The translations under genes and the position numbers were made by a program. Of a stretch of 64,000 nt of DNA, positions 1 to 64,000 are shown one piece after another. This stretch comes from Solen grandis (Eukaryota; Mollusca; Bivalvia; Adapedonta; Solenidae), in assembly GCA_021229015.1 (NCBI GenBank), contig CM037781.1, positions 66,652,656 to 66,716,655 of the forward strand. The letters are read 5' to 3'. Position 1 is the first letter of the stretch; every line of letters starts with the position of its first letter. The notes under the pieces are model-generated. The model made no database searches. It saw only the letters and a list, made by a program, of their open reading frames with translations, and was not told where the DNA came from.

Positions 1-214
1 TTATGTTCTAATTTACTTAGGATATAACCTACATTATGATTGGACGACATGCGCGTCATGAGACATTCTTTGTGTGTAGTAATTTGAATTTGTGTGTCTA
101 TTTCAATATAGTGTTATTGCGCCTTGTCAAAACTGGAAGCACAATTTGGATTTAGATATCAGGTTAATCATTTTATCTGCAGTAGCTGGAGTATAGACAA
201 ATAAAAGTAAAAAA

Positions 215-3200
215 ATGAATCAGAGGATAATTTATCTGATTGTTATTTGTTTGATTATGGATACATTTAACGTTCAGGCATGTCATTGTCCCGATATTCC
301 CGGTAAGTGCACAAAAGGTAGTTTGTATGGTTGTTTTGTATATATCAATACTTTACGAACATGTATCATCATGTTCCCCTCTTCCCGGTAAGTGCACCAT
401 GGGTAATTTGTATAGTAATAAATATTTTTTGCTATAAATTATGTACTATTCTGTTGTTTGATCGAAACAAATCATCAGATGATATCGCAAAAAAACAACA
501 AAAAACATTTTGTATCAACTAAGAATATGTATTCAAATGAAATACATAAAGAAGATCTACATGTGTATGCAAAGCATTCATCGTAAACTAGTATATCTTA
601 AATTGTTGAAAACACTTTAAAAAGCCTTTGAATGACGATTTCTATCATTAGAGGTAAGCATGATTACATTTTTGGTAATCATACACCAGTAGTTCTACTC
701 TCCCTAGTTAATTTTGGTAAAGTCTTTGTTACATTACAAATAAATTCGGCATGTGTAGGTCACATTACACGGGAAAACGCTATTTTCTTAAACGCAACTT
801 CGGCGAAGTCATACACAGGTAGTTTATAAAATCTAACTACACTGTCCATTGCATATTATGTATAACAGTAGTATAGGGTGGCAATATGGTACCGACGGTA
901 CCATAAAATTTTGTACTTATGGTACCGTGGTACCATAATTTTTTTTTTTTTTGGTACTTATGGTACCAAATCTATAGTACCGAATGGTACTCTATATGAA
1001 AACAGAATCTATAGTACCGAATGGTACTATATATGAAAACAGATGTAATAAAATGTCTTAAAGGAGGACCACATCTTAACATTGACAATTGTAAAATGTC
1101 CTTTCGAGACATTTGGGTTGGCCCTGAAAAGGGCCGTTTTGTTTCTTCTTTAGATTTCGGTGACATTGTCCACATCGTGCTTGGTTTCGGTGACATCGTG
1201 TTCATCGTCACTGATTACGATGACATCGTTTTCATATTGTAACATCTGCTGTTGTTCTATGAGCATATGATCTTCATCTTCATCTTGTTGCTGTTGTCTC
1301 AACATCTCCTGATGTTCCATGAGCATATAGGCATCATGTTCATCGTGTTGCATCATCTGTTGTCTCAATATCATCTGATGTACCATGTTTGACAAAACCA
1401 GATGGTATTCTGCAATATGGTCTTGCTGTTGTCTCCACTCATTGCGTTGTCGTTCGATCAACCCCATCAATTCGTGGACAAATTCACTCAGTTGCTGAAT
1501 TTGTTCCATGGTTGTGCAGCGAGAATATGACCGAATGCTTGATGCGGTGCGCTTTTATAGCCTTGAGGCGGATTGACCTACTTTCTTGTGTTGGCGCACA
1601 CCAATCAGAGAACGTTATTTTTTCATCCAATAAATCAAAATTTAAAATTAAAAACATTTCAAGCCGAATTTGTAGTAGTGATGACTTTTTTTTTTGTAAC
1701 ATTTTTATTTTTTATAAACTTTTATAAACTTTTTATAAAACATTGGATCATATTTTTAATGAAAGAAAATTTGAATGGAATTTGAAAATAATGGTGACAA
1801 TTGAGGTATATTCTCTTTCGAGACATCTGGGTTGGCCCTGATAAGGGCCGTTGTTTTTGTTTTTTTCACAGAGTAGTGGTTACTCATGATTGTCTGTGAG
1901 TTTCTTCAGCAGGTATTCAACATGTTCTATGGTGATGAAATGTGCTTCAATGATATTTAAGATATCATCGTAGTATAGTTCATGAAAGTAACATGCACTC
2001 AATTTGTCTATGATACTCCTGAGTGTTGTTGTTATTTTAAGCGTACGTTGGTATCGGGCTTGTAGTTTAAGCGAACGTTGGTGTCGGGCTTCTATTTTGT
2101 CCATGTCAGATATGCAGTCGTTAGTTATATGTGACTTATCCATAGCACAGTCTGAAAACGAATGGCATGAGTTCATTTCGTTTGATACTTTTATTTACTT
2201 GGTTTGACAATTGTAAAAATATGTCCTTTCGAGACATCTGGGTTGGCCCTGAAAAGGGCCGTTTTTTTTTTTTCTCTACTTCTTACTCTTTTTGCAATTT
2301 TGTATGTCTTTACAATGGGCTCCAAGTCCATTCTTAGAATGGGATCCACCATCATGCGGACGTTTGTTGGATGCTTCCACATTTTCCGGAGTGAAAGTGA
2401 TAGGCACCACCAGCTTGTCTGTTTTCATTTTGATACGGCATTCCACTTCTACCATTCTCTTTTGCAATTTGATGAGGTTGTTGTTCACCTCTTTGAGTTC
2501 CCTCAGAATAGATTGTCCAACATTATTTACTGGCTGCGCTGCCGGTTGCTGTTGCACTGGTTGTTGTTGCTGTACTGGTTGCTGCTGGTGTGGTGGAGGC
2601 TGAGGTTGATACGTTGGTTGGTAGCTGGGTTGGTACACCGGAGTCGGAGTGTACGACACTGATGCCTGGTTAGCAGCTGTCGTCAGCTCATACAAATCAG
2701 CAGCCTGTATGGCGTTGTTAACGAGATCAGAAGTTACGTAGCTTTCCATGGTTGGGTAGTAGGATTATGATACGATGCAGTGTGCTTTTATAGTCTTGAG
2801 GCGGATTGACCTACTTTCTACTGTTAGCGTACACCAATCAGAGAACGTAATTTCCATCCAATGAATCAAGTTCGACCTTGACCTGAGTTAGATAGCATTG
2901 TCTTCGGCCTTGACATTTGGGGATGGATTGACCTACTGACCTACTTTTTTTCATAACTATATAAGTGTTTTTTTTTAAAAGAAGAAGAATGAAATCACAA
3001 TGTCCGAACAAAAACTCTGGTTCGAAAAGTGTGGTGTGTGTTTAGAGGAGAGGGAGGAGGATATATATCACATAAACCAGTGTCAATGTCAGGACATTGT
3101 ATGCGTCAGATGCTTCGCACGGCTTCAGAAGTGCCCGTTTTGTAGGGCACCCTATCAAGTGTATGCCTGGCCTGCCTGTGTTTTCGCTAAACATGGGCCT

Positions 3201-6200
3201 ACAGTGCGCTCAGCGTATTATGGCATATGGTTTGACCCTGATTATTCAGAGTTAGTAGGATGACTCCGAGTAATTCAGGATCACAAAAACCCAAAAACGG
3301 CCCTTTTCAGGGCCATCAATTATATTCGAGAGGGAATATATCACAATTGTTAATGTGTAAGATAAACAACAAGAAATCAAATCAGTTTTAGCCTTTTATT
3401 GAACTCTATGAACATTGCAAACAAAATATGAACAAACAATATGAACAAACAATATGAACAATGCAAACACTATGAACAACAAGTACACTACATTTTAATG
3501 AAAGTAGAATGGGTCCAAACTATTCGTCAGTAATTCAAAACACGCACGACCATCTCCAAACTTTGGTGGATGTTTAGCTGTGCATGTTTGTTGGTGCTGA
3601 TTACACACTTGTCTTCTTGCACGTTTGTACAGTTCTGAATAGTTCTGGTAAAACCAACATCCCACATTGGAATCGTTCAAATTGAAGTGAGGTTGATCCT
3701 CTGTCCGGAATTTAGCTCTAAACACCTGTGTTAAATCACATCCTCGAACAAGAAAATGCAAAGCAAACAAACAATATGCTCCACACACAAACGTGTTGTA
3801 TCCTTGAAGTCTCATGAGATTCCATGTATAGGGTCCATGTCTTTCCAAGAAACGTTGAATGTCACAATGGAGTGGTTTTTGTCCATACGAATCAAAGTAG
3901 TAAGTCGATTTATCGTTGAAAAACACAACCACCCAATGTTCACCAGGTTGAGTCGAATTGTGGGTATTCACTATGTAAGCTTTTACAGTCTCTGGTCTAC
4001 GTTGTGGTAGTTGATCTTTAGCACATACCACGGCATTCAAGGGAGCTAGAATTGGTGAATGATCCAAAATATACTGCAACTCAATCGTTTCCATTTTCCC
4101 AATCTTGTTTAATGCGTCCTGCCCATTCGCACTCAAAAGCTTCCAATGGCGTGATCTTGTTCGTATCTACACTAGCCTTTATGTTTGCCCACATCTGATA
4201 AGCATCAGCTTTCTCAGCGCGTGTGAGATCCATGTTTTGTAGTTCAGCGTACCATCTTTCCATCACTTGATACATGTCCAGTTTTTTTAATGCACTGTTC
4301 AGAAACATCTCGACCCACTCACTTTTGCTGCTAAACAAACATATGGGATGTTGGGTCTGACTGGGATGATCAACAATGCAACCATAACAGTTTTCTTTCA
4401 CGATATCAAAGAGGTGTGTCTGCAGTTCATGCACCACATGCTGGTTCAAACTCTTTACCATATCGTTTCGCCTATTCAAGTTGTAGATTTCTTCGTACAG
4501 TTGTTTGGCCAGCTGTTGTCCTGATTTGCTCATGGTTAATAGTCTGTGATGACTTCTCTGAACCCGTTAATCTCTATCTGACTGTCGTATTCGGCATACA
4601 CAATCACATTGATGGGGTCACCAAGACCTGCACGAAACTGAACCTCGATTCGCAAGTTTCCCGTTTTTATAGGATGCAGCTGTCCCTCTTCTGATCCTTG
4701 ATCTGGCGTTAAGTCAATGCCCCACAGTGTGTACCCCTGCATGTAATCGTTCATTGTCAGACCCATGGAGCGGTTTAAACCGAGTGATCCCGTGGCTTGA
4801 TGCAGGGACATGTATGATCTCAAAATTTCTCCTGTGGGAAAGTTAGGCTGGAACGGCAAGTTGTGTGTCGTCTTTCCGTCTACACTGACTTCTAACTTAG
4901 ACAAGTTGAAATGTTTAAAATCAAATGGGTTGGTTGCCAGATCACCGTTCATGTCTGTATTCTTTACCAGACCCAGAATGATACGTTTGGGTAACTGTCC
5001 TTGAAATAAATGATCTTCGATCTTTGATCGCTGGCCTGCAGGAATGGTGAAAGTTTTTACCTCAGCTCGGCGAATTGGGATCTTCATGCCATGTTGAGCG
5101 ATGGTCTGGTTTAAGTTGTTGGCCACTACGGGTAACAGGTCAACAGTCCGAACATTGAATCCAGCTTGAATTAACTGGATTTTTGCCTCTTCTCCAAACA
5201 GGCAAAAACTGACTGGGGTTCTGTTGAGTCGCAGCCGTATCTCTACACCATTGGGAAGGTACTTGTCTTGCAAACACAGGTCTAAATGCAGACGTCCGCA
5301 CATTTCCAGAACACGACTCTGGTGGATACGTGTTCTTCTTTTAGTAAATCCTTCATTACCTCCCGCAACTGTATGCGCTTGCATATGACCCGCCGTGTCA
5401 GGACTCCACATTTCTGTAGCGTAGAGCTGTGTTGATTTACTGTCCGTAGAATAAGACAGCAAATTCTCAATGTAGGCCCGGTACGCATACGTGTCAGCAT
5501 TATTGGTGATCAGTTTGTTGTTCAGGTACACATCAATACTGCTAAACAAGCTGTGGAAGAAATTATTTACTGTGGATGTTTCTCCATCGGCAGCCAGATT
5601 AGTGCCATCAGGTTGGACTACTTTGACTTTCAGGTACAAGTAGCTCTGGTTGATATCAGTCCACTTTTCTGATTGAGCAGGAATTACAAATTCAATGGGA
5701 GATGAATTGCTCAGTGCTGACACAGGATAATGTTCTGTCCACTGTGCGTCTTGCATTGCTGTCATGGTAGGTGGGACATGTGACACATCAAGTTCAGTTT
5801 TGCTACACTCACAAGAACCGTGTTGCATCATGTTGTTCAATCAAAAATAGCTGACGGTCGCGATGAGATTTTTCTTTTTTTGTTGCGTCTCCTTGCCGCG
5901 CTGAAAGCAGAATGATGTCGACGTTTGAAATCTCGAAGCTTTATACCTCTCAGAGTTTTCAGACCCACATCTTTCAACAATGTTTTACCCCGTTTCTTGA
6001 TCACTGTCTTTACATTTTGGCCAGACAGAATATCTTTTACGGCTCCTATACCTTGTTTAAAGCCCTCTCTTTTCAGAGTCTTTAGTCCTGAGGTCACGAT
6101 GGGTTTCATCATGGGTAAGATGTTGCTGGCCATTTTCTTGAACATGGAACCCAAACCATATCCGACTTGTCGAGGTTGACCACGGTAAACTGGAATCATC

Positions 6201-9200
6201 GTGTCTTTCTTTTAAAATGAAGCTTCACCATCGACTTCCCGTGAGTGAAATGAACTGATTCCCCTGTGTCCCCGGGTTATATTGATACTGATCTCGTTGA
6301 AATATGATCTGCTGACAGGTATGTAGTATAGATTTAGAAATTCAAAGTGCATGTGTGGATTAGCTCCTGCTTTTGTTTTTGCGTCAAATGGCACAACGCG
6401 TAAAATGGGTGCTTCGACATCCCCTATCAAAGTGTGTTCTGCCAGATCGGAATATACAAACAAGTGGTTCATCTTCGTGAAGAGGTCCACACCGTACTTG
6501 AATCTGCTGTTGTCTCTGTCCGGAAACACCACAGTACTTCCCTCTCCCCAAGTTTCGTAAGGAGAGATGGATGAAGTTCCAAGCCGATCTTTGATCCACT
6601 ATTACCGGTAAACTTGACACGTTTTGACAAGCCGGAAAAATCAAGTCCAAATGTGAGGTTTCTTTGAGTTAAAATTGTTTTAGTGGCTTGTTTAATAGCC
6701 TTGTCCATTTCGTCAGTGAGATGTTGTGGTGACGCATAGATGCCTGCAGGAATGCAAAATGGTAATGCCCATTTTTTGCCTTCTAATTCACACCCGTTTT
6801 TCACTTGTGAAAAGGCTGCCGCCAGTTCTGGATCTTTAGTCACGATGTAGAATTTTCCTTCCTCATCTTCAATGTTTTTGACTTGTGTGGGAACGATCAT
6901 TTCCACGAGAGCCACTTCCCAATTTTGTTTGTCGACATCAATGGTTTTTGTCAGCTTGGTTCTAAAACAGCATTGTGTGTTGTTTGGGTACAATGCCATC
7001 GAACTATCACTGATGAGAGTGATGTAGAAAGAATTCATGATTTCTTAAATTTTAAACTTGGGTTTGGAAGAATGTATCCGATAGAAGTACTCATCAGCAG
7101 CAACCAAAGTTCACGATCTGGACTGTTGAGACACAGGTTCACTAATGACACGATGACGATGATAAAGATGATCACAATCTGTGTCAAGAAAGTGATTCTG
7201 TTGTTTGGTACCTCACTTTTTCCTGTCTGTATACTGTTGTCTACCTGAACACTGCTGGTATCGGACTGAGACATGCTGTTCACGACGTTTATACTTTATA
7301 CTAAATGCGATTTTGGAATCCAACTGTTAAACTTTTTAGGATATCCAAGCCACTTGACTTTCACTTCTTGAAAAGTTTTACCGCCTACACGCCTTGTACG
7401 CCGATCAAGAACTGATTCCACTTCGTATAGCTCATCATCTTTTATATGTTGAATTTCATCCCTGTAGAAGGATCCGGCGATAGTTTCTCCAGCCAAATCT
7501 TCCAGTTTTACGGTCACTGGATGTGTTCTGTTGATGCGAACCACTTTGAACAATTCCACTGTCCAGTTGGGTAGATAGCCTTTGGCAAATGTTTGCTTGG
7601 TTTTATTGATGCGCACTATATCACCCACTTTCAAATCAGTTGATTTCTTATTTTTCTTTTGATGGTTGCCATATAATGTCTTGGTGACTTCATGCTCATT
7701 TTCTCTAGACACAGATGCAGGGGTACGTCCGATGCTTCGATGAAAACGATGATTGTAGCCATGTACCAATAGTTGCAGTACATCCACATAATGACGGGTC
7801 TTGTGATGAGTAAAATATTTCCACATTCTTGATTTAAGCGTACGTTGAAAACGTTCAACAATACTCGCTTTAGTTTCTGGGTTTTCAGACGTGAAGAAAT
7901 GAATGTCATGCTTGTCTAGAAACTTCTGAAAGTCTTTGTTCAAAAATTCTCGGCCTTTGTCTGTTTGCAAAGAGAGTGGTTTTCGGCCTTCTTTTAGAAT
8001 AGACTGAAAGGCTTGGATGAGCGTCTTTCCAGTTTTGTCAATGATGGGTATTACCCAAGCATATTTTGAAAACACATCAATGACACACAGTAAGTAGCGA
8101 TATGGTGAATTCTCTTTGTACATACGTTGCATATCTGCGAGATCAGCTTGCCATTGATGATCGATACCTCCTACCACAGTCTGTCGACGTCGAAATTTTC
8201 GTCGTATTGTTTTATGCAACGTGTAGGTTCTTTGACTTCTCAACCAGTCTCGTACATCCTCTAAAGTGATAGATTTCAACTGTTTTTTCGCTGCCTTGTA
8301 GAGTCCCTGAATTCCTCCAAAACTCGTAGTATTATCAGTATCATAGTACAGGTGACGAAGTAACGTGTCCTTCTTTAGTAGGCGTCCCATGACGAATGGG
8401 CTAATATCTCCTCGGGTTCTTCCTTTTTAATAGGTTTTCGTTTCTTTGATGTAGGTGGGTAGGCAAAACTATCATAAAAATCTTCCTCCTCCTCTTCTTC
8501 TTCATCATCATCTGGTGTTTGTATGAAATTCCATCGACGTTTATTGCCCACGACTTCTTGTGGGATGTTGACCTCTCTCAGTCCCTAGAAAATTGTTCCC
8601 ATCCTCGTGGATTTGACCCTTTCCGCTGTCGAAGTACATCATTGACCAGATCAATAATATTTGAACCTTCAACGGGTTTTCCATCATATTCTAACAGGCC
8701 ATGTTCATCCCAACTTAAGTGAGGATGGTCTTTCAGTATGTTTAACAAAAGAGTAGCCTTTCGCCGCATGGTCGTTGGAACACTGTCTAGAATTTGATCT
8801 TTCAAGGTCATCGGTTTTTCCTCTTTCTTTTCAGTCACTGTACTTGTTGTTTTCTCAGCCATGCGTGGTATGAAGGGTTTGAGTGCTTTTTTATGTGACA
8901 CTTGAAAGCGATGTAATACTTCTCCAAATTGTTGTGCTTTTTCTGACTCAGACAATTGATTGTCGTCAAGAACTTGATTCATTTCTTTCTGTAATGATGA
9001 AGTCTGACTCACTTGAGGGGATGGGGGTAACCGAGGTCGTTGTTCTTTCTTCCATCGATTCATCTCTTCCAACAACCGAACTGGAACATAGGCCATCTTC
9101 TTCATATTTTCCGAATGATTTCACCAGCAAGAGGTATAATTGATTTGGCTAAGAGTGGTGCAAGTGCCAACAGGGGTAGAAAACCACCTTTCTGATTGAG

Positions 9201-9617
9201 AATGATTTTCTTTTTTCGAACTGATACTTTCTTGGTCGCTAACTGTCGGAGCTGTTGTCTCTTAGAATGCAATCGACGCTTCTGGGCCTCTGACAGTGGT
9301 ACATTGCCTTTTAAAATGTTGTGACAACATTCAGCAATACAATCCACCAATTCTTTTGGTGCTTCTTGAATAATCTTTTTTCGAAATTTGGGCGAGGCTT
9401 CTGTCAAAGCAAGCAACATTTTGCCATGTTTGCGAACGAGTGGTTGTTTGCGCTTCATGATGACAAATGATGATGAAATGTTTGGTCTCTTTTATTTATA
9501 CCACTGTTGAAGGGCTTGTAAAGCGATATTGCCAGCACTACTCAGCGGTCCTGAATTTCTCATCGCAGTAACGGCAGTAGGTAAAGGGGAATGGAGGCTT
9601 GGGATTGGTGAAAATCT

Positions 9618-9652
<35 letters not shown>

Positions 9653-12600
9653 GCCCACTTGAAGAATTGGAAAGGTCAAACAATTGTCGTCGAACTGTAG
9701 GGTTTGGAGAAACCGTCATTGATCCTTGTGGTGTAGCCAACCCAGACCTCATCGAACTTCTATTAGAACGGGGAGTAGATGAGGTCAGTGGAGAGAATGG
9801 GGCCACAAGTGGTGATGCTTTGGATGTTGTCCCTGATGTAACATCACGTCGAATCAGTATGGGGGACACTTTTGGTGTTCCAGTTGATACAGAGCGTTTT
9901 CTTCTTACAGTGACAAATCGATCATGAGGCAATGTCTGCTTCTTCCTTGTTTGTTTCCTTACTGGTGACTTGCGTTTGGTTGGCTGTTGTCGTGACCGTT
10001 TCCTGGCTGGTGACTTTCGTTTGGGTGGTTGTTTTCTTGCTACTGGACCAAATTTTCTCACAGCTTTGGTCCCGTTCCATCGAAGCAGTGTACGAATGAT
10101 GGTGCCCCCAAGGAAACCTCCACCACCAGGTTTTAAAATAAGTTGTCGTTTTGTGGTCAGATCCACATGTTGATCAGCTAACTGTCTTAAAATGTCTTTG
10201 TTGCGTTCCATAAAATTCATCGTCTGTTTTGGCACGGTTACTTTTTTCTCTAAGATGAGTCGTGCAGCTAAGGTGAACCATTTCACCATCTCTGTTAATC
10301 CTGATTCTACCAGCTCTTGTCGTTTCGTTGGGTTCTTTTCCCGACTCAACGATTCTAGAGCTTTGATCACTGTATGTGGTGTGTTTTCCATGGTAGCTGT
10401 ATCCTTAATGATGATCGGGTGTCATGTTCCTGTCATTTTATACTGTAGTGTAGACGATCGGTCCTCGATCTTCACCTGTTACCCACCGATGGAACACATC
10501 TGTTCTTAAACGATTCTGGTCGGGTGTTCTTGGATGAAAGTCAATGATAAGATATCCATGAGGTGTAGAGGTTGCATCTTAATACGCCATCACCAAATGG
10601 GGTAGTTGTATTTGGTTCGCAAGTGTTTTGATCTGACCTTTATCTCTTGTGTTTTGAAATAATACCATGTAGTGTGCATTTAAGCTGATGGTACGACTAG
10701 CCTTGGATTGTTGGAACATGTTTTGTGTGATGTAAATGACAGTGGCATTTCTATGGTGTCCCTTTCGCGTGAACCATAATTTAATTTTCTCCTCATCTTT
10801 TTCTCCTAACATATCATCAAATATGACGAGGTGTGGTAAGGTTGTATCGTCTACTATCTCTTCATCATCCTCAGGGATACCCTGAATGAATTTGATAGCT
10901 TCACTTTCTTGTAACTGTGCGTAGGCACTTTGCCATTCTTTGTAACACCAGACGATGTGTTGTGGTACCACATGAAATAAATCGGTTTTGTACTCAATAA
11001 GTTTTTTTACAAATTGAGTTTTTCCTGAACCACTTGGCCCTGAGATGAAAATGTTACTAGGATGTTGAAAAAGTAAACTACTTTCCATGATGGTCTAAGA
11101 AATAATAACAGCATTGACATGACAACATTTTATTTTATACATCATAGCAAATAAAACACTTGAACAACATCAGTCAAAAATGTAAACTATGACACACATC
11201 ATGAATCAGTCTTTCTTTATACATCATCCATTCCGGCAATATCATGGTATATCCCATAGCATTTAAAGCCATGCACACTTCGTCAAACAGTTCCTCGGAT
11301 TGTCTTAACGCCTGTTCTGATTGAATTCCAAGTACACGCACAGCCAACAACACAGCTCTACGCCATGGATTCCGAATTGGAGTTATGTTTTTTTCCTGTA
11401 GTGAGTAGACTTCTCATTCGTCTTGCAAGTACTCTGCGTAGTATCTTATTTTGTAGGTGTCCCAGAGGGATTCGTCTCCCAACTCAAACCTTTCTAAGTT
11501 GTTGAAATTGGGATCTTGAAAGAACTTTTCACTAGGATTTGGCCTCGTTTGTTTGAATATTGCGGCGCACTGTTTACCAAAAATGTTAAACACTTGTTCA
11601 CAAGTGATAGGTTCTGGAGTCAGTAAAATGGCACGTATATCCTCTGGTGTGTCGTGCCGGTGGTTTATCGCAAATCTGAGATACATACCCTCATCAAAAC
11701 GGTTCAGTTTCTCCACTGTATCAATGTTCAGGGTATCAATGTATATGTACCACACGTCAGAGATCAGGTTGCGTAGCAGATTGTAAATGGCAAAAATCCG
11801 TTGAAAGACCACACTTTTATAGCTGCTTGGAAGATCACGCCCTCGTACATCACTAAACATATCATAAACTTGGTTTAAACAAGAGGGATCCTTCATCGTC
11901 TTGTGAATTATTCTGTTTCCAACGCGCTGTGCCCAAGTAAAAAATAACTCGTTGCAAAATGCAGCAGGTTTCTTATTAGCTTCAACGAGATGTCTGTAGA
12001 TCATCTGTTGCATTTCTACTGGTAGAGTGTTCATCGTGAATCTCCGTTTGTTTCCACCATCGTTCAAGCTATGCACACGATCACAAGCCAAGTGGTTATG
12101 ACGGTTGGTAACCGTACGGCACTGTCTTATATTTGTCCACGACCACGCGTTTTGTATACACTGAGCGGAACGTCTTGGTCTGTGTCTCACTGATCACTTT
12201 GCGATTTCTATGTCTCTTGATTCGGGATTCATATTCGATGACTGTCTTGTAATGTTTGCGATCTTGTACACAGTCGACCATAGTCTTAAAATTGACTTTC
12301 TGACTAGCATTGTAATCCAAAGTGATGCCTTTTACTTTGCATTTCTGATGTCGATTTCCTTTTTCATCGATATATTCATACCCATAGTTTTTTGGCCCTA
12401 ATGCCACGAATTTGACAATGCGTCCATGTGGTACTTCATCTGTCCACTTTCCCAACTGGCTCTCTTCGATTGGAATGTTGTACTGGTCAGGGTCATAGAT
12501 GTACATACAACTGTCTGTGTCAAAATACAGTACCCGATCTCCAAGTTTTTCCAACTGGGTGTAAAGTTCAAGTCGAGCATAGGACGTAACGAAGGCAGCT

Positions 12601-15600
12601 ACCACTGGATTTGAAGATGAATGGGGTTGTGTTGCGTCTGTTTCATCCGAGTAATTCACCAACATGAAGTTGTCATGATCGAAAATCTCGGCAAACTGCA
12701 CAGTGACATGACGGTCGGAGAGTAGGTCATACAACCGGTTCACCTTAGTCACATACTCGGTTTTGGTTTGAACATTATTTTGTGCATTCTTACCCCACAA
12801 GCAGTTCAACATGGTTTTGGCAAACGCTCTTTTTCCTTTGTTCTTTTTCACGTTGTCGAGCCAGATACCCTCTATCTGAAAGTAATTCTGTTTAAAGCGG
12901 GCTTCATCATCTTCTGTTTTTACCCAATTAGGGTAACCACTTGCTTCTTGTTTCAATTTCAAGTATTTGTTAATATACTGTTTATACACATCTTTACTCC
13001 ATGTGTCCCAGTGCCAGATGTGGAAGACGTCTACCAATTGGTATCCTAACTCAAGAGCTTTGGCTATTTCCACATGGGTCCAGGTACCTGTCAACATGCG
13101 TTTGTACAGAGTGTGATTGCATTTTTCACACTCTTCCTCAGCACAGGTACGGCACAGTGTAAAGATCATTTTCTTGTTACAGTGAATAGGAAGGACTGGT
13201 AGCCACAGGACTTGTGGTGGCAATACACGACATTTGATGAGTCCCTTGTACATTCCAATGTTCTTTATATCAATCATCTCTTGACTTAAGATGTTGGGAT
13301 GTCCCACGGGGTATGCTTTGTACTTGTTCACGAATGGATACAGTGAGCAAATGTCAGCATACTTGATTTCTTCCTTGGTGGTTGTATCCACTTCATGGTA
13401 TAATTGAACGGCATTGGTTCGTCCACCAAACAAAGCATCCCGAGGTATAATAGGTTCTTGGAAGGGAAAGAAACGGTTCACAGTATCTCTGTATTCTGGT
13501 TCAATCTTGCATTTCTGATCAAAGTCACATTCCCACATTACAACTGTGTTGTAACCTTGTTGAGACAAGTCTTTCAACCGAAAGGTTGTGGCATTGTATA
13601 ACTGCTCCATAGTTTGAAGTGTGTAACCGTTCACACTGTCTCTCCTTGGTAACATTTTGGACATCCATGTGTCCAGCACCCCATGAATTCGTATACGGTG
13701 TTTGTCTCTTTGTGGAATCCGTCAACGTAATAGGGTCCAATTTGTACTTCACCTCCATTTAATGCATGGCGAATGTGCTTATTCTCAATGGAAGCAGTTG
13801 TTTCTATCCAACGAATCCCTTTGATTGAGTATCGAGTTTTGTTTGGATACCCGGCATCAGAGATTACAGCCAAGGTCTTTGGAGGCATTGAATTTTTACG
13901 CCAAGCTTTGTTGCACACTTGAGCTAGAGTGGTCGCTTCCAGGAACGGATCAATTTGGTCACTGGCCAACAGTTCTTTCCTAAACTCTCCACAACCTCGT
14001 CTCAAGATGTCCACATCTGATTTGCAGTACTTTTGCATTTCTAACTGAAAGTGAAACACAGCCTTTTGTGCCACTTTTGCATTGTACCATTTCAGAAACG
14101 CTTCTCTCTTGTCAGGTTTCATGCTGTCGGGTCTGTAAAAATGTACGGGGAGATAGTCTCCAATGTAGTCTTGGTATTCATCCGTGTTGGCATAAAATGG
14201 AAACCATCCTTTTGCCATCTCAGTCAATCCAAACGTGTCGGGGAAATCGGACAAAGGCATGTTGAGAAAACTCAGTGAGTCGATGAATCTCACTTGATGG
14301 GCTTTCATCATTAGAATTTTGCTTCCATTCATGATCAATTCTGGTTTGGTTGTATCATGTGTCAGTAAGTGCCTCAAAATAAACTGTGCATCGTATCCTT
14401 GTGAGTTGTGAGCAATCACTGTGGTACCTTTGTGACTGGGTTGAAACAGCCATGTACAAAATTCTGACAAAGTGTTGTTACCACGAAATATTTTTTCTCT
14501 AGGCTCATCCACAGCTTCGCATTTCTGACACGGGTTTTCCATGGATTGACACATACAGTCTCCACAAGAACGTTGAGCAACACAAAAGTTTGGTATATGT
14601 TCACCCAAATCAAATCGACACTCAAAGTCAAAGAAGATGAAAGGTACAGTCGGTGACTTCATGTTCTCTGGTTCTTTGTACGTGGGGATATAACACTGAT
14701 GTTCTGCATCTACAACTTTCTTGCAATACTTGCATTTTTTAGTGCCAGGACAGAGATGGTTCTTCTTTGTGCCCACAACCATTTGACCACAGGTCTTGCA
14801 TTGCCATACACTTTCACAGATATTTTTTGTAGATTTTCCTGGTTTCGCTTTGTGCTGATCAAAACATTTCTGACTATGAAATGTTCTACCACAGTGACCA
14901 CATGGAAAGAATCCTTCTTTTGGGCATAGTGTCAAGGCGTAACACATTCTTACACCAGTGAGCTTCTCTGTTGTTATAACCGTAGTTACAGTGTTCACAG
15001 AAGTAGCTGCATCCCAGGAAACCAGTGATTGATGCAATGCAATCATAATGTTTATCATGATGATAAATGTGAATCACTTTGCTTTTGTCTGTCAGAGGTG
15101 GGTGATTGAACAACACGTCCATTTTCTCAAATTGTGGCCACACTTTGATCACATAGTCTGGATAAAGGTGGGCTTAAATCTTCTTGTATTCTTCTATACC
15201 ACAAGGCTGATTTGGACTAATGCCTACACTATCTAACAATGTCTTGGCTTCTTGGCTTTGAAGAAATTTTGCAGATTGTCTCATCAAATTCCATCGCTTC
15301 TTCCAGGCTGTATCGTCCGTTTTATTGAGTTTACATATCCCTACCACAATTGATCGTGCCAAGCACATACTGTCGTGAACATTGTCTATCTTTACCATAC
15401 TTCGTTTGACTTTGGTCATGTTCTCAATGCTCAGGTGAGATCCAAACTTCTTTTTTTTTTCCCCCCCGGGCATGTGTCATTTCTAACTGGAGATGCCCGT
15501 CATGAATCTCAAACTTGTGGTTGCTTTGTGATACTTTCTCTATTTCGTTCAACAGCGTATCTCCTGAAATGTGTGTTGCATTCCCGAATGGAATGTGGAT

Positions 15601-18600
15601 ACCAAATGCTAGGTCAGGATGATTTATGGAGATACGAATTTGATCGTTGTCATTGACCCGTGCTTCTCTGTATAACTGTTTCACCATGTCATTGAAAAGT
15701 TGATGTGTATTTATATCTTTCAAATGTAACATCGTACACGTGGCCATTCGTTTTAAACTTTCTTGAAGTTCTCTGTGACCGTGGCTGTATGGAATAATAT
15801 CCCGTATATCACTCTTGGTCTTTTTTGCAGGTGGCTCATCATCGCTGCTTTCTTCACTACTCGACATCGTTGTGATTATAAGTAAGTGAGCAAAGCTTTT
15901 TTATACATCTAAGCTCCGCCCACCTGATCTCAGGCCTATAAAGTGCGGTGTGACCCGTCCACTTCATCACTCTCAAACCTGATTCAGACTGCTCTGTTCA
16001 GAATGACCTGCAATACATTTGAGTTCTGGGTGAAAGGACAACTACAAGCTATCAGTGACAAGCTGATCAGACTAGAAACAGAAAGACAAGTGACATGCTA
16101 CCGCTGTCAGGAAAAGGGGCATTATGCATCGGCATGTACGAAGAAAGCACCTCAAACAGTACGGGTGTGCTACCGTTGTCATGAACCGGGACATTTTGTT
16201 TCTAATCGCCCAAAACCTACAGTGTGCTACAGTTGTCACGAACTAGGCCACTTTGCATCCGCTTGTCCTAAGAAATGGATGAATAGTACTGTACCTACAG
16301 TAAACGCACAGGTGGACAGTGAAATGCAGAAAATGGACGTAGCTGAGACAGTGCCACAGACGGACAGTGATGTTGAGCTACTAGAGACTGTCTCTGAGTT
16401 GGAGAAACCTACCGTAAAACCCAAGAAACGCAAGAGAAGCGTCAACACATGCATCGTGTGTCCTGAGGCTCACCCATCAACAAGCAATACAGAGTGTAAC
16501 CGACCAGCTAAGAAGCGAAAAATGACATTTGAACACTAGACTTGAAAAAAACAACAACAAAAGTTGTGTTATGTTCATTATTTGCTGTATGACGCACGTT
16601 TAATTCATTGTTACTGTATGACACATGTTTGTTGTTAAACACAATAAAAAAAAAATCATATGACAATTGTATTAGTTATCCTTTCTACATCATTGTAATG
16701 GTCCTGAAAAGGACCGTTATTTATTGAGAAGTGTCTAGCACTCACTCAAATACAAATACCGCCAGTAATGCCTGCTGGCTTCTGGATATGCTAGGTAAAA
16801 CCCTGACAAATCCGGGTACAATGGCAAAGGGGGTAAACTCGGGTACAAGTTGACACCCTCTTCCTTTATACCCTCTTCCTTGACTTCTACTTTCTTCTCC
16901 TTTCGTAACGCCTTCCTTGCACGTCGGAATAACTTACGAAGGAAATTCATGGTGAAGAATGAATACATACACAGCATTACACAATTTATAGTCAAGAAAA
17001 AAGTAGGTTAGTAGGTCAATCCACCCCAAAATGTCAAGGCCGAGAACAATGCTATCTAACTCAGGTCAAGGTCGAACTTGATTTATTGGATGAAAAAATA
17101 ACGTTCTTGGTGTGCGCCAACACGAGAAAGTAGGTCAATCCGGTACTATAAAACAGTGCACATACTCTATACTTTATTATTCATGATTGAAACATGAGAC
17201 CGTACACACGTAGGTCCACCCCAGACTTGCTAAAATTGTTCCTCGACAGTCCCAGCTATGAGGAACAAGAGAGCGACCCAGACAGCTATCACGACCAAGT
17301 TGATGTGTATGATCTATATGTCACTCTTACAAAAAGGGGAGATCTCCCTAATTACCTGTCAGTTACCTTTGAAGATGTACCATCTACCCTACTACAGGGA
17401 TCGGGAGACAGCCTGAACTTCATAGTGACAAGGATCTAACCCGTTGTCATTTGCATCTCCTTGCAGGATGGATGAAGAGATATGTCCTGGGATGGGACTG
17501 TCAAACGTGTGGTATAGACCACAATATGTGATGGGACTGTACAACGTGTGGTATGGACCACAATTCATAAGAAACAAAACGGCCCTTTTCAGGGCCAACC
17601 CAAATGTCTCGAAAGGACATTTTACAATTGTCAATGTTAAGATGGGTCCTCCTTTAAGACATTTTATTACATCTGTTTTCATATATAGTACCATTCGGTA
17701 CTATAGATTCTGTTTTCATATAGAGTACCATTCGGTACTATAGATTTGGTACCATAAGTACCAAAAAAAAAATAAAAAAATTATGGTACCACGGTACCAT
17801 AAGTACAAAATTTTATGGTACCGTCGGTACCATATTGCCACCCTATACTACTTATAACAATGAATGCTTAACAGTCTATTATGTTGAAGAGTTGTGTGTG
17901 TGTGTGTGTGTGTGTGTGTCTTTAATGAATGATTTTTAGACTTATTTATATAGTGTTTTATATCTTCGCTTTAATTGCAGTTAAAACTTGAAAATTCAAA
18001 CACCTTGGATTGTTCCTAGTTTCTGTACCTCATGATTTCAAAAATACGTTGTGGTGAATATAAATTGTGTCTGTAAAAAATGTATGTGAAAGAGGTTGTC
18101 TGGGATATGGTCAAATCATTCGTTTGCGTGACGTTTCGTGAATTTTCTGTAACGGGGGGAGGGAATAATTATATCTAAAAAAACTACATGGTAAATTTTC
18201 TTCTAATTATTCGGATAAACCAAGAATATGATATTATTTATGAAAATAGTTTATTTCACTTGAGCTGAATTTTTGAATAGGTGACTTAAGTGCAAACTTC
18301 ATATCTCTGTATATATGTCTTAATGTATATCACCAACTGTCATAGATACGTATATCTATATCACTGATTATGTGTATTGTATCAGCATTTTAAATAGTAG
18401 AGTCTTTAGATTCATTAGAGACGTATTTCCACTATCGGATACCTTTATATTTTTTTTCATTTACTGGTACATCACAGGAATAGGAAAACATGTGTTTTCA
18501 TAACTGTTAGCAGTTCGGCCAAAATGAATACACATAATTAAAAGGTAAATTAAGATAAACGGCGATGTTTTAAAAGGTCACATTAGTTTAGACAATATCT

Positions 18601-19359
18601 GGTGTTTATNNNNNNNNNNNNNNNNNNNNNNNNNNNNNNNNNNNNNNNNNNNNNNNNNNNNNNNNNNNNNNNNNNNNNNNNNNNNNNNNNNNNNNNNNNN
18701 NNNNNNNNNACTGATTTCGCTGAAGTGGCGTTTACGAAAAAAGGCGTTTTCCGTGCAATGTAACCTACACTTGCCAAGTTGACAGGAAACAAAGACTTCA
18801 CTAGCACATAATAGGTAAAGTAGGTTTTTCCCGATCATCTGTGAACGAGCTGCATACGGTTGATCGTCAATATTTACAGTCGGTCGGGCACCAGGAACAC
18901 ATCTATATTCAATTAAAACAGCATTATCTGGCCTCGCCCATGACTTATCCTTATCCACTAACACTGACTCATTTTCTTTCCGAAATATATATGGTTTGCT
19001 ATATTGCAATTTCAAAATATGGATACTTAAGGGTAATATGTTTATAGCCAAATCAAGTCCTGCAAGAAATAGCATATTTTAATAACAAAATCCCTGAGTG
19101 CACTCTTTTTTATGCGATTGAGCATATGTGTAAAGTTTCTCCTTACTTGTTGCATCTCTGTTTTTTAGGCCAGAAGGGACTTACATTCAACTGGAAAGCG
19201 GCTGGTTTACATTACAAGCATACCGCCGACTTACCCGATGACGCCGACAAACATCATTTAGTCCTTGAGTGGGAAGATGACTATGCATCTTCCTTGCCAA
19301 ACAGATTGCCAGTGGTCAGTAACAGTGGTCACGTTCTTGGATTAGTTACAATAGACTAG
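215..19359 (+). CDS. Proposed small secreted host protein; Polinton lies in its last intron
   Basis: Three exons can be joined by splice phase: 215-302, 723-818 and 19169-19359. The first starts at an ATG and encodes a hydrophobic signal peptide (MNQRIIYLIVICLIMDTFNV) followed by a Cys-x-Cys start of the mature chain, and ends in phase 1 at a GTAAGT donor. The second starts after TTGGTAAAG and ends in phase 1 before GTAGTT. The third follows TTTTTTAG and ends at TAG. All three joins keep frame. The mature CxC start and the phrase SACVG recall TIMP/netrin-like inhibitors, but that is weak and I assign no function. Further exons could be hidden in the introns or in the gap at 18610-18709. Host status and exon set are inferences from splice signals and phase only. 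The Polinton at 867-17852 begins 48 bp after the second exon. Confidence 0.4.
303..722 (+). other. Proposed intron with a partial repeat of the donor region
   Basis: Non-coding stretch between the first two proposed exons. The donor sequence cccggtaagtgcac recurs at about 382-395, followed by a similar tail, so the exon end was partly duplicated. Nothing else is recognisable. Confidence 0.35.
861..866. repeat. Left 6-bp target-site duplication TATAAC
   Basis: TATAAC directly precedes the left terminal repeat and the same six bases follow the right terminal repeat at 17853-17858. A 6-bp duplication is the hallmark of Polinton/Maverick integration by a retroviral-type integrase. Confidence 0.95.
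867..1147 (+). repeat. Left terminal inverted repeat, 281 bp
   Basis: This matches the reverse complement of 17569-17852 with only small length differences in the poly-T run and one indel near 1072. The outer 100 bp is packed with GGTACC palindromes and contains a tandem repeat of about 38 bp (tatagtaccgaatggtact). The inner end contains the histone-like stem-loop that terminates the gene at 1150-1509. Confidence 0.96.
1085..1140 (-). terminator. Histone-type 3'-end module 1 (stem-loop at 1120-1135)
   Basis: On the minus strand the order is AAAACGG, a 6-bp stem GGCCCT/AGGGCC with a TTTC loop, AACCCA, a purine block TCTCGAAAGGACAT, then CAATTG at 1086-1091. The 16-nt hairpin fits the consensus of metazoan replication-dependent histone mRNA stem-loops (GGYYYT, four-base loop, ARRRCC). 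It lies 14 bases past the stop codon at 1150. That it acts in 3'-end processing is inferred. Confidence 0.8.
1150..1509 (-). CDS. Gln/Met-rich coiled-coil protein with a SUMO-interacting-like motif
   Basis: 119-aa protein not matched to a known family. Residues 1-85 or so are rich in Gln, Met, Glu and His with heptad-like spacing, so a coiled coil is likely. Near residues 95-102 is VIVISDDE, a hydrophobic core followed by Ser and acidic residues, which is the classic form of a SUMO-interacting motif. The ATG at 1507-1509 is preceded by a TATA box (1552-1559) and by promoter module A. The 3' end lies in the left terminal repeat and uses histone-like stem-loop 1. A nuclear regulatory role is plausible but inferred. 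Confidence 0.7.
   Translation of the reverse strand: MEQIQQLSEFVHELMGLIERQRNEWRQQQDHIAEYHLVLSNMVHQMILRQQMMQHDEHDAYMLMEHQEMLRQQQQDEDEDHMLIEQQQMLQYENDVIVISDDEHDVTETKHDVDNVTEI
1552..1559 (-). promoter_or_regulatory. TATA box of the gene at 1150-1509
   Basis: TATAAAAG on the minus strand, about 43 bases upstream of the ATG. The same TATAAAAG with the same surrounding CTCAAG context precedes the gene at 2276-2749. Confidence 0.7.
1562..1638 (-). promoter_or_regulatory. Accessory promoter module, copy A
   Basis: It contains GGATTGACCTACTTTCT, a CCAAT box (caccaatcagagaacg) and catccaat. The same elements in the same order occur at 2795-2950 and, inverted, at 17000-17142. It sits just upstream of a TATA box. 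Confidence 0.75.
1639..1794. other. AT-rich spacer
   Basis: T- and A-rich stretch between the promoter of the 1150-1509 gene and the 3' end of the 1880-2176 gene. No gene or motif is visible. Confidence 0.5.
1795..1855 (-). terminator. Histone-type 3'-end module 2 (stem-loop at 1834-1849)
   Basis: Minus-strand stem GGCCCT/AGGGCC with loop TATC, which keeps T at loop positions 1 and 3. It is preceded by AACGG and followed by AACCCA, a purine block TCTCGAAAGAGAAT and then CAATTG. It lies 30 bases past the stop of the 1880-2176 gene and points in the sense direction for it. Confidence 0.78.
1880..2176 (-). CDS. Hypothetical 98-aa protein
   Basis: No family recognised. The middle has a short repeat (RHQRSLKLQ then RYQRTLKIT), and the C-terminal half is predicted to be helical with alternating hydrophobic residues (ILNIIEAHFITIEHVEYLLK). 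This loosely resembles one half of a death-fold domain, but that is only a suggestion. The ATG at 2174-2176 lies about 30 bases from the CAATTG box that closes the upstream gene, so its promoter must be very short; ATAAAAGT at about 2186-2195 could serve as the TATA element. The transcript ends at histone-like stem-loop 2. Confidence 0.55.
   Translation of the reverse strand: MNSCHSFSDCAMDKSHITNDCISDMDKIEARHQRSLKLQARYQRTLKITTTLRSIIDKLSACYFHELYYDDILNIIEAHFITIEHVEYLLKKLTDNHE
2206..2265 (-). terminator. Histone-type 3'-end module 3 (stem-loop at 2245-2260)
   Basis: Perfect GGCCCT-TTTC-AGGGCC hairpin on the minus strand. Upstream is an A-run and AACGG. Downstream are AACCCA, TCTCGAAAGGACAT and CAATTG (2208-2213). 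It lies 15 bases past the stop of the 2276-2749 gene. Confidence 0.8.
2276..2749 (-). CDS. Pro/Gln/Tyr-rich protein with coiled coil
   Basis: 157-aa protein of unknown function. Residues 30-75 are a low-complexity tract of YQP and QQP units (PSYQPTYQPQPP, QQQPVQQQQPV). Residues 78-110 or so look like a coiled coil (ILRELKEVNNNLIKLQKRM). The tail is basic and lysine-rich. The start is fixed by a TATA box 36 bases upstream (2785-2792). It shares bidirectional promoter module B with the RING-type gene at 3000-3263, so the two are probably co-expressed in opposite directions. The 3' end carries histone-like stem-loop 3. Confidence 0.7.
   Translation of the reverse strand: MESYVTSDLVNNAIQAADLYELTTAANQASVSYTPTPVYQPSYQPTYQPQPPPHQQQPVQQQQPVQQQPAAQPVNNVGQSILRELKEVNNNLIKLQKRMVEVECRIKMKTDKLVVPITFTPENVEASNKRPHDGGSHSKNGLGAHCKDIQNCKKSKK
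2785..2792 (-). promoter_or_regulatory. TATA box of the gene at 2276-2749
   Basis: TATAAAAG on the minus strand, followed by a short leader containing GCACACTGCATCG. It resembles the leader of the 1150-1509 gene. Confidence 0.7.
2795..2950. promoter_or_regulatory. Bidirectional accessory promoter module, copy B
   Basis: The module has GGATTGACCTACT at both edges (about 2803 and 2933) with a CCAAT box, catccaat, a GACCTTGACCTGAG segment and a GGCCTTGACATT segment between them. A full-length inverted copy lies at 17000-17142, where it again separates two divergent genes. The minus-strand gene starts at 2749 and the plus-strand gene at 3000. Confidence 0.82.
2958..2965 (+). promoter_or_regulatory. 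TATA box of the RING-type gene
   Basis: TATATAAG, 35 bases before the ATG at 3000. Confidence 0.65.
3000..3263 (+). CDS. Small RING-type zinc-binding protein (probable E3 ubiquitin ligase)
   Basis: 87-aa protein with eight cysteines in RING-like order: C11-x2-C14, C28-x-C30, C35-x2-C38, C45-x2-C48, ending in CPFC followed by R and A. The usual histidine position is a cysteine, giving an all-Cys variant. H24 is the only nearby alternative ligand. Small RING proteins are common accessory genes of large DNA viruses and Polintons and usually recruit E2 enzymes. It is divergent from the 2276-2749 gene through module B. The mRNA end is histone-like stem-loop 4, 35 bases past the stop. Confidence 0.85.
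   Translation: MSEQKLWFEKCGVCLEEREEDIYHINQCQCQDIVCVRCFARLQKCPFCRAPYQVYAWPACVFAKHGPTVRSAYYGIWFDPDYSELVG
3294..3355 (+). terminator. Histone-type 3'-end module 4 (stem-loop at 3299-3314)
   Basis: Plus-strand AAAAACGG, then a GGCCCT-TTTC-AGGGCC hairpin, ATCA, a purine-rich block ATTCGAGAGGGAAT and CAATTG at 3344-3349. The sense orientation is the opposite of modules 1-3, matching the plus-strand RING gene. Confidence 0.82.
3356..3494 (-). promoter_or_regulatory. 3' region of the capsid/protease block with a poly(A) signal
   Basis: Minus-strand AATAAA occurs at about 3395-3400 (TTTTATTG on plus), roughly 95 bases past the protease stop. A short degenerate repeat (atgaacaaacaat) follows the gene. 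No stem-loop is present here, in contrast with the accessory genes. Confidence 0.6.
3495..4136 (-). CDS. PRO: Adenovirus-type maturation protease
   Basis: Cysteine protease of the adenain (C5) type used by Polintons and adintoviruses to process capsid precursors. The catalytic set is intact: His67 in GEHWVVVF, Asp82 in FDSYG, Gln111 and Cys118 in LQGYNTFVCGAYC, with the Gln-to-Cys spacing of seven expected for this family. The frame opens at 4136 (213 aa). An internal ATG at 4092-4094 would reduce overlap with the upstream gene and is an alternative start. It is the last gene of the minus-strand block, and the upstream frame ends at 4081. An AATAAA signal lies downstream. No damage is seen. 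Confidence 0.93.
   Translation of the reverse strand: MSANGQDALNKIGKMETIELQYILDHSPILAPLNAVVCAKDQLPQRRPETVKAYIVNTHNSTQPGEHWVVVFFNDKSTYYFDSYGQKPLHCDIQRFLERHGPYTWNLMRLQGYNTFVCGAYCLFALHFLVRGCDLTQVFRAKFRTEDQPHFNLNDSNVGCWFYQNYSELYKRARRQVCNQHQQTCTAKHPPKFGDGRACFELLTNSLDPFYFH
4081..4533 (-). CDS. Conserved Polinton hypothetical protein with a Cys/His cluster
   Basis: 150-aa protein between major capsid and protease. The N-terminal 45 residues are helical. A compact cluster C49-x2-C52-x3-H56-x5-H62-x2-C65 (within NCYGCIVDHPSQTQHPIC) could bind zinc. I recall similar CYGC/HPSQ/H proteins beside capsid genes in other animal Polintons, but no function is known to me. The start is two bases after the capsid stop, so translation is tightly packed. 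The reading frame is intact. Confidence 0.75.
   Translation of the reverse strand: MSKSGQQLAKQLYEEIYNLNRRNDMVKSLNQHVVHELQTHLFDIVKENCYGCIVDHPSQTQHPICLFSSKSEWVEMFLNSALKKLDMYQVMERWYAELQNMDLTRAEKADAYQMWANIKASVDTNKITPLEAFECEWAGRIKQDWENGND
4536..5831 (-). CDS. MCP: Double-jelly-roll major capsid protein (hexon-like)
   Basis: 431-aa protein when started at the ATG 5829-5831; a TTG three codons upstream also leaves the frame open. It has the look of the Polinton/adintovirus major capsid, a class often annotated in invertebrate genomes as F54H12.2-like: an N-terminal segment ending SSPIEFVIPAQSEKWTD, a jelly-roll strand YLYLKVKVVQ, then NNFFHSLFSSIDVYLNNKLI. The second jelly roll lies roughly in residues 210-431. 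It sits between the core protein and the Cys/His protein, the usual capsid cluster. It is intact from start to stop. Assignment is from family resemblance and gene order, not from a structural search. Confidence 0.9.
   Translation of the reverse strand: MMQHGSCECSKTELDVSHVPPTMTAMQDAQWTEHYPVSALSNSSPIEFVIPAQSEKWTDINQSYLYLKVKVVQPDGTNLAADGETSTVNNFFHSLFSSIDVYLNNKLITNNADTYAYRAYIENLLSYSTDSKSTQLYATEMWSPDTAGHMQAHTVAGGNEGFTKRRTRIHQSRVLEMCGRLHLDLCLQDKYLPNGVEIRLRLNRTPVSFCLFGEEAKIQLIQAGFNVRTVDLLPVVANNLNQTIAQHGMKIPIRRAEVKTFTIPAGQRSKIEDHLFQGQLPKRIILGLVKNTDMNGDLATNPFDFKHFNLSKLEVSVDGKTTHNLPFQPNFPTGEILRSYMSLHQATGSLGLNRSMGLTMNDYMQGYTLWGIDLTPDQGSEEGQLHPIKTGNLRIEVQFRAGLGDPINVIVYAEYDSQIEINGFREVITDY
5837..6199 (-). 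CDS. Basic virion core protein (adenovirus pX/pVI-like)
   Basis: 120-aa protein, very rich in Lys and Arg at the C-terminus (KRRHHSAFSAARRRNKKRK). The N-terminus has GYGLGSMFKKMASNILPMM, a glycine-rich start followed by an amphipathic helix, as in membrane-active or DNA-condensing minor virion proteins of adenoviruses and adintoviruses. It ends five bases before the major-capsid ATG. A TTTTAAAAG element lies about 20 bases upstream of its start. The gene is intact. Its DNA-condensing or membrane role is inferred from composition and position. Confidence 0.8.
   Translation of the reverse strand: MIPVYRGQPRQVGYGLGSMFKKMASNILPMMKPIVTSGLKTLKREGFKQGIGAVKDILSGQNVKTVIKKRGKTLLKDVGLKTLRGIKLRDFKRRHHSAFSAARRRNKKRKISSRPSAIFD
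6212..7038 (-). pseudogene. Penton-like minor capsid protein, broken by one frameshift
   Basis: A single gene of about 275 codons is split across two frames: 7038 to about 6540 (starting MNSFYITLISDSSMALYPNN) and about 6540 to 6212 (ending REVDGEASF). The frame changes within a G-rich run at about 6531-6545, where a one-base length difference is enough. Size, position between the membrane protein and core protein, and the late LRVVPF region fit the single-jelly-roll penton of Polintons. The TGA stop of the upstream membrane gene overlaps its ATG (ATGA). The break may be a real mutation or a homopolymer-type assembly error. Confidence 0.78.
7035..7274 (-). CDS. Small Polinton membrane protein
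   Basis: 79-aa protein from the ATG at 7272-7274. It has two hydrophobic segments: residues about 26-47 (ITFLTQIVIIFIIVIVSLVN) and a second around ELWLLLMSTSIGYILPNP. The last phrase is, to my memory, typical of the short membrane protein that precedes the penton gene in many animal Polintons. A TATA element (TATAAAG at 7294-7300) is 20 bases upstream. Its TGA overlaps the penton ATG. Its role in the virion or in exit from the cell is unknown. Confidence 0.78.
   Translation of the reverse strand: MSQSDTSSVQVDNSIQTGKSEVPNNRITFLTQIVIIFIIVIVSLVNLCLNSPDRELWLLLMSTSIGYILPNPSLKFKKS
7294..7300 (-). promoter_or_regulatory. TATA box of the membrane/penton genes
   Basis: TATAAAGTATAAAC on the minus strand at 7287-7300, next to the integrase stop codon at 7296. 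Confidence 0.55.
7296..8390 (-). CDS. INT: Retroviral-type DDE integrase with chromodomain
   Basis: 364-aa Polinton integrase that inserts the element and produces the 6-bp duplication. The catalytic triad is intact: D83 (WQADLADM), D144 (LQTDKGREF) and E179 (ASIVERFQRTLK), with the second and third acids 35 positions apart as in retroviral integrases. Residues 245-305 or so form an SH3-like DNA-binding region (LKVGDIVRINKTKQTF). Residues about 320-364 form a chromodomain (YEVESVLDRR, VKVKWLGYPKKFNSWIP), which may steer the element to marked chromatin. Its ATG overlaps the end of the upstream conserved gene by 16 bases. The frame is intact. Confidence 0.95.
   Translation of the reverse strand: MGRLLKKDTLLRHLYYDTDNTTSFGGIQGLYKAAKKQLKSITLEDVRDWLRSQRTYTLHKTIRRKFRRRQTVVGGIDHQWQADLADMQRMYKENSPYRYLLCVIDVFSKYAWVIPIIDKTGKTLIQAFQSILKEGRKPLSLQTDKGREFLNKDFQKFLDKHDIHFFTSENPETKASIVERFQRTLKSRMWKYFTHHKTRHYVDVLQLLVHGYNHRFHRSIGRTPASVSRENEHEVTKTLYGNHQKKNKKSTDLKVGDIVRINKTKQTFAKGYLPNWTVELFKVVRINRTHPVTVKLEDLAGETIAGSFYRDEIQHIKDDELYEVESVLDRRTRRVGGKTFQEVKVKWLGYPKKFNSWIPKSHLV
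8375..9105 (-). pseudogene. Conserved Polinton hypothetical protein, broken by one frameshift
   Basis: The first frame (9105-8578, 175 aa) has a charged helical N-terminus and a conserved-looking block with DEHGLLEYDGKPVEGSNIID and NPRGWEQF. It stops abruptly at 8578. In the neighbouring frame an open stretch continues from about 8577 to a TAA at 8375. It contains a poly-acidic run, the basic tract KKRKPIKKEEPEE and a final SSWDAY, and it overlaps the integrase start. A one-base shift at about 8577-8582 explains both parts. The function is unknown. Position and the GSN/NPRGW block mark it as a regular Polinton gene. Confidence 0.72.
9102..9458 (-). CDS. Basic protein with hydrophobic tail (Polinton conserved)
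   Basis: 118-aa protein. The N-terminal 90 residues are basic and helical, then a glycine hinge (LNQKGGF) leads into a hydrophobic C-terminal helix (LPLLALAPLLAKSIIPLAG) that could insert in membranes. Its core (helices, LRQLA, K/R, IL, GGFL) resembles residues about 20-105 of the neighbouring 299-aa protein, so the two genes look like ancient duplicates. Start and stop overlap neighbours in the ATGA fashion at 9102-9105. A TATA element is at 9489-9500. Confidence 0.72.
   Translation of the reverse strand: MKRKQPLVRKHGKMLLALTEASPKFRKKIIQEAPKELVDCIAECCHNILKGNVPLSEAQKRRLHSKRQQLRQLATKKVSVRKKKIILNQKGGFLPLLALAPLLAKSIIPLAGEIIRKI
9489..9500 (-). promoter_or_regulatory. TATA element of the 9102-9458 gene overlapping an upstream AATAAA
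   Basis: TATAAATAAAAG on the minus strand overlaps the stop of the 9492-10391 gene. It contains both a TATA box and an AATAAA, so one site could end one transcript and start the next. Confidence 0.5.
9492..10391 (-). CDS. Basic Ser-rich protein with KRKSP repeats
   Basis: 299-aa protein. Residues 1-105 form a helical domain related to the protein at 9102-9458, ending ILKPGGGGFLGG. Residues about 115-160 are very basic with two KRKSP units and several KSPxRK motifs, like DNA-binding SPKK tails. The rest is Ser/Pro/Thr-rich, with a run of about eleven Ser encoded by a trinucleotide repeat at about 9617-9651. It is probably a DNA-binding virion or chromatin-associated protein, which is inferred. 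TATA is at 10434-10442. The frame is intact. The trinucleotide run makes length variation likely. Confidence 0.68.
10434..10442 (-). promoter_or_regulatory. TATA box of the 9492-10391 gene
   Basis: TATAAAATG on the minus strand, 43 bases before the ATG. It overlaps the far end of the ATPase reading frame (TAA at 10438-10440). Confidence 0.55.
10438..11088 (-). pseudogene. ATP: FtsK/HerA-type genome-packaging ATPase with an in-frame stop
   Basis: The open frame from 11088 gives 169 aa with Walker A GPSGSGKT at residues 17-24, Walker B LVIFDDML at about 87-94 and a downstream TQN sensor-like motif. It stops at a TAA (10579-10581). The same frame then continues for 46 sense codons to the next TAA at 10438, and that extension contains PHGYLIIDFHPRTP, which has the character of the normal C-terminal part of Polinton ATPases. 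One base substitution creating the TAA is the simplest reading. The ATPase motor motifs themselves are intact. A TATA box is at 11131-11139. Confidence 0.85.
11131..11139 (-). promoter_or_regulatory. TATA box of the ATPase gene
   Basis: TATAAAATA on the minus strand, about 43 bases before the ATPase ATG. A TTTATT (minus AATAAA) in the same stretch may also end the upstream transcript. Confidence 0.5.
11174..12034 (-). CDS. F-box-like hypothetical protein, reading frame continues past a TGA
   Basis: I start this gene at the ATG 12032-12034. The longer upstream frame only overlaps the polymerase end. The main part is 206 aa to a TGA at 11414-11416. The N-terminus MNTLPVEMQQMIYRHL resembles an F-box (LP-x-E, I, hydrophobic spacing). 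After the TGA the same frame stays open for another 79 codons to a TGA at 11174, including ITPIRNPWRRAVLLAVRV. Whether the 11414 stop is natural or a nonsense mutation cannot be decided here. Sitting between polymerase and ATPase, it could be an adaptor for a cellular ubiquitin ligase, which is speculative. Confidence 0.55.
12096..15867 (-). pseudogene. POLB: Protein-primed family B DNA polymerase, multiply disrupted
   Basis: The Polinton replicative polymerase is spread over several reading frames. An N-terminal part (15867-15424, MSSSEESSDDEPPAKKTK) leads to a frame change at the A/G homopolymers 15451-15470. An in-frame TAA is at 15174-15176. Frame changes occur at about 14940-14955 and 13640-13650. 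Catalytic motifs survive: Exo I FFDFEC (about 14630), Exo II AHNSQGYD (about 14400), Exo III YCKSDVD (about 14010), motif A YADICSLYP (about 13355), motif B KTMLNCLWG (about 12810) and motif C YFDTDS (about 12515). Paired CxxC zinc-ribbon-like elements occur in the N-terminal third. Total span is about 1,250 codons, normal for Polintons. Homopolymer breaks could be assembly errors; the TAA is a substitution. Confidence 0.93.
15868..16002. promoter_or_regulatory. Divergent promoter of polymerase and zinc-knuckle genes
   Basis: Two TATA boxes face away from each other about 30 bases apart: minus-strand TATAAAAAAG at 15896-15905 for the polymerase (ATG at 15867) and plus-strand TATAAAG at 15937-15943 for the zinc-knuckle gene (ATG at 16003). 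There is no GGATTGACCTACT module here. Confidence 0.7.
16003..16539 (+). CDS. CCHC zinc-knuckle protein
   Basis: 178 aa from the ATG at 16003; a GTG further upstream lies on the TATA box and is rejected. Three CCHC units are present (C-x2-C-x4-H-x4-C): CYRCQEKGHYASAC, CYRCHEPGHFVSNR and CYSCHELGHFASAC. The middle unit has Arg in place of its last Cys, so it probably does not fold around zinc. The C-terminal part is acidic and then basic (KPKKRKRSVN, KKRKM), with nuclear-localisation character. Such knuckles bind single-stranded nucleic acid in retroviral Gag and in CNBP-type proteins. It is divergent from the polymerase. AATAAA at about 16642-16647 ends the transcript, without a stem-loop. 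Confidence 0.82.
   Translation: MTCNTFEFWVKGQLQAISDKLIRLETERQVTCYRCQEKGHYASACTKKAPQTVRVCYRCHEPGHFVSNRPKPTVCYSCHELGHFASACPKKWMNSTVPTVNAQVDSEMQKMDVAETVPQTDSDVELLETVSELEKPTVKPKKRKRSVNTCIVCPEAHPSTSNTECNRPAKKRKMTFEH
16540..16659. other. 3' region of the zinc-knuckle gene
   Basis: AT-rich stretch with AATAAA followed by an A-run (about 16642-16657), consistent with ordinary polyadenylation of the plus-strand gene. It abuts the 3' module of the opposing gene. Confidence 0.5.
16660..16720 (-). terminator. Histone-type 3'-end module 5 (stem-loop at 16700-16715)
   Basis: Minus-strand stem GGTCCT/AGGACC with loop TTTC. The stem differs from the other five at one base pair (CG replaced by TA), a compensated change that keeps pairing and still fits the histone consensus. 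It is flanked by AACGG upstream, and downstream by AGAAAGGAT and CAATTG (16664-16669). It lies 19 bases past the stop of the 16735-16950 gene. Confidence 0.82.
16735..16950 (-). CDS. Small basic/amphipathic protein with tandem LYPxL motifs
   Basis: 71 aa from the ATG at 16948-16950, chosen because the TATA box at 16983-16990 would place the cap site just upstream and the context is ACCATG. The N-terminus (MNFLRKLFRRARKALRKEKK) is a strongly basic amphipathic helix suited to membrane or nucleic-acid binding. The middle holds LYPSLPPLPLYPDL, two copies of LYPxL, the ALIX-binding late-domain motif known from retroviral Gag proteins. The C-terminus is Tyr/Trp-rich. A role in ESCRT-dependent exit is inferred only from the motif. 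It shares bidirectional module C with the 17194 gene, and its 3' end is stem-loop 5. Confidence 0.68.
   Translation of the reverse strand: MNFLRKLFRRARKALRKEKKVEVKEEGIKEEGVNLYPSLPPLPLYPDLSGFYLAYPEASRHYWRYLYLSEC
16983..16990 (-). promoter_or_regulatory. TATA box of the LYPxL gene
   Basis: TATAAATT on the minus strand, 33 bases before the ATG at 16950. Confidence 0.6.
17000..17142. promoter_or_regulatory. Bidirectional accessory promoter module, copy C (inverted)
   Basis: Near full-length inverted copy of 2795-2950, with AGTAGGTCAATCC at both edges and the same internal GACCTTGACCTGAG and GGCCTTGACATT segments. The CCAAT box is shortened (caccaagaacg). It drives the minus-strand gene ending at 16735 and the plus-strand gene at 17194. 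Confidence 0.82.
17147..17153 (+). promoter_or_regulatory. TATA box of the 17194 gene
   Basis: TATAAAA, 40 bases before the ATG, followed by CAGTGCACAT as in the leaders of the left-end accessory genes. Confidence 0.65.
17194..17439 (+). CDS. Acidic hypothetical protein, 81 aa
   Basis: No family recognised. The N-terminus is basic (MRPYTRRS). The middle is acidic with SYEEQESDPDSYHDQVDVYD, and the C-terminal half is mixed. The start is supported by the TATA box 40 bases upstream and promoter module C. The stop is 141 bases before histone-like stem-loop 6, the longest such distance of the six. That extra 3' region holds a separate short open stretch with two copies of a unit like MGLSNVWYRPQY, preceded by a good acceptor (TTTGCATCTCCTTGCAG), so a spliced alternative C-terminus is possible. 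Confidence 0.6.
   Translation: MRPYTRRSTPDLLKLFLDSPSYEEQESDPDSYHDQVDVYDLYVTLTKRGDLPNYLSVTFEDVPSTLLQGSGDSLNFIVTRI
17444..17568 (+). repeat. Two tandem copies of a 34-bp unit, possibly coding
   Basis: gatgggactgt...acgtgtggta...gaccacaat occurs twice (about 17492-17525 and 17531-17564). Read in frame after the acceptor-like TTGCAG at about 17466 it gives two related 13-residue repeats. It is uncertain whether this is translated. Confidence 0.4.
17569..17852 (-). repeat. Right terminal inverted repeat, 284 bp
   Basis: Reverse-complement partner of 867-1147. It includes the same GGTACC palindromes, the tandem 38-bp units and a sense-oriented histone-like stem-loop at 17581-17596 that serves the plus-strand gene at 17194-17439. 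Confidence 0.96.
17576..17636 (+). terminator. Histone-type 3'-end module 6 (stem-loop at 17581-17596)
   Basis: Plus-strand AAAACGG, GGCCCT-TTTC-AGGGCC, AACCCA, TCTCGAAAGGACAT and CAATTG (17625-17630). It is the inverted-repeat twin of module 1 and is sense for the 17194 gene. Confidence 0.8.
17853..17858. repeat. Right 6-bp target-site duplication TATAAC
   Basis: Identical to 861-866 and immediately outside the CT terminus of the right repeat. Confidence 0.95.
17859..18609. other. AT-rich intronic sequence with a TG microsatellite
   Basis: Contains (TG)n at about 17894-17919. No gene is seen up to the assembly gap. Confidence 0.5.
18610..18709. other. Assembly gap (100 N)
   Basis: A run of exactly 100 N, the conventional placeholder for a gap of unknown size. 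The true distance here is not known. Confidence 0.98.
18710..18792 (-). pseudogene. Inverted, frameshifted copy of the exon at 723-818
   Basis: On the minus strand this aligns with the proposed second exon of the secreted-protein gene: the start AAGTCTTTGTT, the centre GTGTAGGTTACATTGCACGG and the end ACTTCAGCGAA correspond. The reading frame is lost through a small deletion, so two different frames each carry part of the match (RKTPFFVNATSAKS in one). It runs into the gap at 18610-18709. It shows that the exon has been duplicated locally in inverted orientation. Confidence 0.55.
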
Positions 19360-19393
19360 TTCGAAACATTTGACTTGAAAGACATCTGTACAG

Positions 19394-19954
19394 GTGATCA
19401 GATTGGTCTATTCTGGATTGACCCAGTGTTTACCCAGGTCAGACTTTAACTTTAATTTGAGTTTATTTGAATTTGTTTTATTAAATATTAACCTTCCATT
19501 AAATAAAGTAAATAACCCAATCCAACCTCATATCGTAAAAATACTCTATGGCTCAAGTAAAGGTTGTCGTCAAATATATGATATTTTACTGTGTAAATCA
19601 AATATAAATTCAAAGTCACAAAACAAATGGGTTACAGACCTTAATTTGCCACAGAACTTTAGTTGGAACTTTATTTATGAGATACCTTTTTATGTAACAA
19701 AAGATTCCATGCTACAATGGCTACAATATAGAATAAATCATAGAATTTTGGGCACAAACCGACTTTTATGTAGAATGGGCATAAAAGATTCTGAAATCTG
19801 TTCTTTTTGTCAGCTTCACTCAGAAAGTATCCAACATTTATTCTACGATTGTAGTGTTGCAGACTCTTTTTGGAGATCAATTAAAGCCTGGATAAATACA
19901 AATTTTCCAGATATTTTTACTAACTGGTCAAATTTTTTGGCAATAGAAGATTAG
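19394..19954 (+). mobile_element. Non-LTR retrotransposon fragment (reverse transcriptase C-terminus)
   Basis: Open stretch whose C-terminal half has the zinc-finger-like tail of LINE ORF2: RINHRILGTNRLLCRMGIKD followed by CSFCQLHSESIQHLFYDC, giving C-x2-C-x8-H-x4-C spacing, then SFWRSIKAWI. No polymerase motifs are present, so this is a 5'-truncated copy. Non-coding tail sequence continues to about 20350 and ends in T- and A-rich runs. Confidence 0.75.
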
Positions 19955-19959
19955 ACAAA

Positions 19960-22558
19960 ACAACATTATAAAAAAAAATTTCAGATGAAATCATACATAT
20001 TAAGTGAAAAATATTATGCTACAAAATTAGGCACATTAAATAAATTTCACACAATCTGGGATTGTTTTGCAGCCCTGTGGAGGACTGACCAGTAATGACA
20101 CTGTAATTTATATTTTGATTATACATGTATATATAATCATGTATCTTTTTCAGTTTCAATCTGCTTGCTTACCAACCTGTTAGGCACACTTTAACATCTA
20201 GTGTGCATCACTGTACATGTAATTGATCCTGAGAAGGCGCACACGAACGCAACCTTCGCCTTTTATTTATTTTATTTTATTTTATTATTATTATTATAAT
20301 TATTTCTATTTATTTTTCTCACTTTTTTTTGTTTTTTTTAAAAAAATTTTTTTTACATAAAAATATGTATCTTTTCAAGTATGACCTCGGTACATAAAAA
20401 TTAAGTACATTTAAAGTCAATTTACAAAACACTGAAAAATATACATTCACTTTGTTATAAGCTTCTCATGTTTATGTGAATGTAATTTATTTAGTTATCT
20501 TATCTAAGCTTCCAGCTTGACAACTTGAAGGAAAGTTTGAGCTATTTTGGCAGCGATTTTTGCCCTTTTTTTGGTATGAACTTATACTTAAAACTTGTGT
20601 TTAATTTTCTTTTATTATGTCCAAGACATTAATTATCATATAGGACTTCCAACTTACATCTAGATTTATGTGTTTTGTTACAAATGTCATACATAGCTCT
20701 AATTGAATTTTCAAAGAATAATATCTTTGATTTTTAAAACTTAAAAATTCTTTTGATTGGAATATTCCTGGTTTAATAATATTCTGAGTAAAATGAAAGA
20801 TTCTGACATGTGCAGCCAAAGGGACATAACTCTCTTCTGTTTAGATAGTTGAAAGAATTGTTCTGTTTTTTCTCCTTCTTGTCTGCTTGTTTATTTACAT
20901 ATTTATTTCTTTAACTTATAATGATTTCATAATCATTGATAAATACGTTAATTTAATTATTCGGAAAACGAATTGTTTTGTTTGTGAATTATATTTTTAA
21001 AAAAAAATTAAAAAAAAATTTTTATTTGAAATGTCACCATATTTTGCATGAGTAAATCTTATAGCAACAATCAATATTTTCCATGTATCTAAGTGTTTTG
21101 ATGTTTTTAGGATAAAAATAAGAAAAGAAAAAAATGATTATTTAGCAATCATTATTTTATAAAATTCAGTAATATAACATTATCACTACATATTAAAACT
21201 CTCAGGATAAATATTTATATTAAAAATGTAAATAAAAAAATATCCTTCTGTTTGTTTAAGCTAAAATAAAGTTTACACATTTTGCATTTTCTTTACATCA
21301 ATTCATGTTATACTCATGAAAAAAATTTTCAGCTACCAGGTAACACTGAAATCATAATTATCTTTTAACTCATGGTAAATATGTCCATTGATGATAGTTG
21401 ATACATTTAAACTTTCTTTTTCTGCTTTCAAGATAGAAATCGATATAATTTGTACATATAACTGACTTCAAATTAATATTGACAAGTGTATCTGTGCATA
21501 TTTATCAAACAGACGTTGAATACTTGACACTTTCTTGTCGTGGAAGGAACCTGGACAGTGCTCTGTTTTATAGTAAAGATCAGTTTGTCCTTTCGATCTT
21601 GGCCAAACTGCAGTCGAAAATATGAAATCTGTATTTTGAAATGAGATTAGAATATAAATGAAATTTTAGAAGAGAGTTGATCATATACACGTTTTTCGTC
21701 ATATATATTCATTTTGTTCAATATACAAAATCAAGAAATGGAATAAAAGCACAAACGCAATGCATGATATGAGATCAGAAAAAGGCAAAATAATAATTTA
21801 AGCCTCAACTCAATTTTCAATGTATACCAAGTCTTTCTTAGCAGGAATCCATACCTTTGTACTCTATTGATGATGAATATCGTTATTTTGATGCTGGCCA
21901 ATGGAATACTGTATTCTATCAGTGTAGTTTTCTGTATATGGCAAAAATTCACATGGATTCCGTGTTAAGCAGGATCGAAGACACACAATATTTCACTTTT
22001 TTTCGTAATCAGTAAGTATTAAATAAAAAGAAAATTTGTTTCGAAGTGATGCAATTTTAGTATTTTCACTCGCGCTACGCACTTCTGAAAAATTAACGTC
22101 GTATCACTTCTAGATGAGATACATTCCATATCAACTCAAAACAAACAAACATCCTCGATGTAAACTGTATAAAGTTATCAAGTTGTACCTACTGTACATT
22201 GAATATGGATCTTACCAGGCACAAAGTACTGGTTCAGTCCAGGAAAAAGGAAACTTTGTTACGCACACAGAGAAATACATGTCAGTTGATACATACAGTT
22301 GAATTAACATACATTAATTATTTCAATTATTTACACGGATACTTCGAATTACTATATAAGTGAGACTGTGTGCTTTTGTTTATTTGTTTGTTTGTTGTTT
22401 TTTGTTGTTTGTTGTTGTTGTTGTTGTTGTTGTTTATTTGTTTTTGATTTGTTTGTTGTTGTTTGATTTTATTGTTGTTGTTTGCTTTTGTTTTGTTTGT
22501 TGTTGTTTTCAATTCTAAATATTCGTGTTCAGTTTAAGACTGCTATATCAAGACTGCG
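19960..22558. other. AT-rich non-coding region
   Basis: LINE 3' tail to about 20350, then simple AT-rich DNA with poly-A and poly-T runs and a GTT/TTG-rich low-complexity tract at 22375-22508. No gene with support on either strand. Confidence 0.5.
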
Positions 22559-23247
22559 TTACTCTATCACGTGATGAGATAATGCCGTCTCTGGTCTCAA
22601 ATAGTTTGTTGCAAGATTTGACGACGTCATTGCACTTTTTGTCTCCAAAGTAACGGGCTGTGGGGTGTTTGTTGGGGCACGTCCCAGTCGTGTAACGTTC
22701 GACAAGGACGAATTTACACGATCAAATGGCTTGCTAGTCACGCGGGTATTTCTTCGTCTACTGACAACCGGATGTTGCTCCTCCATTACAAAGGAGCGTT
22801 GTGAATGAATCCATTCGTGCGTCCACTCTGAAATCTTGGGCTTCTTTCGTTGAATCTTTTCAGGATGTGTTTTCCAAGCTTGGCGTATCTGCTCAATATA
22901 TATGTCCTGCTTTGTAGGATTCTGCTGTCTGTATGCAAGTACGGCTTCCGAGAGGTCTTTCACTGTATCTATGTTATCGTTTGAAATAATCTTAACAGGA
23001 GTCACCGAGTAGTTCCAAGAATACGGTTTTCGAGAAGTCGTCTTGGGATCATTCATGATGTACTCTCTATTATCTCTCGAAAGGCCTGCATTTAAAGAAA
23101 ACCATGTCAATTACTACTAACATTCATGAAAGAGTTTTTCAGCCGAATAATTAATCGTATATGTTTTATATTTTGTTGCTGTTTTTTTAAATATTATGTT
23201 TATTAAAAGGTAATTTTTAAAATGTGCCTTGACTAAACTATACATGA

Positions 23248-23289
<42 letters not shown>

Positions 23290-23671
23290 ACTCTGATTTT
23301 TTGTTGTTAAACAATATACATATACTATGAATTTTTACAATTTTATTTCATATTACTATGGCAATTTCTATTTGCATCATAATTAAACAAAATTCCTTAA
23401 GTTAATATAGTTTATAGTGAAATCGTTTGTTCGTTACTTTGTTGTTGCCTTTGTTTTCGTAAGTGGCATCACCCAATATTTTGTTCATTCAAGCTGGGTG
23501 TTGGTGTTATGGTTTTCCTGGTCCATGATGCACAAATACTCATGACATTATAATACTGTTTGTCGAGTTCAATTAGCTGTATTTGAAACTTAAGCATACT
23601 TTGCATGAGTAAATCTTTTAGCATATATTTTGATTTCATTTATTGAAGTGTTTTAGTATTTGTTTGTTTGG

Positions 23672-23719
<48 letters not shown>

Positions 23720-25221
23720 TGTTTTAGCAAGGATGCCTCAATTCATCACGATATTTTTTTTTAAAATAGGAAAATCAAATTATGATTTATAAGCATTCAC
23801 TTTTTGGCAAAATGCAAAATATTTCGTCATTTAAGATATACAGCTAATTAAATTAAACATTTTAAGATATTTAAATTTAAAAATTTATTTCATGTCATTT
23901 ATTTAAGTTTCTTTACAACTTTACACATGTATCTCTCAACGTCAATTCACTATTGGTCTGTAATGAAACTGGAGCATTTTACACCAACCAGGTAAAACCG
24001 AATTCATGATCATCGTTTTTATTCCAAAAGGTTGTTGCTGTTGTTTTTTTTAATAGCATCCAAAACGAATAATAAACCAAGATTTTGTTCATTAGAGATG
24101 CGACGTAATGTTTTCTCTATCATGACTGTACAAAATATATATGCATGACTTGCGTATAATAATTTTGAACCTAATTAAATTTTAATTTTACAGTTTCCAG
24201 AGTCCTACATATTGAAAATAAAACCTATACGATACAGACATATTATCTTAACTGTTGTGACGGGTATACATGTTATTTTTTTTTTTCAGACACAATTTCC
24301 ACAGATATTTGTAAATAAAATGAATATATTTGAATGTTGTCCATCCTTGTATGTTTCGTCTAAATCAAAAAGATGTATTTAAATATAAGCTGGTTGAAGT
24401 TTCAAATAATTTAAAGCAATGAAAATTATAATTTTTATATGAAAATTATAACCAAATGAATATACATTTTCCTACACAAAACAATAACAAATGACAATGG
24501 GTTGAAACCATTTTCATCCTATATTTCTAATATAATGTCGGAGTATATCTTATAAGGAAACTGAATATCTATAAAAGACACTGGATATATGTATGAAAAG
24601 AAACGATCATTTATTACAGTAAAATGGCGTATCCGATGAACGATTATCCGAATACCATGTCTGTTCTATCTTTATCCTAATTCTATATGTGGACAAACTG
24701 ACTATCTAAATAGTTTTAGATGAAATAGAAAAAAAAATACGGTTATGAAAACCGTATACTACTGTATTTATACTTAGGTAACCTTTAGATCTGCCTGAAG
24801 ATGTATCCGTCTTTTTTACGGTGACGAGTTTTGCCCATTTCGGCACTGACGTTGAGACTCCTGGTTTGACAGACTTTCCCCGTACCCCTAGAGGATTAAC
24901 ACCTGGCGTTGTTGACACTGGACTTTTACTGGCAACCTTCCCATCACTGTACAAAAACAGGGAACCGGCTTTGGTGATGTATGTCTTTGGTAGAATTGCC
25001 TCTATATGACGCGGTGAACTAGATAATTTGGTTTCCGGTCGGCTGGTATTTTGTTGGACAACGAACATATCATTTGTGTTGCTGCGATGCGTAACTATGG
25101 CAGAATACTCCGTGACGTTTAGATGCAGTTCAATTTTGTTTAAATCGGCAGTTCGAGATATTTCTCCTTTGCCAACTGTCAGTTCAGACATGCGCGCTGA
25201 AAGCTTAGGTCTCTCCATCAT
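22559..25221 (-). CDS. Two-exon host gene of unknown function, about 321 aa
   Basis: Exon 1 is 25221-24783 (ATG, MMERPKLSARMSELTVGKGE) and ends in phase 1 before GTTACC. Exon 2 is 23085-22559, after ATGCAG, and restores the frame exactly to a stop. The protein is hydrophilic, lacks a signal peptide or membrane segment, and is rich in Lys, Ser and Thr with PYSWNYSVTPVK and SEWTHEWIHSQRSF as the most distinctive phrases. I do not recognise a family. Base composition is clearly less AT-rich than the surroundings, which together with the frame-true splice supports a real gene. A missing upstream or middle exon cannot be excluded. Confidence 0.6.
23086..24782 (-). other. Intron of the two-exon gene
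   Basis: AT-rich, with (CT)n at about 23252-23286 and (GTT)n at about 23671-23717. No other feature. Confidence 0.5.
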
Positions 25222-26854
25222 TTATTGCGTGATAAATCTATATCTCGTCAATCCATTTGTTCAAGTGACACTTCTAGTCAGGCGATTAAAACGTAAGCTT
25301 TATCCGGTTTACGACAATATTTATTTTGTCTTTTTTTGCGTGTTTACTGTTACTTTCATACCCACAATCAGATTATTCCATTAACGTTAAACTGAAGCAC
25401 GGCAGATTTCACATCTACATTTCAATCGATCTTTCCCTGTGTTAAAATACTAACTAAAAGTCTCTCTAAATAACTGACCGGACATATCATTAGCACTAAC
25501 CCAAACAATGAACCATAGGGACAAATACTACAAGGCAATACCTCCCTGAGCGAACTTTCAATTTGCCACAATACCAGGTGTTATTATGAGACAACTAATT
25601 GTTGATAATTGGTCACTAAATTACTATTCCTATTTCTGAAGCAGACAAAAATATTTAAAGTGACTGAAATATTGAACATGCCTTGCAACGTATCAGGATT
25701 TGTTTGTGCCACAATAACTCTAATCAGTGGTTCTTTGCTACAACGTATACAAATACCCTGGTATAATTGACACTATCAGTCATTACATAAAAGAAAAATA
25801 GTGAGGATCTATTTGAAACTAAAAGAAGTGAATACCGCATTCAAATACATGTATATATACACAGCTTTTATTGTTTGTAAATGTGTAACTATTTTCTTTT
25901 GGAGATAATGTCTTTTATATTTTTAATTGCATTGTTTTGCTAGAGAGTGAAAAGGAATGTAACGTTATACTGTCACTCGGGTAATTCCCATGCTTGAAAC
26001 CAATTGAAACAGTCCAACTTGTCTTTAGCGGTCATTCCAAAGAACAAGAGAAAGCGGTCGATTAATAGAGGTGACCGCTTAATGAAGGTTAAACATATTG
26101 CAAATTGCTAGTTTGGTAATATCAAAACTGACCGCAAACACAGGTTGACCGCTCAATACAGGTGGTCACTAATGCAGGTTCAACTGTGTATATATTTTTT
26201 CATTAACTTAACTGTAATTAGCTGGACGTCGCTATAAGACTGTAAACTCAATATCATTTATTGGCTTGCAGCCAAAATCTGCATAAAACTATTGGTGCAG
26301 TTTCTTTATATGCGACACACAGTATTAAATAACACATGCAAGCATTTATTCATATGTATCACCGGAGACCGTTTTTTGAGCTTGAGTTTACCGTCGCTGT
26401 CACAGTACGTCTGTCAGTCATAGTCCAGCTATAAAGACTCCGGGGTTCCAGGGACAACCGGATAGATTCAAAAGGCTCTTGTTTTGTGTAAGGTTTCTTA
26501 ATATTTCCCATCTTCTTTGTTGATTTGAAATTAGATAAAGGTGAATGTATGTAGTTTTCGATGGAGTTTAAATGTGTAATAAGATGCTACAGTTCGGTTA
26601 AATTAAAATTGACCTTTAAATGCAGGTTAACCGCTTAGTACAGGTGATCGCTAAAACAGGTTAATCTGTACATATACATAAGTAAATGTTTATTTATTAT
26701 CGTGACATGTGTACAAACAATGCATATATAATAAGATATATGAATAGATCAACATAATATATTACGTACACCCGGCCCAATGGTCCTTTATGTCACCGTT
26801 TATATTTACAAAATAAATAACATAGTAATGAACGGCACAGATGATAAATATAAA
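25222..26854. other. Intergenic region with two copies of a dispersed repeat
   Basis: Copies of an element characterised by GACCGCTTAA, GGTGACCGC and AGGTTAACCGC phrases lie at about 25995-26185 and 26575-26670. Further copies are at about 29770-29945 and 41990-42165. No gene seen. Confidence 0.5.
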
Positions 26855-27658
26855 TTATGTAAACAAAATAGATTTTCGATGTAAATATGCTTTTGTTAAA
26901 AATTTTGACACTCTCCGTGGATATTTTTCAAGTAAATGTGTAAATTTTTGTTCTTCACTATATACATCTAAGTTTAATGAATTAACCATACACTGTCTAT
27001 GACCCTGGTAAGCTTCACACTCTAACAAAAAATGTATTTCATTTTCTATCACATCACTGTCACACATTTTACAGACTCTTTGCTCGATCGCCTCTCCAAC
27101 ATACCTCCCTGTCTCTATTCTTAGTGGTAAAATACCACATCTAAATTGGGATAATAATGATCTTTCATTTCTGGCCAGGTTTAACAAAAGGTAAGGCTCA
27201 CAGTCAAAAGAGTGTTTAAATAGACGGTAAGTTCTAAGTTTTGGGTAGATTTTAACTTCATTGCACCACAAGCTTTGATAATATAGATTAATCTTTACTT
27301 TCACATCACTGAGATTTACAGGTTCTTTGTTATGGTAATACTGTGTTAAGTTCAATTTGTCCATTACAGCTTTTATATCTGCACACCAATTGTTCCTACT
27401 GTTGGTATAATCGGTGAGAAACACACGTTTCGTCAGCCGATTATCACTGAATTGTAACAGGCGATTCCAGTACCGTAACATATCAGTCCATCTACGGTAT
27501 TTGCTCGGTAACCAGCCGGTGTCTCCGATCAAGGCGGCTGTCGGTGTGAACCTGTGGACCCCCATTATGTAACGCATCGCTCGGTTCTGAACAGTCTCTA
27601 TTGACGGGTACTGGCCAGCGCCCCACACACAAGCACAGTAGTCAAGAATTGGAGTCAC
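26855..27658 (-). mobile_element. Non-LTR retrotransposon fragment (reverse transcriptase C-terminus)
   Basis: 267-aa open stretch. It opens with MTPILDYCACVWGAGQYPSI, the typical segment past the catalytic domain of CR1/jockey-like ORF2, and ends with a zinc-binding tail CKMCDSDVIENEIHFLLEC (C-x2-C-x9-H-x4-C). The upstream polymerase motifs are absent, so it is 5'-truncated. The frame is open, suggesting a fairly young copy. Confidence 0.82.
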
Positions 27659-27699
27659 ACATGTTTCATACAGTAAGGAGACCCTGGTTCAAGTGACAT

Positions 27700-29358
27700 A
27701 TTAAAGCATGTCATTTTGCAGAAATGTGATCTGTTTTAAGGTCTTAGATATATTCTTACAATAACTTAATGATATTCGTAAGACGAACTAAAGACTTCAG
27801 ACACTCTGTAGGTAACAGATTATTAGACTATTTAAATCACCTTTTAACTGATGTCCGAGTCTAACGTATATGGAAATGTGGAAATCACTTTTGCCGGGTG
27901 TAATTTCTTTATTGTGACTCGTGTATTTCATTTACATGTCATTTTCTGCCTTTTGAGATATAATCAACTTTTTTAATGTTAAAAAGGTGATAAGAATAAT
28001 AAGTTGATTTTATCGTTTATTTATATAACTAACAATATCTGGTTAGAAAGAAAATATTTGGTATCTTATTAGAGAAAGAAAACTTGATGAAATTCTCCAC
28101 CGAGTATTTAAATATTACTGTGTGGTGAAATGCGACCCTGATGATAAGACCGGATGTACATATTTCATCCATTTTAGTCATGCATTGGTTTCTTCGTGGA
28201 AACCGCATTTGATTTATGACTACTTTAAATTTTGTAAGGCAGCTGATACGTACACCAAACAATCTTCTTTTTTACCACGTGCGGGCGCTAGTGAAACCAC
28301 CTGCATGTGTTAAAGGTGTGTGCACGCACGCGAGGGCGCAAGTAGATCTTCTGTGTGAAGCGGGTGTATGTACCATCAACTAGTATCTCAAAGATATACA
28401 GATGGTTTTTGTAGGTAATTGGTGGGATTACCTCGCGTGCGTGACGTTATTTATGACGTCATTTCTTGCGTAAAACCCAGCACAACTGACGTTCTGATCA
28501 GTTTATAACATAGGGTCGGGTTCAAGTTCTTCGCTAATTTCACTGTTTTCCTGATAATTTCACTGTTCAAAACAGTGAAATTATGAGGATATAATCCACC
28601 GTTATTTCTGGGTAATCTATCGAAAAGTATTAAATAAATAAACCATCTTTACAAATAATATTACAATTATTAATTACATTGCCAATAAATTTCTACCCAT
28701 CCCTCCCTTTTGTCTCCCTAGTACATGCGTGCGTTCAGTATGCAACCGGTCGCTTACAATCATCTATGAAGCTGTCTTGGGACCATATACTAAGCTGTTC
28801 ACGTGTACCTTATGCTGTACATAGGTATACAATGACACAAAGACCGCTTCATAGCTGACTGTAAACGACCAGTTGCATACGGTTTGGCATAGTAAACGTC
28901 CGCAGTTAATACAGTACCTCACATGCTAAATTCTCATTTTTTTCCCTCACTAGTGAATCCCTCCGACGCCATAGCTATTATTCGGAGGATTACGGAGGGA
29001 GGCGAAGTAACATGACTGATAATGTAAATGAGACGGCTCTGTGGTCCCTAAAGCGTTTTCAGGATATAGTATTTTTGGATTTTATGACACGAGAACATGG
29101 TTATATCTTCGTATGAGGCTTGAATCGTAATTTATGTAAAATAATTAAGGCTTCAGCTCATTGGAAATGGTAGGCCAAAGGTAGAACAAGACCAACTAAG
29201 TTGAAAAAACATATTTTATTGAAGTGGACATCAGCATTCAAATATTTGTTGTTCAAGTTTAGTAGAACGGTAATTCCGATGTACATGTTTGTTTACAGAG
29301 TATTTTCAAACGTTTTTCTATCACAATGTGTCCCATGTCCACGTGACGTCACAGAATC
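27700..29358. other. Intergenic region with foldback repeats
   Basis: Non-coding sequence downstream of ferritin. The foldback element at 28738-28883 is listed separately. A short palindrome (ttcactgtt...aacagtgaa) is at about 28540-28582. Confidence 0.5.
28738..28883. repeat. Foldback/MITE-like inverted repeat
   Basis: agtatgcaaccggtcgctta near the left end is mirrored by gtaaacgaccagttgcatac at the right, and atctatgaagc by gcttcatagct inside. The arms are about 40 bp with mismatches. Confidence 0.6.
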
Positions 29359-32300
29359 CTACAGATCCTTATCAAACATGTACTCTCCCAGACCGTCCCC
29401 AACACGCTCCAACTGTCGCACGTAGTCTCCCAGGTTCTTAATGGCGTCCACCTGCTCCTCCAAGTACGCATGCTCAAGCACGTGCGTCAGCTGAAAGATC
29501 ACTTGGTGTCATTGAAATCATTTATAATAAAAAGTCCCAAACATATTGACACTTAGTATTATTAATAATTAATCTCTTTAATCAGTATAGTAATTATATC
29601 CAAAAAATAATATAACATATTAACAATGAATTAACCTGTACATCGATGTAATATGTAATTTTACGAAGATATTTGTTAAAATATAATAAAGAAATAGGCC
29701 ATTTTTGCCATTATTTTCGAATATTATATCAGAGATTTTAATTAATTGTTTAATTTAATTATATACAGTTTAACCTGTATGAGCGATCACCTGTTCTAAG
29801 TGGTCAACCTGCATTATAGGTCAATGTTAATTTAACCGAACTGTAGCATCTTATTATACATTTAAACTCCATTTATCGGTCACCTCTGTTAAGCAGCCAC
29901 TTTATCTTGTTCCTTTGACTGACCGCTTAAGACAGAGATTGGCTGTAATTTGCATTTTACATTGAGAAAAACACGTGCGTGATACTCACATGCGGGTCGC
30001 CCTCGGCGTCGGCGTCACGGTGTAAGTTCAACAGCTGATTGTTAACGATCCTCTCCAACACGAGAGTGTCCTGCATGGCCCAAAGTCCGTTCTTCCAACC
30101 ATCTCGCTCCTGAAAAAAGCACCTTAGCTTCATCAATTTGGTCCTTTTTATTGTATACATTTAGTTACAATACGTTATACAATGCGTTAATATTGGTACA
30201 CACGCAGTTGATAATCGAGGGTACATAAACTGTTTACACAGAACCATGTAAACGATCGGGCCACAAAGTTTATAAACTATATCAACCTTAGCTGTCACCC
30301 GATTTTAAAATCAGGATGCATGAATTTTGAATGTTTATAGAATTTTTTATATGCGTGTCTGTTTGTTGGGGTTTACGACTCACTGGCAACAGTAAAGTCA
30401 TTTTGGGACTCTAACCTGCTTGAGACAGATATAGTGCTGCTTCACAGCGATATAACGCCGTAGCATGATACTAAAACCAGTCACATTATCCTGACACTGG
30501 GCAAACCAGTCCTGGAACCACCCTTATGTGATAAGCGCCAAACACACGGGAAATATAAGAGTACCATTTTAACGATTTTGGTATGTCGCAGCCAGGAATC
30601 ATACTCACGACGGGTGGATGCTCTATAAATTGAACTGTATGCGCCTGTTTTTAATACTTCAAACAAAGTGATGGAGAAAATAAATCTTTGAAATCAGCAT
30701 TTTGAATTCCCTTTTTTATGTTAATAGGGTACAGAAGATTAACAGCTTAGAAAGAATGTATGATTGTTTGTTGGGTTTAACGTCCCACCGACAGTATTTC
30801 AGTCATTTGGAGACGATGTCTACTTGAGACAGATATCCACTGTCATGGACACAATGAAAAGTCAATCACAGTAAATATGATTATTATTACATAGCATTCA
30901 CCTTTTCAGTTTTATCAGAAAAGATTGAAGCCCCAACTTTAAACATCATTAACAGATAAATTCCCATTCATGATGAGGTCAACTGTTTACAAAAAGTACA
31001 CAGACAAACCATGTATTTTTTACCCTTTCCCTCATATAGACTCATTTTGACGCACTCAATAGGTACCACATAAAGCCTGATCTGCAGAAAGCCACACTTA
31101 AACCTTACCAAATTTAATTGTAAAATCCTCATTTCCAGACTACTGAGGAGCAGCGAACAGCATAAAACCTGATCAGCCTGCGAGTTACTCGCAGGCTGAT
31201 CTGGTTTTATGCTGTTCGCATAGGTCTTTTCATGGTCTCCTCTGTGAGGGAAAGGGTTAAAACGGGTCAACCACTGACTGCCTACTATCCCAGTTTAGCT
31301 ACTGAATAGCCTGTAATTTGTTTGTCGGGTTAATATCCCACCAACAGTATTTCAGTTATTTGGCGACTTGGTCTACAAGAAATATACTACTTCGTCTACT
31401 TTAATCCTGCCACCCTGCAGTATCACGCCGTAGACATGTGGCATGATACCGCACCCAGTAACATTATCCTGACACTGGGCCAGCCAGTCCTGCAATTACT
31501 CTTATATGCTGAGCACCAAGCAAGGGAGATATAGCAACACCATTTTTACGACTTTGGTACGTCGCGACCTTGGGATCGAACCCACGACCTCCCGCTCCCG
31601 AGGTAAACGGAATGTACCCACATTTATATTATTCAGACAAATTTTAAATGCCAGAATATTATTTAATGGCATAAAATTAACAGAAAGAGCAGAAGAGATA
31701 ACCGCAGCTATAGAGTAACTCGCAGGCTGATCAGGTTTTATGCTGTTCGCTGCTCCTCAGTGGTCTGGAAGTGAGGATTTTGTAATTAAATATGGTATGG
31801 TTTAACTGTGGTTTTCTGCAGATCAGGCTTTATGTGGTACCTACTGAGTGCGTCAAAATGAGTCTATATGAGGGAAAGGGTTAAGTTATATGTTTGTTTG
31901 TGTTTTGAAGGGGGGGGGGGGGTGAACGTCCCATCAATAGTATTACTATGTCGCAGTATCACGCCGCAGACAAGCGACATGATACCACACTCAGTCACAT
32001 TATCTTGACACCGGGCCAACCAGTTCCTTGTAAATAATTCTACAGTAGCATTCTCTGAAGAACGTATGTCTTTGGGAAAGTTGGTTGAAGGAGTTTGTTG
32101 TGATAACGACCACGTGAAGTCTTAAAATGTTATCTTTCTCCATGGAAGGGATAAGGAGATACTACTGAGAACATGTACCAATTGATCCTTGATTATGTTA
32201 AAAATAAGTTACATACCCGCACAGTTTAGCGCCTTCATTTCGTGAGACATGAAGTAGCAGATCTGAAATAAACATATAAGCCAGACATGTATAGAAAGCC

Positions 32301-33079
32301 ATATAGTTTTACTATACCCCTCTCTCTCTCTCTCTCTCCCTCTCTAAGGCTATATTTTATAGCATCGCCATGTTATTATACTATAGGGTAACACCTATAA
32401 TAAATATTTCGTTTTTCTCTTAATAAATTTTAGCCAGACTTCAGATCTCCACTACATTAATACTTTAGATCTTGATATGGAGAAATATGAGAGTGTACAT
32501 GTAGGTACATAATGGGCTGATCTTCTTGCAGCGGAGGATAATTACTTCATGTTTTGCCTTCTAAAATGTACCCTGAACAATCACGTGTACTGTCAATCAA
32601 AATCAAAGGCAAAGGTGTATGGAGTACCTAAGAAACTGTAAATATGTTATCGTTTATACTTTAAATTTTAAGAATTTATCGCAGCGCCCCGCTTCGCCTC
32701 GCTTGCGATAAAATTCCACAAAATTTAGAATATAAACGATAACTAATACTAGTTATACTTAGGGTTAAAAGCTCATGGATTGTATGGCTTTAATATGCAC
32801 ACAGAGGCGACGGGCATACACACTTTCGCTTTATACTCAGAAGTACAATTCATCGGGAAAAAATGATTGAAGTATGCAAGTAACGTAAAAAATTTAATAT
32901 TTGCCAAATTTTGAAGGTCCAAAAGGTCCATTTTAGTACTAAAATTTCGATGAGAAAAGCAATTTTAGTTAGATAATAATAATAATGGTGAGGTAGTATT
33001 TTTATTTTCAGAAAGCTTTCATGATATCAATGGATTGACTCTGATAAAAGGAAATCTGTCCGTTTATTTTTTTTATTTT

Positions 33080-33112
<33 letters not shown>

Positions 33113-35920
33113 GCATACAATCTGGTCCTGACACAAACGGAATATTATGCTCGTTTTATATATTCAATGCATGTTTTACAGTATTTTCGCCTGCGATTTA
33201 TAGAATACATTATGAGTTACAGATCGTGGGAAAATATTTTGAAAATATTATTTTAATATGCTCTTGAAGTAATTAGAGATGCAATCTTTTCATTTTTTCT
33301 CCATTAAATTCAGCAAACTGTAAGTTTTCCCATAACCCATCATCGAAAACCCACAGTATATATTTCGTTATATTTCTGTACATACCATGGGATTTTCAGC
33401 TGGCAAAACTTCGTTTTCTTTAATATTTATCAGCTACTTGCTGACCAATGAAATCACACATAGTATTTTGAATACTCTTCATTGAAACAAAATTAAAAGC
33501 TGACTCATTGTTCCCGCAAGATAAACCGCTACGCTTAGACAAGGAGTGTGACGTCCCCTCTACATGGTAGAACGAAGTTAACTTTCAAACTCTCGCGCCG
33601 TTTCATTGGTCAAATGATCCCTGCTGTCGCCGTGCTGTCTCTTCCATGGATCCAATGAAATGCCTAATTAATGATCCATGAGTATGATGTTTTGCTAACC
33701 AAATATCCCATGGTCGATTAAGCGTACTGAGCGAACGTGGGTTTTCCGACGATGACTATAAGCTTAATCTCTAATACAAGTATGGTAACCCCTTATATTT
33801 AAATTCAAATGCCTTCATTTAAAAACCCAAAATTCCTTTTTACTATAAAATTTCTTTGATTACCATGATTACAATTTTATGATGCCCGTAAGCCAACAAT
33901 TATTGACCGAGGATTAAAACTGTGAACTAACCGAGTAATGTTTAATCTAAAAAGAGATAAACAAACTAACATATTAGGTAACTCTATAGTATGACACGGC
34001 AAAACAAAGTCCACTATCAACTGGGTTCACGCGCAATTTGTGATTTCACCAGAGGATCGGCAATGCTCGGTATAATTCGCTGATGAAAATTAACCAATCA
34101 GTGACTAGGAAAAAATCTCAGACGTATGTTTACTCCCCATCGAACAGTATGAGAAATATACACCTGTGTGTAGATTAGGTATTCGGGAAGTGCTCGTTGA
34201 TTTACGTAGGTTCACGTCTCATTTCGGAGTGAAATGGTTTATATAAAAGATAACAATTCTACTCGACCCGTCTCAGCAGTGAATGCAACGTGCTAATGTG
34301 TGGAAAGACTGGTGTTTAAGCGATAAAAGTCTTCCGGTAAAATATATGAATATTCATTAGGCCTAGTATAATCTATTAGCGTCTACCCTACTATCTCATC
34401 CAATAAAGACAACGACAAATGAATATGTAGTTGTGAAGATGCACTTATCGTTCAAGGGTCGGGGGAGTATTTCTAAGACTTTATCGATCCTCAAGAGTTC
34501 AAGAAATATAATCTCTTCTGAATCGAAGCTCCAGGGCAAACAACGATTTCTGTTTTGGTGTTTGTATGGGATATATCTCATATTTCAATAATTTGAAAAC
34601 GTTAGAGAGATATTCCATATGCACACATTTTTTAAAAAAATTTAGGCTAATTGATAACGAAGGAATGACACTATTTGGTATATTCGATCATATTCATGCG
34701 CGGATAAATCCATGTTAAACTGAGACAAAGGGAGCAACTAGTAATTACTGTAATGCTCCATATACAAATACGCCAAATTTATCTCCTTTTATAAATATCA
34801 CTTACAACGATATGAATTTCATTTCACTGGAAGAACACAATATTTCTTCAGTTAGCTTAAAATTAAAACTTACACATGCTGTGTCCCGGCTGAACTTGGG
34901 AAAGAGTGATAACTCATCGGATGTTTTTCTGCAGAGGTCGTTGAACTGGATAGAAAATAACAACAATGATAAAATACAGCATATATCATAAGATAACACT
35001 TGCTACATTTTGTGAGACTGATATTAATGAACATCCTAAAAGACATCCTGTGTCCCGATCTGACCCAAATAGTATGCTTCAGACTTTCAGTAATTTTATA
35101 ATCACAAAAATGTTATTCCAAGATACTGTATTCAAAACCAAAATGACAAGAAATATCTCTGAAAAAGATATTCGGCGACATGCTTAGTCGCTTGCTGTAC
35201 CGTAGGATCGTACCAATTCATAGCAAACAGTCTCTATATCTGGATTTGCACATAGTTTTTAATCAAGTTACAGTTGTGAAAAAACTAGACAATTAATAAA
35301 TGAGAACACTGCCCTTATAAATAAAATAAAATAAATTTATAAATAAATATAAATAAATTTCGTATCGGTCGAAATCCAGTGAAAAATCTGGGTCAATAGC
35401 AAAAACATACAGTTGCCGCCGAATGAAAAAAAAAAGAATTAATGAAAATGTATGATGTTTCAAACCACAGTTTGTACACACACACACACTAAGTTGACTT
35501 GACTTGACAATTTGAGTTAACCGTCGCTTCGACAGTATTTCAGTCGTATAGCGACGCCAAGCTAAGTACAGGTGGAGGAAGGCATCCGGATAGAACCACC
35601 GACCTACCGCGAGCCAACTGGAAGGCGTCCTCACATGAAAATCCGAATGACCCTGCCGACATACTTAGTTGTCAAATGATATTATGCGATTTAAAGGGAG
35701 AGAAATATTTGGCGGATACTCACGTTGATATCGTTGAAAGAGATGGATCCCCCACGTTTGTTGACGTACTCCAGAAGTCCTGTCGCGTGATCACGCTCCT
35801 CCTTGGACGCCTTCTCGAACCATTTGGCAAACCCTGGTAGTGCCACGTCAGCACGTGCAAAATAATGGCCCTGATAAAGAAGAGGTAAGATTGATCATGG
35901 TTTATTTATCGTCTTCAGTA

Positions 35921-35966
<46 letters not shown>

Positions 35967-35987
35967 AGAGCTTTTAAATTCTTCCAA

Positions 35988-36025
<38 letters not shown>

Positions 36026-36518
36026 ATACCTACATAGGCCTGGTACAGGTAGCTAGCTCCCATCTCCATCGTGATCTGCTGAACAATCTTCGAGTTGATC
36101 TTATCCCCGTAGTTCTGTGTTACACATTCCACATTCTCTGTAATGAAACACCATATCAATTGTTCACAGTTGTTTTTTGTTCTGCGGTTCCGCCTCAGAG
36201 ACAAAGGGGTAACGAGTTCGAGACAAGGCATCACTGTATCCAAGTTGTCAACGATAAGATTATATAATTTATGCATGAATATTCATGGGATAATGGGTGT
36301 ATGTGTTCTCAGTATAGGTAAAATGTTCTAGTTAGGATGTGGAATATATTATGATAATAATGTTTTATGCAACAAAGTTACATTTTAACTATTTTGAACA
36401 TAAATATCTAAACGTAAAGCTTCTGGTAGAAAAAATAAAACGAAAAGAGAAAAACCTACACATAATCATTTGAACAGTACATATACCTTTTTCGTCTTCT
36501 TCTTCTTCTTCTTCTTCT

Positions 36519-36554
<36 letters not shown>

Positions 36555-37724
36555 AGGGTTAATAATACACTTTTATATAAAGATCATCATTATATCAGCA
36601 TTAATTTACAGTTTAGTTTAAACGTCGATTTGGAAGCAAGTTCTTATACTAATTCTAATACGACAGTTCCTGGGTTGGACCAGTACTTTGCGCCAGGCAA
36701 GTTCATGAAAAATCCTTTTCCCTAACTGGGTATGAACCCATAGCCTTAAAATCCGCAGTTGGGTATGTTGCCACTGGACCACGACGCCCGTCAGCTTTTA
36801 GAACACTACTGTGTAAAATCTATAAAAGTGAAATTAGCTATCCACCATTAGCGTCCCAAGTTTCGATTTGCATGCACTCATGTATGTACATACAGGTGAC
36901 AGTCCAATAGAATTAAAATCTACTTAAGAGAGATTAATGTATTCCTGAATACTTAAGCTAAATATGATTAAGGGACATCCTGTGCTTTCTTAGAGTCTTT
37001 GTTGATCCAACGTCGGATACCCACGGCTGCCTATGGAGTAACCTAATGAGCGCTCGTGGGTTTCCGACGATATTTTTGATATTAATATCAAAACTTTCCA
37101 AAACCTTATTGTTCAGGAAATTTTAGCCATTTGATATTTTTCTTAATCTTGAGACGTATACTGAAAACCACCACAGGTCTGCGTGTTTCTAAATATTTTT
37201 GAGATTTACCTCAACTCAAAAATTTCAAATTCAATATTACCGGAATTTCGGTATTTTTAAGGAAACTGATCCTTTTCTATATTTTTTTCTCGTTTTAGTT
37301 AACCATCAATGCGACAGCATGTCAGTCATAAAGCGACAACCAGCTTATTACAGGTGCTCTTTTACATAGAAATAAATGGCCCTGCCGGGATTCGAACTCA
37401 GACCATTTTCTGGGGGGACCAACTAGCACAGTTTTCTATTCTTTGAGTGATTAAAACAGGGAATTTTTTTAATTTCAAATTTTGAGTTAAGGAAAATCTC
37501 AAAATGAGATTTTTTTCTGATCTCTTTCCTCATCTATCATATCTTCATATAGAGATAATATCATTTAATACAGGTACACGACAAACCCTTTCTAGAACAG
37601 TTATCCCTTCTAATTCGAACTTAAAAAGTGAATAAACATTTGAATCATAATGTAATTATGATACAAAAATCTTACCTGCAATCGCAACCCCAAAAAGGGA
37701 CAGAATAGCTAAACACTTCAACAT
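29359..37724 (-). CDS. Secreted ferritin, H-type (ferroxidase centre intact)
   Basis: Exons: 37724-37676 (signal peptide [16 protein letters not shown]), 36137-36034, 35870-35724, 34945-34874, a possible 46-nt exon at 32262-32217, 30109-29990 and 29490-29359 (stop TAG). All joins are in phase except that including the 46-nt exon would shift the frame. Ferroxidase ligands are all present: E in TMEMGASY, Y in ASYLY, EERDH, E in LVLERIV, Q in YLEEQVD. An extra 24-residue exon (34945-34874), plus perhaps the 46-nt one, adds a Cys-containing insertion between helices B and C, as known for snail yolk ferritins. The signal peptide means export. No iron-responsive element is evident near the ATG. Exact use of the 46-nt exon is unresolved. 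Confidence 0.9.
29491..29989 (-). other. Ferritin intron with a dispersed repeat
   Basis: Holds one copy of the GACCGCTTAAGACAG repeat family at about 29770-29945, shared with 25995-26185 and 41990-42165. Confidence 0.45.
31020..31260. mobile_element. MITE, 241 bp, complete copy
   Basis: The terminal inverted repeats are TTACCCTTTCCCTCA and its complement. An internal palindrome, cagcctgcgagttactcgcaggctg, can form a long hairpin. Related copies are at 31713-31884, 60429-60637 and 61179-61420. Confidence 0.8.
31310..31612 (-). mobile_element. tRNA-derived SINE-like element
   Basis: Ends in gggatcgaacccacgacctcccgc, which on the minus strand is a B-box-type GGTTCGATCCC segment. The body (cacattatcctgacactgggc) recurs at about 30360-30660, 31900-32040, 49310-49400 and 49930-50055, mostly as truncated copies. 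Confidence 0.55.
31713..31884. mobile_element. MITE, truncated copy in inverse orientation
   Basis: Carries the half from the internal gagtaactcgcaggctgatc palindrome to the terminal gagggaaagggttaa of the 31020-31260 family. Confidence 0.75.
32217..32262 (-). other. Candidate extra ferritin exon, 46 nt
   Basis: It has a strong acceptor (TTTATTTCAG) and donor (GTATGT) and encodes [15 protein letters not shown] in the phase set by the preceding exon, but leaves one extra base that breaks the join to the next exon. It could be a cassette exon, an error in the assembly, or not an exon. Confidence 0.45.
32645..32748. repeat. Foldback repeat
   Basis: gttatcgtttatactttaaa at the left is mirrored by a near-complement ending aatataaacgataac at the right, around a GC-rich centre (cagcgccccgcttcgcctcg). 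Confidence 0.6.
34015..34245. repeat. Dispersed repeat, inverted relative of 50310-50585
   Basis: Shares in opposite orientation the phrases gatcggcaatgctcggtataattcgc, accaatcagtgac, taggtattcgggaagtgctc and ttcggagtgaaatggt with 50310-50585. Confidence 0.6.
35871..36033 (-). repeat. CT and ATG microsatellites in a ferritin intron
   Basis: (TC)n at about 35926-35962 and (ATG)n at about 35988-36023, within the short intron between ferritin exons 2 and 3. Confidence 0.8.
36495..36551. repeat. TTC and CT microsatellite
   Basis: (TTC)n running into (TCTC)n inside the first large ferritin intron. A SINE-like tRNA-type segment (gggtatgaacccatagcc) follows at about 36660-36800. Confidence 0.75.
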
Positions 37725-38795
37725 CGTAGTTCCCTTTTTTGCGTCTTTGTTAAAACTGTATGTCCGTTCGTGCGTATGAGTGTCACTGAAATGAAAGGTA
37801 GGTGCACACGGTGGAGTAGTGTGGTAGTTAATGGGCAGGGTTCGAAGTTCGTTTTCCAGGGATACAGGACAGTTGTCGCGATATCCATTATCTATGTAGG
37901 GCACATGCTCAAACTCTGTATCCGAAACAGGGGTTATCAGATCGAAAGTCCGCTTATCTCGTACTTTCGTGACAGTCTGAAGGCTCTGTTTTTTTTGTTG
38001 TACCATTCGATTTGTTGCATAAAGATTTCCATTTCATAGTCGTTTATCATGATTTGAGAAATGTTTTCTAGGCTTTTAGAAATGAAACCAATCTTACCAT
38101 CAGCATTATTGTAAGTATCATCAATCTTCCATATTCACGACTAGGTAACATATGATAATGCGCCAGGTTTGCTGTGCCCTTTATTTTGCGGGGAACCAAA
38201 TTAAAAACTGCCAGAATAGTTCATTTTTTAACAAATATTGCTAGTTATTACGATATTAGATTCATGTGAACTTAGTCATGTTTTGTAAAACAGAAATGGT
38301 GGAATGAGTTGTATAACCTAATGCTTAGTATTACTGGAAGAAATCTGGTGGCCTCGGGGTTGGAGTACCCGCTCAGGGGCTTTAACATACAAAAATATTT
38401 AAAAACAAATACTGTTAATCAAGTGTAATATAATTCCATGACTGTTAGAGTATTTGATTTTTCATGCTATTATGTCACATGTCAGCGGAGTACAAAATTC
38501 AAACATACAAACGGCGTCACTTAATTTTTATTTACATAGAAATACAATCATATTATCTCGACCTAACACCTGCAAATTGTCATTAGACATCTCCTTTTCC
38601 ACCCTTAACTGCATACAGACGGATCAGCAATCTGTCCTTTTCCGTGAAGTCAACATATCCAATTGACCCCTGTGTGTGTGTGTCCTGAATCAATGTCAAA
38701 GGTTACAGGGGCATTGTTCTAGTCTACCCACATTTATCTAACAGCCGGTCACTGGTTACGATTTCGATGAGGTGGCACACGATAACTTTTATAGA

Positions 38796-38850
<55 letters not shown>

Positions 38851-39317
38851 CTCCCAAGGCAAGGGGTTGAACCCACAACCTTCCGGTTACGTGGCGGACG
38901 CTCTAACCACTCAGCCACCAGAGCCTGCTTATATGTGCTATACATGTGTATTGACTAACCGTGGTATCACGCGTACAAGCATATTACATGATACATTAGG
39001 CCGACTCTTGAAACTGCCAGCGAACGTTGAGCGCTATAGTTAATCAAGTTATGTCTGTGCTTCAACAGTCTAAAGCTTACTAAGGGTACTCCTCCCTATT
39101 TTTAACAAATGTGTGTGTGTGTGTGTGTGTTTGAATGTGTTGTTGTTGTTTTTCTTTTTAATCAACACCTTCACAGTAGAATATTGATCTTTAAATATAT
39201 CAAAATAACAAGTCCGGATTGGTTACGAGGCTTTGTGATAATCAGGCTCGAGAAAGTATTCAAGAACTGGCACAATATACAATACCTTCAGCCAAAGACC
39301 TATACAAAATATGTATA
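37725..39317. other. Ferritin upstream region
   Basis: Ferritin 5' flank with no obvious iron-responsive element. (CA)n occurs at about 38798-38836. The SINE listed below is the only recognisable element. Confidence 0.45.
38855..38935 (-). mobile_element. tRNA-derived SINE head
   Basis: On the minus strand it reads GGTGGCTGAGTGGTTAGAGCG (A-box type), then TTGTGGGTTCAACCCC (B-box type). This is tRNA-like in layout, but the flanking sequence does not close an acceptor stem. It resembles 46634-46702. Confidence 0.65.
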
Positions 39318-39720
39318 CAGTAAAACCTCAATAACACGACCGGTCTTATGACCATGGTCAGCTGGTTATCATAATGAGGTGGTCTGATTATCGAGTGAGC
39401 AGTATAAACAGTAAAACCTCAATAACACGACCGGTCTTATGACCATGGTCAGCTGGTTATCATAATGAGGTGGTCTGATTATCGAGTCGAGCAGTATAAA
39501 CAGTAAAACCTCAATAATACGACCGGTCTTATGACCATGGTCAGCTGGTTATCATAATGAGGTGGTCTGATTATCGAGTCGAGCAGTATAAACAGTAAAA
39601 TCTCAATAATACGACCGGTCTTATGACCATGGTCAGCTGGTCGTCATAATGAGGTGGTCTGATTATCAAGTCAAGCACAGGGTACTGAAAATCGTGGTCT
39701 TAACAGTGAGGTGGTCCTTA
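39318..39720. repeat. Tandem repeat, four units of about 92 bp
   Basis: Units start with cagtaaaacctcaata at 39318, 39409, 39501 and 39593 and contain gaccggtcttatgaccatgg. They differ by a few bases. The fourth unit decays into a related sequence (gaggtggtccttatattaag). Confidence 0.9.
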
Positions 39721-42431
39721 TATTAAGGTGACCTTTAAATGAGGTTTTACTGCAATTATGTATTATTAGGTTCGGAATATACATATAGATCGTGCTTCAT
39801 GCCGGCCACATAATTCCTTTGCTTTAGCAAACAGAACCTCGAGACAACTAAGAAGTTTTAACTCCTTAAATATAATTTTGGTGTGCGTGCAAACATGTAT
39901 GTGTATGTGCATTATGTATATTGAGGGGTGAAAGCGAAACTATGCTAAGTGCATATAAATATATAAGCAGTTAGCATAGTTTCGCTGTCACCCCTCGGTA
40001 CGACTGTTTTTCAATGAAAACAAAACAACAAATGGCAGTCTTAACATTTAATAATATTTAAACATTAGTACACAATCAGCTTACATTCATAAGTATGTAC
40101 AAGAACAAATCACAGATTGCGTGTTGTTTTGTGTATTACACGCATACTGTATTAAACATAATATCACATAATTACAAATATATCAAACAACAATTCTGTA
40201 AAAATATTGCACTGTGAACTTGTTAAGAAGCATAATTACTGTCTTTTTGCAACGAAATTCGACATGTTATATAAACTGTACACAATACGTCATCATTTAA
40301 CAAGTATAAAACACATAGCCTACGTTTCACAAAACAGTCTTAATTAAAACAAATTTTCTTCCAGCAAGAAATCGCAATTATAGATCATCTGTTATGAATA
40401 TTCAAATAAATCAAACACCATATTTTGTAGAAGCTTATTCATGATGGTACAATGTATGTATATAAAAAAAAATAATTCCTTTCTATCCGTTGATGAACCA
40501 TAAACTTCCTTGGAACACTGTCACCAGCTGAGGTGAGACTGACAGACAGACAGATGGACAGACAGAAGTGATCCCTATGTGTCAGCTCTGCTTAAAGCAG
40601 GCGACACAAAAAGGGAGTTCAACTTTTAAGTTAAAGACATCTCAGTTTGAGATTTTCCTAAAATGCAGGTCATGTCGTTAAATAATAAGATTGTATACAG
40701 GTTGGCACTGACTTGTCAATCAAAATCAAAACCATGTCTCCTGGAGATTTGGAAGATTGAAGTGGGTGCAGCGGTAGGCAGGTAAAGAGGGTCAACTGTC
40801 TAAACAAGAGTGTTCTTTGGAACACGTGTCACCTGCTGAAGCGTGACGGAAAAAATGTGACCAACAAACAGACAGACGACGGAAAAGTGATCCCTATATG
40901 TCAACTCTGCTTACAGCATGTGACACAAAAAACAATGACGTTGCAGAGATGCAATAACCATAATTTGATTATGTCAAAGGTTTTCCTTGCATCATTATTT
41001 ACATTGTATTTTTATACACAATATTAAGCTTTTAGTGAAGGACATGAAACAAATCTGATGTCGAGATGTGTTTGGGCTACAGCTAATTAGAGTCGATTAA
41101 CATTCACTTCAAACAAATAAACAAAATCAGATCTGAATCAACCTCCATCATTGTCACCTCCTATAAAACAGCTAAATTGTCCCTAAAATCAATCCATCTG
41201 TAATTTGCCGACAAAGTTCTAGTAGACGTAAGTTCTAGGACCAAAGAAGAAATACAAAATCTTTCAGATGACGGCAAGGATGTAATGGAATACAAGGTTT
41301 CATGGAAAGTAACTTCGCTCGCATCATAGAATACCCTGGTATTTTGATTACGTTATCTCTTTATGATCGTGCAAAGTGTAAAGATAATGGAACAAGATAG
41401 CTTGGAGCAGACGATGTTTAGACCGTGCCAGTACTGGGAACGTACCTTGAGTAGGTATGAATTCGAATGCAGGTCTCTGACTATCGCCATTTTACTGTAG
41501 CTCTACCAGTGGATCAGGGCTACCTTCAGTTAACCATAACGCTCGCCACTGTAACGAATTTGGTCCCAGCTGACACTTTATATGCTATGATTCAACAGGG
41601 ATACAAATGCTAACATTATGGACTTCAAATGGTAACTGAACGCGCAGCAGGTCTAAATTTTGGAATGAGGAATACCCAGTGACACCATAAGAGCCTGGCA
41701 GCATGCCAGCAGGATTTCAGATACTGACGATAGCCAGCTATACACTACACATTTACTAGAACTCTGACTTCTTTGTTCCCGTAAGCATTAATAAGTCACT
41801 GACATACTGAATGTCTATTTGCTAATAAATTCAAGAAACACATTTCACAAAATATTAACATTAGTCTTAAGTGTAATGGTCATGTGTGTGTATCTTTCTT
41901 GCTCCAGTAAATGATAAAACTCATTCACAAATATTCATATTTGAATAAATAAAAGGAAAAAGAAACCCTTATCGTTTTTAAGTGTAGTTGAACTTGTTTT
42001 AGCAGCCACCTGTATTAAGTGGTCAACCTGTATTTAGTGGTTAACTGTATTACCAAACTAGCATTTTGTTTTATGATTTATCTACATCTAGTGGCCACCT
42101 CTGTTAAGCAGTCACTCTCTCTTGTTGTCTTGAATGACCGCTTAAGACAGGTTTGACTGTATATGAAACTTTAGATTCAGATTTCATAAATTTGTCTAAA
42201 GACCTTAAAATCTTTATTTTAATACTTAAGACTACGATATCTTGAGATGATATCATCTTGCTAAGTTATCAAATAAGTTCTAAGACTACTGTCTTAAATC
42301 TTAGAAAAGTCCTCAAAGTCAAGACAAGCTGGCCCCTTTCTCTTCATTCAACAGAATTCCTCCATCCAACAAGCCCCAACGGTGTGCTATGGCACTGGGA
42401 AATAAGACCAGGCCCTTTCGTCGGCGGCCAG
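39721..42431. other. Intergenic region between ferritin and EXOC4
   Basis: AT-rich non-coding DNA. An inverted repeat sits at 39922-39999 (gaggggtgaaagcgaaactatg mirrored at the right). A SINE-like segment is at about 41410-41590 and one GACCGCTTAAGACAG repeat copy at about 41990-42165. Confidence 0.5.
39922..39999. repeat. Short foldback element
   Basis: Arms aggggtgaaagcgaaactatgc and gcatagtttcgctgtcacccct pair around an AT-rich loop. Confidence 0.75.
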
Positions 42432-43141
42432 TCAGACTGTCTCATTCTGCCCCTTCTCTATCACTTCCTTCAGTCGCTGCATGTGGCCCTCGCACGTGGT
42501 CTTGTCCCCGGGGGTGTGACTGCGGTGGTGAAGCTGGATCAGCTGCATGTACTCTGTCAGTGTGAACTGGGGACCCTTCTCAGCGATGGAGGTCAACACA
42601 TCCTGCGCAAAGTGACATGTTTAATTGAAAATGCACATAATTAAAACATTTTCATGCATTTAAGTTATGTATAATTGTATACTGTGAAATCATTAATTTT
42701 CATGGGACACTAATGTTCATTGTAATCATGGAGGAGTTTATCCACTAATATTAATCCCCATATATACCTCATGTATTCTAGAACAGGAATGCACGAATAA
42801 AGATACCAATGAATTCCTCTAAGTCTATAATCAATAAAATTTAATGTCATTGAAAATTTATGATTTTACAGTACATGTTTTATGTCAGTATATCACTTGC
42901 ATGAAGCACTCCAGTTTCCTCCAATCCCAAAGACTAATGGCTCTAGCAGTGCAAATGAGAAAATTTCATAAGCAATGTATTTATGTGTGGATTTACGTAT
43001 GAATGTGTATGGGTGAAAATCCCCAGTACCTGTGGGTTGAGGTAAAGCAACTCATAGTACTGGCGGGCGTGGTCTAGATCTGACTCCCGGGACATGGTGA
43101 TGTTTGTCAGATTCTGCTGGATGGCAAAAAGGTTACGGCAC
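42432..43141 (-). CDS. EXOC4: Exocyst complex component 4 (Sec8), last two exons
   Basis: Penultimate exon 43141-43030 (112 nt, starting [19 protein letters not shown]) joins in phase at GTACTG/TGCGCAG to the last exon 42602-42432, which ends QNETV and TGA. The phrase [26 protein letters not shown] is the characteristic C-terminal region of EXOC4, a scaffold subunit of the exocyst that tethers secretory vesicles to the plasma membrane. Upstream exons are not visible to the right and must lie beyond long introns or outside the window. No defect is seen in these exons. Confidence 0.88.
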
Positions 43142-43618
43142 CTGCAATATACCACTGTCACGTTTCACATAATGTCACTCAACAAAGCTTCCCTTATGAT
43201 CAAATACAGTGGGAATCAACTTGATAAAATTTCAAAATCGACCCTCGTAGTACTGTGATGGCTTTCTTCAATAAAGTGATTGTGATATTCAATACAAATC
43301 ATCAAGGAGCAAATATTTGAGTAGAGGTATTGAGCTTTTTGGCACACCCCCCCCCCCCCCCCCCCCACCCTCTCTCGCCAAACAAGCTCAATACCTCTAC
43401 TACTACTCTCTCTTTTTAAAAAAAAATCAAAAAAATCACACTAATGTAAAATTTAAAAAAACACATATGTAAACTTTAAAAAAAAACAACAATGAAAAAA
43501 AATAAAAAATTTTGTTTAAATGTTTTTTCCTGAATCCCTTTTTACATTTTTTAATAATATAAAAATCCTCACTCTGAATATGGAGGAGGGTTTTCTAACG
43601 TATTATAAAAATTCAATA

Positions 43619-44011
43619 TTATACAGTTTTTATATTTTTGGATATTATCTCCATTGCCTCTTTTCTCCCCTGTTCTATTAATTTTTGCCTTTCTTCTTCT
43701 GAATAGTTTTTTGGAACCGCAGAGTTTTTTGTTAATTGTTTAAGCTCATTATATTTTTCTAATTCATCTAATATAAGTTTAAATTCTTGTTCAGATATCT
43801 CTCCATCTGTTAAAGCTTTAGAGATTAAATTTTTTATACTATTTAATTTACTGTTAGCAATAGTTTTAATATTATCATGTTTTTTAATTTTATTCATAAA
43901 TTTACGTCTAACAATTTTTACAGAGGCTCCAACTCCTCCGCATACAAGAGCTGCAATTTCTAACGGAAATAGAATAGGAACAACTAGAACTGTCGCCTAA
44001 GGGCTTACTAA
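43619..44011 (-). pseudogene. C-terminal half of an unclassified element-borne protein
   Basis: Open frame with a hydrophobic segment (LVVPILFPLEIAALVCGGVG) followed by a charged helical domain ending ISKNIKTV. It matches in style the N-terminal half at 45224-45455. I recall this protein type (DG-x-DT, LEIAA-x-CGG, SKAL-DG-IS) as repeated in cnidarian and mollusc genomes in mobile DNA of unknown class. The two halves are separated by the MITE at 44012-45223, and the frame is also shifted at the junction. Confidence 0.6.
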
Positions 44012-45223
44012 TACCCCCCCGCAAGTGTTTTTGTAAAACATGGCTTTGGAGCATGAAATCAGAATTCTTGCATACAACACTCCATCTTAATACGTATATA
44101 GAGGACATATGTGCCAACTACATGGAAATCTAGTGATCCTTTGTAACACATACCTATGGATATACCTATGTCTATGGATAAATATCATTAAGATTCACTG
44201 AAATCTATCAATGGAAGAAAATTGTAAAACAAATACCATCAAAGGGACATATCTTTAAAACAGGGGGTAGGGGGGGGGGGGGGGGTAACCCAATGTTATA
44301 TAGAAAAAGCGCTACTACAATGTCTAAGGTTGAATGACAGCAAGTTTCATTGAAATCCCTCCAGTAGTTTAGGAGGAGAGTAGAAAATTAAAAAAAAGTA
44401 ATCCAATGTTATATAACTAACACATGCTTCTACAATGTCTAAGGATGAATGGCAGCAAGTTTCATCAAAATCCTTCCAGTAGTTTAGGCGAAGTAGTCCG
44501 CAGAAGTTTGTAATGCAAAAATCATCAAAGGGGCATAACTTGGAAAATAGGGGAGGTAACTCAATGCTATATAGATGTCTAAGGATCATTGCCAGTAAGT
44601 TTCATCAAAATCCTTCCAGTAGTTTAGAAGGAGTAGTCCGCAGAAGTTTGTAATGCAAAAATCATCAAAGGGGCATAACTTGGTAAATAGGGGAGGTAAC
44701 TCAATGCTATATAGATAACGCGCTGCTTCAATGTCTAAGGATCATTGACAGCAAGTATCATTAAAATCCTTCCAGTAGTTTAGGCGGAGTAGTCCGCAGA
44801 AGTTTGTAATGCAAAAATCATCAAAGGGGCATAACTTGGTGAATAGGGGAGGTAACTCAATGCTATATAGATAACGCGCTGCTACAATGTCTAAGGATCA
44901 TTGACAGCAAGTATCATTAAAATCCTTCCAGTAGTTTAGGCGGAGTAGTCCGCAGAAGTTTGTAATGCAAAAATCATCAAAGGGGCATAACTTGGTAAAT
45001 AGGGGAGGTAACTCAATGCTATATAGATAACGCGCTAATACAATGTCTAAGGATCATTGCCAGCAAGTTTCATCAAAATCCTTCCAGAAGTTTAGGAGGA
45101 GTAGTCCGCAGAATTTTGTGTCTACAGACAGACGGACGGACAGACGGACGGACAGACGGACGGACGGACGGACGGACAACCTGATTCCAGTATACCCCCC
45201 CCTAACTTCGTTGCGGGGGGGTA
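44012..45223. mobile_element. Harbinger-like MITE with internal 156-bp tandem repeats
   Basis: Ends are TACCCCCCCGCAA and its inverted complement, flanked by a 3-bp TAA duplication (44009-44011 and 45224-45226). A three-base TWA duplication is the PIF/Harbinger signature. The interior is four to five copies of a unit with period 156 bp (one unit 140 bp) containing gcagaagtttgtaatgcaaa and ggggcataacttggtaaata, followed by a (GACG)n-type tract at 45127-45178. It has no coding capacity. Confidence 0.75.
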
Positions 45224-45455
45224 TAATTAAACCAATAGTTCCTATAATTATACTAGCAGACATAAAAGCTGTGTCTACTCCATCTGTTATATTTATTCCT
45301 CTTTTATATTTCTTGTACAATGCTTTACGAGTATCTCTCTCATTAATTAATGTTTTCTCAATCTCTGAGATTTTTTGCAATCTATAATTTTGACTTGGTT
45401 CACGAAGTTCGCTATTTAAATTGGGGTATAAATCTGGGGCCGTTGGTTGCTTCAT
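45224..45455 (-). pseudogene. N-terminal half of the unclassified element-borne protein
   Basis: The frame starts MKQPTAPDLYPNLNSELREP and reaches DGVDTAFMSASIIIGTIGLI, where the MITE begins. The continuation is at 43619-44011. The gene was therefore disrupted by the MITE after its own arrival. Confidence 0.6.
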
Positions 45456-45466
45456 TTTTATATATA

Positions 45467-45813
45467 TTATTTGAATTCAAACAATAACGAGGCAACAGTA
45501 TTAACTGCAGTTCCATTATCCACCAGACTAACAAAATTAATAACACTTCCAGCCTCAACTAAAAAAGGGCGTTCAAAATTATCATGTTTTGCTGGTGTTG
45601 TATGCAAAGTAATCTCACACCCGCTCAAAAGCGCCCCATCCACCAACACACCAACTCGCACTTCACCACTTGTCCTTTTACTCGACAGGCCAATACCAAT
45701 AATATGACTACGCCTCATCACAACATAACCAACATCTTTTTGTCTGCCGGCATTTCCAAATGAAAACACCTCACCAATAAATAAAGAACCTTTTGTTTCA
45801 GCACTTATGAATG
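45467..45813 (-). CDS. Partial unclassified element-borne protein, open into the gap
   Basis: The frame is open from the gap edge at 45813 and ends at 45467. It contains SLFIGEVFSFGNAG, RQKDVGYVVMRRSHIIGIGL and VRVGVLVDGALLSGCE, suggesting a beta-rich domain, and ends VASLLFEFK. It is twelve bases upstream of the gene at 45455 in the same orientation, so the two probably belong to one element. The family is unknown. Confidence 0.5.
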
Positions 45814-45913
45814 NNNNNNNNNNNNNNNNNNNNNNNNNNNNNNNNNNNNNNNNNNNNNNNNNNNNNNNNNNNNNNNNNNNNNNNNNNNNNNNNNNNNNNN
45901 NNNNNNNNNNNNN
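45814..45913. other. Assembly gap (100 N)
   Basis: A run of exactly 100 N; the real size is unknown. It cuts the gene at 45467-45813. Confidence 0.98.
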
Positions 45914-46633
45914 GTCACCATGACAACGTCCATTATGCTTGAATACTGAAAACTCCTTCCTTACCTTATTGTGAATTGAATAATTTATATTTCATTTCGA
46001 GTTAAATCAGCATCACAGTAACAGTAATAAAAAAATGTATTTAAAATATTTCTTTTTATGAAAATTTAGTTATATTTAGTTTAGTTCACTAACGTTTATA
46101 AAAAATCTTTTTTTATAAAAAATCTTCTGCTGATATTATCTAGATTCTAATAAAAATAAGAATTATAAAAAAATGTACCAGTATGGAAGAAATCTTGTTT
46201 GATATTTATTTATGTTGTTTATATAATTCTAAATTTTCAAGGTATAATTGTAGGACATTATTATTATTGGTTGTATTTGAGACAATTTAAATAACAGTAA
46301 ATAAATTAAAATTCATATTAATTTATATAATGATGGTACTGGTGAAAATAAAAATAAAACATAAATAAACTTTGACAACAGGAAAGATAAGCAACATCCA
46401 TTTATTGAGTTTATTATTATTTTATTTCTTTATTTATTTATTTAATGCATGCATTTTTGTTACACAAATCTGTTGACCATTTTCATTATGACTGAAAGTT
46501 TGAGCTGAGAGCAATGGTGAATACTTACCTTACTTTGTATGAATTTTTTGAACTCATCTATTGGTAAAGGTTTATTACAATGAGATGACAGTATTAATGT
46601 TGAATGCAAGATTGCTTTGATAAACAAAAGGAA

Positions 46634-46702
46634 ATGTGGCCGAGTGGTTAGAGCGTACGCCCTGGAATTAGGAGGTTGTGGGTTCAATCCCCAGCTGCGA
46701 CT
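46634..46702 (+). mobile_element. tRNA-derived SINE head
   Basis: GTGGCCGAGTGGTTAGAGCG (A-box type) followed by GGTTGTGGGTTCAATCCCC (B-box type). It is closely related to 38855-38935. The ends do not pair as an acceptor stem. Confidence 0.65.
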
Positions 46703-49700
46703 TACGAACATTGTAAAAAGTTGTACTGGTATAGCTCCCTTTCTTGACGCTCAGCATAGGTTGTTTACGCGTCATTTGTTATACATTATAGACCGTTTCA
46801 CCAGTGTTCAGCTGATTTAAGTTCTATTTCCTCTTTCTTAAATAGGGAATAATCTTTAGAAAGTTTAAGTTGATATTTTTTATGAAACACATGCCAAGTC
46901 TTACAAAAAATAAACAGTGTTAAATTTATGATATGAAGGTATATTTTTTACACATAATTATGTAGAAGCATTTTTGAGTACATGTTACGTCGGAAGGAAT
47001 CGAAATAAAATTTCATTAAGAATATTCTTCATTCTCCAGTTAAAAAATAACCTGAACCTTCCCTTTTTCGTGGAATTTAATTTCAGGAAAAACTGGACTT
47101 TGTCTTTTGTTGATCTTATTACAAGCTTTTCATGACGTTTAGAGAATAGAACATCTGTTCATTTTATTTTTTCTTTGTTTTCAAGTCACATGTACATACA
47201 TTATGCAGTAATTCTCTGACCAGTATATTTAACCAGCAAAATGAAACTTTGTGTAATTGTCTGAAGGGATAGTCTCCCTAATCTACACCACTGCGCAAAC
47301 AGGCAAAACCACCCGAACTTCTCTTCCAAAATACCCCCAGCACCACATGGATAACTGTCTGTATGCTGTGTATCTGTATTGCCTGAAATAGAAATGATGT
47401 AATTTGGTAAACATCATTAGCAATCATCATATGAAATAAAGGCATAGGTTTGATACTGAACACTTGTTTTCTTTTTTGTTCTTTACCTCAGTTTCACAAA
47501 ACTCAAACAGAAATTGGGAAGTTACACTTTACATATTACATGTCAAACTCTTACAATCATTATATTGCAAACTATAATCCTTTTCTTATAATCTGCGTAT
47601 GATCAGAACTTCTGCTAAACGAAAGTATGAACAATTTTATATTTAGCTTCTTCAAAAGAAAGTGGGTGGGGAAGGTTGCCTTTTTTTCTTTATAGATATA
47701 AGCTCGAGACCACATAAAGGAAAACACGGTTACATAAAAAGGTCAGACAGTCGAGACAATATATTTTACATTAAAAACTAATAACTAAATTGAAGTTGAA
47801 ATGAAAGTATACTCGTACTATTCTGTACTGTCTCGTCGAAGTTTCGGTTCATCGCCGTCTTCTCCAGCTGAATCACTTTCAGCATTTGAACCTAACGGTT
47901 CAAACTAATACGGCATTATTGCGTAATTCACTTCTGAAAGTTTCTTCCTCTCCTGAATCGTCGAAACATGAAGACGACGAACACACAAGATCACTTTCAC
48001 TACTACTATATACGTCGTCCATTGTAAACAAATCCAACGAGACCCCCGATGACGTCACACGCTCGGGTATTTCCGTAAATTAGTTCGGCCGTTTCCGTCA
48101 CAAAGGTAAATGTGCGTTATGGAAATCTGAATTAAACGTCACCTGAGCATCGTAGAAAGTTGGGACATGCGCGGAATCTTTTCTTTAATTGTTATCTACC
48201 AATGCAAAACTAATCTTTTTCTCATTGTGTGGTCCCTTTAAGTTTTCCAATTAAAACTCTCTATAAAAACGTTTGACAGAGGAAGGGTAAAGAGTGTATA
48301 TAGGAATCAAGCGTCAGGTCAGGTCGCTACATCCTAGTTTCAATGCTCAATGCTTTAAAGACAGCATAGATTCTAGTATTGTTTGCAAATAATTGTTATA
48401 AACTTTAAAAACTTGTAGAAAACTTGCTAATTTATATGTCGGGTGTAAATAATTAAAAGTAACGATTTTCTCTTTTTTTTTTCCAAAATGTATTATTGAC
48501 ATTTTACAGGTAATTGGTCATTAATGTCAGTATTAATTCTCTTTATTAGTTTTAATGTTTGTTAAGCTGGCTGAATCAGATATTCTTTAAATGATATAAT
48601 TGTCATAATTGAAGTAATTATGTTCATGCCGGAGATATTCTACAAAGGTCTTGGTTCATGTGACAAAATTTCTAGGCGTATAGAATGAATTTGCCAAATA
48701 AAGTAGATCTTAACGCTTACCCCATAGGCATTAGGTGGCGTTTTCATAATGTATAATATACTTTCATTACTATAAGTACAGCTTGGTAGTGTCTAAGCAA
48801 GACGCTGTTTAATATGGGTCTGCTCTGTTTGTTTGCAAACACATTCCCTCCCAAATCCTATATGAGGTAAAGGGTTAATCTCCCCCCCCCCCCACTGGTT
48901 TATGACGGGAAATTACGTAATCTAATATAACATCTGGCAACTGCTGGCGAAACAAAATAACACCCAGGATACCACATGATCAAATACGCTGCATGATTAA
49001 AATAATTGTTTAAGATGTATATTATTGTAAATTCATCAATCAATGAACTAAATAATAATGATAAAAAGAACTTGAATTAATTGTTGAATGTGCATTGATA
49101 TGGTTCTGTTCAGCGTTGAAGATATCTTTCTTCACTATATAAATTAATCAACAAACCGTAAACAAAATTAGATTCTATCATATAATATCATTTAATTTGG
49201 GACGTTATAAAGTATATCTTCTATACTGAAACACACGACTGTAATGTGACAATATAAACTAGAATTTATCACTATATATAATGAATTCAAACATAATGAA
49301 ACATGAGACAGCTGTGGTGTTCCATAAATTTCATCAACATGAGACAGATGTAGTGCTGACACATTGCGATATCAAGCCATAGACAAGTCACCCAGTTCCA
49401 GGCCCATCTCATTATAATTAGATTCAGTATCGCTAACTGAATAGAAGGTAATCTCAGATTAACCTTTGTATAAGCCAATCAAATCAGCGTCTACAGAATC
49501 GTTAGGTATAACCAGGGGAAGTAACCGCATCAATATATATGAACAAATTACAAGATTGCGGCGCCCATTGTGATAGAAAACGTATTCTTCGAGTGACAGA
49601 TGTTTTGTGCATGGCTTTTATCTTCGGGAGATTTTGATAACAAGTTCAAGGAGAAGAACTGAAATTGAAAAGTTCAAACATTTCTTTTTGTTTAGGCTTG

Positions 49701-50309
49701 AAATTTAGTAAGAACTTGTAGAGGCATTCATTTTGAATGTTTTACAAGGACCTTTATATTAGATTGTTATTTATAGAATATCTCCTGGTTTTACAGAAGT
49801 CAGTTTGAAACGCACTATTTGATTGGTTTAAAATCAAGCACTTGTTTATGAATATTAATTACTTAAAAAAAGGTCAATCTGACGTGTTGTCAGATCCTAA
49901 TTGCGTATAGTAGAGCAGCACACATCAGAATATGATTTTAATGAGATTGGTTGCGGGCCAACCAATCCTGAAACTACCTTTATATGCTAAACGACAAGGA
50001 CGAGAACTATACCAATAACACTTTCAACGACATTTGTATTGGCACACCGGGATCAATAAACTTACAAACATTTAATTTTCAAAAGGCTCAATTTCCACCA
50101 TCCACATTTTTGCTTATTAATACTCACTACTTAGGAGCGGTTTTCATCCGCCACTTTTAATAAACGTTGTAAATTATTTAGATTATACTGATACTGAATG
50201 TTTATATTATAGAAATGTACTTGGAAAATTTGTAAAAAAAAAAAGGTCGGGCGGAAAGCATTACTACGTACTACGTAGCTGTCTTATATTTAGTGGAATT
50301 CGGGCCAGC

Positions 50310-50585
50310 ATAGACCATTTCATTCCGAACTGAGAGACGTTAACCTTACGTAAATCAAAGAGCACTTCCCGAACACCTAATGTACAATTTTAAACCTTGT
50401 TCAATCGGAAATTAATAGTCTGGTTCCCGACATCCTATGATAGTAAGTCCCTTTACTAAAGTAATAAGGCGAAGGTACTCTAGACCAGAAATAAACAGAC
50501 ACTTGAACTTTTTACCCAGTCACTGATTGGTCAAATCAAATCTGCGAATTATACCGAGTATTGCCGATCCACTGATGAAATGGTC
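50310..50585. repeat. Dispersed repeat, inverted relative of 34015-34245
   Basis: Contains gagcacttcccgaacacctaat, agtcactgattggtc and cgaattataccgagtattgccg, each the complement of phrases in 34015-34245. Confidence 0.6.
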
Positions 50586-51000
50586 TATACCCTGCTTCAC
50601 ACATACACTGAGGCAGTATAGTGGTCAACTTAACATAACTTATCATTCTATATTTCATGTTAAAAATATGTTGACATATGTATGTCATTCATTTGGGGAC
50701 TTTTGCCTACTCGAGACAGATTTAATAGTTCTGGCACACCACGATATCACGCCGTAGAACACCACGATATCACGCCGTAGACATGTGGCATGATACTGTA
50801 GCGTGAGCTCCCTGCGGCAGGAATATTTCTCTCTCTCTGTCTACCTACCTATCTTTCTCTCTCTCTCTCTCTCCCTATATTTCTCTCCACACCTTGTCAG
50901 GATTTGTGTTCTGGTTGTCGAGAAGAGTGATTCAGATAACATACAGCGGACTTATAAAATACGAGACATCATTAAGTACATCTAACTGGTGTAATTTAAT

Positions 51001-54000
51001 TTCAACATGCGGGTGACAGGAATAAATAGATTCCTACATATTTTCTTCGCGTTCCCTTATTCATACTTTCGCGCGCCGGGATACTTTGTGATGAGGTCAC
51101 ACTGAATCATCTGCCCTCTAGCCAATCAGAGAATTCACATAATCGGTGATCCTCCATCAAACAGACGTCGTGTGGAGAAATCCGTAAAATTGGTACTTCC
51201 GCAATATAAAAGGGCATCTAATGTGCGGAACGTTACATCCACTTCTGTTCTTAATAACGCTTAATTAAAGGGGGTAAGTCCTAATAACGTTACGTCCACT
51301 TCTGCGTTTCACACAATTTTAAATTAACGTGAAGCTTAACAATTACTCAAACTATTTCCATACCAAAACTAGCGTAAGGTTCATATAGTCTTTAACTTAT
51401 CTGCAAGTTAAAATAGGAAAATAGTTCCTGAAACATAGGATGCCGCAGTTTAAACAAATGACACCTCCGTGTACCCAAACTCCACGCAGTAGTTACCTCT
51501 CCTTACAGTTGTAAGGGAGGTCACTGTGCGGAGTTTGGTGCCCAAACTCCACTCTGTGATCTCCCTTGCACGCTCACTTAGCAAAAGAAGAATGGTAGGG
51601 AGATAATTGCGTGGAAATTGCCGTATGCCTTGAAACTCAAACAACAAACAGTTTGTTGGATATTAGCAAAGGGGTTTCGCGGCGAGGGGCTGAGTGAGTG
51701 TTAAAATTACCCTCTCGGCCACGGAGGCCCGTTTGGATATTAGAACCATGTTAACATACTGATACTGAATTAAGGTAAATCTGTCTTTGCCATGGCAGTA
51801 ATTGCCATACTATATTAAGTTATGTTCTTGGAGAAAGGGGATAAGTAATGAAATTCCGCTACCGATGAGATTTAAATACAGGTAAAGAAAATCTCGAATT
51901 TGGATATTATTGTACAACAACAACATCTTTTAATCATGAGAATATAGGCAGGTAGAAGAACCTATTACATTACACTACCCATCGTCGAATACCCCCGGCT
52001 GACTTACTCAGTTTCACTACATGACATCATGCCGTGGGGAAATAGGCAAACAAACCGTCGTGTTATATTATCGACCAATGAAAATGCGACTTTTAAATGC
52101 AACACTCTTCGGGGCGGAGGCTTGAAAGTCGTGTATATATCCAAAACCATATGGCAGTCAATAAACTTCACAGAAAATTGCACACCAGGATTTCATAGAG
52201 TAGCAACAGAGTTCAGTCCCCTTACAATGTGAAACGCTTAAACAAATATACCTTGATGTCCAGTTGCAGTAGCAATACCACGTGACCGTGACGTCACTAA
52301 AGGCAACAAAATCAATACAAACCCGTCAACATTTGGCTCAACTTGAAAATAGACAAGAGCTGTCAGAGAACAGCACGTTCGCTTATCCGAAATGTCTTTG
52401 TTGGTAAATCAAATGAAATCTACTTCATGTCTTTCCCTTCACATACCCTGTATAATAATAGTCAAAAATGATATACTTTGATAGTCCGCTACCCCTGAAT
52501 ATGTTTATGAAATCTATCATCAATCCCATGCCTATTTACTGAAACACACGCATAATAACACTGTGCATGCAAATCTTTAACCAAAATATACAAGTCAGTA
52601 AATTAAGTCAAAGGGTTATCCTCCTTGGTTTTCTGATTCCCCTGAACACACACATAAACTTTCAAGTCAATACCATAAACGATCTCTGAGATTTAAGCTG
52701 GATAAGTGCTTGCATGTAAAACTTTAACCAAATTTTTTATTGCATGCAAAACTTAACGAAAAGGTTTAAGCCAATATATGGCCATAATCTGCATTATATT
52801 CAGTCAAAAACCATCATTGTAGTATGATACCACTGAAGTTTCAGGTCAATCATGGTTACTGAGACATAAGCATGAAATTCATTGAAATTTGCATGCAAAT
52901 CTTAACCCAAACTAAGTTAAAAAGGGGCCTAATTTGTAATATATCCCATCAAGATTTTTCTACATTGATAGTATGATACCCCTAAACATATACAAGATGT
53001 TTAAAATCAATCTGATGCTTGGATATTGAGATATAAGCATGAAAGTACCTTGCATTGAAACCTGAAGTTAAAAAGGGGCCGTAGTTTGTATTAAATTCAG
53101 TCATACGTTATCTACCCTGGTTGTCTGATGCCCCTTAAAATGTTCATAAACTTTCAAGTCAATACCATGAAAGGTTATTGAGATATATAAGCTGGATAGT
53201 TGCTTACAAAACTTTAACCAAATTTTCTATTGCATGCAAAAACTTTAACCAAAATCTGCAACGCCAACACAAGGTTGACTGTTCCTCGATTAGTCAACCT
53301 AAAAATTACCCGTATTTCATTTCTTCATCAAGTTCTAAGGGACATGTGTCAGTCTAAGAAGAAAAATATATTCCACGGAATACAAGATATTCATCCGCAG
53401 CCGAGTCGTTTTATGTAGAAATGTCTTGACTTGACTATTTGGGTTTACCGTCGCTTCGACTGTATTTCAATCATATAGCAACACCCAGCTAATTACAGGT
53501 GGAGGGGGAGAAATGTCTTAAGGTATAACCCCCCTAATGCCCATATTCCATATCTTGCCATTGGATGGAATATTTCTATGAAATTTTGTCACTTTGAAGA
53601 CAGTCAAAAATAAAAATATTTCACCGAGAGTTTTTCCAGATTTTATTAGATGTAGGGGAGATAATCTATATTTAATTTAACATGGGAAATATACAACTTC
53701 TGTGAATTGGATTTTCGAGAAAAAATTACGATAAGAAGATGCATTATATGATTCTGATTCAAATTTCATGAACACATCTCAACTTTACCGTAGGAAAATG
53801 AAGAAAATCACGTGTTTGTAGTTTTCAGGGGAGATAACTCATTACAACAAAATTATAAAGGGGAGGTAATAAATGAATTTTTGTCATATGTCATAATATG
53901 TCAATTTGACTTTAATATTTCCATGATTTGACATTTGAAAAGCTTATATTGTGGAGTTATATGCACGGCTTTGATGGTTATTATGGGGCATATACCTTAT

Positions 54001-55130
54001 CCGGAAGTGAATTGCAGGGCATAAACTTTTACAGATTCTATCCGACTTAGAATTAACCATAAATGTATGAAAAACACTTGTTCTTTTGGTCAAATAGATT
54101 AATCTATTTTGTACATGGTGAAACAGAAAATAGAAAGAAAGGTGTTCTGATAAATGTTAATTTTCAAAACTTCTTATTCGGCCACAAATTCAGGTTGACT
54201 ACTAAATATCCTTTCGCTTCACTTCGAGAAACTGGTGCACACACACACACACACACACAAAACAAAACTCAACTGTCTTTTTCTCTTCAAGTTTATTGCT
54301 GATCTATCAAGGGAAATAACAACAACTATACAATTGACACTGTCTGCCTGACCACGGCACCATCGTGTCTCCAAAACATCAAACTACATCCCAGTATTTC
54401 TATTGACACAACAGCAATGGGGTTGACCATACCATGGACATGATAAAAAATCTGATCTGCAAATCTGAACGTGTGTGCGGAGAGACATTTCTCTCATGTA
54501 CAACAATATCTAATCTGGATGTTTCAATTACGTTAAGCGGACGATATTATTGTTCCAGAAATAGCTCAGTTGATTACAGTCCTAAATCCAAAGTAAACAC
54601 ATATTCAGTCCCGATATGCATTGATCAAACATTGTTAGTTCTTATCACAGAACTATGTAAACCAGATCTTTTATTCTACAGCCATCTGGATAGCATCTGC
54701 GATTTTCCCATGCCCATCGATAACAGCATTGTAACCCGACTTTTGACGACACCATCTTTTCCTGGGCAGAACCGGTACAAAAATCTCAATATGTCGACTC
54801 AGATTTGAAGGTAAGAAGGAGCATGTCAAGATCACCTTGTCGCATCCTGGCTTCTTTCATGAGGGCTAGATGCTGTCCAGAGGGTAACTGTCGCAGTAGC
54901 CATAAATGGACGTTGGAGAACGAAATGACTGTGGTAATGACTTCATATCACCAGAGCACAGGGTCCTCTTATTACTAACGCAACAATAAAAGCGTGGGAG
55001 CTAAGAATGAACTCAGAAGGATACCCATAGCATAATGGCAATACAACGTCTTCATCAATTCGTCCAAGTAAAAGGTTCACCGAAACAGTTATAGATCGCT
55101 TAAAAAGTGATGGACACTGCAGTCTGTCAA
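51001..55130. other. Non-coding region with diverged repeats
   Basis: A small inverted repeat around cccaaactccac lies at about 51473-51552. A region of loosely repeated phrases (tgcatgcaaaactttaacc, ctttcaagtcaataccat) spans about 52320-53240. A SINE-like body is at about 53425-53510 and (CA)n at 54239-54258. The 124-codon open frame at 54434-54808 shows no protein-like signature. Confidence 0.45.
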
Positions 55131-55149
55131 GTCACGGACAGAGTCCCGC

Positions 55150-56120
55150 AGTATCCGCCTCGTCAGCAAATGTATGGTGTATTTCTATGGTTACAGTATG
55201 CATACAGTGCGTTGTACACGAAGTGGATGCGCCGTGCAAGCGCAACAATCGCCAACTAAAACTCCGTAGGAACGCAATAGATTGCCATTGAGGAATCGTA
55301 GCAACGCCTTTGCCGCTGTGTAAACAACGCCGTGTCAACGCAGTGGAAACGCATGTAGAGTGACAGGGGCATAAAGGCTCTATCAGAACAAAAATAAATA
55401 TATTTTTTTCGTCACTTCATCAATGTAGATCTGTAATATCCATGTCACACCAGGGCCGCGTTCCCACGGCGTCAAAAAATAATGCAAAACGCCGAGGTGC
55501 GCGCAGTACCATCCCAGGTATTGCCACAGTAACGCAAATTCATCGCCAGTAGACGCACTGGGTAGGTATTGCGTGACGGCGCGCACCTTGAGCATGCACA
55601 AAACAACGCCGTGACTTAGCGTTCTGATAAAAGCGCAATGTGGGCGCCTTAAGGTCGCCATAGCAGCGCATTAAGGTCTCCTACAACGCAACAGGAGCTC
55701 CGCAGGCGCGCCCAGCGGTCGCAATGCGAACGCTGTTGTTATCCGTGGCCCTTGCACGGAGATTGTTAGGCGTTCTCTGAAATGTCACTGAGTCTCTATC
55801 GCCCTTATCCTGTGTGTGAACTCCGATAAAACGTGGTGTGATCGCCGTGAAAGCGCTGTATACGCAGTGGATGCGCCGAGCGAGCGCAGACAATCGCCAA
55901 CTTAACTCGGTAGGAACGCAACAGATCGCCATGTTAGCTCCGTAGCAACGCCTTGGACGCTTGTGAGGACGCCGTGACATCTCCATCTTCACGAAAAAAA
56001 ACAAAAAAAACAACAGACATTTCTTGCGATCTTATGGCGCTCTGGAAAATTAAAAAACGCTTGCCAGCGCAGTGGAAAGCGAGTACTGTGACAGGGGCTT
56101 TATCGGTGCAAGTTTCTGCT
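55150..56120. repeat. GC-richer dispersed repeat present as two partial copies
   Basis: gtggatgcgccg, gcgcaacaatcgccaact, taggaacgcaa and gtagcaacgcctt occur in the same order at about 55215-55340 and 55865-55985. Open frames here are by-products of the CG-rich repeat. A third related piece (cacgtcatcaatgtagatctgt) is at about 57012-57034. Confidence 0.6.
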
Positions 56121-57604
56121 ACTTTTTTATATCGTCATATATGTTGATTAAGGATGTCGAACTTATTTTCTAATTCGCTTTGCTCAACTCAAACGAAAAT
56201 AAATCATTTATCCCCCACCCGAAGATGATCTACATGAAATGCACAGATATCTAGTGCAAAAACAGATACACCAGTTTCCCTGGTATTACCTCATAAATCC
56301 TACGTGGATAGATACATTTATTATTGTTTCTGCCATTAGACATTCCTAAAAAAGCCAGGGATAAATTCAAATACAAGCGTCAGCGACTTAAGACATACTG
56401 ACTCGCTACCAAGATTGTAAAAAATATTTGGATACATCGAAAAGCATGGCCACCAGAGGGCAGAGCCCGTTTTCCTTATAAGTATATAGAATACACTTGA
56501 AAAATCATCTTGTCTAAAAGTACCGGCTGGATTTCATTTTTTTTCGCACATACGTTTCTTGGGTCAATCTCTGTCAAGAGTTACAGGAATAATGGTCAAA
56601 GAGAAAAAAGAAAAAAAAAAAAAAAGACTCATCTGGAATTTAACTCCTTGCCCCGAGTTTTCAAGCAGTTAACAGTACTTTTTGCCTATCCATGGGTGCT
56701 CTTAAATTGGACGTTATGCGTTATAGTCCCTGAACCGTACGCACTCTTTCGATTCTTTTCGCATATGAAGTATTCTACCACTGAGCTGTCAGAGGACATA
56801 TACAAAATTGTATGACGAAAAAGTATTTATCATTTCAATCTGCGCCTCTGTGCGTTTCGGGTTAGGGTGTCATTGTACAATCATGTTCTTTGTCTTGTTA
56901 TAGCTTCTCGATGTTATTAGTGCCAAGTGCATCTTTTCTTGAAGCGGTTCTTTAGCGACCGGTGACCGCATCTTCCTACCGGAACAAAAGGAAATATATA
57001 TTTTTTATTGTCACGTCATCAATGTAGATCTGTATTGGGTGCAAGAATGTGCTACGTTGTTATATCGTTTTATCATGTGAGATCCTATATATATGTGATA
57101 CTTAAGGATGTTAGACATATTCTGGTTTCTACAAATGGATATTTCTTACAAAAGTCAGGAATATATTTAAATGCAAGCACACAAATGTTCGTGTCAGTGA
57201 CGGCAGTCATTTTTTACAGCTATATAAAAGAGTTTTTAATCTTGTCGAGAAGTACATGTCATGAAACATGCTGATTTAAGCCAACATATATGTCAACATA
57301 AAAGGAGGTAAAATAAGCAAATACATGTACATGCAAAAACAAGAAACGTTTTTGTAGCACATGATTGCTTGCAAGTGTTAAAAGTAAAGCTGCGTAAAAT
57401 TAATATTATTATATATTATACTTATATTTCTTGGATTTGTAAATGAAATCAACATATCATGTTGTCAAGGGTTTATCAGAAAGTTCGAATCTTAATGGCG
57501 ATATTTTATCCCAATCAAGCGAAATCTGAAAGGCAAAACCTGCTGCATTTGTTGATGATGAAGCATCAATCTTATCACCTTCAGTATAAAGCTAACTTGT
57601 CCGT

Positions 57605-57752
57605 GCCAACTTGCCCGTGCGAACCCTTATTGTTCGCACCACGCATGCGCACTTCCATAAATACAGAATCGTTCGCCGAGAGGCTACACTTATTTTGTTT
57701 TTATGGAAGTGCGCATGCGTGGCGCGAACAATATGGGTTCGCACGTGCATGG
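57605..57752. repeat. Foldback element with long arms
   Basis: Left arm cgtgcgaacccttattgttcgcaccacgcatgcgcacttccata is mirrored by the right arm tatggaagtgcgcatgcgtg...gggttcgcacgtgc. The arms are about 50 bp around a loop of about 45 bp. Confidence 0.8.
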
Positions 57753-58559
57753 TAACCATACACTAAATTATTAGTCATAAATAATGATGAGAGAAGGTAG
57801 ATGCAAAAATGAAAAATGAAGATGACATGATACAGATGTAACCACTATATGTACATAACGTTGACTGGTGTCCCCGTAACACATATGAAGTTAACATGTA
57901 ATGTCTTTGTATGGTACCATTAATGAGATCTAATTGTAAGGTTACACAGCTAAGATATACATTGGGGACAAAGTTTTGTGTTATATGGAATTCTCAGAAA
58001 ACATTGTTGTCCGGTAGTCGAGTAGTACGAGAGTCCGGCCCTCACGTGAAAATATTTTTACTTGTCTAATGCTTGCTATCGCGGTCAGACAACAATACTC
58101 AGTTCTCATGTAGACGAAGTCGCCAAATGAAAGAGAGGTAAACTCAAACAATAGAAGATTTAAGATTTTCATTTTACTGTAGTTTTGAACTAAGGACACT
58201 AAGTATACAAGCATGATCAAAACCAAAGCACGAGTTATCCTTCTTAAGACAGAAAACTGTTACAGCAACAAAGTATTTCAACTATTATTAGAGAAAAGGA
58301 AGTTTTATGTAGAAGAATATTGATAAATATTTAATTCTTAAGTCACAAATCTCGTTAATAGTAGCGAATGTAACATTCGAAAGAAATAATAAATGAAAAT
58401 TATAAATCTATTATAATTATATAAAATATTACTATTGTTTACACTATCAGATCAATTCAAACGATCGTGGATCGGTCTGACTCTCTAGACATGAGTGGTC
58501 GGTTGGTCTATCTTGATCGAAGTCGCTCCAGCTTCCTGACCTAATATTTATAATATGAC

Positions 58560-59215
58560 CAAACAGTTTGAGTAGGAATTGAGCACAGGTATTTGAGGAC
58601 AGGATCCTGTTTGGTCCCCCACCCCACCTACCCACCCATCCACACACACACACACACACGAAGCGCTCATATCGTAAAGTTTAAATATAACGATTAAAGT
58701 TTTTCATTTTTTATTCGCAATAAACCTAGAGTATATGGATCAAAATATTCGCATTCAAATGAATCTGACGTTTACTATACATATCTGTATCAGTAAAAAA
58801 TCACTATATATACAACAAGGTAACCAACTTCAGCAGGATGTTGAAGGGCACCCATCGGGAATTAGTGTCAAAATATCTATGAAAAATGTGCCCATCGGTA
58901 TTATTGGCGAGTTCACACCATGTCAACGGCTAATTGTTCATCATAACTGTTCACAAGAAAAACATATATTATTATTTTTAATGTCTAAAATGTCAAGAAT
59001 TCGACTCGAGATTAGTGATTTTAAGCCCAATGGAACCTCTATCATCGGAATTGAACACAGAACGACATCTTTGAAGTCAGTGCTTCAAACTTAATCGATA
59101 TAAGCGCTTCGTGTGTGTGTGTGTGTGTGTTGTGTGTGTGTGTGTACGGGAGTGGGTGGGGGCACTAAACAGGGCCCTGTCCTCAAATATCTGTGAAATT
59201 GAGAAATTAAGCTCG
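58560..59215. mobile_element. Candidate foldback element enclosing a 119-codon frame
   Basis: Arms at about 58567-58680 and 59094-59215 are inverted relatives: acaggtatttgaggacagg versus cctgtcctcaaatatctgt, and cgaagcgctcatatcg versus cgatataagcgcttcg, with CA and TG microsatellites between them. The enclosed plus-strand frame at 58735-59094 (MDQNIRIQMNLTFTIHICIS to KSVLQT) is open over the whole loop but has no recognised motif. Ends and target duplication were not found. Confidence 0.5.
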
Positions 59216-60428
59216 ATGGTGATCGGATAAGCAGATATTCAGTCAATTCAATTTACTCAAGCATCATCTTAGATATTTGATTTAATAGAGATAATTTCAT
59301 TGGCATTGCTGTTGGCTCAATGATTATTTTTCAATAAGTCGTATCGTGGGTATAGCTTGAATTTTCACGATATCTGTTACACTGTTTATATGTCCATATA
59401 TTTATTTAGAAAAATATTTTTTTCAGTTTCCTGTCGGTACCGGTCAGGCCGACAAGGGTTCTGTTAATACCTGGTATAATGTAAGTATTGGTGGGTCATT
59501 GGTAGAATGCTCGCCTGCCGAGAAGGCGGCACAGTTTCGATTTCCGGACGATGCACAGATATGCGAATTTAAATGAAATAACAATTTTCTAAATTTAAGT
59601 TATCAAAACGGCGCCATGTGTAGTTTGATTTTGATTTTCGACTAGAATTACTTTCAACTCTAAACAGCAAGAGACGTTATTTAGACACTACTTGTCGGAA
59701 GGATTAGCTATATATGAATGTATCATTCTATGAATTTTAAAGTAAGGAAATTCTCTAATGCAGTCACGAATGAATGAACAATAAAGCTATCAAGACATAT
59801 ATATTATACTCTGAATAATTTTGTGAGATAGATGATTTGTGTGAACTTAATGTTGGAATTGTGAAAAGAAAATTGAAAGAGATGCAATTCACAATGTCCG
59901 TGAATAAGGATAATGAGGAACATTTACCCATATCATATTTTCCACACAGAGCCCAATCTTTATATTATGCATAAATGTGACATATGTGCTGTCCTTCAAT
60001 TGTGTTTACTTGAAAAAAAAAATTGTGTTTTTTTTTTGTTCTGGCCGTCGGATTTTATAATCGGTTTAAAATTAGAGCCGATCGGTTAAAGGTTAGAAAG
60101 ATGAGATGCATATTGTTTCCCCCATTCCTACTGGAAGAAGTTAAGTATAGCTTTGCACTTGCTATTTACGTGCATATCAATTGGAAGATAGTTAGGTATG
60201 TATATTGATTTTGTGAATTGATTTTCAAAAGTTATATGAACAATAGGACGACATATGTTAGTTTGGATCTGCGTTCCTCAGAGACATGGCCAGTATATAA
60301 TACTGTTTTACGGTATATAATACTGGATGGAAATAGCACACGTGTACACATGTAAACAGTGATGCTTGGTTGACATGAAGGCATACAATATTTTTTTGCG
60401 CTATTTGTCGAGTCACAGGCATAGCTTG
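59216..60428. other. Non-coding region with a tRNA-Gly-like relic
   Basis: AT-rich DNA. The only recognisable item is the tRNA-like segment at 59485-59555, listed separately. Confidence 0.45.
59485..59555 (+). pseudogene. Degenerate tRNA-Gly(GCC)-like sequence
   Basis: Reads gtattggtgggtcattggtag, then tgctcgcctgccg, then gtttcgatttccgg, in the order of D-arm, anticodon arm and T-arm of tRNA-Gly. The anticodon stem does not pair and the acceptor stem is incomplete. It is a pseudogene or SINE remnant. Confidence 0.45.
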
Positions 60429-60637
60429 TTAAACCCTTTCCCTCATATAGACTCATTTTGACGCACTCAATAGGTACCACATAAAGCCTGATCTGCAGAA
60501 AACCACAGTTAAACCTTACCAAATTTAATTACAAAATCCTCATTTCCAGACCACTGAGGAGCAGCGAACAGCATAAAACCTGATCAGCCTGCGAGTTACT
60601 CGCAGGCTGATCTGGTTTTATGCTGTTCGCATAGGTC
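60429..60637. mobile_element. MITE copy cut short by a palindromic array
   Basis: Matches the 31020-31260 family from ttaaaccctttccctca through the central palindrome to ttcgcataggtct. The expected right end is missing and the array at 60638-60825 follows at once. Confidence 0.75.
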
Positions 60638-60825
60638 TGTTTTCCCGAGTTAAAAAAAAAATTAACTCGGGAAAACAATATTTTTTTGTTTTCCCGAGTT
60701 AAAAAAAAATTTAACACGGGAAAACAAAAATGACTGTTTTCCCGAGTTAAACAAAAAATAACTCGGGAAAACAATATTTTTTTGTTTTCCCGAGTTAAAA
60801 AAAATTAACTCGGGAAAACAATACC
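60638..60825. repeat. Array of gttttcccgagttaa palindromes
   Basis: Eight half-sites alternate in orientation (gttttcccgagttaa, then ttaactcgggaaaac), separated by short A/T runs, so every adjacent pair can form a hairpin. One half-site has a changed base (ttaacacggg). Confidence 0.85.
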
Positions 60826-61178
60826 AAAAAAAACTATTGCACATGTCACCTCAGTGCCACCGTATCAGTGCCACCGTAGATGTGAGGCATGATCGGATAT
60901 TTTATTTTCACGACGTATTAATTCTGAATTAAATTAGACTAGGCCTTTCTTATCACATTTGTGTCATGTTTCGTTTGAAATGTTAGTTATATTTTCAATA
61001 TCTATTATCAATTACAAGATAAATTATTTGTATATAGTAAGTGTGTGTATTTATTACATGTATAAATGTTATGCTCTTCAACTTTGGAGGAAATAAAGAA
61101 GGTATTCTATCCAAGTAAACATGTATCGAATAACTTGTTTGATGTCAGTGTTTGCCTATTGTGTTTGTAGGGCCACGC

Positions 61179-61420
61179 TTAACCCTTTCCCTCATAGAGG
61201 AAACCATGAAAAGACCTATGCGAACAACATAAAACCAGATCAGCCTGCGAGTAACTCGCAGGCTGATCAGGTTTTATGCTGTTCGCTGCTCCTCAGTGGT
61301 CTGGAAATGAGGACTTTATAATCAAATTTGGTAAGGTTTAACTGTGGTTTTCTGCAGATCAGGCTATATGTGGTATCTACTGAGTGCGTCAAAATGAGTC
61401 TATATGAGGGAAAGGGTTAA
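61179..61420. mobile_element. MITE, complete copy
   Basis: Same family as 31020-31260, with terminal TTAACCCTTTCCCTCA and complement. It is in opposite orientation to 60429-60637. Confidence 0.8.
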
Positions 61421-62091
61421 GAATTTAAGTATTACTTAGATCTTAGATATGTATTTTTATGTTCAAAAGTTTATTTACATAGTAACATTGGACAAATAAC
61501 ATAATAACAATATGTAATTGTTATGGCGGTTTGTTTTCAATGAATTATGATATTAGATATAATGATATTTATCACCAAGCAAGAATAATACATGTGGGAG
61601 ATAAGTTAAACAACATGCTCTTTATCTTCGTTTTATTTGATGATTATAAAAATGAATTTCATAGCTGTGCTACCGATCTATTCTATTAATAAAATAATAA
61701 TTGACAAAATTGGAATTCAAGCCAGCTAGTATACATAAGGACAATAAAAAACGTTTCAAATTGGAACATTGTCGAATATATGATATTTAGAAATGTAATT
61801 AGACATATTTCAGCCTGCGAGTAGTGCATGAATCATCCAATTATGAGTCATCAAAAGTTGTATCAACACAGTTTGAAGATTGCTAGTTACAGTATGTCAT
61901 TTTGATGATGGACAGAAGGATGATGTCACGTAGTTGTATCCGGTCATTATCAGTATTCATGATGTTGTTAGTCGCGGCAGTAGTAGTAGAAGTGAGTTAA
62001 AATGACGCTGGTAGGTATGACAACCTTACATCAATATATGATAGCTTTTAATACCAGTCGATGTAACAAATTTCACTTCACCACGCGTTCA

Positions 62092-62122
<31 letters not shown>

Positions 62123-63399
62123 GCACGCACACACACACACACACGCACACACAATACCATAGTATTTTGATATTTTAACTCTCCATGTTGTATTATATTA
62201 TACCTGGGTTAAATAAAAGATATGTTCTGTTATGTTGTTAATGTCTGTTCATAACTATGAAAACACCCTAAAAACAAACAAATAACAGCAACAAAGCGCA
62301 AAACAAAATGTATCAGGTCATACAGAAAACATGGGTTTCGTTAGATTATACTTATTTTTTGGTAATAAAGTACAATTACTTTCTTCAGTTTACACTGTTT
62401 ACTAATTACTGATAAGTTATAGGGGATAGGGGTGTCGTGGTCCTTGGTAAAGTATCCTGTTCGGTTGTTGGTTCGAACCCTGTTCGGGGGGGGGGGGGGG
62501 GGCAAGGCATTTTCGTGGCCAACATAGGACCAAAGTTATGGTCCAATATTTAAGATTAATCTAAGCTTTCACTCTAGTAGTTCTTTCTTTTAACACGCAC
62601 AAATCACTAAAAAAGCACAAATACCGAGACATAAGATGTAAAAAAAAGACAAAAATAGCATGATCATTTTAAATCTGATAAAATCGTATCAAAAAAGCAC
62701 AAAATGTATCATACTTTAATCATTAATTGTATGATGTTTTTAATGAAACTGCCCCCTAATAAAAATCGCGAAATAGATCCCCGACTAAAATCTTTTATTA
62801 CAAATGGTTCTTATAACGTTTTGCGCAAAGCATAAATTCTTACACTAATTTAGCCTGTTACTCCCACCCAGCATATATCTGGTTACCACGGAGTCACGAT
62901 AACGTGAGTGGGTGCGATATCATTCCGCATATCTGAGACGTGATATTTCTGTAGCGGCTCATTATTTGTCTCAATTAGAATTCTAACTGACTGTCGGTAG
63001 GATGTAAAAAAACATCAAATATACTTTATATGATTATATCTGTATTTTCATCAGGAGTAGCCATGACAGCATGGAATAACAGGATACATACAAACAAACG
63101 TAGACATGTGTAATTTACAAAACTTTTATTATGATTATATACATGAATACAAATGAAACACGTGAACATTTCGAATGCTACAGTGCATGGAAATCTGTCT
63201 CAGTTTTTATGTATTCCCTGTGATGGTTGAGTGAATGTATTAGTATTATTTTTTTTAACCCAGTTCATTGACTGTTGTTTGTTATATGAAAAAAAAATAT
63301 AAAAAAAAGCTTCGGAAAAGGGAATAACATGTAGTATTATCCTACAAAGAAAACACAATGATAATAAAGCAATAAAGACTATAGTTTTATACAAAAATA

Positions 63400-63437
<38 letters not shown>

Positions 63438-64000
63438 TATTTGGTTAAGACTTTTATTTACAATTACCTTCTTGTATTTGTGTTTTTTCCAGCAGCAATC
63501 AATGTGTTCTTTGCTTTAGATATAAATGTTCTGATGAAAGCAGGATGATATGATATTAAACTTTAATTTCTGCAGTCAACATACTTAAAAAAAAACTTTT
63601 ACGAGGATTCAATGTTTTCTACTTTGTAACATTGACCAACATATTTGATCTATTGTTATTACTTAAGGCTTGAATGCATTAATTGTGTAATTGCTAAAAT
63701 CTCAGTTTTATACAATTATTATATTTCATTTTCTGTACTTTAGCCTCAGACAAAAGCGGATTTAGTTATGCATTTTAACTAATCAACAAACTGTTCAGGT
63801 CTATATTTGCTAATACACCTTTCTATAGTAATAAATCACTACTTTAAGCATTTGATAGATTACTCTGTCGTTAGATATGATTAAAAAATTGTATTGATAA
63901 CAAAAGAATGTAATTCGACATGCATATAAAAGAAATTGAAATAACAATTGAAATAGCGAGGTCTTTAGCATGAGTTACCATCATACACAAATGCAATAAA
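61421..64000. other. Non-coding region to the window end
   Basis: AT-rich DNA with (CACG)n/(CA)n at about 62090-62152, a poly-G run at about 62485-62502 next to a tRNA-like ggttcgaaccc, and (CA)n at about 63402-63434. No gene with support. Confidence 0.5.

What the first reader, a model, noticed from the sequence alone, without database searches (positions are those of the whole stretch)
1085..17636. Six Polinton accessory genes end in histone-type mRNA stem-loops
Seen: hairpins at 1120-1135, 1834-1849, 2245-2260, 3299-3314, 16700-16715 and 17581-17596 all fit the metazoan replication-dependent histone 3' stem-loop (GGYYYT, a TTTC or TATC loop, ARRRCC), all have AACGG directly upstream, and all are in sense orientation 14 to 141 bases past a stop codon, on both strands. 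One stem has a compensated base-pair change. Known: this structure is bound by SLBP, and histone mRNAs carrying it are cleaved with U7 snRNP and lack poly(A). Inference: the element borrows the S-phase histone 3'-end pathway for a subset of its genes, giving cell-cycle-coupled expression of unpolyadenylated mRNAs. I know of no report of this in Polintons.
Basis: partly seen in the sequence, partly recalled or inferred. Interest (0 to 1): 0.93.

Follow-up and report, generated by a model that had tools for sequence, protein, structure and literature searches.

The report
Polinton genes dressed as histone genes
A virus-like mobile element in an animal genome ends six of its genes with the RNA signal that the host uses for its histone genes, and starts most of them with histone-type promoter words, which suggests that it has tied these genes to the phase in which the host copies its DNA.

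Summary
Confirmed and extended. The element is a Polinton at 867-17852. All six hairpins are where stated and match Rfam Histone3 (E 3e-7 to 1.5e-4), though only one of six passes the curated cut-off. Two lie in the terminal inverted repeats and count as one. Each hairpin runs on into a purine-rich box and a CAATTGT box. The host's H1, H2A, H2B, H3 and H4 genes end in the same three-part layout. A model built only from seven host histone 3' ends finds exactly these six places in 64 kb: 49-56 bits, next best 15. New here: five of the six genes also have host histone promoter words. GTAGGTCAATCC occurs five times in the window, only in these promoters, and upstream of host H2A and H2B genes. The core genes share no more with host histone units than chance. 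The genome holds 2,397 such hairpins against 1 for the reversed pattern; among the 100 listed, many repeat the window's layout. Best reading: a histone-mimicking, S-phase class of Polinton genes. Not shown: RNA 3' ends, SLBP binding, U7 pairing (no convincing U7 gene found). No precedent appeared in the paper searches made.

The parts
867..17852 (.). Polinton element, 16,986 bp, flanked by the 6-bp direct repeat TATAAC (861-866 and 17853-17858)
   Evidence: inverted-repeat arms; ends and target-site duplication read by eye
867..1147 (.). left terminal inverted repeat, holds the A1 hairpin module
   Evidence: arms I1, I3, I4, 99-100% complementary
17569..17852 (.). right terminal inverted repeat, holds the A6 hairpin module
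   Evidence: arms I1, I3, I4
1150..1509 (-). gene A1, 119 aa, Gln/acid-rich, no Pfam match
1120..1135 (-). A1 histone-type stem-loop
   Evidence: 56.4 bits with the host model
1099..1105 (-). A1 purine-rich box GAAAGGA (histone downstream element position)
   Evidence: read; host model alignment
1084..1091 (-). A1 CAATTGTC box, shared with host histone genes
1570..1581 (-). A1 promoter word GTAGGTCAATCC, 10 nt before TATAAAAG
1880..2176 (-). gene A2, 98 aa, no confident Pfam match
1834..1849 (-). A2 stem-loop with TATC loop
   Evidence: 49.4 bits
1813..1819 (-). A2 purine box GAAAGAG
1796..1803 (-). A2 CAATTGTC box
2276..2749 (-). gene A3, 157 aa, Pro/Gln-rich, no Pfam match
2245..2260 (-). 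A3 stem-loop
   Evidence: 54.9 bits
2224..2230 (-). A3 purine box GAAAGGA
2206..2213 (-). A3 CAATTGTC box
2803..2814 (-). A3 promoter word GTAGGTCAATCC before TATAAAAG
2750..2999 (.). shared divergent promoter A3/A4, with words at 2803, 2925 and TCAAGGTCGAA at 2871-2881
3000..3263 (+). gene A4, 87 aa, RING-like zinc finger (best Pfam E 1.9e-4, below cut-off)
   Evidence: pN/pS 0.19-0.67 in 5 copies
3299..3314 (+). A4 stem-loop, the only one over the Rfam gathering score
   Evidence: 50.7 bits
3328..3334 (+). A4 purine box GAGAGGG
3344..3350 (+). A4 CAATTGT box
3495..15867 (-). core gene block without hairpins: protease-like, capsid candidate, integrase with chromodomain, A32-type ATPase, family B DNA polymerase in two overlapping frames, others
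16003..16539 (+). zinc-knuckle gene, no hairpin, AATAAA 103 nt past its stop
16735..16977 (-). gene A5, 80 aa, no Pfam match
16700..16715 (-). A5 stem-loop GGTCC/GGACC, the same stem and loop as the host H1 genes
   Evidence: 49.8 bits
16679..16685 (-). A5 purine box GAAAGGA
16662..16669 (-). A5 CAATTGTC box
16978..17193 (.). shared divergent promoter A5/A6, with words at 17011 and 17130 and TCAAGGTCGAA at 17066-17076
17194..17439 (+). gene A6, 81 aa, no Pfam match
17581..17596 (+). A6 stem-loop, inside the right terminal repeat
   Evidence: 56.4 bits
17611..17617 (+). A6 purine box GAAAGGA
17625..17632 (+). A6 CAATTGTC box

Best explanation
A Polinton has given its terminal accessory genes the regulatory dress of its host's replication-dependent histone genes. 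Shown by sequence: six genes end in the host-type histone 3' module (stem-loop, purine-rich downstream box, CAATTGT box), and five of the six have histone promoter words in their promoters, while the core replication and virion genes have neither. Inferred: host histone transcription factors switch these genes on in S phase; SLBP binds the hairpin; U7 snRNP cuts a few bases after it; the mRNAs carry no poly(A) and are made and destroyed with histone mRNA. The likely gain is an early gene class that runs on host machinery alone just when nucleotides and replication factors are at hand, while the core genes follow the ordinary poly(A) route.
For: Six Histone3 matches. Host-only covariance model: 6 of 6 sites at 49.4-56.4 bits (E 3e-11 to 3e-13), next best 15.3 bits in 64 kb. 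The host H2B end aligns with 2189-2272 at 80% over 84 nt, E 2e-12. Host H1 has the same variant stem as 16700. GTAGGTCAATCC (up to 1 mismatch): 5 places in the window, all in A-gene promoters, 0 exact in 20 resamples, and in H2A and H2B promoters of the host arrays. Shared 12-mers with host histone units: left accessory block 39 seen, 4.3 expected; right block 28 seen, 1.2 expected; core 29 seen, 26.3 expected. Genome: 2,397 hairpins against 1 for the reversed pattern; of 36 clusters made from the 100 listed, 14 fit three or more and 4 fit all six positions of the window's layout. Of 20 hairpins fetched, 19 have a purine box and 18 a CARTTGT box.
Against: No RNA evidence of any kind. No convincing U7 gene: best Rfam match 29.7 bits, cut-off 34; pattern hits at chance level, 17 against 18 in the control. 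Codon comparison supports purifying selection for A4 only; the others scatter around 1, mostly in decayed copies. A2 has no recognisable promoter. The host H1 and H3 promoters lack GTAGGTCAATCC and H4 has only a related form, so the word is not universal for host histones. A3 has an AATAAA 80 nt past its stop, beyond the hairpin, and A5 one 9 nt past its stop, before the hairpin. In L004, L005 and L007 the A4 gene is gone but its hairpin is kept. The genome-wide count of the promoter word did not complete.
Confidence: 0.75

Rival explanations
1. Passive baggage. One or two histone gene ends were captured by chance and then spread by gene duplication and terminal-repeat copying. They may be processed, but bring no advantage and carry no cell-cycle logic.
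For: Three of the five independent modules are close copies. A1-A3, A5 and A6 show little protein constraint. Copies are numerous and many are decayed.
Against: A4 and A5 modules differ strongly in the spacers yet keep hairpin, purine box and CAATTGT box at the same distances. A5 has the H1-type stem. Promoters carry histone words as well. Core genes have none. Among 20 non-bait copies the purine box (0.956) and stem-loop (0.921) are more conserved than the preceding UTR (0.828) and the following 40 nt (0.80), though the margin is modest.
Confidence: 0.15
2. The hairpins act as something other than histone-type mRNA ends: transcription terminators between convergent or tandem genes, or replication or packaging signals, since two lie in the terminal repeats and CAATTG is a palindrome.
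For: Two modules sit in the terminal repeats. The CAATTGT box has no assigned function. The A4 hairpin lies between two convergent genes.
Against: Each module is in sense orientation just after a stop codon, on both strands. The host-histone model fits hairpin, spacing and purine box together. Host histone genes carry the same CAATTGT box.
Confidence: 0.08
3. Chance or low-complexity artefact.
For: None found.
Against: Mean 0.0 in 100 resamples; 2,397 against 1 genome-wide; E down to 3e-13 with a model that had not seen the element.
Confidence: 0.01

Closest known systems
Polintons / Mavericks (adintovirus-like elements)
   Same: Integrase with chromodomain, family B DNA polymerase, A32-type ATPase, long terminal inverted repeats, 6-bp target-site duplication.
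   Different: Histone-type promoters and 3' ends on accessory genes are not a described Polinton feature as far as I know (recalled). The searches that named Polinton (listings and abstract beginnings only) showed no report.
Metazoan replication-dependent histone genes
   Same: Stem-loop, spacing, purine-rich downstream box, CAATTGT box and, for five of six genes, promoter words as in this host's own arrays.
   Different: The genes encode no histones. The loop is TTTC or TATC, while most host copies have TTTT (only H1 has TTTC). Two pairs are divergently transcribed, whereas the host arrays fetched are all on one strand.
Teratorn (herpesvirus fused with a piggyBac transposon in medaka; seen only in listings)
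   Same: A virus-derived mobile element living in an animal genome.
   Different: No histone-type signals are mentioned in the abstract beginnings that I saw; not tested further.

Membership tests
Polinton / Maverick | retrovirus-type integrase with chromodomain | tested here: met
   PF00665 E 2.7e-13 and PF00385 E 2.7e-9, both over cut-off
Polinton / Maverick | family B DNA polymerase | tested here: met
   PF03175 in two overlapping frames, E 5.3e-27 and 9e-14; the frames were not joined
Polinton / Maverick | A32-type packaging ATPase | tested here: met
   PF04665 E 1.1e-7, 32 bits, cut-off 22.8
Polinton / Maverick | adenovirus-type protease | tested here: inconclusive
   PF00770 E 0.0045, 17.1 bits, cut-off 21.3
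Polinton / Maverick | major capsid protein | tested here: inconclusive
   431-aa candidate 4536-5831 has no Pfam match; homologue search not possible; identity inferred from size and place
Polinton / Maverick | terminal inverted repeats and 6-bp target-site duplication | tested here: met
   99-100% arms; TATAAC on both sides
Histone-type mRNA 3' end | 6-bp stem, 4-nt loop, conserved flanks | tested here: met
   6 of 6 by Rfam at E <= 1.5e-4, 1 of 6 over the gathering score
Histone-type mRNA 3' end | purine-rich downstream element at histone spacing | tested here: met
   host-trained model aligns it in 6 of 6
Histone-type mRNA 3' end | downstream element complementary to host U7 snRNA | tested here: inconclusive
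   no U7 gene over cut-off; pattern hits at control level
Histone-type mRNA 3' end | SLBP binding, cleavage after the hairpin, no poly(A) | not testable with these tools
   needs RNA and protein work; the host SLBP gene search did not complete
Host histone promoter type | GTAGGTCAATCC or TCAAGGTCGAA near TATA | tested here: met
   A1, A3 and A6 in the host orientation; A4 and A5 through the shared divergent promoters with the word reversed; A2 not met

The most novel reading that the evidence does not exclude
Complete histone-gene mimicry by a virus-like element: a separate S-phase gene class with host histone promoters and unpolyadenylated, SLBP/U7-processed mRNAs. The trick is common enough that element-borne histone hairpins far outnumber the host's own, and it was taken up separately by other parasites in the same genome (a herpesvirus-like insert and an SGNH-like repeat family also end genes with the module).
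Probability: 0.5. Interest if true: 0.95.

Novelty: new variant of a known kind. Interest (0 to 1): 0.88.

Why it matters
Metazoan histone mRNAs are the textbook case of mRNAs that end without poly(A), through a pathway thought to serve almost only histones. A virus-like element that uses the whole histone cassette for one class of its genes would show that this pathway can be hijacked, would explain how a Polinton could time expression to host DNA replication without a regulator of its own, and would mean that poly(A)-selected RNA libraries miss a class of its transcripts. With 2,397 hairpins in one genome, it also raises the question whether element RNAs compete with histone mRNAs for SLBP. 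All of this can be tested with total RNA from one animal.

Tried and rejected
Chance origin was rejected. Six independent sites was rejected: two are terminal-repeat copies.

Search for the strict motif in viral contigs gave 2 stretches, both phage-like by their ORFs and without any Rfam match: chance. Relatives of the capsid candidate, of polymerase piece 12096-13664 and of the L033 helicase in viral contigs: none. Capsid candidate and L033 helicase against phage records: none.

U7: Rfam search gave 9 matches at E <= 10, none over the cut-off; the control rang in 12 of 14 prokaryote genomes, so the list means little. The best, L051, has no tested promoter and I do not claim it. A pattern of host downstream element complement plus Sm site gave 10 + 7 places against 9 + 9 for the control; none of the 17 looked convincing.

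Selection on the modules: only a modest excess of conservation (first attempt failed). The layout fit uses wide tolerances; single hairpins fit trivially and two SGNH-family hairpins were fitted wrongly, so only clusters of three or more are meaningful. The purine-box test uses a loose pattern, and its 20 sites were hand-picked: 12 from two six-hairpin copies and 8 hairpins standing alone in the listing.

The list of 52 Histone3 matches is incomplete: 75 of 260,318 candidates were scored and the window's own six are not in it.
Full report
Observation. Six hairpins of the histone type lie exactly at the stated coordinates, in sense orientation 14 to 141 nt past stop codons, on both strands. All six match Rfam Histone3 at E 3.3e-7 to 1.5e-4, one of them above the curated cut-off. 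The other 46 kb of the window has no such match at E <= 0.1. The stems at 1120 and 17581 are terminal-repeat copies of one another, and 1834 and 2245 resemble them. So the count is six hairpins, five sites, and at least three clearly different modules.

The element. It runs from 867 to 17852, with inverted repeats 99-100% alike and the direct repeat TATAAC on both sides (by eye). It encodes an integrase with chromodomain, a family B polymerase in two overlapping frames, an A32-type ATPase, and a protease-like and a capsid candidate: a Polinton. Hairpins follow only the genes at the two ends (A1-A4 and A5-A6). The core block and the zinc-knuckle gene have none; several of these have AATAAA within about 100 nt of a stop codon.

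Host comparison. Histone3 searched in the window's own genome (1.32 Gb) gave 52 matches, from 75 scored of 260,318 candidates. By my sorting 29 lie in two histone arrays (18 read, 11 by position), 14 in other copies of this Polinton family, 2 with a gene of a herpesvirus-like insert and its chromosomal copy, 6 with an SGNH-like gene family, and 1 with no gene seen. The host arrays hold H1, H2A, H2B, H3 and H4. Their 3' ends have the stem-loop, then about 14 nt, then a purine-rich box such as CGAAAGG or GAAAGAG, then CARTTGT, with one exception: an H2B copy in L062 that keeps the hairpin without the two boxes. The Polinton modules have the same three parts at the same distances. blastn aligns host H2B and H4 ends with Polinton modules at 80-83% over 63-84 nt, E down to 2e-12. 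A covariance model built from seven host histone ends only finds the six sites at 49.4-56.4 bits, with 15.3 bits as the next best in 64 kb. The variant stem at 16700 is the stem of the host H1 genes, which hints that A5 took its end from a different histone gene than A1-A3 did (inference).

Promoters. In the fetched arrays GTAGGTCAATCC (up to 1 mismatch) stands upstream of the 3 listed H2A and 3 listed H2B genes, with one further place that has no listed ORF. H4 has GTAGGTCAATGTCAAGGTCGAA; H1 and H3 have neither. In the window it occurs five times, all exact, only in the promoters of A1, A3, A3/A4, A5/A6 and A6; exact matches in 20 resamples of 64 kb: 0. A3/A4 and A5/A6 are divergent pairs; A4 and A5 have the word in reverse orientation. 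A2 has no promoter that I can see. As a test without chosen words, 12-mers shared with two host histone units were counted: 39 in the left accessory block (4.3 expected), 28 in the right (1.2 expected), 29 in the core (26.3 expected), 153 in the host flank (96.1 expected, a mild excess that I cannot attribute). The excess in the accessory blocks falls mainly on hairpins, GTAGGTCAATCC, GTCAAGGTCGAA and GACAATTG.

Other copies. For gene copies in 14 loci, excluding the hairpins that had served as bait and three copies cut off by the end of the locus, 15 of 22 keep a hairpin scoring 14 or more of 16, 5 score 12-13 and 2 score 10 or less; L004 and L005 are near duplicates. Gene-specific features persist: TATC in A2, GGTCC in A5. 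In L004, L005 and L007 the A4 gene is deleted and its hairpin kept. Over 20 non-bait alignments mean identity is 0.956 for the purine box, 0.921 for the stem-loop, 0.864 for CAATTGT, 0.828 for the UTR before and 0.80 for the 40 nt after. Genome-wide the pattern ACGGYCCTTWTCAGGRCCA with up to one mismatch occurs 1,157 + 1,240 times, against 1 + 0 for the reversed pattern. The count includes some host histone hairpins. The first 100 places were listed, all exact and on C1; they form 36 clusters, of which 14 fit three or more and 4 fit all six positions of the window's layout. Of 20 hairpins fetched, 19 have a purine box by a loose pattern and 18 the CARTTGT box.

Mechanism. The simplest reading is that the host's histone transcription and 3'-processing machinery expresses A1-A6. 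That step is inferred from sequence; RNA ends, SLBP binding and timing are untested. The U7 test failed to find the RNA. A4, a RING-like protein, is the only accessory protein with a clear sign of purifying selection, pN/pS 0.19-0.67 in five copies; the others scatter from about 0.4 to 4.5, largely in decayed copies. So the regulatory layout is better supported than the coding roles.

Known or new. Ten paper searches were answered; I saw listings and abstract beginnings and opened no paper. None of those listings shows a report of histone-type 3' ends in Polintons or other mobile elements. The library lacks most subscription journals, so this is weak evidence of absence. The parts are known, the combination appears not to be: hence 'new variant of a known kind', with high interest.

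Noticed in passing
L033 1-6571 (G000 contig C687): Dense ORFs including a 743-aa helicase whose best solved-structure matches are herpesvirus replication origin-binding proteins (E 1.8e-4). The gene at 6137-6481 ends in a histone-type hairpin (40.1 bits). The rest of the contig that I read looks like host DNA, so this is probably a herpesvirus-like insert.
   Followed up: partly
L034 5655-6140 (G000 C5, near 27.67 Mb): A second copy of that 114-aa gene, 95% identical over 486 bp from just before the TATA box to the purine box, in unrelated flanks. Whether host or virus had it first is open.
   Followed up: partly
L017, L020, L021, L022, L035, L036, L045, L047: A multi-copy SGNH/GDSL-like gene family on several chromosomes ends in stem-loop, purine box and CARTTGT box. 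Its nature (host gene or mobile element) is unknown; it lacks the AGGTCAAT promoter word.
   Followed up: partly
window 2177-2244: A2 starts only about 70 nt after the A3 hairpin and has no TATA or CCAAT within 220 nt. If A3 RNA is cut at its hairpin, it is unclear how A2 is transcribed.
   Followed up: no
window 1084-1091, 3344-3350 and the like; host histone genes in L060, L061: The CAATTGT box about 28-32 nt after the hairpin is shared by most host histone copies read and by all six Polinton modules. I know of no described function; it could be extended U7 pairing or a termination signal.
   Followed up: partly
window 1570-1620, 2803-2937, 17005-17142: The accessory promoters are rich in AGGTCA half-sites, including AGGTCAGTAGGTCA. 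By recalled motif this resembles nuclear-receptor sites; not tested.
   Followed up: no
window 16735-16977: A5 protein has YPSL and YPDL stretches, which by recalled motif resemble ALIX-binding late domains; not tested.
   Followed up: no
window 12096-15058: The DNA polymerase is read in two overlapping frames (12096-13664 and 13631-15058), so this copy may be broken; left as it is.
   Followed up: no
L041 1453-1521: A histone-type 3' module (45.4 bits with the host model) with no gene or Polinton similarity seen nearby.
   Followed up: no
L062 3361-3420: One host H2B copy keeps the stem-loop but its downstream boxes are replaced by AT-rich DNA, perhaps an insertion.
   Followed up: no
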